43,403 nt of DNA from Nitrospina sp. (GTDB lineage Bacteria > Nitrospinota > Nitrospinia > Nitrospinales > JACRGP01). The position numbers and the translations under genes were made by a program. This document shows, one piece after another, positions 1-43,403 of this stretch (positions within the stretch are counted from its first letter, which is position 1; each line of letters opens with the position of its first letter). Under the pieces are notes generated by a model. It had not been told where the DNA came from. It ran no database searches and saw only the letters and a program-made list of their open reading frames with translations. The DNA lies in NCBI GenBank assembly GCA_024648695.1, contig JACAVV010000038.1, positions 1 to 43,403 on the forward strand. The letters are read 5' to 3'.

Positions 1-198
1 AAGTACCTCAAAAGTTCCCTAAATTTCTTGGTCGAAATTCGGGCGCGTTTTAAAATCGGGTTTCGCCGCTTCATAACTACATTTTAGCCCTCTTTGGAGG
101 ACGTTAACTAGTCATGAACCTTATTTTTTTAAAATTTGATAGCAGTTTTCAAATAAACTTAAAACAGGTTTCTTATCTAAAGGGTATAATTTATAACC

Positions 199-1344
199 AT
201 GAGAAGCAAGTTTCTTTGGCCAAGCCTTTTGTCGTCAGCGATCCTGTTTTCGTTGTTTTTCGCCTTTCCCACTCTGGGCAACATCGTTTATTATAATTTT
301 CCCGATAACAACGATTACCAAAAGTTTCCCTCCCAAATTCTGAAAGCCGCGTCGACTCCATTCCGCTTCAAAGAAAACCTGGAAAACGAATTATCCCTGG
401 CTTCCTTTGAGTTTCGCAAAGGGGAAAAGCTATCCCTTCCGGACTTGCTGGAACAAACAGAAACCCTCGCCTTTGTGATCATCCAAAACGACACGATTCG
501 TTTTGAAAAATATTATGATGGCTATTCGAGGCGTTCGACGTCAATGTCCTTTTCGCTGGCAAAATCTTTTCTGTCGGCTTTGACAGGAATGGCGATACGG
601 GATGGCTATATCGACTCGGTGGACCGGGCAATGGTCGATTTCCTGCCAGAATTCAAAGGCCATGCGAACACCGGTTTTTCCATCAAGCATCTTCTTCAGA
701 TGACAACCGGTATGGACTATCTCGAAAGCGCGGCGGTTTCAAACGCGTTTGGAATCCATTCCCGCCTGTATTACACCTCCTCTTTGGAGGATGAATTGAA
801 ACGCCTGACCTTCTCGCAACCTGCAGGTAAAAAGTTTCGCTATCAATCCGGCGAGTACGCCTTGCTGGGTTGGGTATTGTCGCGCGCACTGGAAGGAACA
901 TCCATCTCCCAATACCTGCAGGAGAAACTATGGAGTCCGCTGGGGATGGAATACGATGGATCCATCAATTTCGACCATCTGCCCGGAGGACTGGAAAAGA
1001 TGTGGTGTTGCATGGCCGCCACGGCTGTCGATTTCGCCAGGTTCGGCAGACTCTATTTGAACCGGGGTCAATGGAAAGGCAAACAAATCGTGCCCAAACA
1101 ATGGGTTGATCTGTCAACACGAAAAGACTCCTCCGACGGCAGTTCAGAGGAATACCAATATGGCTGGTGGATCCCCGAAAATGCTCAGGGAACCTTTCTG
1201 GCAGAAGGATTGAAGGGCCAGTTCATCCACGTCAATCCGAAAGCGCAGACGATCATTGTAAGGCTGGCCAAAAGCCGGGGCGGCTTATCGAGAAAGGAAT
1301 GGACGAATTTATTTATTAAACTATCAGGAAATGTAGAAACTTAA
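199..1344 (+). CDS. Exported serine hydrolase, beta-lactamase/PBP4* family
   Basis: The 381-residue protein starts with a hydrophobic segment (about residues 6-27), which suggests export or membrane anchoring. Residues 85-370 look like the serine beta-lactamase/D-alanyl-D-alanine carboxypeptidase fold. The nucleophile motif S-x-x-K is visible as SLAK (Ser119, Lys122). A Tyr-x-Ser (Tyr215-Gln216-Ser217) sits where class C enzymes have Tyr-x-Asn, and a Gly-rich stretch near 337-344 is at the usual third-motif position. The family includes esterases, 6-aminohexanoate-dimer hydrolases and peptidases, so the substrate cannot be named. A TATAAT lies at 185-190 and an AAAGGG at about 180-185, just upstream of the ATG. 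The gene converges on the minus-strand phage-like block. Confidence 0.85.
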   Translation: MRSKFLWPSLLSSAILFSLFFAFPTLGNIVYYNFPDNNDYQKFPSQILKAASTPFRFKENLENELSLASFEFRKGEKLSLPDLLEQTETLAFVIIQNDTIRFEKYYDGYSRRSTSMSFSLAKSFLSALTGMAIRDGYIDSVDRAMVDFLPEFKGHANTGFSIKHLLQMTTGMDYLESAAVSNAFGIHSRLYYTSSLEDELKRLTFSQPAGKKFRYQSGEYALLGWVLSRALEGTSISQYLQEKLWSPLGMEYDGSINFDHLPGGLEKMWCCMAATAVDFARFGRLYLNRGQWKGKQIVPKQWVDLSTRKDSSDGSSEEYQYGWWIPENAQGTFLAEGLKGQFIHVNPKAQTIIVRLAKSRGGLSRKEWTNLFIKLSGNVET

Positions 1345-1351
1345 TAACTCC

Positions 1352-1714
1352 TTAAGGTCCTAATAGATCCATTGCACCGCCGGTCATACTGCCGGCAAGG
1401 CCCTGGGTGACACCCTCGGCGATGGCGCTGGTCATGCCTTTCAGGGTCTCGCCGGAGATTTGTTGTCCAGTCGATCCCACCGAGGAACTGGCTTTGAAAT
1501 ACACTTCCATCTCGCCCAGTTTCACTTCGGCTTCGACGTCCTTGAAATCTTTTCCGCTCACGATGTCGAATTGCCGGCCTTCCAGGTCCTCGAACCGCGC
1601 CTTCAGGATGCCTCCGTAATTCTGTGAAGAAAATAAATCGATATCGGTCGACTCGCCCGTATAGGCGCATCCTCCAAACAGGCAGGCCAGCAATAGAATC
1701 GTCATGGCTTTCAT
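1352..1714 (-). CDS. Small lipoprotein at the end of a phage-like block
   Basis: The 120-residue product begins with a signal sequence ending in Phe-Gly-Gly-Cys (Cys16), a type II lipoprotein site, so the mature protein should be membrane-anchored. I place the start at 1714 because an AAGGAGGG ribosome site lies just before that ATG; the frame stays open further upstream but without a site. The mature part has a charged stretch (LEGRQFDIVSGKDF), then a Gly/Ser/Thr-rich tail with small hydrophobics. I recognise no domain. It follows the 54-residue membrane protein by 10 bases and is probably co-transcribed with the terminase block. A lysis-related (spanin-like) role would fit the place, but this is only inference. 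Confidence 0.7.
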   Translation of the reverse strand: MKAMTILLLACLFGGCAYTGESTDIDLFSSQNYGGILKARFEDLEGRQFDIVSGKDFKDVEAEVKLGEMEVYFKASSSVGSTGQQISGETLKGMTSAIAEGVTQGLAGSMTGGAMDLLGP

Positions 1715-1724
1715 GGCTCCCTCC

Positions 1725-1889
1725 TTATAAAAAGGATAAAATAATTTGTACAACGCGTCCTGCCAGGTCGGGGTCTTCGAATCCGATCACTGCAAGTACC
1801 AGCGACACGATGGCGAGCCAGGTCGCGCGCCGTTTGTACCAGGGGATGGCAGAGTCAATGCGGCCGGACTGTATACTGGATTTGTTCAT
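1725..1889 (-). CDS. 54-residue single-span membrane protein (holin-like)
   Basis: A short reading frame of 55 codons on the minus strand is preceded by a perfect AGGAGGA ribosome site eight bases before the ATG. The product has a polar start, a Trp-Tyr-Lys-Arg-Arg patch at residues 17-21, one hydrophobic helix at about 24-37, and an amphipathic end. It lies 41 bases downstream of the terminase stop and 10 bases before the lipoprotein start. Size, topology and position would suit a small phage membrane protein such as a holin or lysis accessory, but there is no recognisable family motif. Confidence 0.6.
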   Translation of the reverse strand: MNKSSIQSGRIDSAIPWYKRRATWLAIVSLVLAVIGFEDPDLAGRVVQIILSFL

Positions 1890-1930
1890 TTTGCGTTCCT
1901 CCTGTTTTCAGTGTAGATAAGCTTTTAGTT

Positions 1931-3565
1931 TCATACTCCCAAACTTCGGACGCGGGGACCCTGCTGGCCGGATTGAATCAGGCTAAACAACATTTCCAGT
2001 GCATCGGGTCCGTCGTCGTGGTCGGCTTTGGGGAAATATTTGAGTTGGTTCAGCAAGTTGGCCTGATGGGGTCCAAAACGAATCAGACCGTTTTTTATGT
2101 GCGGTTGCAGTTTGGTGATACGCAGAATTTTGTCGCTGGTAGGACGCACGCCTTCTATCGGCAGATACAATCCGCGTCGGGCTCCTTCCCTGATGATGTG
2201 GTCCTTGAACAGTTCCTGAAACTGCACCGTCTCCACCACCACACGCGTGAAGCGGTAGCGCTCGTGGTAATGGAACAAGGCTTCCATGATGGCATCGGGA
2301 TGCCGCCTGGCGATGTCGGCTTCCAGAATATCGATGCATCCGTCCGGCCTCTGCGCACCCACAACAATCGCCGACGGATCTCCCTTGTGCGACGATGCAC
2401 CCATCGACGGGTCTACAGCCGCATACACCGGATCGGGTTCCCGCTCTCCCGCTTTCCCACTGCTTCCCGAAACACTTCCACCCGGTGTGACAAGGGGAAT
2501 TGACCGAAACCATTCTTCACGGAAGATGCAGTCTTCGGGATTGAGTGGTTCGTTCTGTTTTTCCGAATCAAAATACGCCGGGCCATCGCTGACGCGCATT
2601 TGCATCAAATGCAGATAACTTTCAACCTCGGGCCACAACACCTCGGTGCCTTCCAGCATTTCCTCCTCATGGGTCGAAAAAAACGTCTGCGCTTGATCTT
2701 GCGATTCCGCAAGCGCCTGGTTATACAACGCTTCCCATTGTTCCCACAAAGGCGAAGCCGACCATTGCATCACCGCCTGCCATTTGCGACCTTTCCAGCC
2801 CGGACGTTGTAACAGTTTCGCCAGCAGGGAATCGTAGTGCAGTAACGTCCCCACAACGATGGTCACGGTGGCCGTCGATCCCACTTTCATCACCGCCTTG
2901 AAAAACCATTTCTCGTCTTTCAAACGTTGTTCCGGCGAGTCCACCGATTCATCATCTTCGAGATCGTCGCAAATCACGAGGTCCGGCCGCGTTTGCCCGT
3001 GGCGTGCGCCACGAATGCGTTTGCGTTTTCCCCAGCACCTCAATTTGACGCCGTTCGCCGTGATGATATGACCCGCCTTCCAGGTCCGCCCTTCCCCGCA
3101 AGCCGATGGAAAATCTTCCTGCAAGCGACTGTTCATCTCCAGTTCGGCCTTGATGAATTCCAGAAACTCATCCGCCTGCTCGGTGCTGTCGGAAAGCAAT
3201 CCGATCAAACGCCGCTTATTCCCCACGATGCACCACAACGGCAGGATCAGGGAAGTCACCGTCGATTTCGCATGGCCCCGCGGCGCGGCGTGACACAATC
3301 TCGCCCCAACGCCCTTTTTTTGCGAGCGCTCCACAGCTTCCCTGTATTCTTCATATAGGTGAAAGTGCAAAGCCGAAGGTCCAGCGTTCAGGTAATGGGG
3401 GAAATAAGCTTTGGCGAAGAAATGCAAATCCTTCAATGCGCGGGTTCGTCGCGACCTTTTTTCGCTTTCCCGGTTTTGGGCGAAGGGCTGGAGCGACGCC
3501 GAGATTTCGGCGCGGATTCCTTCGTAACCTTTCGCAAGTGTTTGTTTGTTTCGGGGGATTGCCAT
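1931..3565 (-). CDS. Phage terminase large subunit (Mu gp28 / psiM2 ORF9-like)
   Basis: This protein is the DNA-packaging motor: an ATPase that translocates phage DNA into a prohead, joined to a nuclease that cuts it. With the start at 3565 (AAGGA ribosome site) it has 544 residues. The ATPase half shows a variant Walker A (PRGHAKST, residues 95-102) and a Walker B with acidic pair Asp200-Asp201. The C-terminal RNase H-like nuclease shows Asp385 in AAVDPSMG, Glu445 in VVVET, and a DDGPDAL end motif (517-523), the usual signature of terminase C-terminal domains. All key acidic residues are intact, so it could still work. The first 133 bases overlap the upstream gene in another frame. No portal gene follows, which is odd for a phage. 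Confidence 0.9.
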   Translation of the reverse strand: MAIPRNKQTLAKGYEGIRAEISASLQPFAQNRESEKRSRRTRALKDLHFFAKAYFPHYLNAGPSALHFHLYEEYREAVERSQKKGVGARLCHAAPRGHAKSTVTSLILPLWCIVGNKRRLIGLLSDSTEQADEFLEFIKAELEMNSRLQEDFPSACGEGRTWKAGHIITANGVKLRCWGKRKRIRGARHGQTRPDLVICDDLEDDESVDSPEQRLKDEKWFFKAVMKVGSTATVTIVVGTLLHYDSLLAKLLQRPGWKGRKWQAVMQWSASPLWEQWEALYNQALAESQDQAQTFFSTHEEEMLEGTEVLWPEVESYLHLMQMRVSDGPAYFDSEKQNEPLNPEDCIFREEWFRSIPLVTPGGSVSGSSGKAGEREPDPVYAAVDPSMGASSHKGDPSAIVVGAQRPDGCIDILEADIARRHPDAIMEALFHYHERYRFTRVVVETVQFQELFKDHIIREGARRGLYLPIEGVRPTSDKILRITKLQPHIKNGLIRFGPHQANLLNQLKYFPKADHDDGPDALEMLFSLIQSGQQGPRVRSLGV

Positions 3566-3921
3566 TGTTCCTTGATCCGGTCTCCAATCGTTTCCAAATG
3601 TTCGGCCACGCATTCGGCCGCTTCTTTTTGTTCCTCTTCCATGAGAAATTGCACCACCGCGCTTAAAGCATCCAACAGAAGGCGGTCCTTGTCGACTTCC
3701 TGCATGCGGACCCATTCCTTACGAATGTCCAACACCTGGCCGAGATACATTCCGTATATGCGGTGCAAGTCCTTGTTGGCGAGATCGTCCAGAAGAACCT
3801 TGCGCACTTCCTCCTTGGTTTCATAAACTTCCTTGAGCAAGTCAAGCAGTTGTTGTGCGGTGGGAATGCAGGCCCTGTTTCGTGTCGATTCAGCGCACAA
3901 GGTAAACTCCCGGATCTTCAC
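3433..3921 (-). CDS. Probable small terminase subunit-like phage protein
   Basis: The 162-residue protein starts with GTG, preceded by GGGAG at good spacing, and overlaps the upstream gene end by 32 bases. It is largely helical with many Glu/Lys (for example residues 20-60 and 75-120) and ends in a very basic, low-complexity tail (KSRRRSSPSPKTGKAKKG). Its place directly before the large terminase is where Mu-like phages carry gp27, the DUF3486 small-terminase candidate. I do not see the N-terminal helix-turn-helix that many of those have, so the family call rests mainly on position. The last 133 bases overlap the terminase start in a different frame. The alternative is an unrelated phage structural helper. 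Confidence 0.6.
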   Translation of the reverse strand: MKIREFTLCAESTRNRACIPTAQQLLDLLKEVYETKEEVRKVLLDDLANKDLHRIYGMYLGQVLDIRKEWVRMQEVDKDRLLLDALSAVVQFLMEEEQKEAAECVAEHLETIGDRIKEQWQSPETNKHLRKVTKESAPKSRRRSSPSPKTGKAKKGRDEPAH

Positions 3922-4186
3922 CGATCACTCCCATCAACAAATCCTTGCCTTTGGGAGTCAGACGCGCCTGCCAATAATCGCGACGCGCCTTATTGAGTTC
4001 CAGGTACTCCTTGCCCGGACCGGACAAATATTCCAGATGGCGGCGCACCTGGTAAAGGCCCACAGCATGCCCGCCGCCCTGCAAAAGCGCCAACACGGCG
4101 ATATCAGACAGGGCTTGCGGATATTCCAGGTCGAGGCCTTGCAGGATGAGCCCCCGCAAGGTTTTAATGATGGGATTTCTTTTCAT
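3890..4186 (-). CDS. Winged-helix phage protein (VpaChn25_0724/Mu gp26-like)
   Basis: The 98-residue protein reads as a small winged-helix domain. Helices at 1-45 lead into a strand-like LTPKGKDLL (about 76-84) and a C-terminal PGV close to the end, a layout I associate with the small Mu-like phage protein VpaChn25_0724. It lies between the membrane coiled-coil gene (gp25 position) and the small-terminase candidate, matching Mu order. I chose the ATG at 4186, giving MKRNPI at the N-terminus. An ATG at 4222 overlapping the upstream stop is also possible, and neither has a strong ribosome site. Its molecular role is unknown; DNA or protein binding would be typical of the fold. Confidence 0.65.
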   Translation of the reverse strand: MKRNPIIKTLRGLILQGLDLEYPQALSDIAVLALLQGGGHAVGLYQVRRHLEYLSGPGKEYLELNKARRDYWQARLTPKGKDLLMGVIGEDPGVYLVR

Positions 4187-4211
4187 AGACTCGCATTCAG
4201 GAGAGGAAAGA

Positions 4212-4568
4212 TCATTCGGCATCAATGGATATCGCGCCGACGGTTTGGTTCACCATCCGGTTCACCTCTTTCAATTCGTCGAAAATCTTTGAAATCAGGG
4301 CCTTTGTTTCACCGACACTCAAATAGAACACCTGCGAACTGACGTAATTTTCATGCAGGTATTTTTGATCAGCCAGACGCGCCGCTTCCAGTTTGTCGAT
4401 CTGCGTTTCAACTTTTTCGATCCGATAGCGCAGGTCGCTTTTCAACTCAGCGAAATTCTTCTGCGTCTCTTCCACCAACCTGCGGACAAACCAACCGGTG
4501 GCCGCCACCCCCAATGCCAACACCAGGGTGATGTAAGGAGTGACCGCGCGAAACAGTTCTATATTCAT
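4212..4568 (-). CDS. Membrane-anchored coiled-coil phage protein (DUF2730/Mu gp25-like)
   Basis: The 118-residue product has one N-terminal transmembrane helix (about residues 9-32) followed by a Glu/Lys/Leu-rich coiled coil (33-66) and a second helical stretch (80-110). This topology, size and position, upstream of a winged-helix protein and the terminase pair, match the gp25/DUF2730 slot in Mu-like phages. Its function there is unclear. It is the first gene of the minus-strand block, and everything down to 1352 could be one transcript. Upstream lies the 1-kb AT-rich region before dnaA, with no further phage genes. Confidence 0.65.
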   Translation of the reverse strand: MNIELFRAVTPYITLVLALGVAATGWFVRRLVEETQKNFAELKSDLRYRIEKVETQIDKLEAARLADQKYLHENYVSSQVFYLSVGETKALISKIFDELKEVNRMVNQTVGAISIDAE

Positions 4569-4663
4569 AAGAAAAACACCTACTCGAATCCAGCACTCGG
4601 TTCATTTTTCAAGAGTTATGGATAAAAGTTGCGGATCTAATCAAGGTTCTGAAAAATCCTGAA

Positions 4664-4800
4664 CCCTATCCAAGGGGATTCCAAACGGAGGCCCTTCGGC
4701 CTCATATCCACTGGCCCCCAATTAAATGTTTATGAGAAAATCCCGGGCTTGCCCTCACCCCTCCCTCTCCTAAGGGAGAGTAGGACTTTTTATCCAACGC
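4664..4800 (-). repeat. Dispersed hairpin repeat, copy 1
   Basis: This copy contains two hairpins: GAGGCC-CTTC-GGCCTC at 4688-4703 and CTCTCC-taag-GGAGAG at 4765-4780, the latter followed by ACTTTTTATCC. On the minus strand, 4767-4752 reads GAGGGAGGGGTGAGGG, identical to 41501-41516, and 4736-4722 reads CTCATAAACATTTAA, identical to 7080-7094. It is therefore an inverted relative of the copies at 7020 and 41466. Confidence 0.6.
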
Positions 4801-5150
4801 TCGGGTTCCATTGGCCCTCCGTAACCGTGATAGCGGAGAACCTCCTTAAACAAGCAGACCAAACAGGCAAATAAACAATGAACCCCCCAAAAAATAAGGG
4901 TTTGGCGAGATTTTTAATAAGGTAGGAAGCCCTTAGATTTACAGAAATCCAACAAATTACAAATCGGAACCATATATATTTTAAATCCTGAAAAATGCTC
5001 TTTCCGGGCCTGCTTACTTGAATTTCCATTTCCCGAAACCCAAAAAAAATGGACATTTGATCCATTCCTGCCCTGACCCATTATCTAAAATCAGGGGGAA
5101 AAAATTCTTCCCGAAGTATCCAAAGCAGACACATTTTTTGTAAATTCTTA

Positions 5151-5339
5151 ATTAGCCCAAAATTACATATTTTTAATTTAATGTCAGAAAAGGCTAATGC
5201 CTAAAATGGCTAATTTATTTTATTTAAACCTGGAAAACTTCATTCTCGCGTTTACTTGCATGTAATCCTTTTCGTATATAAGGCTTATAGCCAAAACTTC
5301 CTTTCGGTTGAACATTTTTCCAATTAGCCTTATAAGTTA
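5151..5339. repeat. Iteron-like ATTAGCC/GGCTAAT cluster
   Basis: The 7-mer ATTAGCC occurs exactly at 5151-5157 and 5333-5339. Its complement GGCTAAT occurs at 5192-5198 and 5208-5214. A degenerate palindromic version, AGGCTTATAGCC, lies at 5281-5292. Four exact and one near copy in 190 bases of AT-rich DNA just upstream of dnaA is more than casual expectation. It looks like a protein-binding array, for a dnaA regulator or an origin factor, but no binding protein can be named. Confidence 0.45.
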
Positions 5340-5484
5340 TTGATTTTATTGAGTTTTTTAAACAGACTCGATTTCCATCTATTTAAAAATAAATAATTTA
5401 TAATCAAATAAAATTTTTTTATCATGCAAAGGTTTTGATTATTTAAAGCTTACAAACATTTTTCAAATTTTAAAATTTTTTGTA

Positions 5485-5513
5485 TTGATTTTCGCGGAGG
5501 GCTTGCCTATAGT
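5485..5513 (+). promoter_or_regulatory. Putative sigma-70 promoter of dnaA
   Basis: A -35 box TTGATT (5485-5490) and a -10 box TATAGT (5508-5513) are separated by exactly 17 bases. The dnaA ATG is 54 bases beyond the -10 box. The spacer is notably GC-rich inside AT-rich flanks. Confidence 0.7.
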
Positions 5514-5566
5514 ATGCCTACTTTCCCCCCGTACTTGTAACAACTCTAATTAGAAAGTCACTGTTT

Positions 5567-6925
5567 ATGGAAGCCCTTTGGAAACATTTCCTGGACGATA
5601 TTAAGAAAGAGGTTCTTCCAGAAAACTATAACACCTGGTTTTCCCCAACTTATCCACAGTCTTTGAATGATGGAGTCCTCGGAGTCATCGTTCCTAACGA
5701 CTTCTTTAAACAGTGTTTAGAGGAGAACTACAGGGATTTAATCCACAGGACACTCAATAAGATCACGGATCGTATCCACAGGGTAGATTTTATCGTCCAT
5801 TCCGAAAAGGAAGAGGAACATAATGGAAATGGTCATGAAATTCGTATAGAGGAAGACAACGGGAGCCCCCAAAAAAGCGAATGGTTGGCGAAAAGTAACG
5901 GATTTCACAGCAATTTGAACCCAAAATACAAATTTTCCAATTTCATTATCGGGTCCAGCAACCAGTTTGCCCATGCGGCGGCTTTAGCTGTGGCGCACAA
6001 TCCGGCCCATACCTACAATCCTTTATTTATTTATGGTTCGGTAGGTCTTGGTAAAACCCATCTCCTGCACGCTATCGGCCACACGATTCTGGAGGCCAAT
6101 CCTGATGCCAGGGTGCGCTATATTTCTTCTGAATCTTTCACCATCGACTTGATTCAATCGCTCAGAAAAGACGATATGGCCTCTTTTCGCAAGCGATATC
6201 GTCCGCTGGATGTCCTTCTGGTGGATGATATTCAGTTCATTGCGGGAAAAGACCGAACACAGGAGGAGTTTTTCTACACTTTCAACACGTTGTACGAGTC
6301 GCACAAGCAGGTGGTGCTCTCCAGCGACAAATATCCCAAAGATATTCACAATATAGAAGAACGACTGCGTTCCCGTTTTGAATCCGGTCTGATCACGGAC
6401 ATCATGCCGCCGGATCTGGAGACCAAGGTGGCGATCCTTTTCAAAAAAGGGGAAGCCCACGGCAAGGAAATTCCCCAGGAAGTGGCCTTGTTTATAGCCA
6501 AGAACATCAAGTCCAATATACGCGAGCTGGAAGGCTTGCTTCTTCGCATCATTGCTTTTTCCTCATTCAGTAGAAAACCTATCGACATGACCCTGGCGAA
6601 AGAAGTGTTGAAAGAAGTCACCGTCGATAAGAATCGCAATTTCAACATTCCCAACATCATGAAATCGGTGGCTATTTATTTCAATATAAAGGTCACTGAT
6701 ATCAAATCCAAACAAAGGAACCGGGAAATTTCCCTGCCGCGTCAAATCGCTATGTACATTTGCAGGGAACATACCTCCTCCTCCCTACCCGAAATCGGAA
6801 AACAATTCGGTGGTAAAGACCATACAACCGTCCTGTTCGCCCATAAAAAAATTACCGCTTTGGTTAAAGAAAACAACGAAATAACCCGGTTCATTCAGGA
6901 TATTGTCGAAGGTATCGAGCGGTAA
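5567..6925 (+). CDS. dnaA: Chromosomal replication initiator DnaA
   Basis: DnaA binds 9-mer boxes at the origin, oligomerises with ATP and melts the DNA to load the replicative helicase. The 452-residue protein has the four usual parts: an N-terminal helicase-interaction domain (1-80), a short variable linker (81-115), an AAA+ core and a DNA-binding domain (about 350-452). Visible motifs are Walker A GSVGLGKT (157-164), Walker B LLVDD (217-221), the RLRSRF segment (266-271) and the DnaA signature GGKDHTTV (415-422). The start is the ATG at 5567 behind a weak GAAAG site. DnaA boxes lie inside its first 220 bases and downstream before gyrB. dnaN and recF, its common neighbours, are absent. Confidence 0.98.
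   Translation: MEALWKHFLDDIKKEVLPENYNTWFSPTYPQSLNDGVLGVIVPNDFFKQCLEENYRDLIHRTLNKITDRIHRVDFIVHSEKEEEHNGNGHEIRIEEDNGSPQKSEWLAKSNGFHSNLNPKYKFSNFIIGSSNQFAHAAALAVAHNPAHTYNPLFIYGSVGLGKTHLLHAIGHTILEANPDARVRYISSESFTIDLIQSLRKDDMASFRKRYRPLDVLLVDDIQFIAGKDRTQEEFFYTFNTLYESHKQVVLSSDKYPKDIHNIEERLRSRFESGLITDIMPPDLETKVAILFKKGEAHGKEIPQEVALFIAKNIKSNIRELEGLLLRIIAFSSFSRKPIDMTLAKEVLKEVTVDKNRNFNIPNIMKSVAIYFNIKVTDIKSKQRNREISLPRQIAMYICREHTSSSLPEIGKQFGGKDHTTVLFAHKKITALVKENNEITRFIQDIVEGIER
5650..5780 (+). promoter_or_regulatory. DnaA-box cluster within the 5' end of dnaA
   Basis: A perfect consensus box TTATCCACA lies at 5650-5658. Two one-mismatch boxes follow on the same strand: TAATCCACA at 5739-5747 and GTATCCACA at 5772-5780. 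They could serve autoregulation of dnaA or form one half of a split origin. Confidence 0.6.
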
Positions 6926-10231
<3,306 letters not shown>

Positions 10232-10476
10232 CGGGCGTCGCCCACAGGAAGCTCGGGTCGGGAACCGATGATTATCGAAAGCAAACTCCCTTTACCAGGA
10301 AATCATATTTTATGAAGGTAACCATGATTAACAACCAAATCAAAATTCTACCGGAGACTCTTCGTCGCTGACGCTCCTTTGAATTATGACCCACTATTTT
10401 AGGTTATTTTAAATTAGATTTTCGCTTGATACTCCAACCCATAAAACATCCAAAAATCCATAACAAATAACAAACC

Positions 10477-12894
10477 ATGGCCGAACTGATAGAACAGATA
10501 AATATTGAAGATGAAATGAAGAGCGCTTACCTGGATTACGCCATGAGCGTGATCGTTGGCCGCGCCCTCCCCGATGTACGTGACGGATTCAAACCGGTGC
10601 ATCGTCGTGTTCTCTTTGTAATGCATGGATTGAATAACACGCACAATCGGCCATATAACAAATCGGCACGTATTGTGGGTGATGTTATGGGTAAATACCA
10701 TCCGCATGGGGACAACGCCATCTACGACACCATCGTTCGTATGGCCCAGGAATTCTCCCAGCGCCACCCGGTAATCGATGGACAAGGTAACTTTGGTTCG
10801 GTCGATGGCGATTCGGCCGCCGCCATGCGCTACACTGAAATCCGCATGGACGAAATAGCGCAGGAACTTTTGCGCGATCTGGAAAAGGACACAGTTCAGT
10901 TCACTCCAAATTATGATGGTTCCCTGGAAGAACCTCAGGTTTTACCGGCGGCGTTTCCACAGCTATTAGCAAACGGAGCTTCGGGAATTGCTGTCGGAAT
11001 GGCGACCAACATTCCTCCGCACAATTTAACGGAAATCATCAATGCGACCATTCATGTGATCGAAAATCCCGATTGTTCTCCGATGGACCTTCTGGATATC
11101 GTCGAAGGACCGGATTTTCCGACAGCGGGTTTGATTTATGGCACAGCTGGAATTCGTTCCGCATATCTTACAGGACGAGGCCAGGTCAAGATGCGCGGTC
11201 GCGCTGAAATTGAAACCTTTGGTAAAGAAGACCGCGAACGCATCATCATCAACGAACTTCCCTATCAGGTAAACAAGGCCCGTTTGGTTGCTAAAATCGC
11301 AGAACTGGTGCGCCATAAAAAACTTGAAGGAATATCGGATCTAAGGGACGAATCGGACCGCGAAGGAATCCGCGTGGTGGTCGAACTCAAACGCGGCACA
11401 ATGGGTCAGGTGGTCCTGAACAACCTTTATAAAAACACGCAACTGCAGGACACCTTTGGCATCATCATGCTGGCTCTGGTCAACCAGCAACCGAAGGTAT
11501 TGAACCTGAAGGAAGTGCTGGTTCACTTCGTCCAGTTCCGCAAGGAAATCGTCACACGCCGAACGCAATTCGATCTGAAAAAGGCACGCGAACGCGAACA
11601 TATTTATCTGGGACTGAAAATTGCCGTTGAAAATATCGATGAAATTGTTGCGTTGATTCGTGCATCGGATGATCCGGAATCTGCCAAAATCGGCTTGATG
11701 GAAGGATATGGCCTGACGGAAATCCAGGCGAAGGCGATTCTGGATATGCGTCTGCAAAGGCTTACCGGACTGGAACGCCAAAAGATTATAGAGGAATTGG
11801 AAGCCATTCAGAAATTGATTGCCGAACTGGAAGAAATTCTTGGTAGTGATGAACTCAAGTTAAAAATCATTCGCGAAGAAATGGAAACCATTCGGGATAA
11901 ATACGGCAACGAACGCCGCACCGAAATCGTGCAAACGGAAGAAGGCGATATTCATATTGAAGATATGATCGCTGATGAAGATGCCGTTGTTACCCTGAGT
12001 CGGGGAGGTTACATCAAACGGCAAAGTCCGGATAACTATCGAGCCCAGCGCCGTGGCGGCAAGGGTATCAAGGGCATGGAATTGAGGGAAGAAGATGTGG
12101 TCGAACAATTGTTCGTGGCTTCCACCAAGGACCATTTGCTCGTGTTCACCAGTTTGGGCAAACTGCACTGGTTGAAGGTGTACCAGATTCCCGAGGTCAG
12201 TAGAATCGCCAAAGGCAAATCGATTGCCAACGTGCTGGCCTTGAATGAGGGCGAAACTATCGCCAGTATTCTCTCGGTGAAGGAATTCGAAGAAAACAAG
12301 TTCGTTCTGGCTATGACCGAAAAAGGCATTGTGAAAAAGACCTCATTAATGGCCTACAGCAAACCGCGCCAGGGGGGCATCATAGGCCTCACACTGGATG
12401 AAGGTGACCGAATGATCGCGGCCAAGATAAGTGATGGAGAAAAAGACATTCTTCTCGCAACCCGGTCCGGAATGAGCATTCGCTTCAACGAAAAAGAAGT
12501 TCGCCCAATCGGGCGTACAGGTCGCGGAGTCAAAGGTATCCAGTTAAAAGGTGATGACGTGGTGGTGGGTGCTGAAATCGTCGAGCCGGGAAAATTACTG
12601 CTCACCGCTACCGACAAAGGTTACGGCAAGCGCACCATGCTGGAAGAGCACCCGGTGCAGGGCCGTGGTGGTCAAGGTGTTATCGCCATTCGCTGTAACG
12701 AAAAAATAGGTTCTGTGGTTGGCATTCAGTTGGTGTCGGATCAGGACGAATTGCTCATCATCACCACCAAAGGAACCCTGATCCGAATGAAGGTTGATGA
12801 AATTTCAGTGATTGGCCGAAACACCCAGGGTGTACGCCTGATTGGGCTATCTGATGACAACCGCGTGGTTTGCGTCGAAACCTTCATGGAATGA
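10477..12894 (+). CDS. gyrA: DNA gyrase subunit A
   Basis: GyrA is the breakage-reunion subunit of gyrase. In this 805-residue protein the active-site tyrosine is Tyr119 (AAMRYTE) and the N-terminal winged-helix region has the usual HPHGD. The GyrA box QRRGGKG (524-530) at the start of the C-terminal DNA-wrapping beta-pinwheel identifies it as gyrase and not topoisomerase IV ParC. The residue equivalent to E. coli Ser83 is Asn80 here, while the Asp87 equivalent is kept (Asp84). No other type II topoisomerase gene is seen in the window. It lies 245 bases after gyrB and 46 bases before the next gene, so it may head the unit running into serS. Confidence 0.98.
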
Positions 12895-12940
12895 TTCCCC
12901 GTTTTTCCCTTGTTTGAATCCTCTTAGATCCCGATATAGT

Positions 12941-13735
12941 ATGAATCGCCTCTCTCTTGTTGCCAGTAGTATTTTTCTCATTCTCACACTCACCGCCTGC
13001 GAGCAGGACCCCATGGATGCCCTTATTCAGAAGGCAAACGACGAATGGGTTCATGGACGCAATCATAGTTCCATCGAATTGTTCAAGTCGGTTCTGGAGC
13101 GTGCGCCTAATGGAAAGCAGGCAGAGGAAGCTTTGTTTCGTTTGGGGGAAGTGTATCATTTTGGGCAGGAAGATGACGGGCAGGCGGTAAAGTATTTCCT
13201 CGAAACGCTGAAGCTGAATAAGGAAAGTAAATATGCTTTGCCGGCACAAATGTACATCGCGGATATCGTAGAAAACGATTTGCAGGATTACGATCAGGCC
13301 ATCATCGAAAACCAGCGACTGCTGGATGATTTTGATTTGGGTAGCCGGGAACGGTCCAAAACCCGGTTTCGTATTGCCATGCTTTATTACAAGAAACACA
13401 ACCTTCATCAGGCGATTGCGGAACTTGAAACACTCGTGGATAAGTATCCAAACAGCATGCTGGCTGAAGAATCAAGTTTTAGAATTGTTGAAATCCTGTA
13501 TACTCTCAACCGCTGTTCGGATGCCGAGGATCTTTTTGGCTCGTTTGAAAAAAAATATCCCAACAGTTCCAGAAAAAACGAAATGGAATTTGTCCGCGCA
13601 TCCTGTCTGGAAGAAAAGGGCAAATCGAAAGAAGCTCTAAAACTGTTTCAAACCCTGGAAGAAAATTACAAATATCCCGCTCTCGTGAAAATGAAAATTG
13701 AAGGACTCAAAAAACGGATCAAAAAGGTGAAGTGA
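12941..13735 (+). CDS. TPR-repeat lipoprotein (BamD/YbgF-like architecture)
   Basis: The 264-residue protein has a signal peptide ending in Leu-Thr-Ala-Cys (Cys20), so it is a lipoprotein. The remainder is made of helix pairs typical of tetratricopeptide repeats: about 29-62, 63-98, 100-135, 140-175, 178-212 and 215-250, with recurrent A-x-x-x-x-x-x-Y-P patterns. This resembles BamD and YbgF/CpoB, periplasmic scaffold proteins of outer-membrane assembly and division. Identity with either is not clear, so I leave the function open. The start is set by the signal peptide; there is no evident ribosome site before this ATG. Its stop overlaps the serS start by one base (TGATG), implying translational coupling. 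Confidence 0.8.
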
Positions 13736-15006
13736 TGCACGACCTCAAAAAAATACGCGACGATCTCGACGGATTCAAATCCGGGCTCGCAAAACGCGGC
13801 GATTACAACGAATTGCTGGACCAGGTGATTTTTGCAGACAAGGAACGCCGCGACCTGTTGCAAAAAGCAGAATCGTTGAAAAACCGCAAGAAAACCATTT
13901 CCGCCCAGGTGGGCAAATTAAAAAAAGAAAAACAGGACGCAACCAAAGAGATGGAAGAGGTCAAACAGATCAATGAAGAGATCAAGGATCTGGACGAACG
14001 AACCGGTGCGTGCGATGAAAAACTGCAATCCATTTTGCTCGGTATCCCCAATATCCCCGACGCGTCCGTACCGGAAGGAAGCGATGAATCGCAGAATACG
14101 CTCGTGCGGGAATGGGGCGAAAAACCGGCGTTCGATTTTAAGGTGAAGAATCACCTGGAACTGGGTGAAGGACTGGGTATTCTGGATCTCAAGCGCGCCG
14201 CAAAGATTTCCGGAGCGCGCTTTGCCGTATTTAAAGGAGCCGGGGCTAAGCTTTTGCGGGGTTTGATCCAGTTCATGCTCGACACCCAGACCACCGAGAA
14301 CGGGTATGAAGAAATGTACCCGCCGTTTATGGTGAATGCCGACAGCATGACCGGGACCGGCCAGCTTCCCAAGTTCGAGGAGGACTTGTTCAAATTACGC
14401 GATGATCCCTTGTATCTGATCCCGACCGCAGAAGTGCCCGTCACCAATTACCACCGCGATGAAATATTAAAAGAGGAAAGCCTGCCGGTTAAGTACACTG
14501 CTTACACCCCCTGTTTTCGGCGCGAGGCCGGGTCGTATGGCAAGGACACGCAGGGCATCATACGCCAGCACCAGTTCGACAAGGTGGAACTCGTCAAGTT
14601 CGCCCACCCGGGCATATCTTATGATGAATTGGAAGCATTAGTGAAAGACGCGGAAAGTATTTTGCAAAAATTGGGATTACATTACCGCATCGTGACCCTG
14701 TGTACCGGCGACCTGGGGTTTTCATCCGCTAAAACCTATGATCTTGAAGTGTGGTTGCCCAGTCAGGACACGTACCGCGAAATATCGTCCTGCAGTAACT
14801 TCACCGACTACCAGGCCCGCCGCGCGCGTATTCGATTCAAGAAAGAAGGAGGCAAACCCGAATTCGTACACACCCTGAACGGAAGTGGTCTCGCCGCCGG
14901 ACGTCTTTTCGTCGCGATTCTGGAAAATTGCCAGAATGCAGATGGAACCATCAGCATCCCCGAAGCCTTGAGACCGTATATGAGTGGAGCGGAGACGATA
15001 GGGTAA
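13735..15006 (+). CDS. serS: Seryl-tRNA synthetase
   Basis: SerS charges tRNA-Ser with serine. The 423-residue protein has the N-terminal long antiparallel coiled-coil arm (about 30-100, rich in Lys/Glu) that grips the tRNA long variable arm. The class II catalytic core follows, with motif 2 FRREAG (261-266) and motif 3 GSGLAAGR (383-390). The length is normal for the family. The start is the ATG at 13735, one base overlapping the previous stop, with AAGGTGA upstream; a GTG at 13732 is the alternative. A hairpin with a T-run follows at 15040. Confidence 0.97.
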
Positions 15007-15039
15007 CCGACGGTATCGCTCTAGATCCATAAAATGACA

Positions 15040-15067
15040 CCCTCTCCCGAGAGGAGAGGGGATTTTT
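15040..15067 (+). terminator. Rho-independent terminator after serS (within repeat copy 3)
   Basis: An 8-base perfect stem, CCCTCTCC (15040-15047) with GGAGAGGG (15053-15060), has a 5-base loop and is followed by GATTTTTAT. The same sequence belongs to the dispersed repeat family: its complement reads GGATAAAAATC then the stem, like copies 1 and 5. The repeat thus seems to double as a terminator. Confidence 0.65.
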
Positions 15068-15122
15068 ATCCTAAACAAGGGTTGTTATATTTATCGCGAG
15101 TAAACTTAAATCGACTGTTTGT

Positions 15123-15917
15123 ATGAAAAATCTTATTAAAAATTCACTCCTTTTCACAATGTTTCTTTTCCTTACAGCCTTCACTCAGGCTCCAGGAGAG
15201 GTACCACCCGCTCAGGACGAAACCTTGTTCAAGGAATCCAAAGGTGTCGATCCTGAACGTGCGAAAGAACAATTGCAGGCAATTTACCTCAAGGCCAATA
15301 AAACACAGACCCTGTTCTGCGCCTGCGATTTCGATGAAGGCAAACAGCTCGATCCCGCAAAATGCGGTTACACGCCTAAAAGGGCTAAAGGAAAAAGGGC
15401 GAGAACGATGGATTGGCAACCGGCGATGACGCCGTTTCAGTATGGGAAAGTTTTAAAATGCTGGAGCGAGCGGATTTGCAAGCGTCATACAGGGCGTCCA
15501 TTCGCAGGACCTAAATGTTGTGAGAAAGTGGAACCGGTGTTCATGCGAATGCAGGCGGATATGCACAATTTATTTCCCGTCATCGGCGAGCTGGCGAGGG
15601 ACCGGGCGAACAAGGAGTTTAGCGAGATCAAGGGAGAAAAACGCAAATACGGTCAATGCGATTTCGAAGTGCGCCGACAAAGTGCAGAGCCGGCAGAAAA
15701 CATTCGCGGTGATATTGCCCGCGCCTATTTTTACATGTCGCAACAGTATAAGGTGCCGCTGAGAAAAAAGCAGGAAGACCTGTTCATCCATTGGCATGTG
15801 ACCGATCCGCCGGACCGCTGGGAAATGGACAGAAACTCGGCCATCGAAGAAATCCAGGGCAACCGCAACCCCTTCATCGACCACCCCGAATTGGCCGAGC
15901 GGGTGAAAGATTTTTAG
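15123..15917 (+). CDS. Endonuclease I (EndA/NucM) family protein lacking catalytic Glu-His
   Basis: The 264-residue exported protein (hydrophobic signal at about 6-22) aligns along its whole length with E. coli periplasmic endonuclease I. Shared landmarks are the Cys-x-Cys (66, 68), CGY (81-83), FQYG...CW (105-114), DMHNL (146-150), GELxxDRxN (155-163), YGQC (176-179), IARAYFYM (198-205) and QGNxNP (245-250). In active enzymes the beta-beta-alpha-metal motif reads WEHVVPA, with Glu binding metal and His as general base (Glu79/His80 in Vvn). Here the aligned residues are Gln99-Pro100 in DWQPAM, so both are lost while the metal-site Asn149 and the cysteines remain. The reading frame is intact. 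It is probably a non-catalytic relative, perhaps DNA-binding; a re-wired active site is less likely. Confidence 0.85.
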   Translation: MKNLIKNSLLFTMFLFLTAFTQAPGEVPPAQDETLFKESKGVDPERAKEQLQAIYLKANKTQTLFCACDFDEGKQLDPAKCGYTPKRAKGKRARTMDWQPAMTPFQYGKVLKCWSERICKRHTGRPFAGPKCCEKVEPVFMRMQADMHNLFPVIGELARDRANKEFSEIKGEKRKYGQCDFEVRRQSAEPAENIRGDIARAYFYMSQQYKVPLRKKQEDLFIHWHVTDPPDRWEMDRNSAIEEIQGNRNPFIDHPELAERVKDF

Positions 15918-15944
15918 TTAACCAAAGGTAGGGTTAAACAAACG

Positions 15945-16010
15945 CTCTCTCCCCGGGTGGGAGAGGATTAAGGTTAGGGGGAATTATAAGGCCGAAGGCC
16001 TACCCTCAAT
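15945..16010 (+). repeat. Dispersed hairpin repeat, copy 4
   Basis: Two hairpins form this copy: CTCTCCC (15947-15953) with GGGAGAG (15959-15965), and AGGCC-gaa-GGCCT at 15989-16001. The same two-hairpin order (CTCTCC stem, then GGCC-GAAG stem) recurs in other copies. It lies 29 bases after the endonuclease-like gene stop and may end that transcript, although no T-run follows the first stem. Confidence 0.55.
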
Positions 16011-16269
16011 CTTGCCCAGGTTTTTTTACATCCCTTGTTTCGTGGCATAGCGGGACAACGGGCCGATTCTTCTTCGCTTGCTTCAATAGTTTCAACCCCT
16101 TGTCCTCAATCCATAAAAAATCGAGCCCGGTGAGTTCCCTCTCTTCCACCGCACGCTTGAACCTGGCCCCGACGGCGCTCGAATAATAGATGGAGCGATT
16201 GGAATTCAATTGATGGGCTTTACAAGTCGGGTAGTCACCGGAAAAAATGTCCAATGGGCCGATGGAATA
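16006..16269 (-). pseudogene. Remnant resembling the C-terminus of an Imm11/double-CXXCG-type protein
   Basis: A minus-strand frame of about 85 codons has coding character at its centre: VGARFKRAVEERELTGLDFLW looks like the closing segment of immunity-type proteins (DUF1629/Imm11 or the double-CXXCG family), where a helix is followed by a Thr-Gly-hydrophobic strand. The upstream in-frame sequence (DSYSIGPLDIFSG) continues back past the only available start, a TTG at 16254, until a stop near 16280, so most of the gene is missing. There is no ribosome site. I read it as a decayed 3' fragment; a short functional peptide is possible but unlikely. Confidence 0.35.
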
Positions 16270-16369
16270 GGAATCCTTATAGTGTCATTTGCTCCCTTTA
16301 ATAGATACCATCAAAAATTTAATAAATCGTGTATCATGTTTTTAAAACCATTTGAGGAGGGATTGAAAA

Positions 16370-16576
16370 ATGACGTTAAAAAAGAAAGGAACGCTTTTGT
16401 TACTCGCGGGTTTTTTAGTTTTCATCGTAGCCTGTGCCGAACAAAAGCAAAAAGCGGAGGAACGGGGTAAGGTTCCGGGCAACACCATTCAAAACGCACA
16501 GGATAAAGCAGACGCCGCCGCTCAGAAAATGCAAGACCGCATGGGTCAGGCGCAAGACGGCGACAGCGAAGAGTGA
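16370..16576 (+). CDS. Small lipoprotein, entericidin-like size
   Basis: A 68-residue protein with a strong GAGGAGGG ribosome site nine bases before the ATG. The signal peptide ends in Ile-Val-Ala-Cys (Cys22). The mature 47 residues are polar and helical (Ala/Gln/Asp/Lys-rich, with repeated Met-Gln), with no hydrophobic core. Such short lipoproteins are common in the envelope; the function is unknown. It stands alone, 108 bases before the acetolactate-synthase-like gene on the same strand. Confidence 0.75.
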   Translation: MTLKKKGTLLLLAGFLVFIVACAEQKQKAEERGKVPGNTIQNAQDKADAAAQKMQDRMGQAQDGDSEE

Positions 16577-16684
16577 CCCATTTCAGGCAAATAAAAAAAT
16601 GTAAGGAACAGGCAGAGGCTCTCGACTTACACCTTTAAAAAGCTTTAAAGGAAACTTTATTAAACTGAATAGAAAGCACCGGCA

Positions 16685-18325
16685 ATGAAAGCATCTGATT
16701 TATTCATAAAATCGCTTGAGCATGAAGGAGTGGATACCATTTTTGGTGTTCCCGGCGAAGAGAATCTGGACCTTTTGGAATCTCTGCGCAATTCCTCAAT
16801 ACGGCTGGTGCTAACGCGGCACGAGCAAGCGGCGGGATTCATGGCCGCAACGTATGGCAGGCTCTCCGGAAAGGCCGGTGTGTGCCTTTCCACTTTAGGG
16901 CCCGGTGCCACAAATCTGGTGACTTCGGCCGCCTATGCCCAATTAGGCGCCATGCCGATGTTGATGATATCGGGTCAGAAGCCCATCAAAAAAAGCAAGC
17001 AGGGACATTTTCAAATCATCGACGTTGTGGAGATGATGCGGCCACTCACTAAATTCAGCAAACAGGTTATTCATGGCAACAGCATTCCCGTCGTCGTTCG
17101 GGAAGCGTTCCGAATCGCAGAAGAGGAACGCCCGGGAGCCGTGCACATCGAATTGCCGGAGGATATCGCCGCGGAGGACTCTACTTCGGAACCCCAGGAA
17201 GCGGTCGGTTCACGGCGGCCCAACCCGGATGAGTCTGCTCTGGATCAGGCGGCGGAAATGATTCGCACCGCCTCGCGTCCCCTTCTCCTCATAGGAGCAG
17301 GAGCCAATCGCAATCAAACCTGCAGAGCCCTTCGTCGTTTGGTCGACCAGACGGGGATTTATTTTTTCAACACACAGATGGGTAAAGGAGTCGTCGACGA
17401 ACGCCATCCGCGCTTTCTGGGCACAGCGGCGCTCTCCGATAAGGATTATCTGCATTGCGCCATCGAGCGAGCCGACCTCATCATCAATGTGGGACATGAC
17501 GTCATCGAAAAACCGCCGTTTTTTATGACGCCGGGTGGAACCAGGGTCATCCACATTAACTATTTTTCCGCCAAGGTAGATGAAGTGTATTTTCCGCAAT
17601 TGAACGTGGTGGGTGACATTGCTCAGAGTATAGAAGGTTTGAACCATCGATTGGAATTAAGCCCCAATTGGAATTTTGAATATTTCGACAGGGTTAAACA
17701 AGAGGTGGAACAGCATATAGAAGAAAAAAACGACGATCCCCGTTTTCCCGTCATACCCCAGCGTCTGGTTGCTGAAATCCGAAAGGTGATGCCGGAAGAC
17801 GGTATCATCACATTGGATAATGGGATCTACAAAATCTGGTTCGCGCGTAATTACAAAGCCTACGCATCCAACACAGTGCTTTTGGATAACGCGCTGGCGA
17901 CTATGGGAGCTGGTTTCCCCTCCGCCCTGTCCGCAAAGATGGTTCACCCCGGCCGAAAAGTCATGGCGATATGCGGCGACGGGGGATTCATGATGAATTC
18001 CCAGGAACTCGAAACCGCCGTCCGACTGGATATGGACATAACCCTCGTGATCCTGCGCGATGACGCATACGGCATGATCAAATGGAAACAAGCCGGAATG
18101 GGTTTTAAAAGCTTCGGACTCGACTACGGCAATCCGGATTTCGTAAAATACGCCGAAGCCTATGGTGCTCAAGGTCACAGATTACAAGATACCGAGAAAC
18201 TCGCCGAACTCCTTACCCACTGCCTTAACAGTAAAGGCGTCCACCTCGTAGAAATTCCTGTGGACTACAGCGAAAACGAACGCGTTCTCATAGAAGAGCT
18301 GGAAAAGAAAACCTGCATTTTGTAA
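16685..18325 (+). CDS. Acetolactate synthase-like TPP-dependent enzyme
   Basis: A 546-residue thiamine-diphosphate enzyme of the acetolactate synthase/pyruvate oxidase family, which joins 2-oxo acids after decarboxylation. The N-terminal pyrimidine-binding domain has the catalytic glutamate Glu47 (RHEQAAGFMA). The central domain spans about 190-340. The C-terminal diphosphate-binding domain begins its motif with GDGG (431-434) and continues to the expected Asn/Asp-containing stretch. The ending VDYSENERVL resembles catabolic AlsS-type enzymes. No small regulatory subunit (ilvN) is next to it and no decarboxylase gene is near, so the branched-chain pathway role cannot be confirmed. Alternatives are other TPP carboligases of the same family. 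Confidence 0.8.
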   Translation: MKASDLFIKSLEHEGVDTIFGVPGEENLDLLESLRNSSIRLVLTRHEQAAGFMAATYGRLSGKAGVCLSTLGPGATNLVTSAAYAQLGAMPMLMISGQKPIKKSKQGHFQIIDVVEMMRPLTKFSKQVIHGNSIPVVVREAFRIAEEERPGAVHIELPEDIAAEDSTSEPQEAVGSRRPNPDESALDQAAEMIRTASRPLLLIGAGANRNQTCRALRRLVDQTGIYFFNTQMGKGVVDERHPRFLGTAALSDKDYLHCAIERADLIINVGHDVIEKPPFFMTPGGTRVIHINYFSAKVDEVYFPQLNVVGDIAQSIEGLNHRLELSPNWNFEYFDRVKQEVEQHIEEKNDDPRFPVIPQRLVAEIRKVMPEDGIITLDNGIYKIWFARNYKAYASNTVLLDNALATMGAGFPSALSAKMVHPGRKVMAICGDGGFMMNSQELETAVRLDMDITLVILRDDAYGMIKWKQAGMGFKSFGLDYGNPDFVKYAEAYGAQGHRLQDTEKLAELLTHCLNSKGVHLVEIPVDYSENERVLIEELEKKTCIL

Positions 18326-18349
18326 CGGGTCAGCAGGTAGATAACCCTT

Positions 18350-18425
18350 GTAATGAATAAGAAGCCACCCTTTCCACTGCCGGGAGAAGACCGAGTGAAA
18401 TAAAACCGAAGGCCACCCTATTTTG
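18350..18425. repeat. Degenerate trace of the dispersed repeat
   Basis: The string CCGAAGGCCACCCT at about 18401-18414 matches the second hairpin region of copy 4 (CCGAAGGCCTACCCT at 15992-16006). The first stem is degraded. Nothing else is seen in the 220-base gap before the CorA gene except a TATAAT at 18491-18496 without a -35 box at good spacing. Confidence 0.3.
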
Positions 18426-18545
18426 GAAACGGTTTAGACTTTAAACAAAATTATAAACATCCTTTGTCAGGGATTTGATCGGGTTGATAATATAATTCCC
18501 GATTATTTTACCCAACTGTTAATTTGAAACTGATTGGAGGTCGTC

Positions 18546-19517
18546 ATGCTTCGGGTAATTCATTATGACCCAGAGAACGATATAACGGAATTCGGTGACC
18601 TGTCTTTAATAGACCGTTGGAATAAGGAGAATACGAGCATTATCTGGTTAGATATCTTTGGATTGAGTAAAAAAGAAGAAAGCACTTTGCTGGCAGGATA
18701 CTTTGACATAAGTCCTTTGGTAATATCGGATGCTCAAAGAGACAGGCATCCACCCAAAATTGAATTTTTCGAAAATTACTATTTTCTTTTGCTTAAAGGA
18801 CTGGATTCAAATACAAACACTATAGATTTCTCAACCATTCAGATTGCACTATTTGTTGGTGAACGGTTTTTAGTTTCGCGAAGAGCTTTTGAGTCTTTAA
18901 GTCTGGACAGGTCCTGGGTAGATGTTGAGGAAGGACGTCTTAAAATTTCCCGCGGCCTCAATCGCATTGTCTACCAATTATCACGAAAAATCACAGACCG
19001 GTTTACGCCGATTGTCCTTGATCAGGAAAAACAATTGGAAGATCTGGAAGAATCCATGTTCAATGATCCAAATGATTTTCTTCTTGAGCAACTCGTCAGG
19101 AATAACAGGAACCTTAAAAAATTGCGAAGAATTTTGACTTATCAAAAAGGGGTTTTTGATGAATTGGCTAATAGAAGCGAATTGCATTTAAACGAAATTG
19201 ATCGACATCAATTTACCGACGTGTATGAACACCTTGACCGATTGGCAAGCTTATCAAATCTGTATCAGGAGCTCACACTGGACCTTTTGAACGGATACAT
19301 TTCCCTGAGTTCCCACAAACTCAATAAGATTATCAAAGTCCTCACGATTGTAACTGTAGTCATGTTACCATTGACCCTCCTGGCAGGAGTATATGGAATG
19401 AACTTTGAAAATATTCCGGAACTAAAAGCCCCAAATGGTTATTTCATGGTTCTTGCAGTCATGGGTTTTACCGCTATCGGACTTATAATGTTTTTCAGGA
19501 AGATTAAATGGCTATAA
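18546..19517 (+). CDS. corA: CorA-family magnesium/divalent cation channel
   Basis: CorA proteins are homopentameric inner-membrane channels for Mg2+ or Co2+. The 323 residues show a large cytosolic domain (1-255) with a long helical stalk (about 150-260), then two transmembrane helices (about 263-283 and 298-317). Between them is the selectivity motif Tyr-Gly-Met-Asn (283-286). The C-terminus is basic (RKIKWL), as usual. The start is the ATG at 18546 behind TTGGAGG; an ATG 12 bases upstream lacks such a site. The stop region overlaps the start of the next gene by 10 bases, so a cation channel and a mechanosensitive channel are made from one transcript. ZntB-type Zn transport is an alternative within the family. 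Confidence 0.92.
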   Translation: MLRVIHYDPENDITEFGDLSLIDRWNKENTSIIWLDIFGLSKKEESTLLAGYFDISPLVISDAQRDRHPPKIEFFENYYFLLLKGLDSNTNTIDFSTIQIALFVGERFLVSRRAFESLSLDRSWVDVEEGRLKISRGLNRIVYQLSRKITDRFTPIVLDQEKQLEDLEESMFNDPNDFLLEQLVRNNRNLKKLRRILTYQKGVFDELANRSELHLNEIDRHQFTDVYEHLDRLASLSNLYQELTLDLLNGYISLSSHKLNKIIKVLTIVTVVMLPLTLLAGVYGMNFENIPELKAPNGYFMVLAVMGFTAIGLIMFFRKIKWL

Positions 19518-21655
19518 GTCGAGTTGCAGTTTTATTTATTTTTTTGCTGGGGTTCAATTGCATTGCTGAAGCGCAAGAGATTAAAGAACCAGTAACAAAA
19601 GAAGAAGTTATCCTGCCAGACCCGGCGAACTTAAAACCCAATTGGTGGAAATATTTTGAAGGTGATGTCCCTCCTCTCGAAAAACGTATAACGGAGGCGG
19701 TAAACCAACTATTAAAAAGGCAGAATGAGACGCCAGAGTTTAATAGTTTATCGAACCAAAACTTATTACAACAGTTCACCACCAATCTTAAAGCTCTATC
19801 CAGCCTTAGGTTGACAACTCCCCCCCTGCTGAAACCGGAAACATTATTTTCTAAAGACAGCTATACATTGGAAGATTGGTTACAACTGTCAAATGAGGTG
19901 ACCAAAACGGAAATTGAAGAAAAACTGGTACAGGGAGAAATTTCCCGGTCTGAGGAAATCATAAAAACTTTGGACCGTTCCATAGATACATTAATGGCCG
20001 CCTATCTGGAATTGCAAGCTACGGACATAAACCGTTACTCGAAGGGGCTGGAGATAATGTCCATGCGATCTTCACTAGCCGTAGTGAAAGAGAAGTTTCG
20101 ATTGGCAAAATCCAATCAGAAAATTCTTCAAGCTCAGATTTCCAACCTGAATAAACAGCTTGAAACGGGCTCCAAAAAAATAGTAGCCTCAAAAAAAGTA
20201 TTAGAGCATTTAGAAAGCGAAATAAAAAAGACCACAATAAACTTTGAGAAATCCCGTCAGGCCCTGGCCAAAGCTCAAACGGTAGCCTCGGTTCATTTTG
20301 GGGATACCCCAATTGATAAAGCCTTGTCACGGTACAAGGAGCTATTGGTTGTTAAAGCCTTGCTGGCAGAAGCATTGACCCATACAAAACTCATCACCCA
20401 AAGGGTTCAAAAAAACATCTATCTTATTCTCCTGAATTCTAAAAGCATTGATCTCAAAGAAATCATTGAAAATATAGCGGAATCGGAAAAGTTTATTTCT
20501 GTCCTGAATCAAAAAAGTAACTATTGGAGCGACTCCGTAATTGAGGAACGAGACCTCATTCAAGCCTTAATCGTTGCCGAACCTGATAAACCGGTCAACC
20601 CAAAGCTCGTTGGTATCATCCAGGACCGTTCCAGATTGTCGGAAGAAATCATCTTTTCATTACAAAGGTTAAAAAAGGATCTTCAGGGGTTGACGTTGCT
20701 TATAAATCTACTGACAAAGCAACTCCCAGCCAGGAAAGGTAATTTTTTAACCTGGTTTTTGAAATCCAAACAAATCATTTCGAATTTGTTGGGCCAGGTG
20801 TCCTCTTCCCTTACGATCAGCCTGTTTAAAATTAATGAAACGCCTGTAACTTCCCTTGGCCTTTTCAGGGTTTTTATTATTTTATGGCTTGCCTGGTGGA
20901 TTTCCCGATTGTTAAGCCGGTATTTGGCGCGATTTCTGGAAAACAGAGAAGAAGATTCGTCAGGAATTTATACATTCAGCCGATTGATTCATTATGGAAT
21001 CATAGGATTGGGCTTGTTCATTGCCTTATCATCCATAGGTCTGGATTTAAGTAATTTGGCACTAGTGGCAGGCGCCCTCTCTTTGGGAATCGGTTTTGGT
21101 CTGCAATCCATTGTAAATAATTTTGTTTCAGGACTGATTCTGCTTTTTGAACGAAACATCAGGATAGGTAATTTTATAGAAACAGCAAATGGAACGACAG
21201 GAGTGGTAAAAGAAATCAATGTTCGAACGACCCTGATTAACACCAATGATAATATCGACCTGATTTTACCTAATTCAGAGCTTGTAAGTTCCAGCGTAAT
21301 CAATTGGACTTTACGTGAAGCCGTTCGAAGAGCCCACATTCCTTTTGGGGTTGCCTACGGTTCAGACAAGGAACTGGTGAAAACCGCCGTATTGGAGGCC
21401 GCTCACAAGGTTCCTCACACTTTCGATGCCAAAAAAAGCCGGGAACCTCAAGTGTGGTTAGTATCATTTGGAGATAGTAGTTTGAATTTCGAACTGGTGG
21501 TGTGGATATCCCCTGAAATGGTAAAAAAACCTGCGGCAGTCCATGCCCAATATATGTGGGAAATCGAATCTTCACTTAGAAAATATAAAATTGAGATTCC
21601 TTTCCCGCAAAGAGATTTGCATTTAAAAAGTGGATTTCAAAAAGTTTTACAATAA
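19508..21655 (+). CDS. MscS-family mechanosensitive channel with long periplasmic coiled coil
   Basis: The 715-residue protein has a signal peptide (1-22, AEA cleavage-like), then a long, mainly helical Glu/Lys/Gln-rich region to about residue 420, expected to lie in the periplasm. Two to three transmembrane helices (about 450-545) and a C-terminal MscS domain follow. The pore-lining helix is recognisable as the Gly/Ala/Ser-rich stretch around GALSLGIGFGLQ (522 onward), followed by FVSGLILLFERNIRIGNFIE and the beta domain. This layout resembles the large MscS relatives (MscK/MscM-like), which release solutes at hypo-osmotic shock. AGGAAG lies before the ATG. It overlaps corA by 10 bases, indicating coupled expression. 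Confidence 0.88.
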   Translation: MAISRVAVLFIFLLGFNCIAEAQEIKEPVTKEEVILPDPANLKPNWWKYFEGDVPPLEKRITEAVNQLLKRQNETPEFNSLSNQNLLQQFTTNLKALSSLRLTTPPLLKPETLFSKDSYTLEDWLQLSNEVTKTEIEEKLVQGEISRSEEIIKTLDRSIDTLMAAYLELQATDINRYSKGLEIMSMRSSLAVVKEKFRLAKSNQKILQAQISNLNKQLETGSKKIVASKKVLEHLESEIKKTTINFEKSRQALAKAQTVASVHFGDTPIDKALSRYKELLVVKALLAEALTHTKLITQRVQKNIYLILLNSKSIDLKEIIENIAESEKFISVLNQKSNYWSDSVIEERDLIQALIVAEPDKPVNPKLVGIIQDRSRLSEEIIFSLQRLKKDLQGLTLLINLLTKQLPARKGNFLTWFLKSKQIISNLLGQVSSSLTISLFKINETPVTSLGLFRVFIILWLAWWISRLLSRYLARFLENREEDSSGIYTFSRLIHYGIIGLGLFIALSSIGLDLSNLALVAGALSLGIGFGLQSIVNNFVSGLILLFERNIRIGNFIETANGTTGVVKEINVRTTLINTNDNIDLILPNSELVSSSVINWTLREAVRRAHIPFGVAYGSDKELVKTAVLEAAHKVPHTFDAKKSREPQVWLVSFGDSSLNFELVVWISPEMVKKPAAVHAQYMWEIESSLRKYKIEIPFPQRDLHLKSGFQKVLQ

Positions 21656-21778
21656 TAATACTGATTTGAGTATTTGATCAGTCCTTTCCTGAGCAAACCC
21701 GGTCCAATTTAAGAGGTATTCCTCGCCCTTGCAGGCCGTGTTATAAAGATTAAATGATTTAAAAAAGAGGATTACCTT

Positions 21779-21807
21779 AACTCGGGTTTCTTACAATAAC
21801 CCGGGTT
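21779..21807 (+). promoter_or_regulatory. Hairpin upstream of mlaE
   Basis: AACTCGGGTT (21779-21788) pairs with AACCCGGGTT (21798-21807) over ten bases with one G-U, around a 9-base loop. There is no T-run, so it is not a standard terminator. It covers the TTG at 21806, which argues that translation starts downstream at 21845. Confidence 0.4.
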
Positions 21808-21844
21808 GATTTATGCAGACCCGCTATTCTTGAAGGATTCCGAA

Positions 21845-22981
21845 TTGCCGCAAGCTCAATGGAAAATTGACCGTTCTCTTTCTGAAAATGGCAATCTTGC
21901 CGTTCGCCTGAGCGGCGACTGGAACATGAAAGACGGGCTTCCCCTGGTGCCTGAGGCAATCCAACAGATCGAGAGTATTGGGAAGGTGCGAACGCTGTCC
22001 TTTGTTTGCCAGCATTTGGGCCAATGGGATTCCGGCCTGCTGAATTTCCTCATTAAACTCGAAGAGGCTTTACATCAACGCCACATCGAAATGGACCGCT
22101 CCGGTTTGCCCGAGGGGGTCGACCGCCTGCTGAAACTCGCCTCCGCAGTTCCCGAACGCAAAGGCGCTCGACGGGAAAGCGACCAGACTCCATTTCTGGT
22201 TCAGGTGGGCAATAACACCATTGAACTGGTTCAAGGCATTAAGGACATGGTGCGTTTCCTCGGCGAATCGGTGCTGACATTTTTCCAGCTACTGCGTGGA
22301 CGCGCGAAATTCCGCCGAAGCGATTTTTTCCTGATCCTGCAGGAATGCGGGGCCTACGCTTTACCCATCGTTTCCCTGATCAGTGTCTTGATCGGTCTCA
22401 TACTAGCCTATGTGGGTGCGCTTCAATTGCAACAGTTTGGGGCGCAGATTTATGTGGCCAATCTGGTAGGACTTGGCATGGCGCGGGAAATGGGAGCGAT
22501 GATGGCAGGAATCATCATGGCCGGCAGAACCGGTGCGGCATTTGCCGCCCAATTGGGCACCATGACCGTCAATGAAGAAATCGATGCACTTTCCACACTT
22601 GGCATTTCGCCGATGGAATTCCTCGTGCTCCCGCGCATGTTGGCGATGATGCTGATGATGCCGCTTCTTTGCCTTTACGCCGACCTGGTGGGGATTCTTG
22701 GAGGGGCGATGGTGGGGATCGGTGTTCTGGACTTGTCTTTCACCCAGTATGTGGTCCAGACCAAAGGCGCGATCACGCTCACCGATTTCGGCGTGGGCCT
22801 GTCGAAAAGCGTTATGTTCGGCGTCATTGTAGCCCTTTCCGGTTGCCTGCGTGGAATGCAATGCGGACGCAGTTCATCCGCTGTGGGCCTGGCCGCCACC
22901 TCTGCGGTGGTTACAGCTATCGTGCTCATTATCGTCACCGATTCCCTGTTCACCATCATGTTTAACATATTGGGAATTTAG
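21845..22981 (+). CDS. mlaE: MlaE-family lipid ABC transporter permease with N-terminal STAS domain
   Basis: This is the inner-membrane permease of an Mla-type system moving phospholipids between the membranes. From the TTG at 21845 it has 378 residues. Residues 1-105 form a STAS-like domain (beta-strands around RLSGDW, then alternating helices), the function supplied in E. coli by the separate MlaB. Residues 145-378 form the MlaE domain, with five or so hydrophobic helices and the conserved GREMGAM-like segment (REMGAMMAGIIMAGRTGAAFAA split across about 215-240) followed by EIDAL. I prefer this start because GAAGGA lies seven bases upstream; a TTG at 21806 would add 13 residues but sits inside a hairpin. 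It is the first gene of mlaE-mlaF-mlaD-lipoprotein, six bases before mlaF. Confidence 0.9.
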   Translation: MPQAQWKIDRSLSENGNLAVRLSGDWNMKDGLPLVPEAIQQIESIGKVRTLSFVCQHLGQWDSGLLNFLIKLEEALHQRHIEMDRSGLPEGVDRLLKLASAVPERKGARRESDQTPFLVQVGNNTIELVQGIKDMVRFLGESVLTFFQLLRGRAKFRRSDFFLILQECGAYALPIVSLISVLIGLILAYVGALQLQQFGAQIYVANLVGLGMAREMGAMMAGIIMAGRTGAAFAAQLGTMTVNEEIDALSTLGISPMEFLVLPRMLAMMLMMPLLCLYADLVGILGGAMVGIGVLDLSFTQYVVQTKGAITLTDFGVGLSKSVMFGVIVALSGCLRGMQCGRSSSAVGLAATSAVVTAIVLIIVTDSLFTIMFNILGI

Positions 22982-22987
22982 CACGGT

Positions 22988-23755
22988 ATGGACTCCACGA
23001 AAAAAACGACCGGTCCTCACATCACGGTCAACAATCTTACGATGGCTTACGGCGATTTCATCATTCAGAAAAACCTGAATTTTAAGGTGCGCCAGGGCGA
23101 CATCTTCATTATCATGGGAGGCAGTGGATGTGGTAAAAGCACCTTACTGCGCCACCTGGTCGGACTCAAGGAACCGGCCAAAGGAGAGGTGCGCTATCAT
23201 GGTACCAGCTATTGGACCGCGGAATTGCAAGTCCAGGAAGAGATCAGGAAACAGTTTGGCGTGTTGTTTCAAAGTGGAGCGTTGTGGAGTTCGATGACAC
23301 TGGCGGAAAACGTAGCCCTGCCTTTGGAGGAATACACCGAATTAAAGAAGAACGATATTCGCGAGATTGTTTCATTGAAGTTGGCGTTAGTCGGTTTAAA
23401 GGGGTTTGAAGATTATTATCCTTCCGAAATCAGTGGCGGCATGCAAAAACGGGCGGGACTGGCCAGGGCAATGGCTCTGGATCCGGAAATTCTGTTTTTC
23501 GACGAACCGTCTGCGGGGCTTGATCCTATCAGTTCGCGCTTGCTCGACGACCTCATTCTGGAACTGCGCGACAGCCTGGGCTCGACGGTGGTGATTGTGA
23601 CACACGAGTTGGCCAGCATCTTTGCCATTGGCAACAATTCGGTGTTTCTTGACACGGATACCAAAACCATGATCGCCGAAGGAGACCCCAATATGTTGCG
23701 CGAGAACAGCACCGATCCGAAAGTACAGAATTTCCTGAAGAGGGGAAAGGCATGA
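22988..23755 (+). CDS. mlaF: MlaF-type lipid transport ATPase
   Basis: The 255-residue ABC ATPase powers the MlaE permease. Walker A GGSGCGKST is at 44-52, the Q-loop at FQSGALWSS (about 94-102), the ABC signature SGGMQKR at 149-155, the Walker B with catalytic glutamate at Asp172-Glu173 (FFDEPSAGLDP) and the switch His in VTHEL. SGGMQKR and FQSGALF/W are typical of the Mla/Ttg2A clade as opposed to other importers. It lies between mlaE (6-base gap) and mlaD (ATGA overlap), so stoichiometry is likely set by coupled translation. Confidence 0.95.
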   Translation: MDSTKKTTGPHITVNNLTMAYGDFIIQKNLNFKVRQGDIFIIMGGSGCGKSTLLRHLVGLKEPAKGEVRYHGTSYWTAELQVQEEIRKQFGVLFQSGALWSSMTLAENVALPLEEYTELKKNDIREIVSLKLALVGLKGFEDYYPSEISGGMQKRAGLARAMALDPEILFFDEPSAGLDPISSRLLDDLILELRDSLGSTVVIVTHELASIFAIGNNSVFLDTDTKTMIAEGDPNMLRENSTDPKVQNFLKRGKA

Positions 23756-24822
23756 GCCAACGTGCCAATCCCATGGTGATCGGCCTGTTTGTCGTCGTGG
23801 CGGCGGTTTTCGCCGTTGCCGGGGTGATCGTGTTTGGGTCGGGTAAAATCACGGAGTCCAAAGACACCTTTGTCCTGTTTTTTGATGAATCGATTGCCGG
23901 CCTGGAAGTCGGCGCACCGGTCAATTTTCGCGGCGTCCCGGTGGGTGAGGTGGCCCGGATTCTTGTTAATCTTGATGCCAAAACATTTGACATTGAAACT
24001 CCCATATACATTTATGTGTATCCTCAACGTATCAAGATATTGCATGAAGAACTGATAACCGAGGAAGCACGGGAAGAGAAACAGGGAATCGACCGATTGA
24101 TCGAATTGGGCATGCGTGCCAAACTGGTCACTCAGAGTTTTGTGACCGGATTGAAGTCTATTGAAATTGAAATGAAACCTGATTCCCAATTAAAACTGCA
24201 TGGCCTGGAAACGCAGTATAAGGAAATCCCGACAATCCCTTCCGGAATTGAGAAGATCACCAAAACCTTGCAAAAGATCGAATTTGAGGAAATCCTGAAC
24301 TCCCTGGTAGGAACAATCAAGAAAATTCAGGAGACGGTAGCCTCTCCGATGGTGGTAGATTCCATTTCTGCCTTGCGCGACACCTTGCGATATTCACGGG
24401 ATGTAATGCGCAAGGTATCCCGGCAAATCGATCCGCTGGTTGAGGAAGTTCGAGGCACCAGCCAGGATTTGAGATCCATGGCGGTTCAGGCGAGCCAATC
24501 CATTGCTACCGTTGAATCCCGGTTGGAGGCGTCATTAGAAGATTTGCAAAGTCTTACCCGTAACCTGGACAGTAAGATTGATCCCGTGGTTTCAAGCTTT
24601 CAGGATACCAGTCAATCGGCCAGGTCTTTTTTGAATCAGGGAACGGAAACCCTGAAAACGACTGAAGGCGTTATAGAAAAGCGCGGACCTTTGCATTACG
24701 AATTGACCAATGCCTTGCAGGAGTTATCCGCCGCGGCGCGATCAATTCGAATATTGTCCGATTACCTGGCGCGCAATCCCAGCGCCTTGATCACCGGCAA
24801 GAAAAATCAGGGGAGGCGGTAG
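23752..24822 (+). CDS. mlaD: MlaD/MCE-domain lipid transport protein
   Basis: MCE proteins form hexameric rings that carry lipids across the periplasm. This 356-residue protein has one N-terminal transmembrane helix (about 8-28), then the MCE domain (about 38-145) with GLEVGAPVNFRGVPVGEV, the hallmark Gly-x-x-Val-x-x-x-Gly segment, and ends in a long helical tail (170-345). It is longer than E. coli MlaD (183); with the extended helical tail it resembles PqiB/Ttg2C-like forms. There is an insertion of about 20 charged residues (ILHEELITEEAREEKQG split around 98-115) within the MCE domain. It overlaps mlaF by four bases and is followed four bases later by the auxiliary lipoprotein. Confidence 0.93.
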   Translation: MSQRANPMVIGLFVVVAAVFAVAGVIVFGSGKITESKDTFVLFFDESIAGLEVGAPVNFRGVPVGEVARILVNLDAKTFDIETPIYIYVYPQRIKILHEELITEEAREEKQGIDRLIELGMRAKLVTQSFVTGLKSIEIEMKPDSQLKLHGLETQYKEIPTIPSGIEKITKTLQKIEFEEILNSLVGTIKKIQETVASPMVVDSISALRDTLRYSRDVMRKVSRQIDPLVEEVRGTSQDLRSMAVQASQSIATVESRLEASLEDLQSLTRNLDSKIDPVVSSFQDTSQSARSFLNQGTETLKTTEGVIEKRGPLHYELTNALQELSAAARSIRILSDYLARNPSALITGKKNQGRR

Positions 24823-24826
24823 AGGA

Positions 24827-25444
24827 ATGGAAAAATTAAAAGGTGCTTGTCTCATAATATTTATTTTATTTTCAGCCTGCGCTTCTCCCAGCTCACCTTC
24901 GCGTTTTTACGTCCTGAGCCCGATTCCACAAGTGGAACAATCGCACACGCAACAGGTTAAAGGCGTCGCAATTGGAGTGGGACCCATTGAACTGCCGGAG
25001 CATTTGAATCGGCCGCACCTTGTCTGGCGAAGCAGTTCGAACGAAGTGAAAATTTCAGAATTCCACCAATGGGCGGAACCTTTGGAAGTCAATTTTGCGC
25101 GTGTCCTTTCCGAGAACCTTTCCATCCTGCTCGCCACCGACCGGATCGCCGCTTACCCCTGGAAAGGCTCGACCCCTATCGATTACCAGGTGACGGTGGA
25201 AGCGACGCGATTCGATAGCACCGAATCGGGTGTCAGCCACCTGAACGTGCGCTGGACGGTGCTGGGAAAATACGGACGTGACGTGTTGATCATGAAAAAG
25301 TCTTCCTACCAGGAAGCCGCCGCCGATGCGAGCCACTCTGCTATCGTGCAAGCGATGAACCGCAACCTGGAAAAATTCAGCCGTGATGTAGCCGCAACCC
25401 TGAAGCAGATGTCTCAAGGACCTGCCTTGAGACGGCCTTCCTGA
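24827..25444 (+). CDS. PqiC/ABC transport auxiliary lipoprotein
   Basis: The 205-residue protein has a signal peptide ending in Phe-Ser-Ala-Cys (Cys18). The mature part carries the DUF330/PqiC pattern: SRFYVLSP near residues 25-32, a strand-rich domain, IGVGPIELPEHLNRPHLV (about 49-66) and the HQWAEPL motif (80-86). PqiC-type lipoproteins cap MCE tunnels at the outer membrane. Its place directly behind mlaD agrees with that. MlaC and MlaA genes are not in the cluster, so this lipoprotein is the only visible outer-membrane partner. Confidence 0.88.
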   Translation: MEKLKGACLIIFILFSACASPSSPSRFYVLSPIPQVEQSHTQQVKGVAIGVGPIELPEHLNRPHLVWRSSSNEVKISEFHQWAEPLEVNFARVLSENLSILLATDRIAAYPWKGSTPIDYQVTVEATRFDSTESGVSHLNVRWTVLGKYGRDVLIMKKSSYQEAAADASHSAIVQAMNRNLEKFSRDVAATLKQMSQGPALRRPS

Positions 25445-25514
25445 TGAACCGGGAGAACGGGGGACTTAAGTTTTTATAGCTCGATTAACACCTGATTATA
25501 GTTTGAATTGTTAA

Positions 25515-26267
25515 ATGAAACTCACCATACTGGGTTCGGGAACCGCCGTTCCTTCCCTTCAAAGAAATTCCGCCGGACTGCTTCTGCAGACCGGACAAAG
25601 CCAATGTCTGATTGATTGTGGTTACGGGACTCTCCACCAATTGCTTCGGTTGGGACTGAGCTATCACGATATCGACCGCATCTTTTTCACTCATGTTCAT
25701 CCCGATCACATTTGTGATTTGATTCCGTTTCTGTTCGCAAGTAAATACCCGGATTCGCCACGGACTCGCGACCTCGCTCTTGTAGGTGCTCCCGGATTCG
25801 GCGAATTTTTTCGAACCCTGCAAAACGCTTTTCGCCATTGGCTGAAACCCGATACCTACCGCCTGGAAATTGTGGAACTGGATCAGGAAACTATGGAGTG
25901 CGACGATTTTAGAATAACCCCCTTTCCCGTGCGCCACATGGATCTCAGCCGGGGGTACCGGTTTGAAAATCCATCGGGACCAACCCTTGCCGTATCCGGC
26001 GATACAGACTATTGTGAATCGTTGATCGATCTGGGTCGTGGTGCCGATTTGATGGTGCTGGAATGTTCCTTTCCCGATGATAAAAAGGTAGCCAAACACC
26101 TCACTCCTGGAGAGGCAGGGCGAATTGCGGAACGGGCAAAATGCAAAACCCTCTGCCTGACTCATTTTTTCCCGCCTTGTGAAATGGAAACTATTCTGGA
26201 GCAATGCCAAAACGAATATTCAGGAGAAATTATTTTGGCGAAGGATTTATTGACTATGGAAATTTAA
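25515..26267 (+). CDS. Metallo-beta-lactamase-fold hydrolase (RNase Z-like)
   Basis: The 250-residue protein has the MBL fold: LGSGTAVPS at the start, the zinc ligands His60-x-His62-x-Asp64-His65 (THVHPDH), a third-site His near 136 (PVRHMDLS), Asp in SGDTDY (about 158-163) and the LTHFFP strand near 215. The N-terminal LGSGTA and VxHxxxSxGYRxE pattern resemble the RNase Z/ElaC and related phosphodiesterases. RNase Z proper is about 300 residues with an exosite arm, which I do not see, so a small-molecule phosphodiesterase or other hydrolase is equally possible. It lies 70 bases after the lipid transport operon on the same strand. Confidence 0.85.
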   Translation: MKLTILGSGTAVPSLQRNSAGLLLQTGQSQCLIDCGYGTLHQLLRLGLSYHDIDRIFFTHVHPDHICDLIPFLFASKYPDSPRTRDLALVGAPGFGEFFRTLQNAFRHWLKPDTYRLEIVELDQETMECDDFRITPFPVRHMDLSRGYRFENPSGPTLAVSGDTDYCESLIDLGRGADLMVLECSFPDDKKVAKHLTPGEAGRIAERAKCKTLCLTHFFPPCEMETILEQCQNEYSGEIILAKDLLTMEI

Positions 26268-26282
26268 TCCCAGGCTTGGGAT
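26267..26282 (+). terminator. Short hairpin after the MBL-fold gene
   Basis: ATCCCA (26267-26272) and TGGGAT (26277-26282) form a perfect 6-base stem with a GGCT loop, beginning at the last base of the stop codon. There is no strong T-run after it, so termination is uncertain. Confidence 0.3.
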
Positions 26283-26388
26283 ACCTTTGAAATCTCGGGG
26301 CAAGGAGTTTCCCGGTGGTTAGAAAAATAAAAATAAAGATGGTAGAATAATTGTTTTTAATTATATCCGTCAAGTTGGAGGCAGAGAT

Positions 26389-27852
26389 TTGGACACACCC
26401 CGAAAATTCCCAAACATTCCTTTTGAAAGCCCCTGCAAAGGGGGCATTATTGCATTGATAAATATTTTGTTTCTGATGCTGTTCCTGGTACCAGCCCATT
26501 CCGGCAACTTGATGGTTTCCGATTCATCCAGTACGGATATTCGCGAGTTTACCAAAAATGCGGGGACTTTTGTGGGGTCGTTTGGCGAAACCTCAGCCAA
26601 TTTGGCGGATCCCGTATGGCTCGCCTTTCATCCCACCACGAACACCTTGTTTGTCGCCGATCAGGGAAGCGATGACATTCGCGAATTCAACGGCACCAGT
26701 GGCGCGTTTATTGGCGTGTTTGGCAATACGGGGTCGAGCAATTTGCAGAATCCGTCCGCATTTGTATTCCATCCCACCACCGGGAACCTGCTGGTCGTTG
26801 ACACGGTCAATCAGGATATTCGAGAATTTAATGGTACCACTGGAGCCTTTATTGGAATCTTTGGAGAAACTACTGATGAAGTGACCCGGCCGATAAATTT
26901 AGCTTTTCATCCGGTAACAGGCAACTTATTTGTTTCGGATTCCTCGAACAGGGATATTCGGGAATTTAATGGAATTACCGGAGATTTCATCGATATATTT
27001 GGAGAGACCGCAGACTCCTTGAACAATCCGCAGGCCTTTATCTTTCACCCCACGACCAACAACCTGTTCGTGAGCGACACCGGAAATCGCGATGTGCGCG
27101 AATTCAACGGAACTACCGGAGATTTGATAGGTAGTTTTGGTCAAACGGCCGCAAACCTCAGTTCGCCCTTGGGTATGGTGTTTCATCCTGACACAAATAA
27201 CCTGCTGGTGGCCGATTCCAGTGGCCGGGAGATCCGCGAGTTCAACGGGACGACTGGGAGTTTTATCGGGGTCTTTGGCCAAACCGACGATAACCTGTTG
27301 CGTCCGGAAAGTTTGGCTTTCAGTCCGAACACTCCTTTTGAGATTTTTGACTCGGCGGTTTTCAACAAAAACAAAAACCAGAGAGTGGTGTCTCCTTACT
27401 GGCAATCAGATTCCAGCGTTTACACATTTATGGCTGTTTCGCATCCGTCTCTCACTGGAATGAACGCCCAAATAGGCATGTCTGTGCATGCGGTCCTTAA
27501 TGACCGCTCGGCTTTATTTGGCTCCACCGAATTCACTCTGAACCGGGGCGACACCAGACGATTGTTCATTGCAGGGTTCGATAACCCCGTAATCAATTCG
27601 ACCACAATTGTTAACGAACCTTTAATCAGCGGGCCTTCAGGGGCCTACCACGGACAACTCGTGATCAATAATAAAGCCAGCCATCCCAATGTGGAGACCG
27701 GTAATGACGAGGGCTATCAGGACATTCGGATGATGAGTTTTTGGGGAGCCATTGTCATACAGGGCACCAATACCGGATTCGCCATGGAATTCATTGGGGA
27801 CAATCAGGATTCCCGAGCTGTCAATACATCCAATTTTAGCGGCATAAATTAG
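26389..27852 (+). CDS. Secreted beta-propeller-like (NHL-type) repeat protein
   Basis: The 487-residue protein starts at a TTG with GGAGG eight bases before it. After a hydrophobic signal (about 19-38) come six repeats of roughly 45 residues (about 40-320), each with the pattern LxFHPxTxNLxVxDxxxxDIREFNGTxGxFIGxFGxT, which is how NHL/SMP30-type beta-propeller blades look. The C-terminal 165 residues have no repeats and look beta-rich, with FDSAVFNKNKNQRVVSPYW near the junction. The repeats are unusually uniform, suggesting recent duplication within the gene. A role in surface binding or matrix is a guess; no catalytic residues are evident. Confidence 0.8.
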   Translation: MDTPRKFPNIPFESPCKGGIIALINILFLMLFLVPAHSGNLMVSDSSSTDIREFTKNAGTFVGSFGETSANLADPVWLAFHPTTNTLFVADQGSDDIREFNGTSGAFIGVFGNTGSSNLQNPSAFVFHPTTGNLLVVDTVNQDIREFNGTTGAFIGIFGETTDEVTRPINLAFHPVTGNLFVSDSSNRDIREFNGITGDFIDIFGETADSLNNPQAFIFHPTTNNLFVSDTGNRDVREFNGTTGDLIGSFGQTAANLSSPLGMVFHPDTNNLLVADSSGREIREFNGTTGSFIGVFGQTDDNLLRPESLAFSPNTPFEIFDSAVFNKNKNQRVVSPYWQSDSSVYTFMAVSHPSLTGMNAQIGMSVHAVLNDRSALFGSTEFTLNRGDTRRLFIAGFDNPVINSTTIVNEPLISGPSGAYHGQLVINNKASHPNVETGNDEGYQDIRMMSFWGAIVIQGTNTGFAMEFIGDNQDSRAVNTSNFSGIN

Positions 27853-28159
27853 ATATCCCCGAAATGGTTGATATGGAGATTTTTTGCCATTTATTTTACA
27901 AAGATATTCGTTGAAAACTTTATTGCCGTTTAGTTGAAAGGGGAGACATGACCAGTCAGGGAAAGAGAGCATACATTAAACGCGGAAATGATATTAATGT
28001 TTGGGTTTCACCTGGCTTGCATAAGGTGATTTGATTCCTGAATTATTTGATGTCACACTGAATCTGGTTCTACAATGAATAAAAAACCTGGGATAGCGGG
28101 GATAAAGTGAGAAAAGAAAACCAGGTTTTTCTTAAAGCTCTTGGGGTCAAAAAAAGTTA
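27853..28159. other. Intergenic region before the hybrid kinase
   Basis: This 307-base gap holds only the small 28-codon frame described separately (27948-28034) and AT-rich flanks. I see no promoter with well-spaced boxes and no repeat copy. Confidence 0.4.
27948..28034 (+). CDS. Possible 28-residue peptide
   Basis: A very short frame begins at an ATG preceded by AAAGGGGAG at ideal spacing and ends in TGA. The peptide is basic at the start (GKRAYIKRG) and hydrophobic at the end (INVWVSPGLHKVI). It matches nothing I know. The good ribosome site is the only support, so it could be a leader peptide for the downstream kinase, a remnant, or chance. Confidence 0.25.
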   Translation: MTSQGKRAYIKRGNDINVWVSPGLHKVI

Positions 28160-30196
28160 ATGATCAGGAAACAGTTAATACTTCCTTTAGCGGGCGTTCT
28201 GACTTTGGCGATTTTTGTCATCGATTTGAATACCGAGTTGGGGGTGGCCGGTGGCGTTCCTTATATTGTGGTTGTTTTATTGGGACTGCTTCATGGTGAT
28301 AAAAAATTTTTTTTATACTCAGGGTTAGTGGGGATTGGCTTAACACTTTTTGGCTATTATTTATCACCTCCGGGAGGAGAAGTTTATAAGGTAATATTGA
28401 ACCGTTTTTATGCGGTAACCGCTATTTTTGTCACCGCCTTTTTGGGCTATCAGTTTATAGCCAAGCAGGAAGAATTCGAAATCTTTAAAAAGGAATTCCA
28501 ACAACGAATTAATAGTGAAGAAGAACTTGCGGACTTTTTGTTCGACCGGTCCCACGATGCCGAATCTGAAGAAACATTCCGAAACGCCATGCGCCTCTCC
28601 CTGGAAAATATCTGCAAACTCACCCAATGGCCCCTTGCGCATATGTACCTGGTTTCAGAAACCGGAGACAAATGTTTTCCTTCCAAAGTCTGGTACGGCC
28701 AAAACCTGGACCTCTTCAGGGAATTTATCGAGATAACCGAATCCACTATTTTTAATAAAGGCGTGGGGCTTCCAGGAAGAGTGATCGAAAAAGGCGAACC
28801 TGTTTTTATCAGGGATGTAAACATGGATCCAAATTTTCCACGATCAGATTTTTTGAATGAAGTTTCCATACGGGGAGCGTTCGCAATTCCCGTGAAAATC
28901 AAGGGAAAGACCCAGGCGGTTCTTGAGTTTTTTTCAAGGAACATAGAAATTCCCATTCCAAAAATCATGGAACTGATCGATAGCGCGACCCACCAGATCA
29001 GCCGCCTGCTGGAACGCTGGCAAACGGAAAGGGCGCTAATCATTGAAAAGAATAAAGCAGAAAACGCCAGCCAGGCCAAATCGGAATTTCTATCCAATAT
29101 GAGCCATGAACTCCGGACACCTCTTAATGCGATTCTGGGTTTTTCACAATTGATTCAAATGGACCCGGGGGACATATCTAAAGATCAGCTGGTAAACGTA
29201 AAGCAAATCTACAAATCGGGAAGCCATTTGCTGACATTGATCAATGAAATCCTTGACCTGGCTAAAATTGAATCCGGGAATTTTAGCCTTTCTCCGGAAC
29301 CTGTACTGATAAATGAGGTCATTGAGGAGGTTTTTGCGATCTTGCAATCTCTGGCCCAGGAGAGGGACATCACACTCATCAATAATATAAATGGGAAAGA
29401 TTCCTTTTCGGTGATTGTGGACCGTATTCGAATTAAACAGATTCTTTTGAACCTCGGATCCAATGCGGTTAAATACAATCGACCCAAAGGAACCGTTACT
29501 TTTTTCTCCGAACCCCTGGATAATGAAATGGTCCGGATTTGCGTTAAGGACACGGGTTATGGAATTGAAGAAGATTTACAGTCAACTTTGTTCAAGCCCT
29601 TTAATCGCCTGGAAATGGAATATTCGGGAATTGAAGGAACCGGAATCGGCTTGAGCTTGTCCAAGCAACTTGTCGAGTTGATGAATGGGAAAATCGGGCT
29701 CGAATCCAAACCCGATGAAGGGTCGGTATTTTATATCGAGGTTCCCCTTGTGGAGGTTATACCCGAAACCCGGAAGGAGAATGTCGAAGATCCGGAACTG
29801 GAAATGCTTTCAGGACAGAAAAAAATGTCTAAAGTAATCTACATTGAGGACAATCCGACAAATATGAAACTGGTGCGCGATGCTTTAACCAAATACCCTT
29901 CTATCCATTTTATGGAAGCACCCAATGCGATGGTGGGGCTGGAAATGATCCGTAGAAAAGATCCCGATGTTGTATTAATGGATATCCATTTACCGGGATT
30001 GAGCGGCGTAGATGCCGTGGAAGAAATCAGGCAGGATCCCAAAATCAAACATTTGCCCGTTTTGGCAATTTCTGCCAATGCGACCCAGAAGGACATTGAA
30101 ATCTCCATTAGCAAAGGATTTAATGCCTATTTGACCAAGCCAATACAGATTCCGGAACTGACCCGGGCTATTCAAAAATTCCTTCCTGTTGAATGA
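28160..30196 (+). CDS. Hybrid sensor histidine kinase with GAF domain and fused receiver
   Basis: The 678-residue kinase has four N-terminal transmembrane helices (about 5-23, 28-45, 49-68 and 80-100), a GAF-type sensor domain (about 125-285) and a HisKA dimerisation domain with the phosphorylated His316 (FLSNMSHELRTPLN). The ATP-binding domain follows with its N box (LGSNAVKYN), DTGYGIEE and GTGIGLSLSK. The C-terminal receiver (about 558-678) has acidic residues in YIEDNPTN, phosphoacceptor Asp608 (VVLMDIHLPG) and Lys660 (LTKPI). All catalytic motifs are present. No separate response regulator or output gene is adjacent; phosphotransfer to a distant partner is likely. The four-helix N-terminus resembles small MHYT/7TM-like sensors but is not a named domain to me. 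Confidence 0.93.
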   Translation: MIRKQLILPLAGVLTLAIFVIDLNTELGVAGGVPYIVVVLLGLLHGDKKFFLYSGLVGIGLTLFGYYLSPPGGEVYKVILNRFYAVTAIFVTAFLGYQFIAKQEEFEIFKKEFQQRINSEEELADFLFDRSHDAESEETFRNAMRLSLENICKLTQWPLAHMYLVSETGDKCFPSKVWYGQNLDLFREFIEITESTIFNKGVGLPGRVIEKGEPVFIRDVNMDPNFPRSDFLNEVSIRGAFAIPVKIKGKTQAVLEFFSRNIEIPIPKIMELIDSATHQISRLLERWQTERALIIEKNKAENASQAKSEFLSNMSHELRTPLNAILGFSQLIQMDPGDISKDQLVNVKQIYKSGSHLLTLINEILDLAKIESGNFSLSPEPVLINEVIEEVFAILQSLAQERDITLINNINGKDSFSVIVDRIRIKQILLNLGSNAVKYNRPKGTVTFFSEPLDNEMVRICVKDTGYGIEEDLQSTLFKPFNRLEMEYSGIEGTGIGLSLSKQLVELMNGKIGLESKPDEGSVFYIEVPLVEVIPETRKENVEDPELEMLSGQKKMSKVIYIEDNPTNMKLVRDALTKYPSIHFMEAPNAMVGLEMIRRKDPDVVLMDIHLPGLSGVDAVEEIRQDPKIKHLPVLAISANATQKDIEISISKGFNAYLTKPIQIPELTRAIQKFLPVE

Positions 30197-30222
30197 CCGA
30201 TCCTCATTTCAACTCCCAGGTA

Positions 30223-31023
30223 TCACTCCACCCGTTCCCCGCAATGGGGGCAATATTCCGCCTTTTTCCTGGGCATGATCTCCATAAAACCCGAAGCTAG
30301 AATTCCACCGGGAACTGCAAACATGCCAATTCCCAGCACCGAAACGATTCCCGAAAACAGTTTGCCGAGCGCCGTCACGGGATACACATCTCCATAACCA
30401 ACCGTGGTTAAGGTAATCACCCCCCACCACAAGGTTGCAGGAATGTTGGGAAACTTTTCCGGCTGGACGGAGTGTTCTACCAGATACAGCACACTGGATG
30501 CGGTGAATAACAGGATTAAAAGTGCAAGGAATGAGATGGCCAATTGATCTCTGCGTGCAGAGAAAACCTGAGTCAGGGTTTTCAGGGCGGTGGAATAACG
30601 GCCCAGCTTTAAAAATACCATTAGACGCAATAATCGCAAGGCTCTTAAAAATCGTAAATCGTGGGGAATCAGGAACGACAGGAAAAACGGCAGGATGGCC
30701 AGCAGATCAATGATCATCATGGGGCTGAAAGCCAAACGCAGTCTGCCTCTGACCGGTGTTTGGTACCGTTCGCTTTCGGTACCGCACCAGAGGCGGACGA
30801 TGTACTCCAGAAGAAAAATGGAAACCGAAAAAATCTCAAATGCCTCAAAGGCGCCTGAATAGCTGGGACCCAGAGATTCCACGGTTTCAAGAACCACACA
30901 TACCAGGTTAAAAAGGATCAGAGTGACCAGGCCCCCATTCACCCACCTTTGCAGAGGGTCACTTTTCGGTTCACCAAACAGGACTTGATAGGCCCTTTTT
31001 TTAATAATGGTTGTAGGGCTCAT
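30223..31023 (-). CDS. Voltage-gated-type potassium channel with C-terminal zinc-ribbon-like tail
   Basis: The 266-residue protein has six membrane helices: S1 about 30-48, S2 61-80, S3 100-118, S4 122-142, S5 160-182, and S6 220-246 after the pore loop. S4 carries regularly spaced arginines (Arg124, Arg127, Arg130, Arg133), the voltage sensor. The selectivity filter is TVGYGD (207-212), so K+ is the expected ion. The C-terminus ends in CPHC (258-261) and acidic residues, half of a zinc-ribbon-like motif. The length resembles KvAP-type prokaryotic channels. The gene converges on the kinase gene with a 26-base gap. Confidence 0.93.
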   Translation of the reverse strand: MSPTTIIKKRAYQVLFGEPKSDPLQRWVNGGLVTLILFNLVCVVLETVESLGPSYSGAFEAFEIFSVSIFLLEYIVRLWCGTESERYQTPVRGRLRLAFSPMMIIDLLAILPFFLSFLIPHDLRFLRALRLLRLMVFLKLGRYSTALKTLTQVFSARRDQLAISFLALLILLFTASSVLYLVEHSVQPEKFPNIPATLWWGVITLTTVGYGDVYPVTALGKLFSGIVSVLGIGMFAVPGGILASGFMEIMPRKKAEYCPHCGERVE

Positions 31024-31075
31024 TATAAGGAACCTTTTTGGAAAGATTTAACCTGGGTGGGTCGATGGTAATATC

Positions 31076-31318
31076 TTAATTCAATACGGCCCAATCGGGC
31101 TCAAGATTGCGTTCGGCAACATAAGTTTTATGACCGCTGGAGAACACCAGGATATGGTACCAGGGTTGATCTTTAGGCGGACGGCTTTTAGCCATCTGCT
31201 CGTACCATTCCTCACTCAATTGAAAAGTAGGGTCGACCCCGAGCACGACGCCCCGGTAGCCGAAGCGTTTATGGTGTATGAGTTGCCCGGTGAAAAACTT
31301 GGGTTTGGGTAATTCCAT
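31076..31318 (-). CDS. hspQ: HspQ/YccV-like hemimethylated-DNA-binding-domain protein
   Basis: The 80-residue product, started at the ATG at 31318, fits the HspQ family: HKRFGYRGVVLGVDPTFQ (about 15-32), EEWY, a PxxDQPWYH stretch (about 48-56), and the closing tYVAERNLEP. E. coli HspQ is heat-inducible, acts as a Lon adaptor and promotes degradation of a mutant DnaA. The reading frame extends further upstream, but the conserved part begins only here. The ribosome site is weak. It lies 52 bases upstream of the potassium channel on the same strand. Confidence 0.85.
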   Translation of the reverse strand: MELPKPKFFTGQLIHHKRFGYRGVVLGVDPTFQLSEEWYEQMAKSRPPKDQPWYHILVFSSGHKTYVAERNLEPDWAVLN

Positions 31319-31392
31319 ATTAGTAGTTAAAAGGACAGAAATTAATGGTAAAAACTCCCGGAAACTTTCCCCGTTATACCTCTTTGGGTTTT

Positions 31393-31414
31393 TGCCGGGC
31401 CATCCTGCCCGGCA
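31393..31414 (-). other. Perfect hairpin between rhodanese and hspQ
   Basis: TGCCGGGC (31393-31400) and GCCCGGCA (31407-31414) form an 8-base GC-rich stem with a 6-base loop. No T-run follows on the minus strand, so it may be an RNA-stability or processing element. A second inverted repeat (about 31432-31461, GGCTAACCGAA and TTCGGTTGGCC) spans the rhodanese stop codon. Confidence 0.4.
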
Positions 31415-31445
31415 GATTTCACCCATGATCGGCTAACCGAATCCG

Positions 31446-31760
31446 TCATTCGGTTGGCCACCCCAAGTCCATCCATCTTTGCATCCCACCGTCTCCAACA
31501 CAAACGACGTTGGTGAGTCCAGCACCGATCAGTGCCTCCGAAGCCATTTTCGCCCGGCCCCCCATTTTGCAATGCACGTAAACTGTGGAGTGCCCTTTCA
31601 ATTCATCTGCAATAGAAGTCACATCTTCGTGAGAAATGTTGCGCGCTCCCTTGATGTGTCCTTCGGAAAACTCTCCGGGACTGCGCACGTCCAGAATCAA
31701 ATCATTCTCTCCCAAATTTCCAATCTTGTCGTGAAGTTCGTCGATGCTGATATTTTCCAT
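31446..31760 (-). CDS. Single-domain rhodanese-like protein
   Basis: The 104-residue protein is a lone rhodanese domain: LILDVRSPGEFSEGHI (about 21-36), then the active-site loop HCKMGGRA with the catalytic Cys64, and VxGGMQRW near the end. Rhodaneses carry sulfur as a persulfide on this cysteine, or act in sulfur or redox signalling. There is no signal peptide, so it is cytosolic. The start at 31760 has AAAGGA at good spacing. The downstream gene on the same strand is hspQ, 128 bases away. Confidence 0.9.
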   Translation of the reverse strand: MENISIDELHDKIGNLGENDLILDVRSPGEFSEGHIKGARNISHEDVTSIADELKGHSTVYVHCKMGGRAKMASEALIGAGLTNVVCVGDGGMQRWMDLGWPTE

Positions 31761-32093
31761 AGCGTTCCTTTGAAAAGTAAGTGAATAGGAATCAAGGGTC
31801 CAAACAGGCAACATTAAAAAAGCAGTACCGGGACCATAAAGAATTGATGGAATTATATCATTAAAAGCCGGACAACCCGACCGTCAATTTTTTGGATGGA
31901 ATCCCGGGCAATACCATTCGCCCGGAAGTTTCTGCCGCTGGTTTTTTGACTGGAAAGAAATGTAAACCGGTAAATTTACTTTTAAAAATGGTCATAAATA
32001 GTTGTTTTTATTGAACTATATGGAATGGCGCAAAATTTATTCTGTGTTGGTATGGCTCTTGCTTTAGTTACTACGTTATTAAAGGAGAAAATT
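31761..32093. other. Divergent intergenic region upstream of flgF
   Basis: A 333-base gap between the divergent rhodanese and flgF. It holds an imperfect CCGGGC/GCCCGG hairpin (31904-31925) and, close to flgF, the sigma-54 site described separately. The middle is AT-rich without a recognisable sigma-70 promoter. Confidence 0.5.
32048..32063 (+). promoter_or_regulatory. Sigma-54 (-24/-12) promoter of flgF
   Basis: The sequence TGGTATGGCTCTTGCT has the TGG at -24 and TTGC at -12 with the exact sigma-54 spacing (consensus TGGCAC-N5-TTGCW). Transcription would start near 32073, leaving about 20 bases with AAAGGAG before the flgF ATG. It is nearly the same as the site at 38682, which supports both. 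Confidence 0.75.
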
Positions 32094-32885
32094 ATGAATG
32101 AAGCCATTTTCATTGCCGCCTCAGGTGGAAAAAAAGAAATGCGGAAAATGGACATCACCAGTAATAACCTGGCCAATGTCAACAATTCAGGTTTCAAAAA
32201 AGATTCCCTGGTGTTCGAATCCCTCATCCCGCCGCTGGAGCCGGACCTCTCTTTCGATGCCAGTCGGAACGCCTTATTGCCACCGGAACTGGGCAATGCG
32301 GATGTTACTTATGTGACTGTCTCGGAAATGATGACCGACCATTCCAAAGGGTTTTTTGTCAAAACGGACAATGAACTGGATGTCGCTTTGCAGGGTGAGG
32401 GTTACCTTACGGTTGAAACGCCCTACGGTATTCGCTACACGCGCAAAGGCAATCTTGGAATCGATACTCAAGGCAGACTGGTCACTCAAAACGGGTTTCC
32501 TTTACTGGACGATGGCGATCAGCCGATTGTCATTCAGTCGAATAGCCAGGATATCACCATCGACCCCGACGGCAACATCAGCCTGGGAACCGGAAGCGGA
32601 AACACTCCGATAGCGCAATTGCAACTGGTCGATTTTAAAGACAAACACAAACTGATTAAAGAAGGCGACGGTTTATTCAAATGGAGCGATGAGGACATCC
32701 CTCCCGACCCCGCGCAAAACATGTCCCTGCGTCAGGGGTTTCTGGAAAACTCCAACGTCAATGTGGTCGAGGAAATGGGTCAAATGGTGACGGCTTTGCG
32801 CGCTTTCGAAGCGTATCAACAAGTCATCCAGACCGTCGACCGGCTGAATAACCAATCGGTAAACACATTGGGACGACTGATTTAA
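32094..32885 (+). CDS. flgF: Flagellar proximal rod protein FlgF
   Basis: FlgF is one of the axial rod proteins of the flagellar basal body in the periplasm. The 263-residue protein shows the rod/hook family N-terminal motif with ITSNNLANVNNSGFK (about 19-33) and the C-terminal helix VNVVEEMGQMVTALRAFEAYQQ (split about 223-246), which stack into the rod. The middle carries the GVALQGEGYLTV-like stretch of the FlgF/FlgG D1 domain. The start at 32094 follows AAAGGAG; the frame stays open upstream through the promoter, so that extension is not used. It is the first gene of the long flg cluster. Confidence 0.95.
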   Translation: MNEAIFIAASGGKKEMRKMDITSNNLANVNNSGFKKDSLVFESLIPPLEPDLSFDASRNALLPPELGNADVTYVTVSEMMTDHSKGFFVKTDNELDVALQGEGYLTVETPYGIRYTRKGNLGIDTQGRLVTQNGFPLLDDGDQPIVIQSNSQDITIDPDGNISLGTGSGNTPIAQLQLVDFKDKHKLIKEGDGLFKWSDEDIPPDPAQNMSLRQGFLENSNVNVVEEMGQMVTALRAFEAYQQVIQTVDRLNNQSVNTLGRLI

Positions 32886-32952
32886 CGGATCAGCAAAAAC
32901 ATAAATATTTTTAATTAATACCAAAACCCCTTAGGGAAAGGAACCTTGGCTT

Positions 32953-33741
32953 ATGATGCGATCATTGTACACCGCAACCACCGGCATGCAGGCGCAGGAT
33001 TTAAACGTGAGCGTGATTGCCAACAATCTGGCAAACGTCACCACCACAGGATTCAAGCGCAGTCGGCCGGACTTCCAGGATCTCCTTTACCAGAATCTGA
33101 GACTGGTGGGTACGTTGTCCCAAAATGGAAACCAGGTGCCCACGGGCATCCAGGTGGGACTGGGTGTCAAACCCGCCGCCGTCCAGAAAGTATTTCTGCA
33201 GGGCGATTTCGTGCAGACGCAAAACGCTCTGGACATTGCCATTCAAGGAGACGGATTCTTCCAGATTTCCCTGCCGGACGGAACCATAGGGTATTCGCGT
33301 GCAGGATCTTTCAAACTCGATAATGTCGGACAGATCGTCACTTCCGACGGCTTGCTCCTGCAACCGACGGTAACGGTTCCATCGGATGCCGAACAGATCG
33401 CTATCGATACTCAGGGAACGGTTTCCGTAACCCAGCCAGGGGCCACCGCGCCGACGGTAGTTGGAACTTTACAGCTTTCAACGTTTCAGAATAATGCGGG
33501 ATTGCAGGCTATCGGATTCAACCTCTTCGAGGAAACCGACGCTTCCGGTGCACCAACAAGTGGAACTCCCGGTCAGCAAAACCGTGGCACGACGCAACAG
33601 GGTTTTCTGGAGCTGTCCAATGTGAGTGTGGTGGAGGAGATGGTCAACCTCATCACCGCGCAAAGGGCTTATGAAGCGAATTCGCGATCGGTGCAAACTT
33701 CCGACCAGTTGTTACAGATCGCAAATAATCTGATCCGGTAA
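32953..33741 (+). CDS. flgG: Flagellar distal rod protein FlgG
   Basis: FlgG forms the distal rod that passes through the P and L rings. The 262-residue protein starts [15 protein letters not shown], then [12 protein letters not shown] (about 27-38), both diagnostic, with the central [13 protein letters not shown] and the C-terminal [24 protein letters not shown] (split about 221-245). The length equals that of typical FlgG. The AAAGGAA site precedes the ATG; a second ATG three bases on is equally possible. Its last base of the TAA is the first base of the flgA start, a tight coupling. Confidence 0.97.
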
Positions 33742-34484
33742 TGTTTATGCGAAACACAATACTTTTTAGATTGGTTCTAACGGCCATCGTCCTGGCTGTT
33801 TTCATCATTGGAACTTTGGCGGAGGTGAAAGCAAAAGTCGGGGGCCAGATTCTAACTACGGAAGAGATCGAGCGGCTCACAATCGATTACATGATTGATA
33901 CGCTTCCCTGGGACCCGGACCAGGCTGAGATCACGGTGAAGTACAACAACCGGGATTTGAAATTGCCTGAAGGCGAACGCACTTTAAGGTTTGTGAATCC
34001 CGGCAAGAGAAAAACTTTGGGGCGCATTCCACTGACTCTCAAAATCCGAGTTGGTGAGGAGTACCACCGTATGGTGCGGCTCAGTGCATATGTGGAAGTG
34101 TATCAAAACGTGGTCAAGGTACGCGATTCCCTGGTGCGGGGCCACATTCTCACTCCCGGCGATGTGGAATTGACGCAAGTCAAAACCTCGCGGCTCATTC
34201 CGGGTGTGATCACCAAAATAGAAAACACAGTGGGATATGAAATTCGACGCAACCTGAACATGGGGCACGTCTTAAGAGCGAACGATTTGAAGAAGCCGTA
34301 CTTGATCAAGCGTGGCGACCGGATTCTTTTATTGGCTTCCAAAGGATCCTTAAAAATCACGGTTCCCGGAATCGCCAAATCGAAAGGGCTGAAAGGCGGA
34401 GTGATCCCTGTGGAAAATATTCAAACTAAAAAAGTGGTTTATGGCGAAGTTATTGATGCCAACACGGTAAGGGTGGAATTTTGA
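33741..34484 (+). CDS. flgA: Flagellar P-ring assembly chaperone FlgA
   Basis: FlgA is a periplasmic chaperone needed to polymerise FlgI into the P ring. The 247-residue protein has a signal segment (about 9-28), then a strand-rich N-terminal part, and a SAF-type domain from about 125 (VRDSLVRGHILTPGDVEL) with the conserved GYEIRRNLNMGHVLRANDL (about 164-182) and a beta-clip end with GDRILLL. It overlaps the next gene frame by four bases if that begins at 34481. Gene order flgG-flgA-flgH is usual in many proteobacteria. Confidence 0.92.
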   Translation: MFMRNTILFRLVLTAIVLAVFIIGTLAEVKAKVGGQILTTEEIERLTIDYMIDTLPWDPDQAEITVKYNNRDLKLPEGERTLRFVNPGKRKTLGRIPLTLKIRVGEEYHRMVRLSAYVEVYQNVVKVRDSLVRGHILTPGDVELTQVKTSRLIPGVITKIENTVGYEIRRNLNMGHVLRANDLKKPYLIKRGDRILLLASKGSLKITVPGIAKSKGLKGGVIPVENIQTKKVVYGEVIDANTVRVEF

Positions 34485-34495
34485 AAGTGGAAACT

Positions 34496-35224
34496 ATGAC
34501 AACTCGGCCTACAGAAAAACACACTCATGGGAAAGCAATACCGCTTCTTTTAAGCGCATGCCTTCTTTTGGCTTCCTGCGCGCAACACAGGGAACTTCAA
34601 AAGGCCCGTGATACGGTGATTCCTGAAGTGCTTTATCCCAAAGTGGTGCGGCAGGAGGGATCCATTTGGCCGGGAGAAACGCCGAAAAATATTATGTTCA
34701 CCGACGCCAAAGCGCGGTTTGTCGGTGATGTGATCACGGTTGTGGTCAGTGAAACCGCAGAGTCTTCGCAATCTGCGACCACCAACACGCAAAAGACGAC
34801 GTCCCTCGATTTGCAAACGGGACGCTTGCTGGGGTTGCCGAGCAATCTGGGAATCGCCAATTTTCTGGGTTCCAACAACGGGTTCTCTCCGAATATAGAT
34901 GCGCAAACCAGCCGCTCCAACAACGGCCAGGGAACGACCACGCGGAATGGAACCCTGACAGCCACCATCTCTTGCATCGTGACCGATGTGCTACCGAACG
35001 GCAATATGCATATCGAAGGGAAACGGGTGGTGACGGTTAATGCCGAAGACCAGATCATGATTTTAAAAGGAATCGTAAGGCCCGTGGATGTGAACTTTGA
35101 CAACACAGTCAATTCATCCCAGGTGGCCAATGCAGAAATCACTTTGGTAGGGAGGGGTGTTGTAGCTGATGAGCAAAGGGTGGGTTGGGCTACCCGGATA
35201 TTATCCTGGGTCTGGCCTTTTTAA
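34496..35224 (+). CDS. flgH: Flagellar L-ring lipoprotein FlgH, copy 1
   Basis: FlgH forms the L ring in the outer membrane. The signal peptide ends in Leu-Ala-Ser-Cys (Cys28 from 34496). The mature domain has the family pattern of a GDVITVVVSE strand, SATTNTQK, a SLDLQTG-GLPSNLG segment, GQGTTTRNG, LPNGNMHIEGKR, VRPVDVNFDNTV and the closing GWATRILSWVWPF. The length (242) is usual. A TTG at 34481 would add five residues and overlap the flgA stop; I prefer the ATG, but the ribosome sites are poor for both. A second FlgH follows 61 bases later with the same segments in the same order. Confidence 0.95.
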   Translation: MTTRPTEKHTHGKAIPLLLSACLLLASCAQHRELQKARDTVIPEVLYPKVVRQEGSIWPGETPKNIMFTDAKARFVGDVITVVVSETAESSQSATTNTQKTTSLDLQTGRLLGLPSNLGIANFLGSNNGFSPNIDAQTSRSNNGQGTTTRNGTLTATISCIVTDVLPNGNMHIEGKRVVTVNAEDQIMILKGIVRPVDVNFDNTVNSSQVANAEITLVGRGVVADEQRVGWATRILSWVWPF

Positions 35225-35285
35225 GGACCAGCGCATTCGCGTTGAATCATGATAGGCATGATGCAACCTACCGGAGGCCAAACCG

Positions 35286-35996
35286 GTGTGCTGTGACTCG
35301 AAAGGTATGAGATCCGTTTTAAGGGCCGGGTGTTTGCTCTGGTTTCTGGCGGCTTGTGTTCATGGTGCTGGGCCGCCAGAACCCACGCCCGACTTGTCGG
35401 AATTAAATGCTTCGTCGAAACCGTCAGAGGGAAACATGCTTACTGAAACCAGACATATCGAATCCTTGTACAGCGATCCCAAAGCGACCCGTGTGGGAGA
35501 CACTCTGGAGATTCGGGTCAACGAGGTGACGGAATCCTCGTTGTCCGCGACCACAGATTTGCAAAGGCAGTCGTCTCTGGATTTGGCAGTAGGAGGGTTT
35601 TTGGGTTTGCCAAGCAATCGGGGAATTGGCAACTTTCTGGGCTCGGGCAACTCTTTCAATCCGACCATCGACTCCAGTTACGAACATTCCCAGTCGTCGC
35701 AGGGCACCACAACACGTAACGGAACGATGACAGCCATCATTCCTGCAGTCGTGACGAAGGTGTATCCCAACGGCAACCTGGAAGTCAAAGGAGAGAAGAT
35801 CGTCACTCTAAATGGAGAAGACCAATTAATGAATATCACCGGGCGAGTGCGACCGGTGGATATCAATTTTGATAACACCGTAGACTCCACACGCATCGCC
35901 CACGCCGAGATATCCATTCGCGGACGTGGTGTTTTGAACGATGCCATCGGAGTCGGTTGGGCCACCCGTATTTTGGGCTGGGTGTGGCCTTTTTGA
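35286..35996 (+). CDS. flgH: Flagellar L-ring lipoprotein FlgH, copy 2
   Basis: The 236-residue protein is a second FlgH. It has its own lipoprotein signal (Leu-Ala-Ala-Cys, Cys24) and every FlgH landmark of copy 1: GDTLEIRVNE, SATTDLQRQ, GLPSNRGIGNFLGSGN, GTTTRNGTMTA, YPNGNLEVKGEK, GEDQLMNITGRVRPVDINFDNTV and the end GWATRILGWVWPF. The start is a GTG at 35286 with GGAGG eight bases before it. The two copies differ most before the first strand and around the loop after residue 120. Both look intact, so either the L ring is mixed or one copy has another role. Confidence 0.95.
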   Translation: MCCDSKGMRSVLRAGCLLWFLAACVHGAGPPEPTPDLSELNASSKPSEGNMLTETRHIESLYSDPKATRVGDTLEIRVNEVTESSLSATTDLQRQSSLDLAVGGFLGLPSNRGIGNFLGSGNSFNPTIDSSYEHSQSSQGTTTRNGTMTAIIPAVVTKVYPNGNLEVKGEKIVTLNGEDQLMNITGRVRPVDINFDNTVDSTRIAHAEISIRGRGVLNDAIGVGWATRILGWVWPF

Positions 35997-36014
35997 ATCG
36001 GGAGCGAGGAGATC

Positions 36015-36422
36015 ATGCGTAAAATTATTTTCTGGTTAATGCTTGTTTTGGTTTTGCCCCTGTTCTGGACGGCATGCTCCAATGAAGGGTCGGGACCAGT
36101 GGGACCCAGTTCCACGGGTAAGGTTATCGATGTGGTGGCCATAGCCGGCGATGGTGGTTTGCCTGCAGACGGATCCAGCACGGCCACCATTCGTGTGGAA
36201 GTGTACACAACAGAAAACGAACTGGTGGATGAGGCAACGGTCACCCTGACCACAACACTGGGAACTTTGGGGTCGACTTCCCTGACTACCGCCGATGGCG
36301 TTGCCACCACCACCTTGACTTCTGCATCGTCACCGGGAACCGCCACCATCGTGGCGTCGGTGGAAAACATCAGTGCAACAGCGATAATCGAAATGGTGAA
36401 TATCTCAACAAAGGTCACTTAG
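36015..36422 (+). CDS. Small lipoprotein with a Big-1-like Ig domain
   Basis: The 135-residue protein has a lipoprotein signal ending in Trp-Thr-Ala-Cys (Cys21) and one immunoglobulin-like domain (about 35-130). The pattern is that of bacterial Ig-like group 1 domains of intimin/invasin: DGGLPADGSSTATIRVEV, then VTLTTTLGTLG, then TTADGVATTTLTS and ATIVASV. GGAG and GAGGAG lie before the ATG. It lies 18 bases after flgH copy 2 and two bases before the next lipoprotein, inside the flagellar run, so it is surely co-transcribed with L- and P-ring genes. No flagellar role is known to me for such a protein. Confidence 0.85.
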   Translation: MRKIIFWLMLVLVLPLFWTACSNEGSGPVGPSSTGKVIDVVAIAGDGGLPADGSSTATIRVEVYTTENELVDEATVTLTTTLGTLGSTSLTTADGVATTTLTSASSPGTATIVASVENISATAIIEMVNISTKVT

Positions 36423-36424
36423 CC

Positions 36425-37360
36425 ATGAGGTCTTTAAAACCCTGTTTTGGGTCGAATTCTTTTCATTGGAAATTTTTTGGTTTGTGCCTGTTCGCGCTCG
36501 GCTACCTTTTTATCTCCGCTTGCGAAAACGAATCGGATCCCGGCGATCCGGTCGGGCCTTCCATCAGCAATCCGGCGGACAAATCCATCGCCGTGATTCC
36601 GGAAGTATCGACTTTGGTGAAGGGTGAAGAGGTTACTTTTACCGCTACCGGTGCGCAGGACCCGGTCACCTGGGCTCTGAGCGATATCTCCCTTGGCGAA
36701 TTGATTCCTGCATCAGGCGTTTTCACGGCAGGTCATGTTACGGGAACCGGAACCATAACAGCGACCGATGTGAAAGGTGCAACGGGAACGGCTACGTTTA
36801 CTATCGTGGATGAAATTCTGATCGTCACTCCGGAAAATGCCATCGTGCGCCAGTTGGGTACCCAGACCTTCACGTCCACCGGCTTGACTCCGTTTTTCTG
36901 GACGGTGGATAACACGTCCCTTGGAACCATGGGCACGACCTCGGGGACATTCACCGCAGATAATATCACCGGCACGGCCACAGTTTCGGTCGTAGACGCC
37001 GAAGGCAATACGGGTATGGCGACGGTCCAGGTGATCGCATCGCAAATTTTTATTTCGCCGACCAATTTGACAGTGGAGGATTTGCCCACAACTCCTATAA
37101 CCTTCGCCGCAACAGGCCAGGTGGGAACGCCCTTGTTCAGTTTAACCGGTCAGGACAACGGGTATACGGGTGCCACCATTAACAGTGCAACCGGTGTGGT
37201 GTCTATCACGGCGATGCCAACGTTCGAAGAGGGCAACCAGTCGCTTACTGTCACAGCGGAAGATGGGGTTGCGGATTCGGCAACAGCCACTTTGTTCCTG
37301 ATAGCGGACCCTGAAATCATTATTGAAGAACCCCCAACTGAAAACCCTGAGGAACCTTAG
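36425..37360 (+). CDS. Lipoprotein with tandem Ig-like repeats, inside the flagellar operon
   Basis: The 311-residue protein has a signal ending in Ile-Ser-Ala-Cys (Cys33). Two similar Ig-like repeats follow (about 55-129 and 131-205), each with a Thr-Gly, Trp-Ala/Thr, SLGxx, SGxFTAxxxTGT and GxTGxATxxxV pattern. A third, cadherin-like domain (about 206-294) has NSATGVVSITAMPTFEEGN, and the end is an acidic Pro/Glu tail (295-311). AAAGGT lies ten bases before the ATG. It is sandwiched between the Big-1 lipoprotein and flgI (eight bases on). The design suits a surface or periplasmic spacer protein; anything more specific is inference. Confidence 0.85.
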   Translation: MRSLKPCFGSNSFHWKFFGLCLFALGYLFISACENESDPGDPVGPSISNPADKSIAVIPEVSTLVKGEEVTFTATGAQDPVTWALSDISLGELIPASGVFTAGHVTGTGTITATDVKGATGTATFTIVDEILIVTPENAIVRQLGTQTFTSTGLTPFFWTVDNTSLGTMGTTSGTFTADNITGTATVSVVDAEGNTGMATVQVIASQIFISPTNLTVEDLPTTPITFAATGQVGTPLFSLTGQDNGYTGATINSATGVVSITAMPTFEEGNQSLTVTAEDGVADSATATLFLIADPEIIIEEPPTENPEEP

Positions 37361-37368
37361 GAGTGTTT

Positions 37369-38493
37369 ATGCGATCGATATTGGCTCGACCCGTTTTATG
37401 GATGCTGACTGCAATGCTGGTGTTTGCTCAGGCGGTGCCGGCAGATGCTGTGCGCATCAAGGACCTCACCCAGATTCGCGGGGTGCGTACCAATCAATTG
37501 ATCGGTTTCGGTCTGGTGATCGGTCTCACAAATACAGGTGATGGAGCCACTAACGTTTTCTTCTCACTGCAAACGGTGGTCAACATGCTGAGAAAGCTTG
37601 GGATTACCGTTCCAGATGCGCAGGTCAACCAATTGCGCTTCAAAAACGTGGCCACGGTGATGGTGACGGCCGACTTGCCGGCCTTTGCGAAACAGGGGGA
37701 CCGGCTGGACATTCTGGTTTCGTCGGTAGGTGACGCCAAAAGCTTGCAAGGCGGAACGCTTTTGATGACGCCTTTGAAAGGTCCCGATGGCGAAATATAT
37801 GCGGTCGCGCAGGGTCCTCTGTCTATTGGTGGATTTGCAGTGCAAGGGGCGTCACGCGGAATTCAGAAAAATCATCTGACGGTGGGTCGGATCGTGAGTG
37901 GCGCTTTGGTCGAAAAGGAACTGCCCAACAGCTTCAATATGAAAGATGAAATTTTCCTCACCTTGAAGCGAACGGATTTTACCACCGCCGAACGAATTAC
38001 CAACAAGATCAACGATAATTTAAGAGACGTCTACGCGCAAACGATGGATGGCCGAACGGTGAAAGTTAAAGTCCCCGGATTCTACAAGGACAACACGTCT
38101 ATGTTCGTGCATACCATCGAAGGTCTGGAGGTGCAACCGGACGCCATCGCGAAAGTGATCGTGGATGAGCGGACGGGAACGGTGGTGATGGGTGAAAATG
38201 TGAAAATATCTACCGTCGCCGTGGCACATGGCGCCTTGTTCATTCAGATCAAGGAGGAACCTTTGCCGTCACAACCGGAACCGTTATCGGGAGGCCAGAC
38301 GGTCGTTGTTCCGAGAACAAGGATTTCGGTGGAAGAGGGCCAGGATAAATTACTGATCATTCCAAAAGCGGTCAAACTGGGCGAAGTGGTCAATGCTCTG
38401 AACGCTATAGGAGTGACTCCCCGTGACCTCATTTCCATCCTGCAAGCGATCAAGGCCGCCGGTGCCCTGCATGCGGAACTGGAATTGATTTAG
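37369..38493 (+). CDS. flgI: Flagellar P-ring protein FlgI
   Basis: FlgI builds the P ring around the rod in the peptidoglycan layer. The 374-residue protein has a cleavable signal (about 1-27) and the very typical mature start VRIKDLTQIRGVRTNQLIG, then GLVIGLTNTGDG, VNMLRKLGI, FKNVATVMVTADLP, and the end IGVTPRDLISILQAIKAAGALHAELEL(I). The length is normal. The ATG at 37369 with AGGAG five bases before it is preferred to a GTG six bases upstream. It closes the first flagellar unit; a 277-base gap with a new promoter follows. Confidence 0.96.
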   Translation: MRSILARPVLWMLTAMLVFAQAVPADAVRIKDLTQIRGVRTNQLIGFGLVIGLTNTGDGATNVFFSLQTVVNMLRKLGITVPDAQVNQLRFKNVATVMVTADLPAFAKQGDRLDILVSSVGDAKSLQGGTLLMTPLKGPDGEIYAVAQGPLSIGGFAVQGASRGIQKNHLTVGRIVSGALVEKELPNSFNMKDEIFLTLKRTDFTTAERITNKINDNLRDVYAQTMDGRTVKVKVPGFYKDNTSMFVHTIEGLEVQPDAIAKVIVDERTGTVVMGENVKISTVAVAHGALFIQIKEEPLPSQPEPLSGGQTVVVPRTRISVEEGQDKLLIIPKAVKLGEVVNALNAIGVTPRDLISILQAIKAAGALHAELELI

Positions 38494-38770
38494 GTTGCCC
38501 CATGGACCCGGTTCCACGAACCCAGTCATTCAGGAACCGGGAATTATTTGCCCCTTCCGTTGGGAATTTTTTTCCGCTCCTCCCGGTATTTCCGGAGTTT
38601 CAAACTTACGGTTTTCCGCGGCCTGCCCCAAAACCATTTAAAAATAAAAGGTTACATAGTTTTTTCGAAGTCCTTGAGGAATGGTACGCCCCTTGCTCTC
38701 TTGTTTGCGTACCCAAAGGCTCGGAAAGGCTGACTCATGAACCGGAACGCTATTTTGAAAGGAACGTGTA
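38494..38770 (+). other. Gap between flgI and flgJ containing a second promoter
   Basis: This 277-base gap has no gene. An 89-codon open frame runs through it but covers the promoter and lacks coding character. It holds the sigma-54 site at 38682-38697. The region starting at 38500 is GC-rich and then turns AT-rich (38630-38670) just before the promoter. Confidence 0.45.
38682..38697 (+). promoter_or_regulatory. Sigma-54 (-24/-12) promoter of flgJ-flgN-flgK
   Basis: TGGTACGCCCCTTGCT has TGG and TTGC at exact -24/-12 spacing and agrees with the flgF site at 13 of 16 positions. Transcription would begin near 38708, 63 bases before flgJ. No rho-independent terminator separates it from flgI, so read-through is possible. 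Confidence 0.75.
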
Positions 38771-39193
38771 GTGGACTATCTATCCGATATACGGGCGCGA
38801 CCGAGCCTTCCCGATATGGTAACGCAAAAGAAAATCGATACAGGTACTGCCAGGTTGAACTCAAAATCTCTCGAAGAGCAGGAAAATGAGATCAAAAAAG
38901 TTGCGCAACAGTTCGAATCGATTTTCATCAATCAGGTATTCAAGGAAATGAGAAAAACCGTTCCCGAATCCGGACTGTTCGACAGTTACGCTATGGATAT
39001 GTTTCAGGGCATGCTCGATGAAGAGATGTCCAACGAACTGTCCAAAGGAAACGGACTGGGTTTGCGGGACATGATTTACAAACAATTGTCGAGTCTGGAC
39101 GAGAAAATACGCAGTCAGACCCAGGCCAAAGTTCAAACCTTCAAGGTATCCGATATCGAACGTGTGTCGCGAGCCTATGAGGCCAACAAATGA
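38771..39193 (+). CDS. flgJ: Flagellar rod-cap protein FlgJ, N-terminal domain only
   Basis: The 140-residue protein corresponds to the FlgJ N-terminal rod-binding domain: KKVAQQFESIFINQVFKEMRKT (about 42-63), then ESGLFDSYAMDMFQGMLDEEMS and GLGLRDMIYKQL (about 97-108). The muramidase domain found in gamma-proteobacterial FlgJ is absent, as in many other phyla, where a separate hydrolase opens the peptidoglycan. The start is GTG at 38771 with AAAGGAA before it. Its stop overlaps flgN (ATGA). Confidence 0.9.
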   Translation: MDYLSDIRARPSLPDMVTQKKIDTGTARLNSKSLEEQENEIKKVAQQFESIFINQVFKEMRKTVPESGLFDSYAMDMFQGMLDEEMSNELSKGNGLGLRDMIYKQLSSLDEKIRSQTQAKVQTFKVSDIERVSRAYEANK

Positions 39194-39696
39194 ATCGTTT
39201 GTATAAAAACCTGCTGAGCTTGCTGGTCCAGAAACTGGCGCTTTACAAGGAATTCGTCCTTCTCCTGCAAAAAGAGTGGGAGGTGGTGGCGGAGTATTCC
39301 CTGAGTTCTTTGGAAGACATTGTCAAAAAGAAAGAGACACTGGTCCTGAAAATGCAGATGCTGGAAGAAAACCGCACGCGTGTAATTGCAGGCCTGGCGC
39401 CGTTGCTCGGCATTCCCGAAGAAGAACTGACTTTAAAAAAACTGATCGAGTCAAATGATCATCCGGACAACAAATTATTGAGCCGTTACCGCAAGGAATT
39501 GAAAGAAGAAATAGAGCATGTGGCGCGTTGGAATGAGAAGAACATGAACCTGATCAACCATTCTTCCACCTCACTCAAAAAATCGATTGCCTTCATTTGC
39601 AAGAAAGGTGAGGAAGCGATCAACGGTTCCTATTATTCCAATGGGCAAAACTCGGAGATTCGTTTGTCCAGTCAATTGCTGAGTACGAATGCTTGA
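39190..39696 (+). CDS. flgN: FlgN-like export chaperone for FlgK/FlgL
   Basis: FlgN binds the hook-filament junction proteins FlgK and FlgL in the cytosol before export. The 168-residue protein is almost wholly helical with the FlgN pattern of long heptads: LLSLLVQKLALYKEFVLLL at the start, then LEDIVKKKETLVLKMQMLEENR (about 41-62), and a C-terminal polar tail. It overlaps flgJ by four bases and is followed by flgK after 77 bases, the usual setting. The flgM anti-sigma factor that often sits here is not found. Confidence 0.85.
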   Translation: MNRLYKNLLSLLVQKLALYKEFVLLLQKEWEVVAEYSLSSLEDIVKKKETLVLKMQMLEENRTRVIAGLAPLLGIPEEELTLKKLIESNDHPDNKLLSRYRKELKEEIEHVARWNEKNMNLINHSSTSLKKSIAFICKKGEEAINGSYYSNGQNSEIRLSSQLLSTNA

Positions 39697-39773
39697 TAAA
39701 AGGAAGTATTTTCAAAGTGGACCACGACCTGATAAACAGATGTCCAAAATGGTAACGTAGCCCTGAGGCACTT

Positions 39774-41459
39774 ATGACGACCAACATTTTCAGCGTATTG
39801 AACACTGCCAAGGTGGGACTGTTGTCGCAACAGCTGGCTATTGAGGTTACCGGACAAAACATCGCCAATGTCCAGACCGAAGGCTACACGCGCCAGGAAG
39901 TGTCGTTTGAACCGACCGCTCCGCGCCGGACCGGCCTGGGTTTTCTGGGTACCGGGGTTAAGGTTGGCGGCATTGAGCGGGCGCATGACCAATTCCTGTT
40001 TTTACAAATGCTGAATGAAGAAAAACCCAAAGGCACCTTTGAAACGAAGGAGCAGGTGTTTGATCAGTTGGAAGCTTTGTTTAACGAAAACGATGGCAGA
40101 AGCCTGAACCGCTCGATGTCTGACTTCTTCAACAGTTTTCAGGACTTGTCCACAAACCCGACGGGTTTAGCCGAACGGGCAACCGTTCTGGCGACTGCAG
40201 AAACTCTGGTTTCCAATTTCAACAGCGTTGGCGTTTCCCTTCATGAACTTCAAGTAAACATGGACCAGTTGGTTGATGCGGAAGTGGTCGAAATCAATGA
40301 CCTCACCCAACAGATCGCTGAACTGAATCGTGTCATCCACGGCGCTGAACCGGGTGGTCTCAAGGCCAACGACCTGCGCGATGAGCGAGACCGATTGATC
40401 AAGGAGTTAGCAGAAAAAATCGATGTGAACGTCGTGGATGAAATGAACGGCCAGTTCAGTTTAACCTTTGATAACGGACGTGCCTTGATTTTAGGCGACC
40501 GCGCTTTCGAATTGGGAACTCAGCTCAACGGTAACAATAAAACATTCAAGGATGTGACCCTGGACGACGGGTCCGGAGGCAATTTTAGTGACATCACCGG
40601 TGAAATCCGAAGCGGTCGGTTGCGCGGCTTGATCGATATGCGCGACGTCGAAATTGAAGAAATGATCGATAAGTTTGATCGTCTGGCGGCAGGCTTCGTG
40701 CGCGAAGTCAATCGGGTGCACCGGCAGGGATTTGGCCTGGACGGCAGTACGGGTAATGATTTCTTCACGCCTTTGAGTCCAACGACCCATGTCAATACAT
40801 TGAATTCAGGCAACGCCCAGTTGACAGTCGTCAACACACAGTCATCCACGGCTTCTGTGGACCGATTCGAAGTGGTGTTCAACAGCGCCTCTTCGTTCAC
40901 GCTCATCAACGAAAATACCGGATTGAGCGAGGGCACCTTTAATTTTACATCGGGAACCACATTCAATATTGCAGGCGACCTGGCCGTCACCGTGACGGGA
41001 ACTCCTGCGGCAGGCGACCGCATTCGTTTTTCGCAATCGGAGAATGCGGCCCGCACGATGTCCTTGTCAAGCGACGTCAAATTTTCCAGATCGAAAATAG
41101 CCGCCGGTAGTCGATCCGCTACCGATGGTGAGAATGGTATCGACCTGGCCTTTTTGCAAAACACGCTCAGTTTCGATGGCACCAGTTTGACCAATGCGGG
41201 ATCGGGTTCCTTCACCTTTGATGAATTTTACTCTTCCATGATTTCAGAAATGGGAGTTGAAGCACGCTCCGCGAGAGGCAATATGGATCAGCAGGAAGCG
41301 ATCATTTTACAATTAGAAAACCGGAGAGAGGGACTCTCCGGGGTTTCCATCGACGAGGAGATGTTGAACATGATCAAGTTTCAGCAAGCCTTCAACGCGT
41401 CCGCGCGGGTGGTGACAGTGGTTGACGAGATGTTCGACATCCTGCAAAACAGGATCTAG
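39774..41459 (+). CDS. flgK: Hook-filament junction protein FlgK (HAP1)
   Basis: FlgK forms the first junction zone between hook and filament. The 561-residue protein starts MTTNIFSVLNTAKVGLLSQQ with ITGQNIANVQTEGYTRQ-type motif (about 25-41), contains the HAP1 stretch LRDERDRLIKELAEKIDVNV (split about 203-222), and ends with the coiled C-terminus MLNMIKFQQAFNASARVVTVVDEMFD (split about 528-553). A variable beta-rich domain spans about 340-430. GAGG lies six bases before the ATG. flgL follows 181 bases on, with a repeat copy between. Confidence 0.96.
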   Translation: MTTNIFSVLNTAKVGLLSQQLAIEVTGQNIANVQTEGYTRQEVSFEPTAPRRTGLGFLGTGVKVGGIERAHDQFLFLQMLNEEKPKGTFETKEQVFDQLEALFNENDGRSLNRSMSDFFNSFQDLSTNPTGLAERATVLATAETLVSNFNSVGVSLHELQVNMDQLVDAEVVEINDLTQQIAELNRVIHGAEPGGLKANDLRDERDRLIKELAEKIDVNVVDEMNGQFSLTFDNGRALILGDRAFELGTQLNGNNKTFKDVTLDDGSGGNFSDITGEIRSGRLRGLIDMRDVEIEEMIDKFDRLAAGFVREVNRVHRQGFGLDGSTGNDFFTPLSPTTHVNTLNSGNAQLTVVNTQSSTASVDRFEVVFNSASSFTLINENTGLSEGTFNFTSGTTFNIAGDLAVTVTGTPAAGDRIRFSQSENAARTMSLSSDVKFSRSKIAAGSRSATDGENGIDLAFLQNTLSFDGTSLTNAGSGSFTFDEFYSSMISEMGVEARSARGNMDQQEAIILQLENRREGLSGVSIDEEMLNMIKFQQAFNASARVVTVVDEMFDILQNRI

Positions 41460-41465
41460 AAAAGG

Positions 41466-41562
41466 ATTATGGATAAAACTCCCCTTCTCCCCTGGCGGTA
41501 GAGGGAGGGGTGAGGGGCAATGTAAGGCCGTAAGCTTACCTTATGAAAATTTATCCATTGCT
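41466..41562 (+). repeat. Dispersed hairpin repeat, copy 5, between flgK and flgL
   Basis: Begins GGATAAAACTCC, then a GC-rich imperfect stem of CTTCTCCCC and GAGGGAGGGG arms, then TGAGGGGCAA and the GTAAGCTTAC palindrome. The stretch 41501-41516 is identical to the complement of 4752-4767. It sits in the only sizeable gap of the second flagellar unit and may attenuate flgL expression. Confidence 0.6.
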
Positions 41563-41640
41563 GAGGAAACTTTGAAATAGAATCGGGGAAGTTAATCGAC
41601 TTCCAAGGGACGCCGGTTCCTTTACGTTTGGAGTCCGATC

Positions 41641-43155
41641 ATGGTTATGCGCGTAACCAATCAGTTGATGCAGAGCAACGCCTTGCAAAATATCTTTCGC
41701 ATTACGGAGGATATTTTTGAGGCGCAAAATCAACTCACCTCATTGAAACGGGTCAACAAACCGTCGGACGACCCTGCGGCGGTTCGCAATATTCTCGGTC
41801 TTAGAACCACCATCGACCAGGGCGAACAATACATTCGCAACATCGATTTCAACACGCTGATGATCAGTAGCGCCGACACCGCGCTCAATACCGCCGATAT
41901 CAACCTGATACGCGCAAACGAGTTGGCCATCAACCAGTTGAACGCCACGTCCACTGGCCAGACCCGCGAATTTGCCGCCGAGGAACTGGACCAGATTATC
42001 GAGCAGGTATTAGTTGCTTCCAACACACAGGTGAAAAACCAGTATATTTTTTCAGGTACCAAAACCCGGACCCAACCCTTTACGTTGAGCGGTTCCGAAA
42101 TTTCGTACCACGGCAACACAGAATCGATTTTGATTGAAGTGTCCAGGGGTGCGACCACGCGCATTTCCGTTCCGGGGTCGGAAACTTTTGGAACCGATCT
42201 CAACCCGCGATTGACAACCGCCACCCCACTCTCCGATCTGAATGCAGGCACCGGAGTCGCATCGGGAACCTTCACCATCACCGACCGGGAAGGCAACTCA
42301 AGCAATGTGAACGTGACTGGCGGGATGGATCTCAATGACGTGATCAATGCGATCAATTCTGCAGGCGTGAACGTCACCGCTTCCATCAATTCCGATCAAA
42401 ATGGATTACTGCTGAGCGATACCAGTTCCCTCATCACCGGCGCATTGGAAATCAGCGATACCGGAAACACCGCATCTGACCTGGGAATATTGGGTCGGCG
42501 CGACGGTGATTTCAACGGCGAAGACCTGGATCCCTCCATGTCCACAAACACTGCGGTTTCGGATTTGATTGGAGGCGATGGGCTCACTCTGGGTACCATA
42601 AACATCGTCAACAGCGCGGCATCAGGTGTCGTGACATTAAGTTCAGCCAATACGATCAACGATGTGATCAACGCCATCAACGGTTCCGGATTGAATGTGA
42701 CTGCCAGCATCAACAGTCAGGGTAACGGTTTGATGGTGACCTCCAATGATCCCACAACAGTGGCGGTAGTGACCGATATCGGCACAGGAACCACAGCAGA
42801 GGACCTTGGGTTAGGAGGGGGAAGGAATGTGTTCACCACATTGATCAATCTACGCGACGCTTTACGCGCAGATGATCAACCGGGGATCATTGCGTCCCTT
42901 GTGAATCTGGACAGCAGTCTGGACAAAATAAACGAGGGCCGCGCCGATTTAGGAGCCGTTCTCCGCCGGATGGAAGACACCGATCAGATTCATCAGGAAG
43001 ATATAGTCGACCAGGCCGATCAGATGTCCGATCTTGAAGACACCGATTTTACCGCAACCGCCTCCCGCCTGGTGCAGTTGGAAACCGCCTTCCAGGCCAC
43101 TCTGGACACCACCGCCAGAATCATCCAGCCTTCGCTTCTCAATTTCTTGTCATAA
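41641..43155 (+). CDS. flgL: Hook-filament junction protein FlgL (HAP3) with two flagellin-IN-like inserts
   Basis: FlgL is the second junction protein, homologous to flagellin. The N-terminus VTNQLMQSNALQNI...LKRVNKPSDDPAAVRN (about 5-50) and the C-terminal helix LVQLETAFQATLDTTARIIQ (near 477-497) are the FlgL coiled-coil ends. At 504 residues it is well above the usual 300. The extra length is two similar modules (about 191-285 and 303-393), each with DLNAGTGVxxGTFTIT, D/NDVINAINxxGxNVTASINSxxNGLxL and a closing A-x-DLG, the flagellin-IN pattern seen in larger flagellins. TTGGAG lies seven bases before the ATG. Confidence 0.93.
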   Translation: MVMRVTNQLMQSNALQNIFRITEDIFEAQNQLTSLKRVNKPSDDPAAVRNILGLRTTIDQGEQYIRNIDFNTLMISSADTALNTADINLIRANELAINQLNATSTGQTREFAAEELDQIIEQVLVASNTQVKNQYIFSGTKTRTQPFTLSGSEISYHGNTESILIEVSRGATTRISVPGSETFGTDLNPRLTTATPLSDLNAGTGVASGTFTITDREGNSSNVNVTGGMDLNDVINAINSAGVNVTASINSDQNGLLLSDTSSLITGALEISDTGNTASDLGILGRRDGDFNGEDLDPSMSTNTAVSDLIGGDGLTLGTINIVNSAASGVVTLSSANTINDVINAINGSGLNVTASINSQGNGLMVTSNDPTTVAVVTDIGTGTTAEDLGLGGGRNVFTTLINLRDALRADDQPGIIASLVNLDSSLDKINEGRADLGAVLRRMEDTDQIHQEDIVDQADQMSDLEDTDFTATASRLVQLETAFQATLDTTARIIQPSLLNFLS

Positions 43156-43403
43156 TAAACTGGATTCTCGGAAGAATATCAATCCTCTGCTGACGAGTTT
43201 GCCGGAATCCTGATATCTGAAACTCACGTCTATGGTGCTTTGGTTGATCGTGACACAGGTTTGACATACCCTCTATCCCGCATATTGCATGAGAGTCTCA
43301 GAATTATTAAAATCGAGAGAGAATTTTAAATTGCGCATTTCGGTGAGGGAATTTGTTATAAAACTTTGGCTTCCTATTGAAAAAACCTGATTGAAGACGG
43401 ACC
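43156..43403. other. Terminal region after flgL
   Basis: The last 248 bases hold no convincing gene. A TTGACA (43261-43266) has only a poor -10 match (TATTGC) 16 bases on. A 33-codon frame from 43289 to 43390 has no ribosome site and is probably chance. The csrA/fliW pair that often follows flgL is not visible before the window ends. Confidence 0.4.

Follow-up and report, generated by a model that had tools for sequence, protein, structure and literature searches.

The window analysed here (the whole stretch of 43,403 nucleotides from a Nitrospina sp. contig) carries, at positions 15123 to 15917 of the forward strand, a complete gene for a putative pseudo-nuclease of the EndA fold (P0001). 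Its reading frame starts with ATG and encodes 264 residues with no internal stops. Upstream lie gyrB, gyrA, a gene for a TPR protein, and serS, an arrangement that is common across the order, and downstream follow the gene of a thiamine-diphosphate enzyme and then CorA and MscS-like genes. Between serS and the gene, a terminator-like hairpin with a T-run in both directions (positions 15040 to 15060, a consensus match only) suggests that there is no read-through from serS. In two genomes of the same family (G002 and G003), the region after serS is found without the EndA gene, which was thus inserted or lost locally. The G+C and GC3 of the gene resemble those of its neighbours.

The endonuclease I scaffold

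Endonuclease I is the textbook example of an exported bacterial DNase. Judged by homology and predicted fold, the window protein is a full-length member of this family (Endonuclease_1, EndA/Vvn). The Pfam profile PF04231 matches it with E=3.7e-29 and 102.6 bits (curated cut-off 25), and a sequence search of the PDB returned 1oup, 1ouo, 2vnd, 2g7e, and 2pu3 as the best hits with E-values of about 1e-35 (3e-35 for 1oup), in line with the 264-residue endonuclease I homologue that the initial annotation had proposed from the sequence. The same annotation had suggested a structure prediction, and the AlphaFold2 model (built on a 60-sequence alignment) indeed adopts the EndA fold, with a pLDDT of 88.8 and a pTM of 0.82. 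When this model was compared with the PDB by Foldseek, the only matches were 2pu3, 2g7f, 2vnd, 2g7e, 1oup, and 1ouo (TM 0.87-0.89 by target), and no fold other than endonuclease I was matched. As canonical enzymes are part of the model's alignment, its fold is partly borrowed, so that the model speaks for compatibility with the EndA fold and is no independent proof of it.

The protein is laid out as a signal-peptide-like stretch followed by the endonuclease I domain. Residues ~1-22 (MKNLIKNSLLFTMFLFLTAFTQA; 15123 to 15188, forward strand) look by eye like a probable signal peptide, which agrees with the secretion that had been claimed earlier; the AlphaFold2 model has a helix at residues 10-17 and a low pLDDT before residue 40. 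Directly before the former active-site strand runs a basic stretch, PKRAKGKRAR (residues 85-94; 15375 to 15404, forward strand). The sequence motifs that had been listed, namely CGY, DMHNL, YGQC, and QGNxNP (here QGNRNP), are all present, and DMHN itself (residues 146-149; 15558 to 15569, forward strand) is kept across the family. The C-terminal half (residues 195-264, from RGDIARAYFYM to QGNRNPFIDHPELAERVKDF; 15705 to 15914, forward strand) is the best-conserved part in relatives that lack the active site. The statement that the family's cysteines are kept holds for six of the seven Vvn cysteines in the aligned region (66, 68, 81, 113, 133, and 179) but not for the WEC cysteine, which is a Met; two additional ones (119 and 132) bring the total to eight.

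The closest known systems are Vvn, the periplasmic endonuclease I of Vibrio vulnificus (1ouo, 1oup), and the EndA enzymes of V. cholerae and Aliivibrio (2g7e, 2vnd, 2pu3). At ~35% identity and the above TM of 0.87-0.89, they share with the window protein most of the cysteines, DMHN/DLHN, RGxIAR, QGNxNPF, and a probable export. They differ from it in having E79, H80, R99, and N127, all of which are replaced in the window protein, and in lacking the extra loop that holds its two added cysteines.

Replacement of the catalytic residues

In Vvn, the metal is bound by Glu79 and Asn127, His80 acts as the general base, and Arg99 makes contact with the scissile phosphate (PMC5305256, PMC5758888). The former active-site strand and the next turn of the window protein (residues 98-108; 15414 to 15446, forward strand) read WQPAMTPFQYG instead of WEHVVPAWQFG, and the register with Vvn is ungapped throughout W98-Q99-P100-A101-M102-T103-P104-F105-Q106-Y107-G108. 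Q99 and P100 (15417 to 15422, forward strand; codons at W98-Q99-P100 TGG CAA CCG) thereby take the places of Glu79 and His80, the exchange of Glu-His for Gln-Pro that the initial annotation had recognised. It had missed the other two, namely P130 (15510 to 15512, forward strand) for Arg99, a column with Arg in 59 of 59 canonical rows, and A158 (15594 to 15596, forward strand) for Asn127, so that all four catalytic residues are replaced.

These replacements are not scattered at random over the conserved positions. Among the 59 canonical homologues, 43 columns are conserved at 90% or more, and the window protein deviates at 12 of them, all four catalytic columns included (hypergeometric P=0.004 for their enrichment). 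Five further deviations (Y65F, E97D, P103T, A104P, and S162A) lie near the catalytic positions in the sequence or are known second-shell positions, and 31 of 38 other strongly conserved positions are retained. A frameshift or sequencing error behind WQPAMTP can be ruled out, as no gap interrupts the register on either side of it and, for several codons, a single base change would not account for the difference. The same goes for a private mutation of an otherwise intact enzyme, since R99 and N127 are gone as well and sister proteins have also lost the site.

With both metal ligands, the general base, and the phosphate-clamping Arg lost, no DNA hydrolysis is expected by the beta-beta-alpha-metal mechanism. 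We are highly confident that the known mechanism of endonuclease I is not open to the window protein; the earlier description of a non-cleaving relative is thus almost certainly right as far as the normal catalytic mechanism is concerned. The protein also reaches only 143 bits against the NCBIfam equivalog for deoxyribonuclease I (NF011716), whose cut-off is 372. On the strength of this score and the four catalytic features, it should not be called an endonuclease.

Outside the phylum, the acid-His pair is kept without exception in the 29 homologues found by queries without motif preference. These control sequences comprise the first IMG/VR scan (19 of 19 loci with an acidic residue followed by His, two pairs being near-identical), the plasmid matches (7 of 7), and three Pseudomonas loci (3 of 3). 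A second viral scan gave 63 further WEH/WDH examples, which were left out of the control because the search pattern itself contained WEH. Glu79 has been described as not conserved in endonuclease I homologues of Bdellovibrio and other former Deltaproteobacteria (PMC3593177). In that group, however, Asn127 is conserved and the cysteines are not, which makes it another subfamily, and its members were not described as dead enzymes.

Relatives in the same order

Homologues of the subfamily occur in 26 of the 61 genomes searched (the same order and its nearest relatives), and none was found outside the order among 77 genomes of the phylum. Of the 26 full-length members in the order, that of the window included, a single one has an intact four-residue site, namely L005 of genome G013. 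None of the other 25 retains more than two of these residues, their replacements vary, and N127 is missing from every member except that of G013. At the Glu-His positions the relatives carry VH, AS, VA, DR, ML, KS, and others, whereas Gln-Pro occurs solely in the window protein, so that there is no sign of selection for Gln-Pro and the common feature is loss rather than a new motif. The initial annotation had inferred a conserved, non-cleaving relative and had suggested a check on whether Gln-Pro is conserved: conservation holds for the loss, as 25 of 26 members lack at least two catalytic residues and purifying selection is seen wherever it can be measured, but not for Gln-Pro as such.

Most of these proteins belong to family f2. 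Its 23 members resemble the window protein in having lost the site while keeping the scaffold and the C-terminal tail; Asn127 is absent from all 23, Glu79 from 21, and His80 from 10. They differ from it in their replacements (VH, AS, VA, ML, KS), in a shorter N127 region, and in an invariant His (23 of 23) at the position of the second-shell Tyr43 of Vvn, which is window position 65 and a Phe in the window protein. This His could belong to a new metal site, in f2 only. At the four catalytic sites, the protein of family f4 (L009) carries Asp-Arg, Trp, and Lys. Two proteins of genus g13 keep Glu-His while Arg99 and Asn127 are gone, which suggests that the active site was eroded stepwise.

L005 of G013 is the nearest homologue found (50% identity). 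Its loop, cysteine pattern, and C-terminal tail are those of the window protein, whereas its four catalytic residues are intact and an SH3-like part is added at its N-terminus (Pfam SH3_3, below the cut-off). The initial annotation had reasoned that Glu-His in close relatives would point to a private mutation; the nearest homologue does carry it, which counts in part against the annotation, yet loss of the site is common in the order. What is private to this genome is the exact pair Gln-Pro, while the loss of catalysis runs through the lineage and predates this genome.

In a gene tree built without the four catalytic columns, L009 is outermost and the intact L005 comes next; the window protein follows as the sister (91/80) of the f2 clade (100/100), so that the intact protein is nested within the set without the site. 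Read literally, this implies at least two losses (f4; f1+f2) or a separate acquisition of L005. However, a constraint that groups all proteins without the site, and thus a single loss, is not rejected (p-AU 0.126), and the branching order of the four families is not fixed in the GyrB+SerS species tree, so that one loss as well as several would fit.

The gene is absent from four genomes of the window's family and from many f2 genomes as well, which marks it as dispensable, and G059 holds broken copies of it. Eight f2 loci (among L129-L139) have the gene divergent to msrP (MsrP match of 410 bits), which makes a shared promoter region possible; the window does not share this arrangement. In several of these msrP loci, a pentapeptide-repeat gene lies on the other side. 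Genome G007 encodes a paralogue (L032; contig C35, 564-812 and upstream) without the N-terminal nuclease part and its cysteines, of which only the C-terminal half is left (DMHNLF to NRNPFIDYPELAERIVNF). Genome G033 carries, besides a subfamily member without the active site, a second and short endonuclease I homologue (L038/L031; contig C26) that has VEHVLP and appears intact.

The window's own genome has another endonuclease I domain (L002; contig C1, ~258600-259060), a canonical one (CEHSVPQSWF) of another subfamily that is fused to a trypsin-like peptidase (PF13365). As Glu-His is kept in this domain, an active enzyme of the wider family is probably still encoded in the genome. A Sulfurimonas plasmid has an endonuclease I gene directly ahead of a serine protease gene, and the two cases hint at a recurring protease-nuclease pairing. 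A decayed C-terminal endonuclease I fragment with a stop (L003; contig C6, ~84800-84920) lies near an IS3-type transposase.

Possible roles for the retained scaffold

No close relative of the window gene was present among the genomes searched, and the evidence for selection therefore comes from more distant ones. Pairs of f2 genes have dN/dS values of 0.10-0.23, and other pairings reach up to 0.28, whereas the genes around them in these loci mostly have 0.05-0.16; constraint is thus present but looser than normal. The 23 f2 proteins share 54 invariant columns. Conservation is unevenly spread over them: the former N127 helix region (155-172) is the least conserved (mean entropy of 2.48 bits vs 1.39 in the canonical set) and the C-terminal 20 residues are the most conserved (0.38 vs 1.69), where, as the sets are unequal in depth and divergence, only the contrast between regions is meaningful. 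On the branch of the window gene itself (0.7 changes per site), neutrality over its whole length would predict ~9 nonsense changes and the gene has none, although a loss of constraint in the last seventh of the branch may be compatible with this. Mainly on the basis of the relatives, we find it likely that the window protein is kept for some function, which would very probably be other than the cutting of DNA.

Which function this might be can be approached from what remains. The disulfide-rich endonuclease I scaffold is kept after the loss of all four catalytic residues, and it would have been retained for binding. The likeliest ligand would be extracytoplasmic nucleic acid, which basic residues would hold in the old cleft without its being cut. 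Such binding might serve to retain or sense extracellular DNA, to protect it, or to feed another nuclease. K48 (15264 to 15266, forward strand), the equivalent of the phosphate-contacting Lys28 of Vvn (role from PMC5758888), is retained together with W114 and K131, the counterparts of the DNA-contacting W94 and K100, and the net charge is +8 (+7 in Vvn), which make nucleic-acid binding plausible. On the other hand, the equivalent of W85 is now F, R99 is lost, and the net charge of the relatives ranges from -6 to +11. Judging from these residues, nucleic-acid binding is a plausible guess with about an even chance of being right, and we give similar weight to the reading as a whole, i.e., an exported pseudo-nuclease that retains its scaffold and may bind nucleic acid without cutting it.

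The repurposed scaffold could also bind a protein or another envelope ligand instead of nucleic acid, with the C-terminal half and its tail (FIDxPExxERVxDF) as the conserved surface. This is rather unlikely but deserves consideration, since conservation in relatives without the site has moved away from the active site and towards the C-terminal half, the G007 paralogue has lost its whole N-terminal nuclease part and kept precisely this half, and neither net charge nor the DNA-contact positions are conserved across f2. However, the tail is already found in the intact G013 protein; it is thus older than the loss of catalysis, and its role may be structural only. Furthermore, there is no known partner gene, and MsrP is a neighbour in only part of f2.

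A decaying gene, whose product lost catalysis and now drifts without function, would account for the patchy presence, the broken G059 copies, the decayed EndA fragment beside the transposase, and the loosened constraint. We judge it improbable, as it sits poorly with an intact reading frame, an export signal (by eye), and eight cysteines, as well as with the dN/dS of 0.10-0.28 in relatives without the site, their invariant columns, and the missing stops (the last seventh of the branch excepted). Even less probable is a protein that is still a hydrolase because another metal site or base took over (e.g., H148 or H225, or the His at Vvn position 43 in f2). In f2, this His and DMHN are invariant and H80 survives in 13 of 23 proteins, but the window protein has Phe at position 43 and so lacks the new His, its histidines 122, 148, 223, 225, and 254 are part of the ancestral structural DMHN or distant from the motif in sequence, and N127 is lost in every member but one. 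Finally, the roles put forward by the initial annotation, namely a DNA-uptake receptor, a (biofilm) matrix protein, or a decoy of the immunity type (against foreign nucleases), are scarcely credible. They found no specific support beyond what could generally be expected of an EndA fold that is exported and does not cut: the gene stands alone between serS and the thiamine-enzyme gene, and neither in the window nor as a recurrent neighbour in relatives is a nuclease, secretion, competence, or matrix gene found next to it.

Returning to the exported pseudo-nuclease, we tentatively propose, at somewhat less than even confidence for the proposal taken together, that the order holds a vertically kept, exported EndA-fold family in which activity was lost, perhaps repeatedly, and a new non-catalytic binding role came under selection; that the window protein is the member with all four catalytic residues gone and DNA-contact residues remaining; and that this nuclease-less family is undescribed. 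The literature searched contained no paper on Nitrospinota and endonuclease I, nor on dead EndA proteins. The annotation as endonuclease or deoxyribonuclease I, which stems from profile matches, is probably wrong for the whole group. A lineage that keeps the protein and discards its chemistry is a natural separation of DNA cutting from whatever other role the scaffold may have, and the intact relative at 50% identity (G013) is a ready active control.
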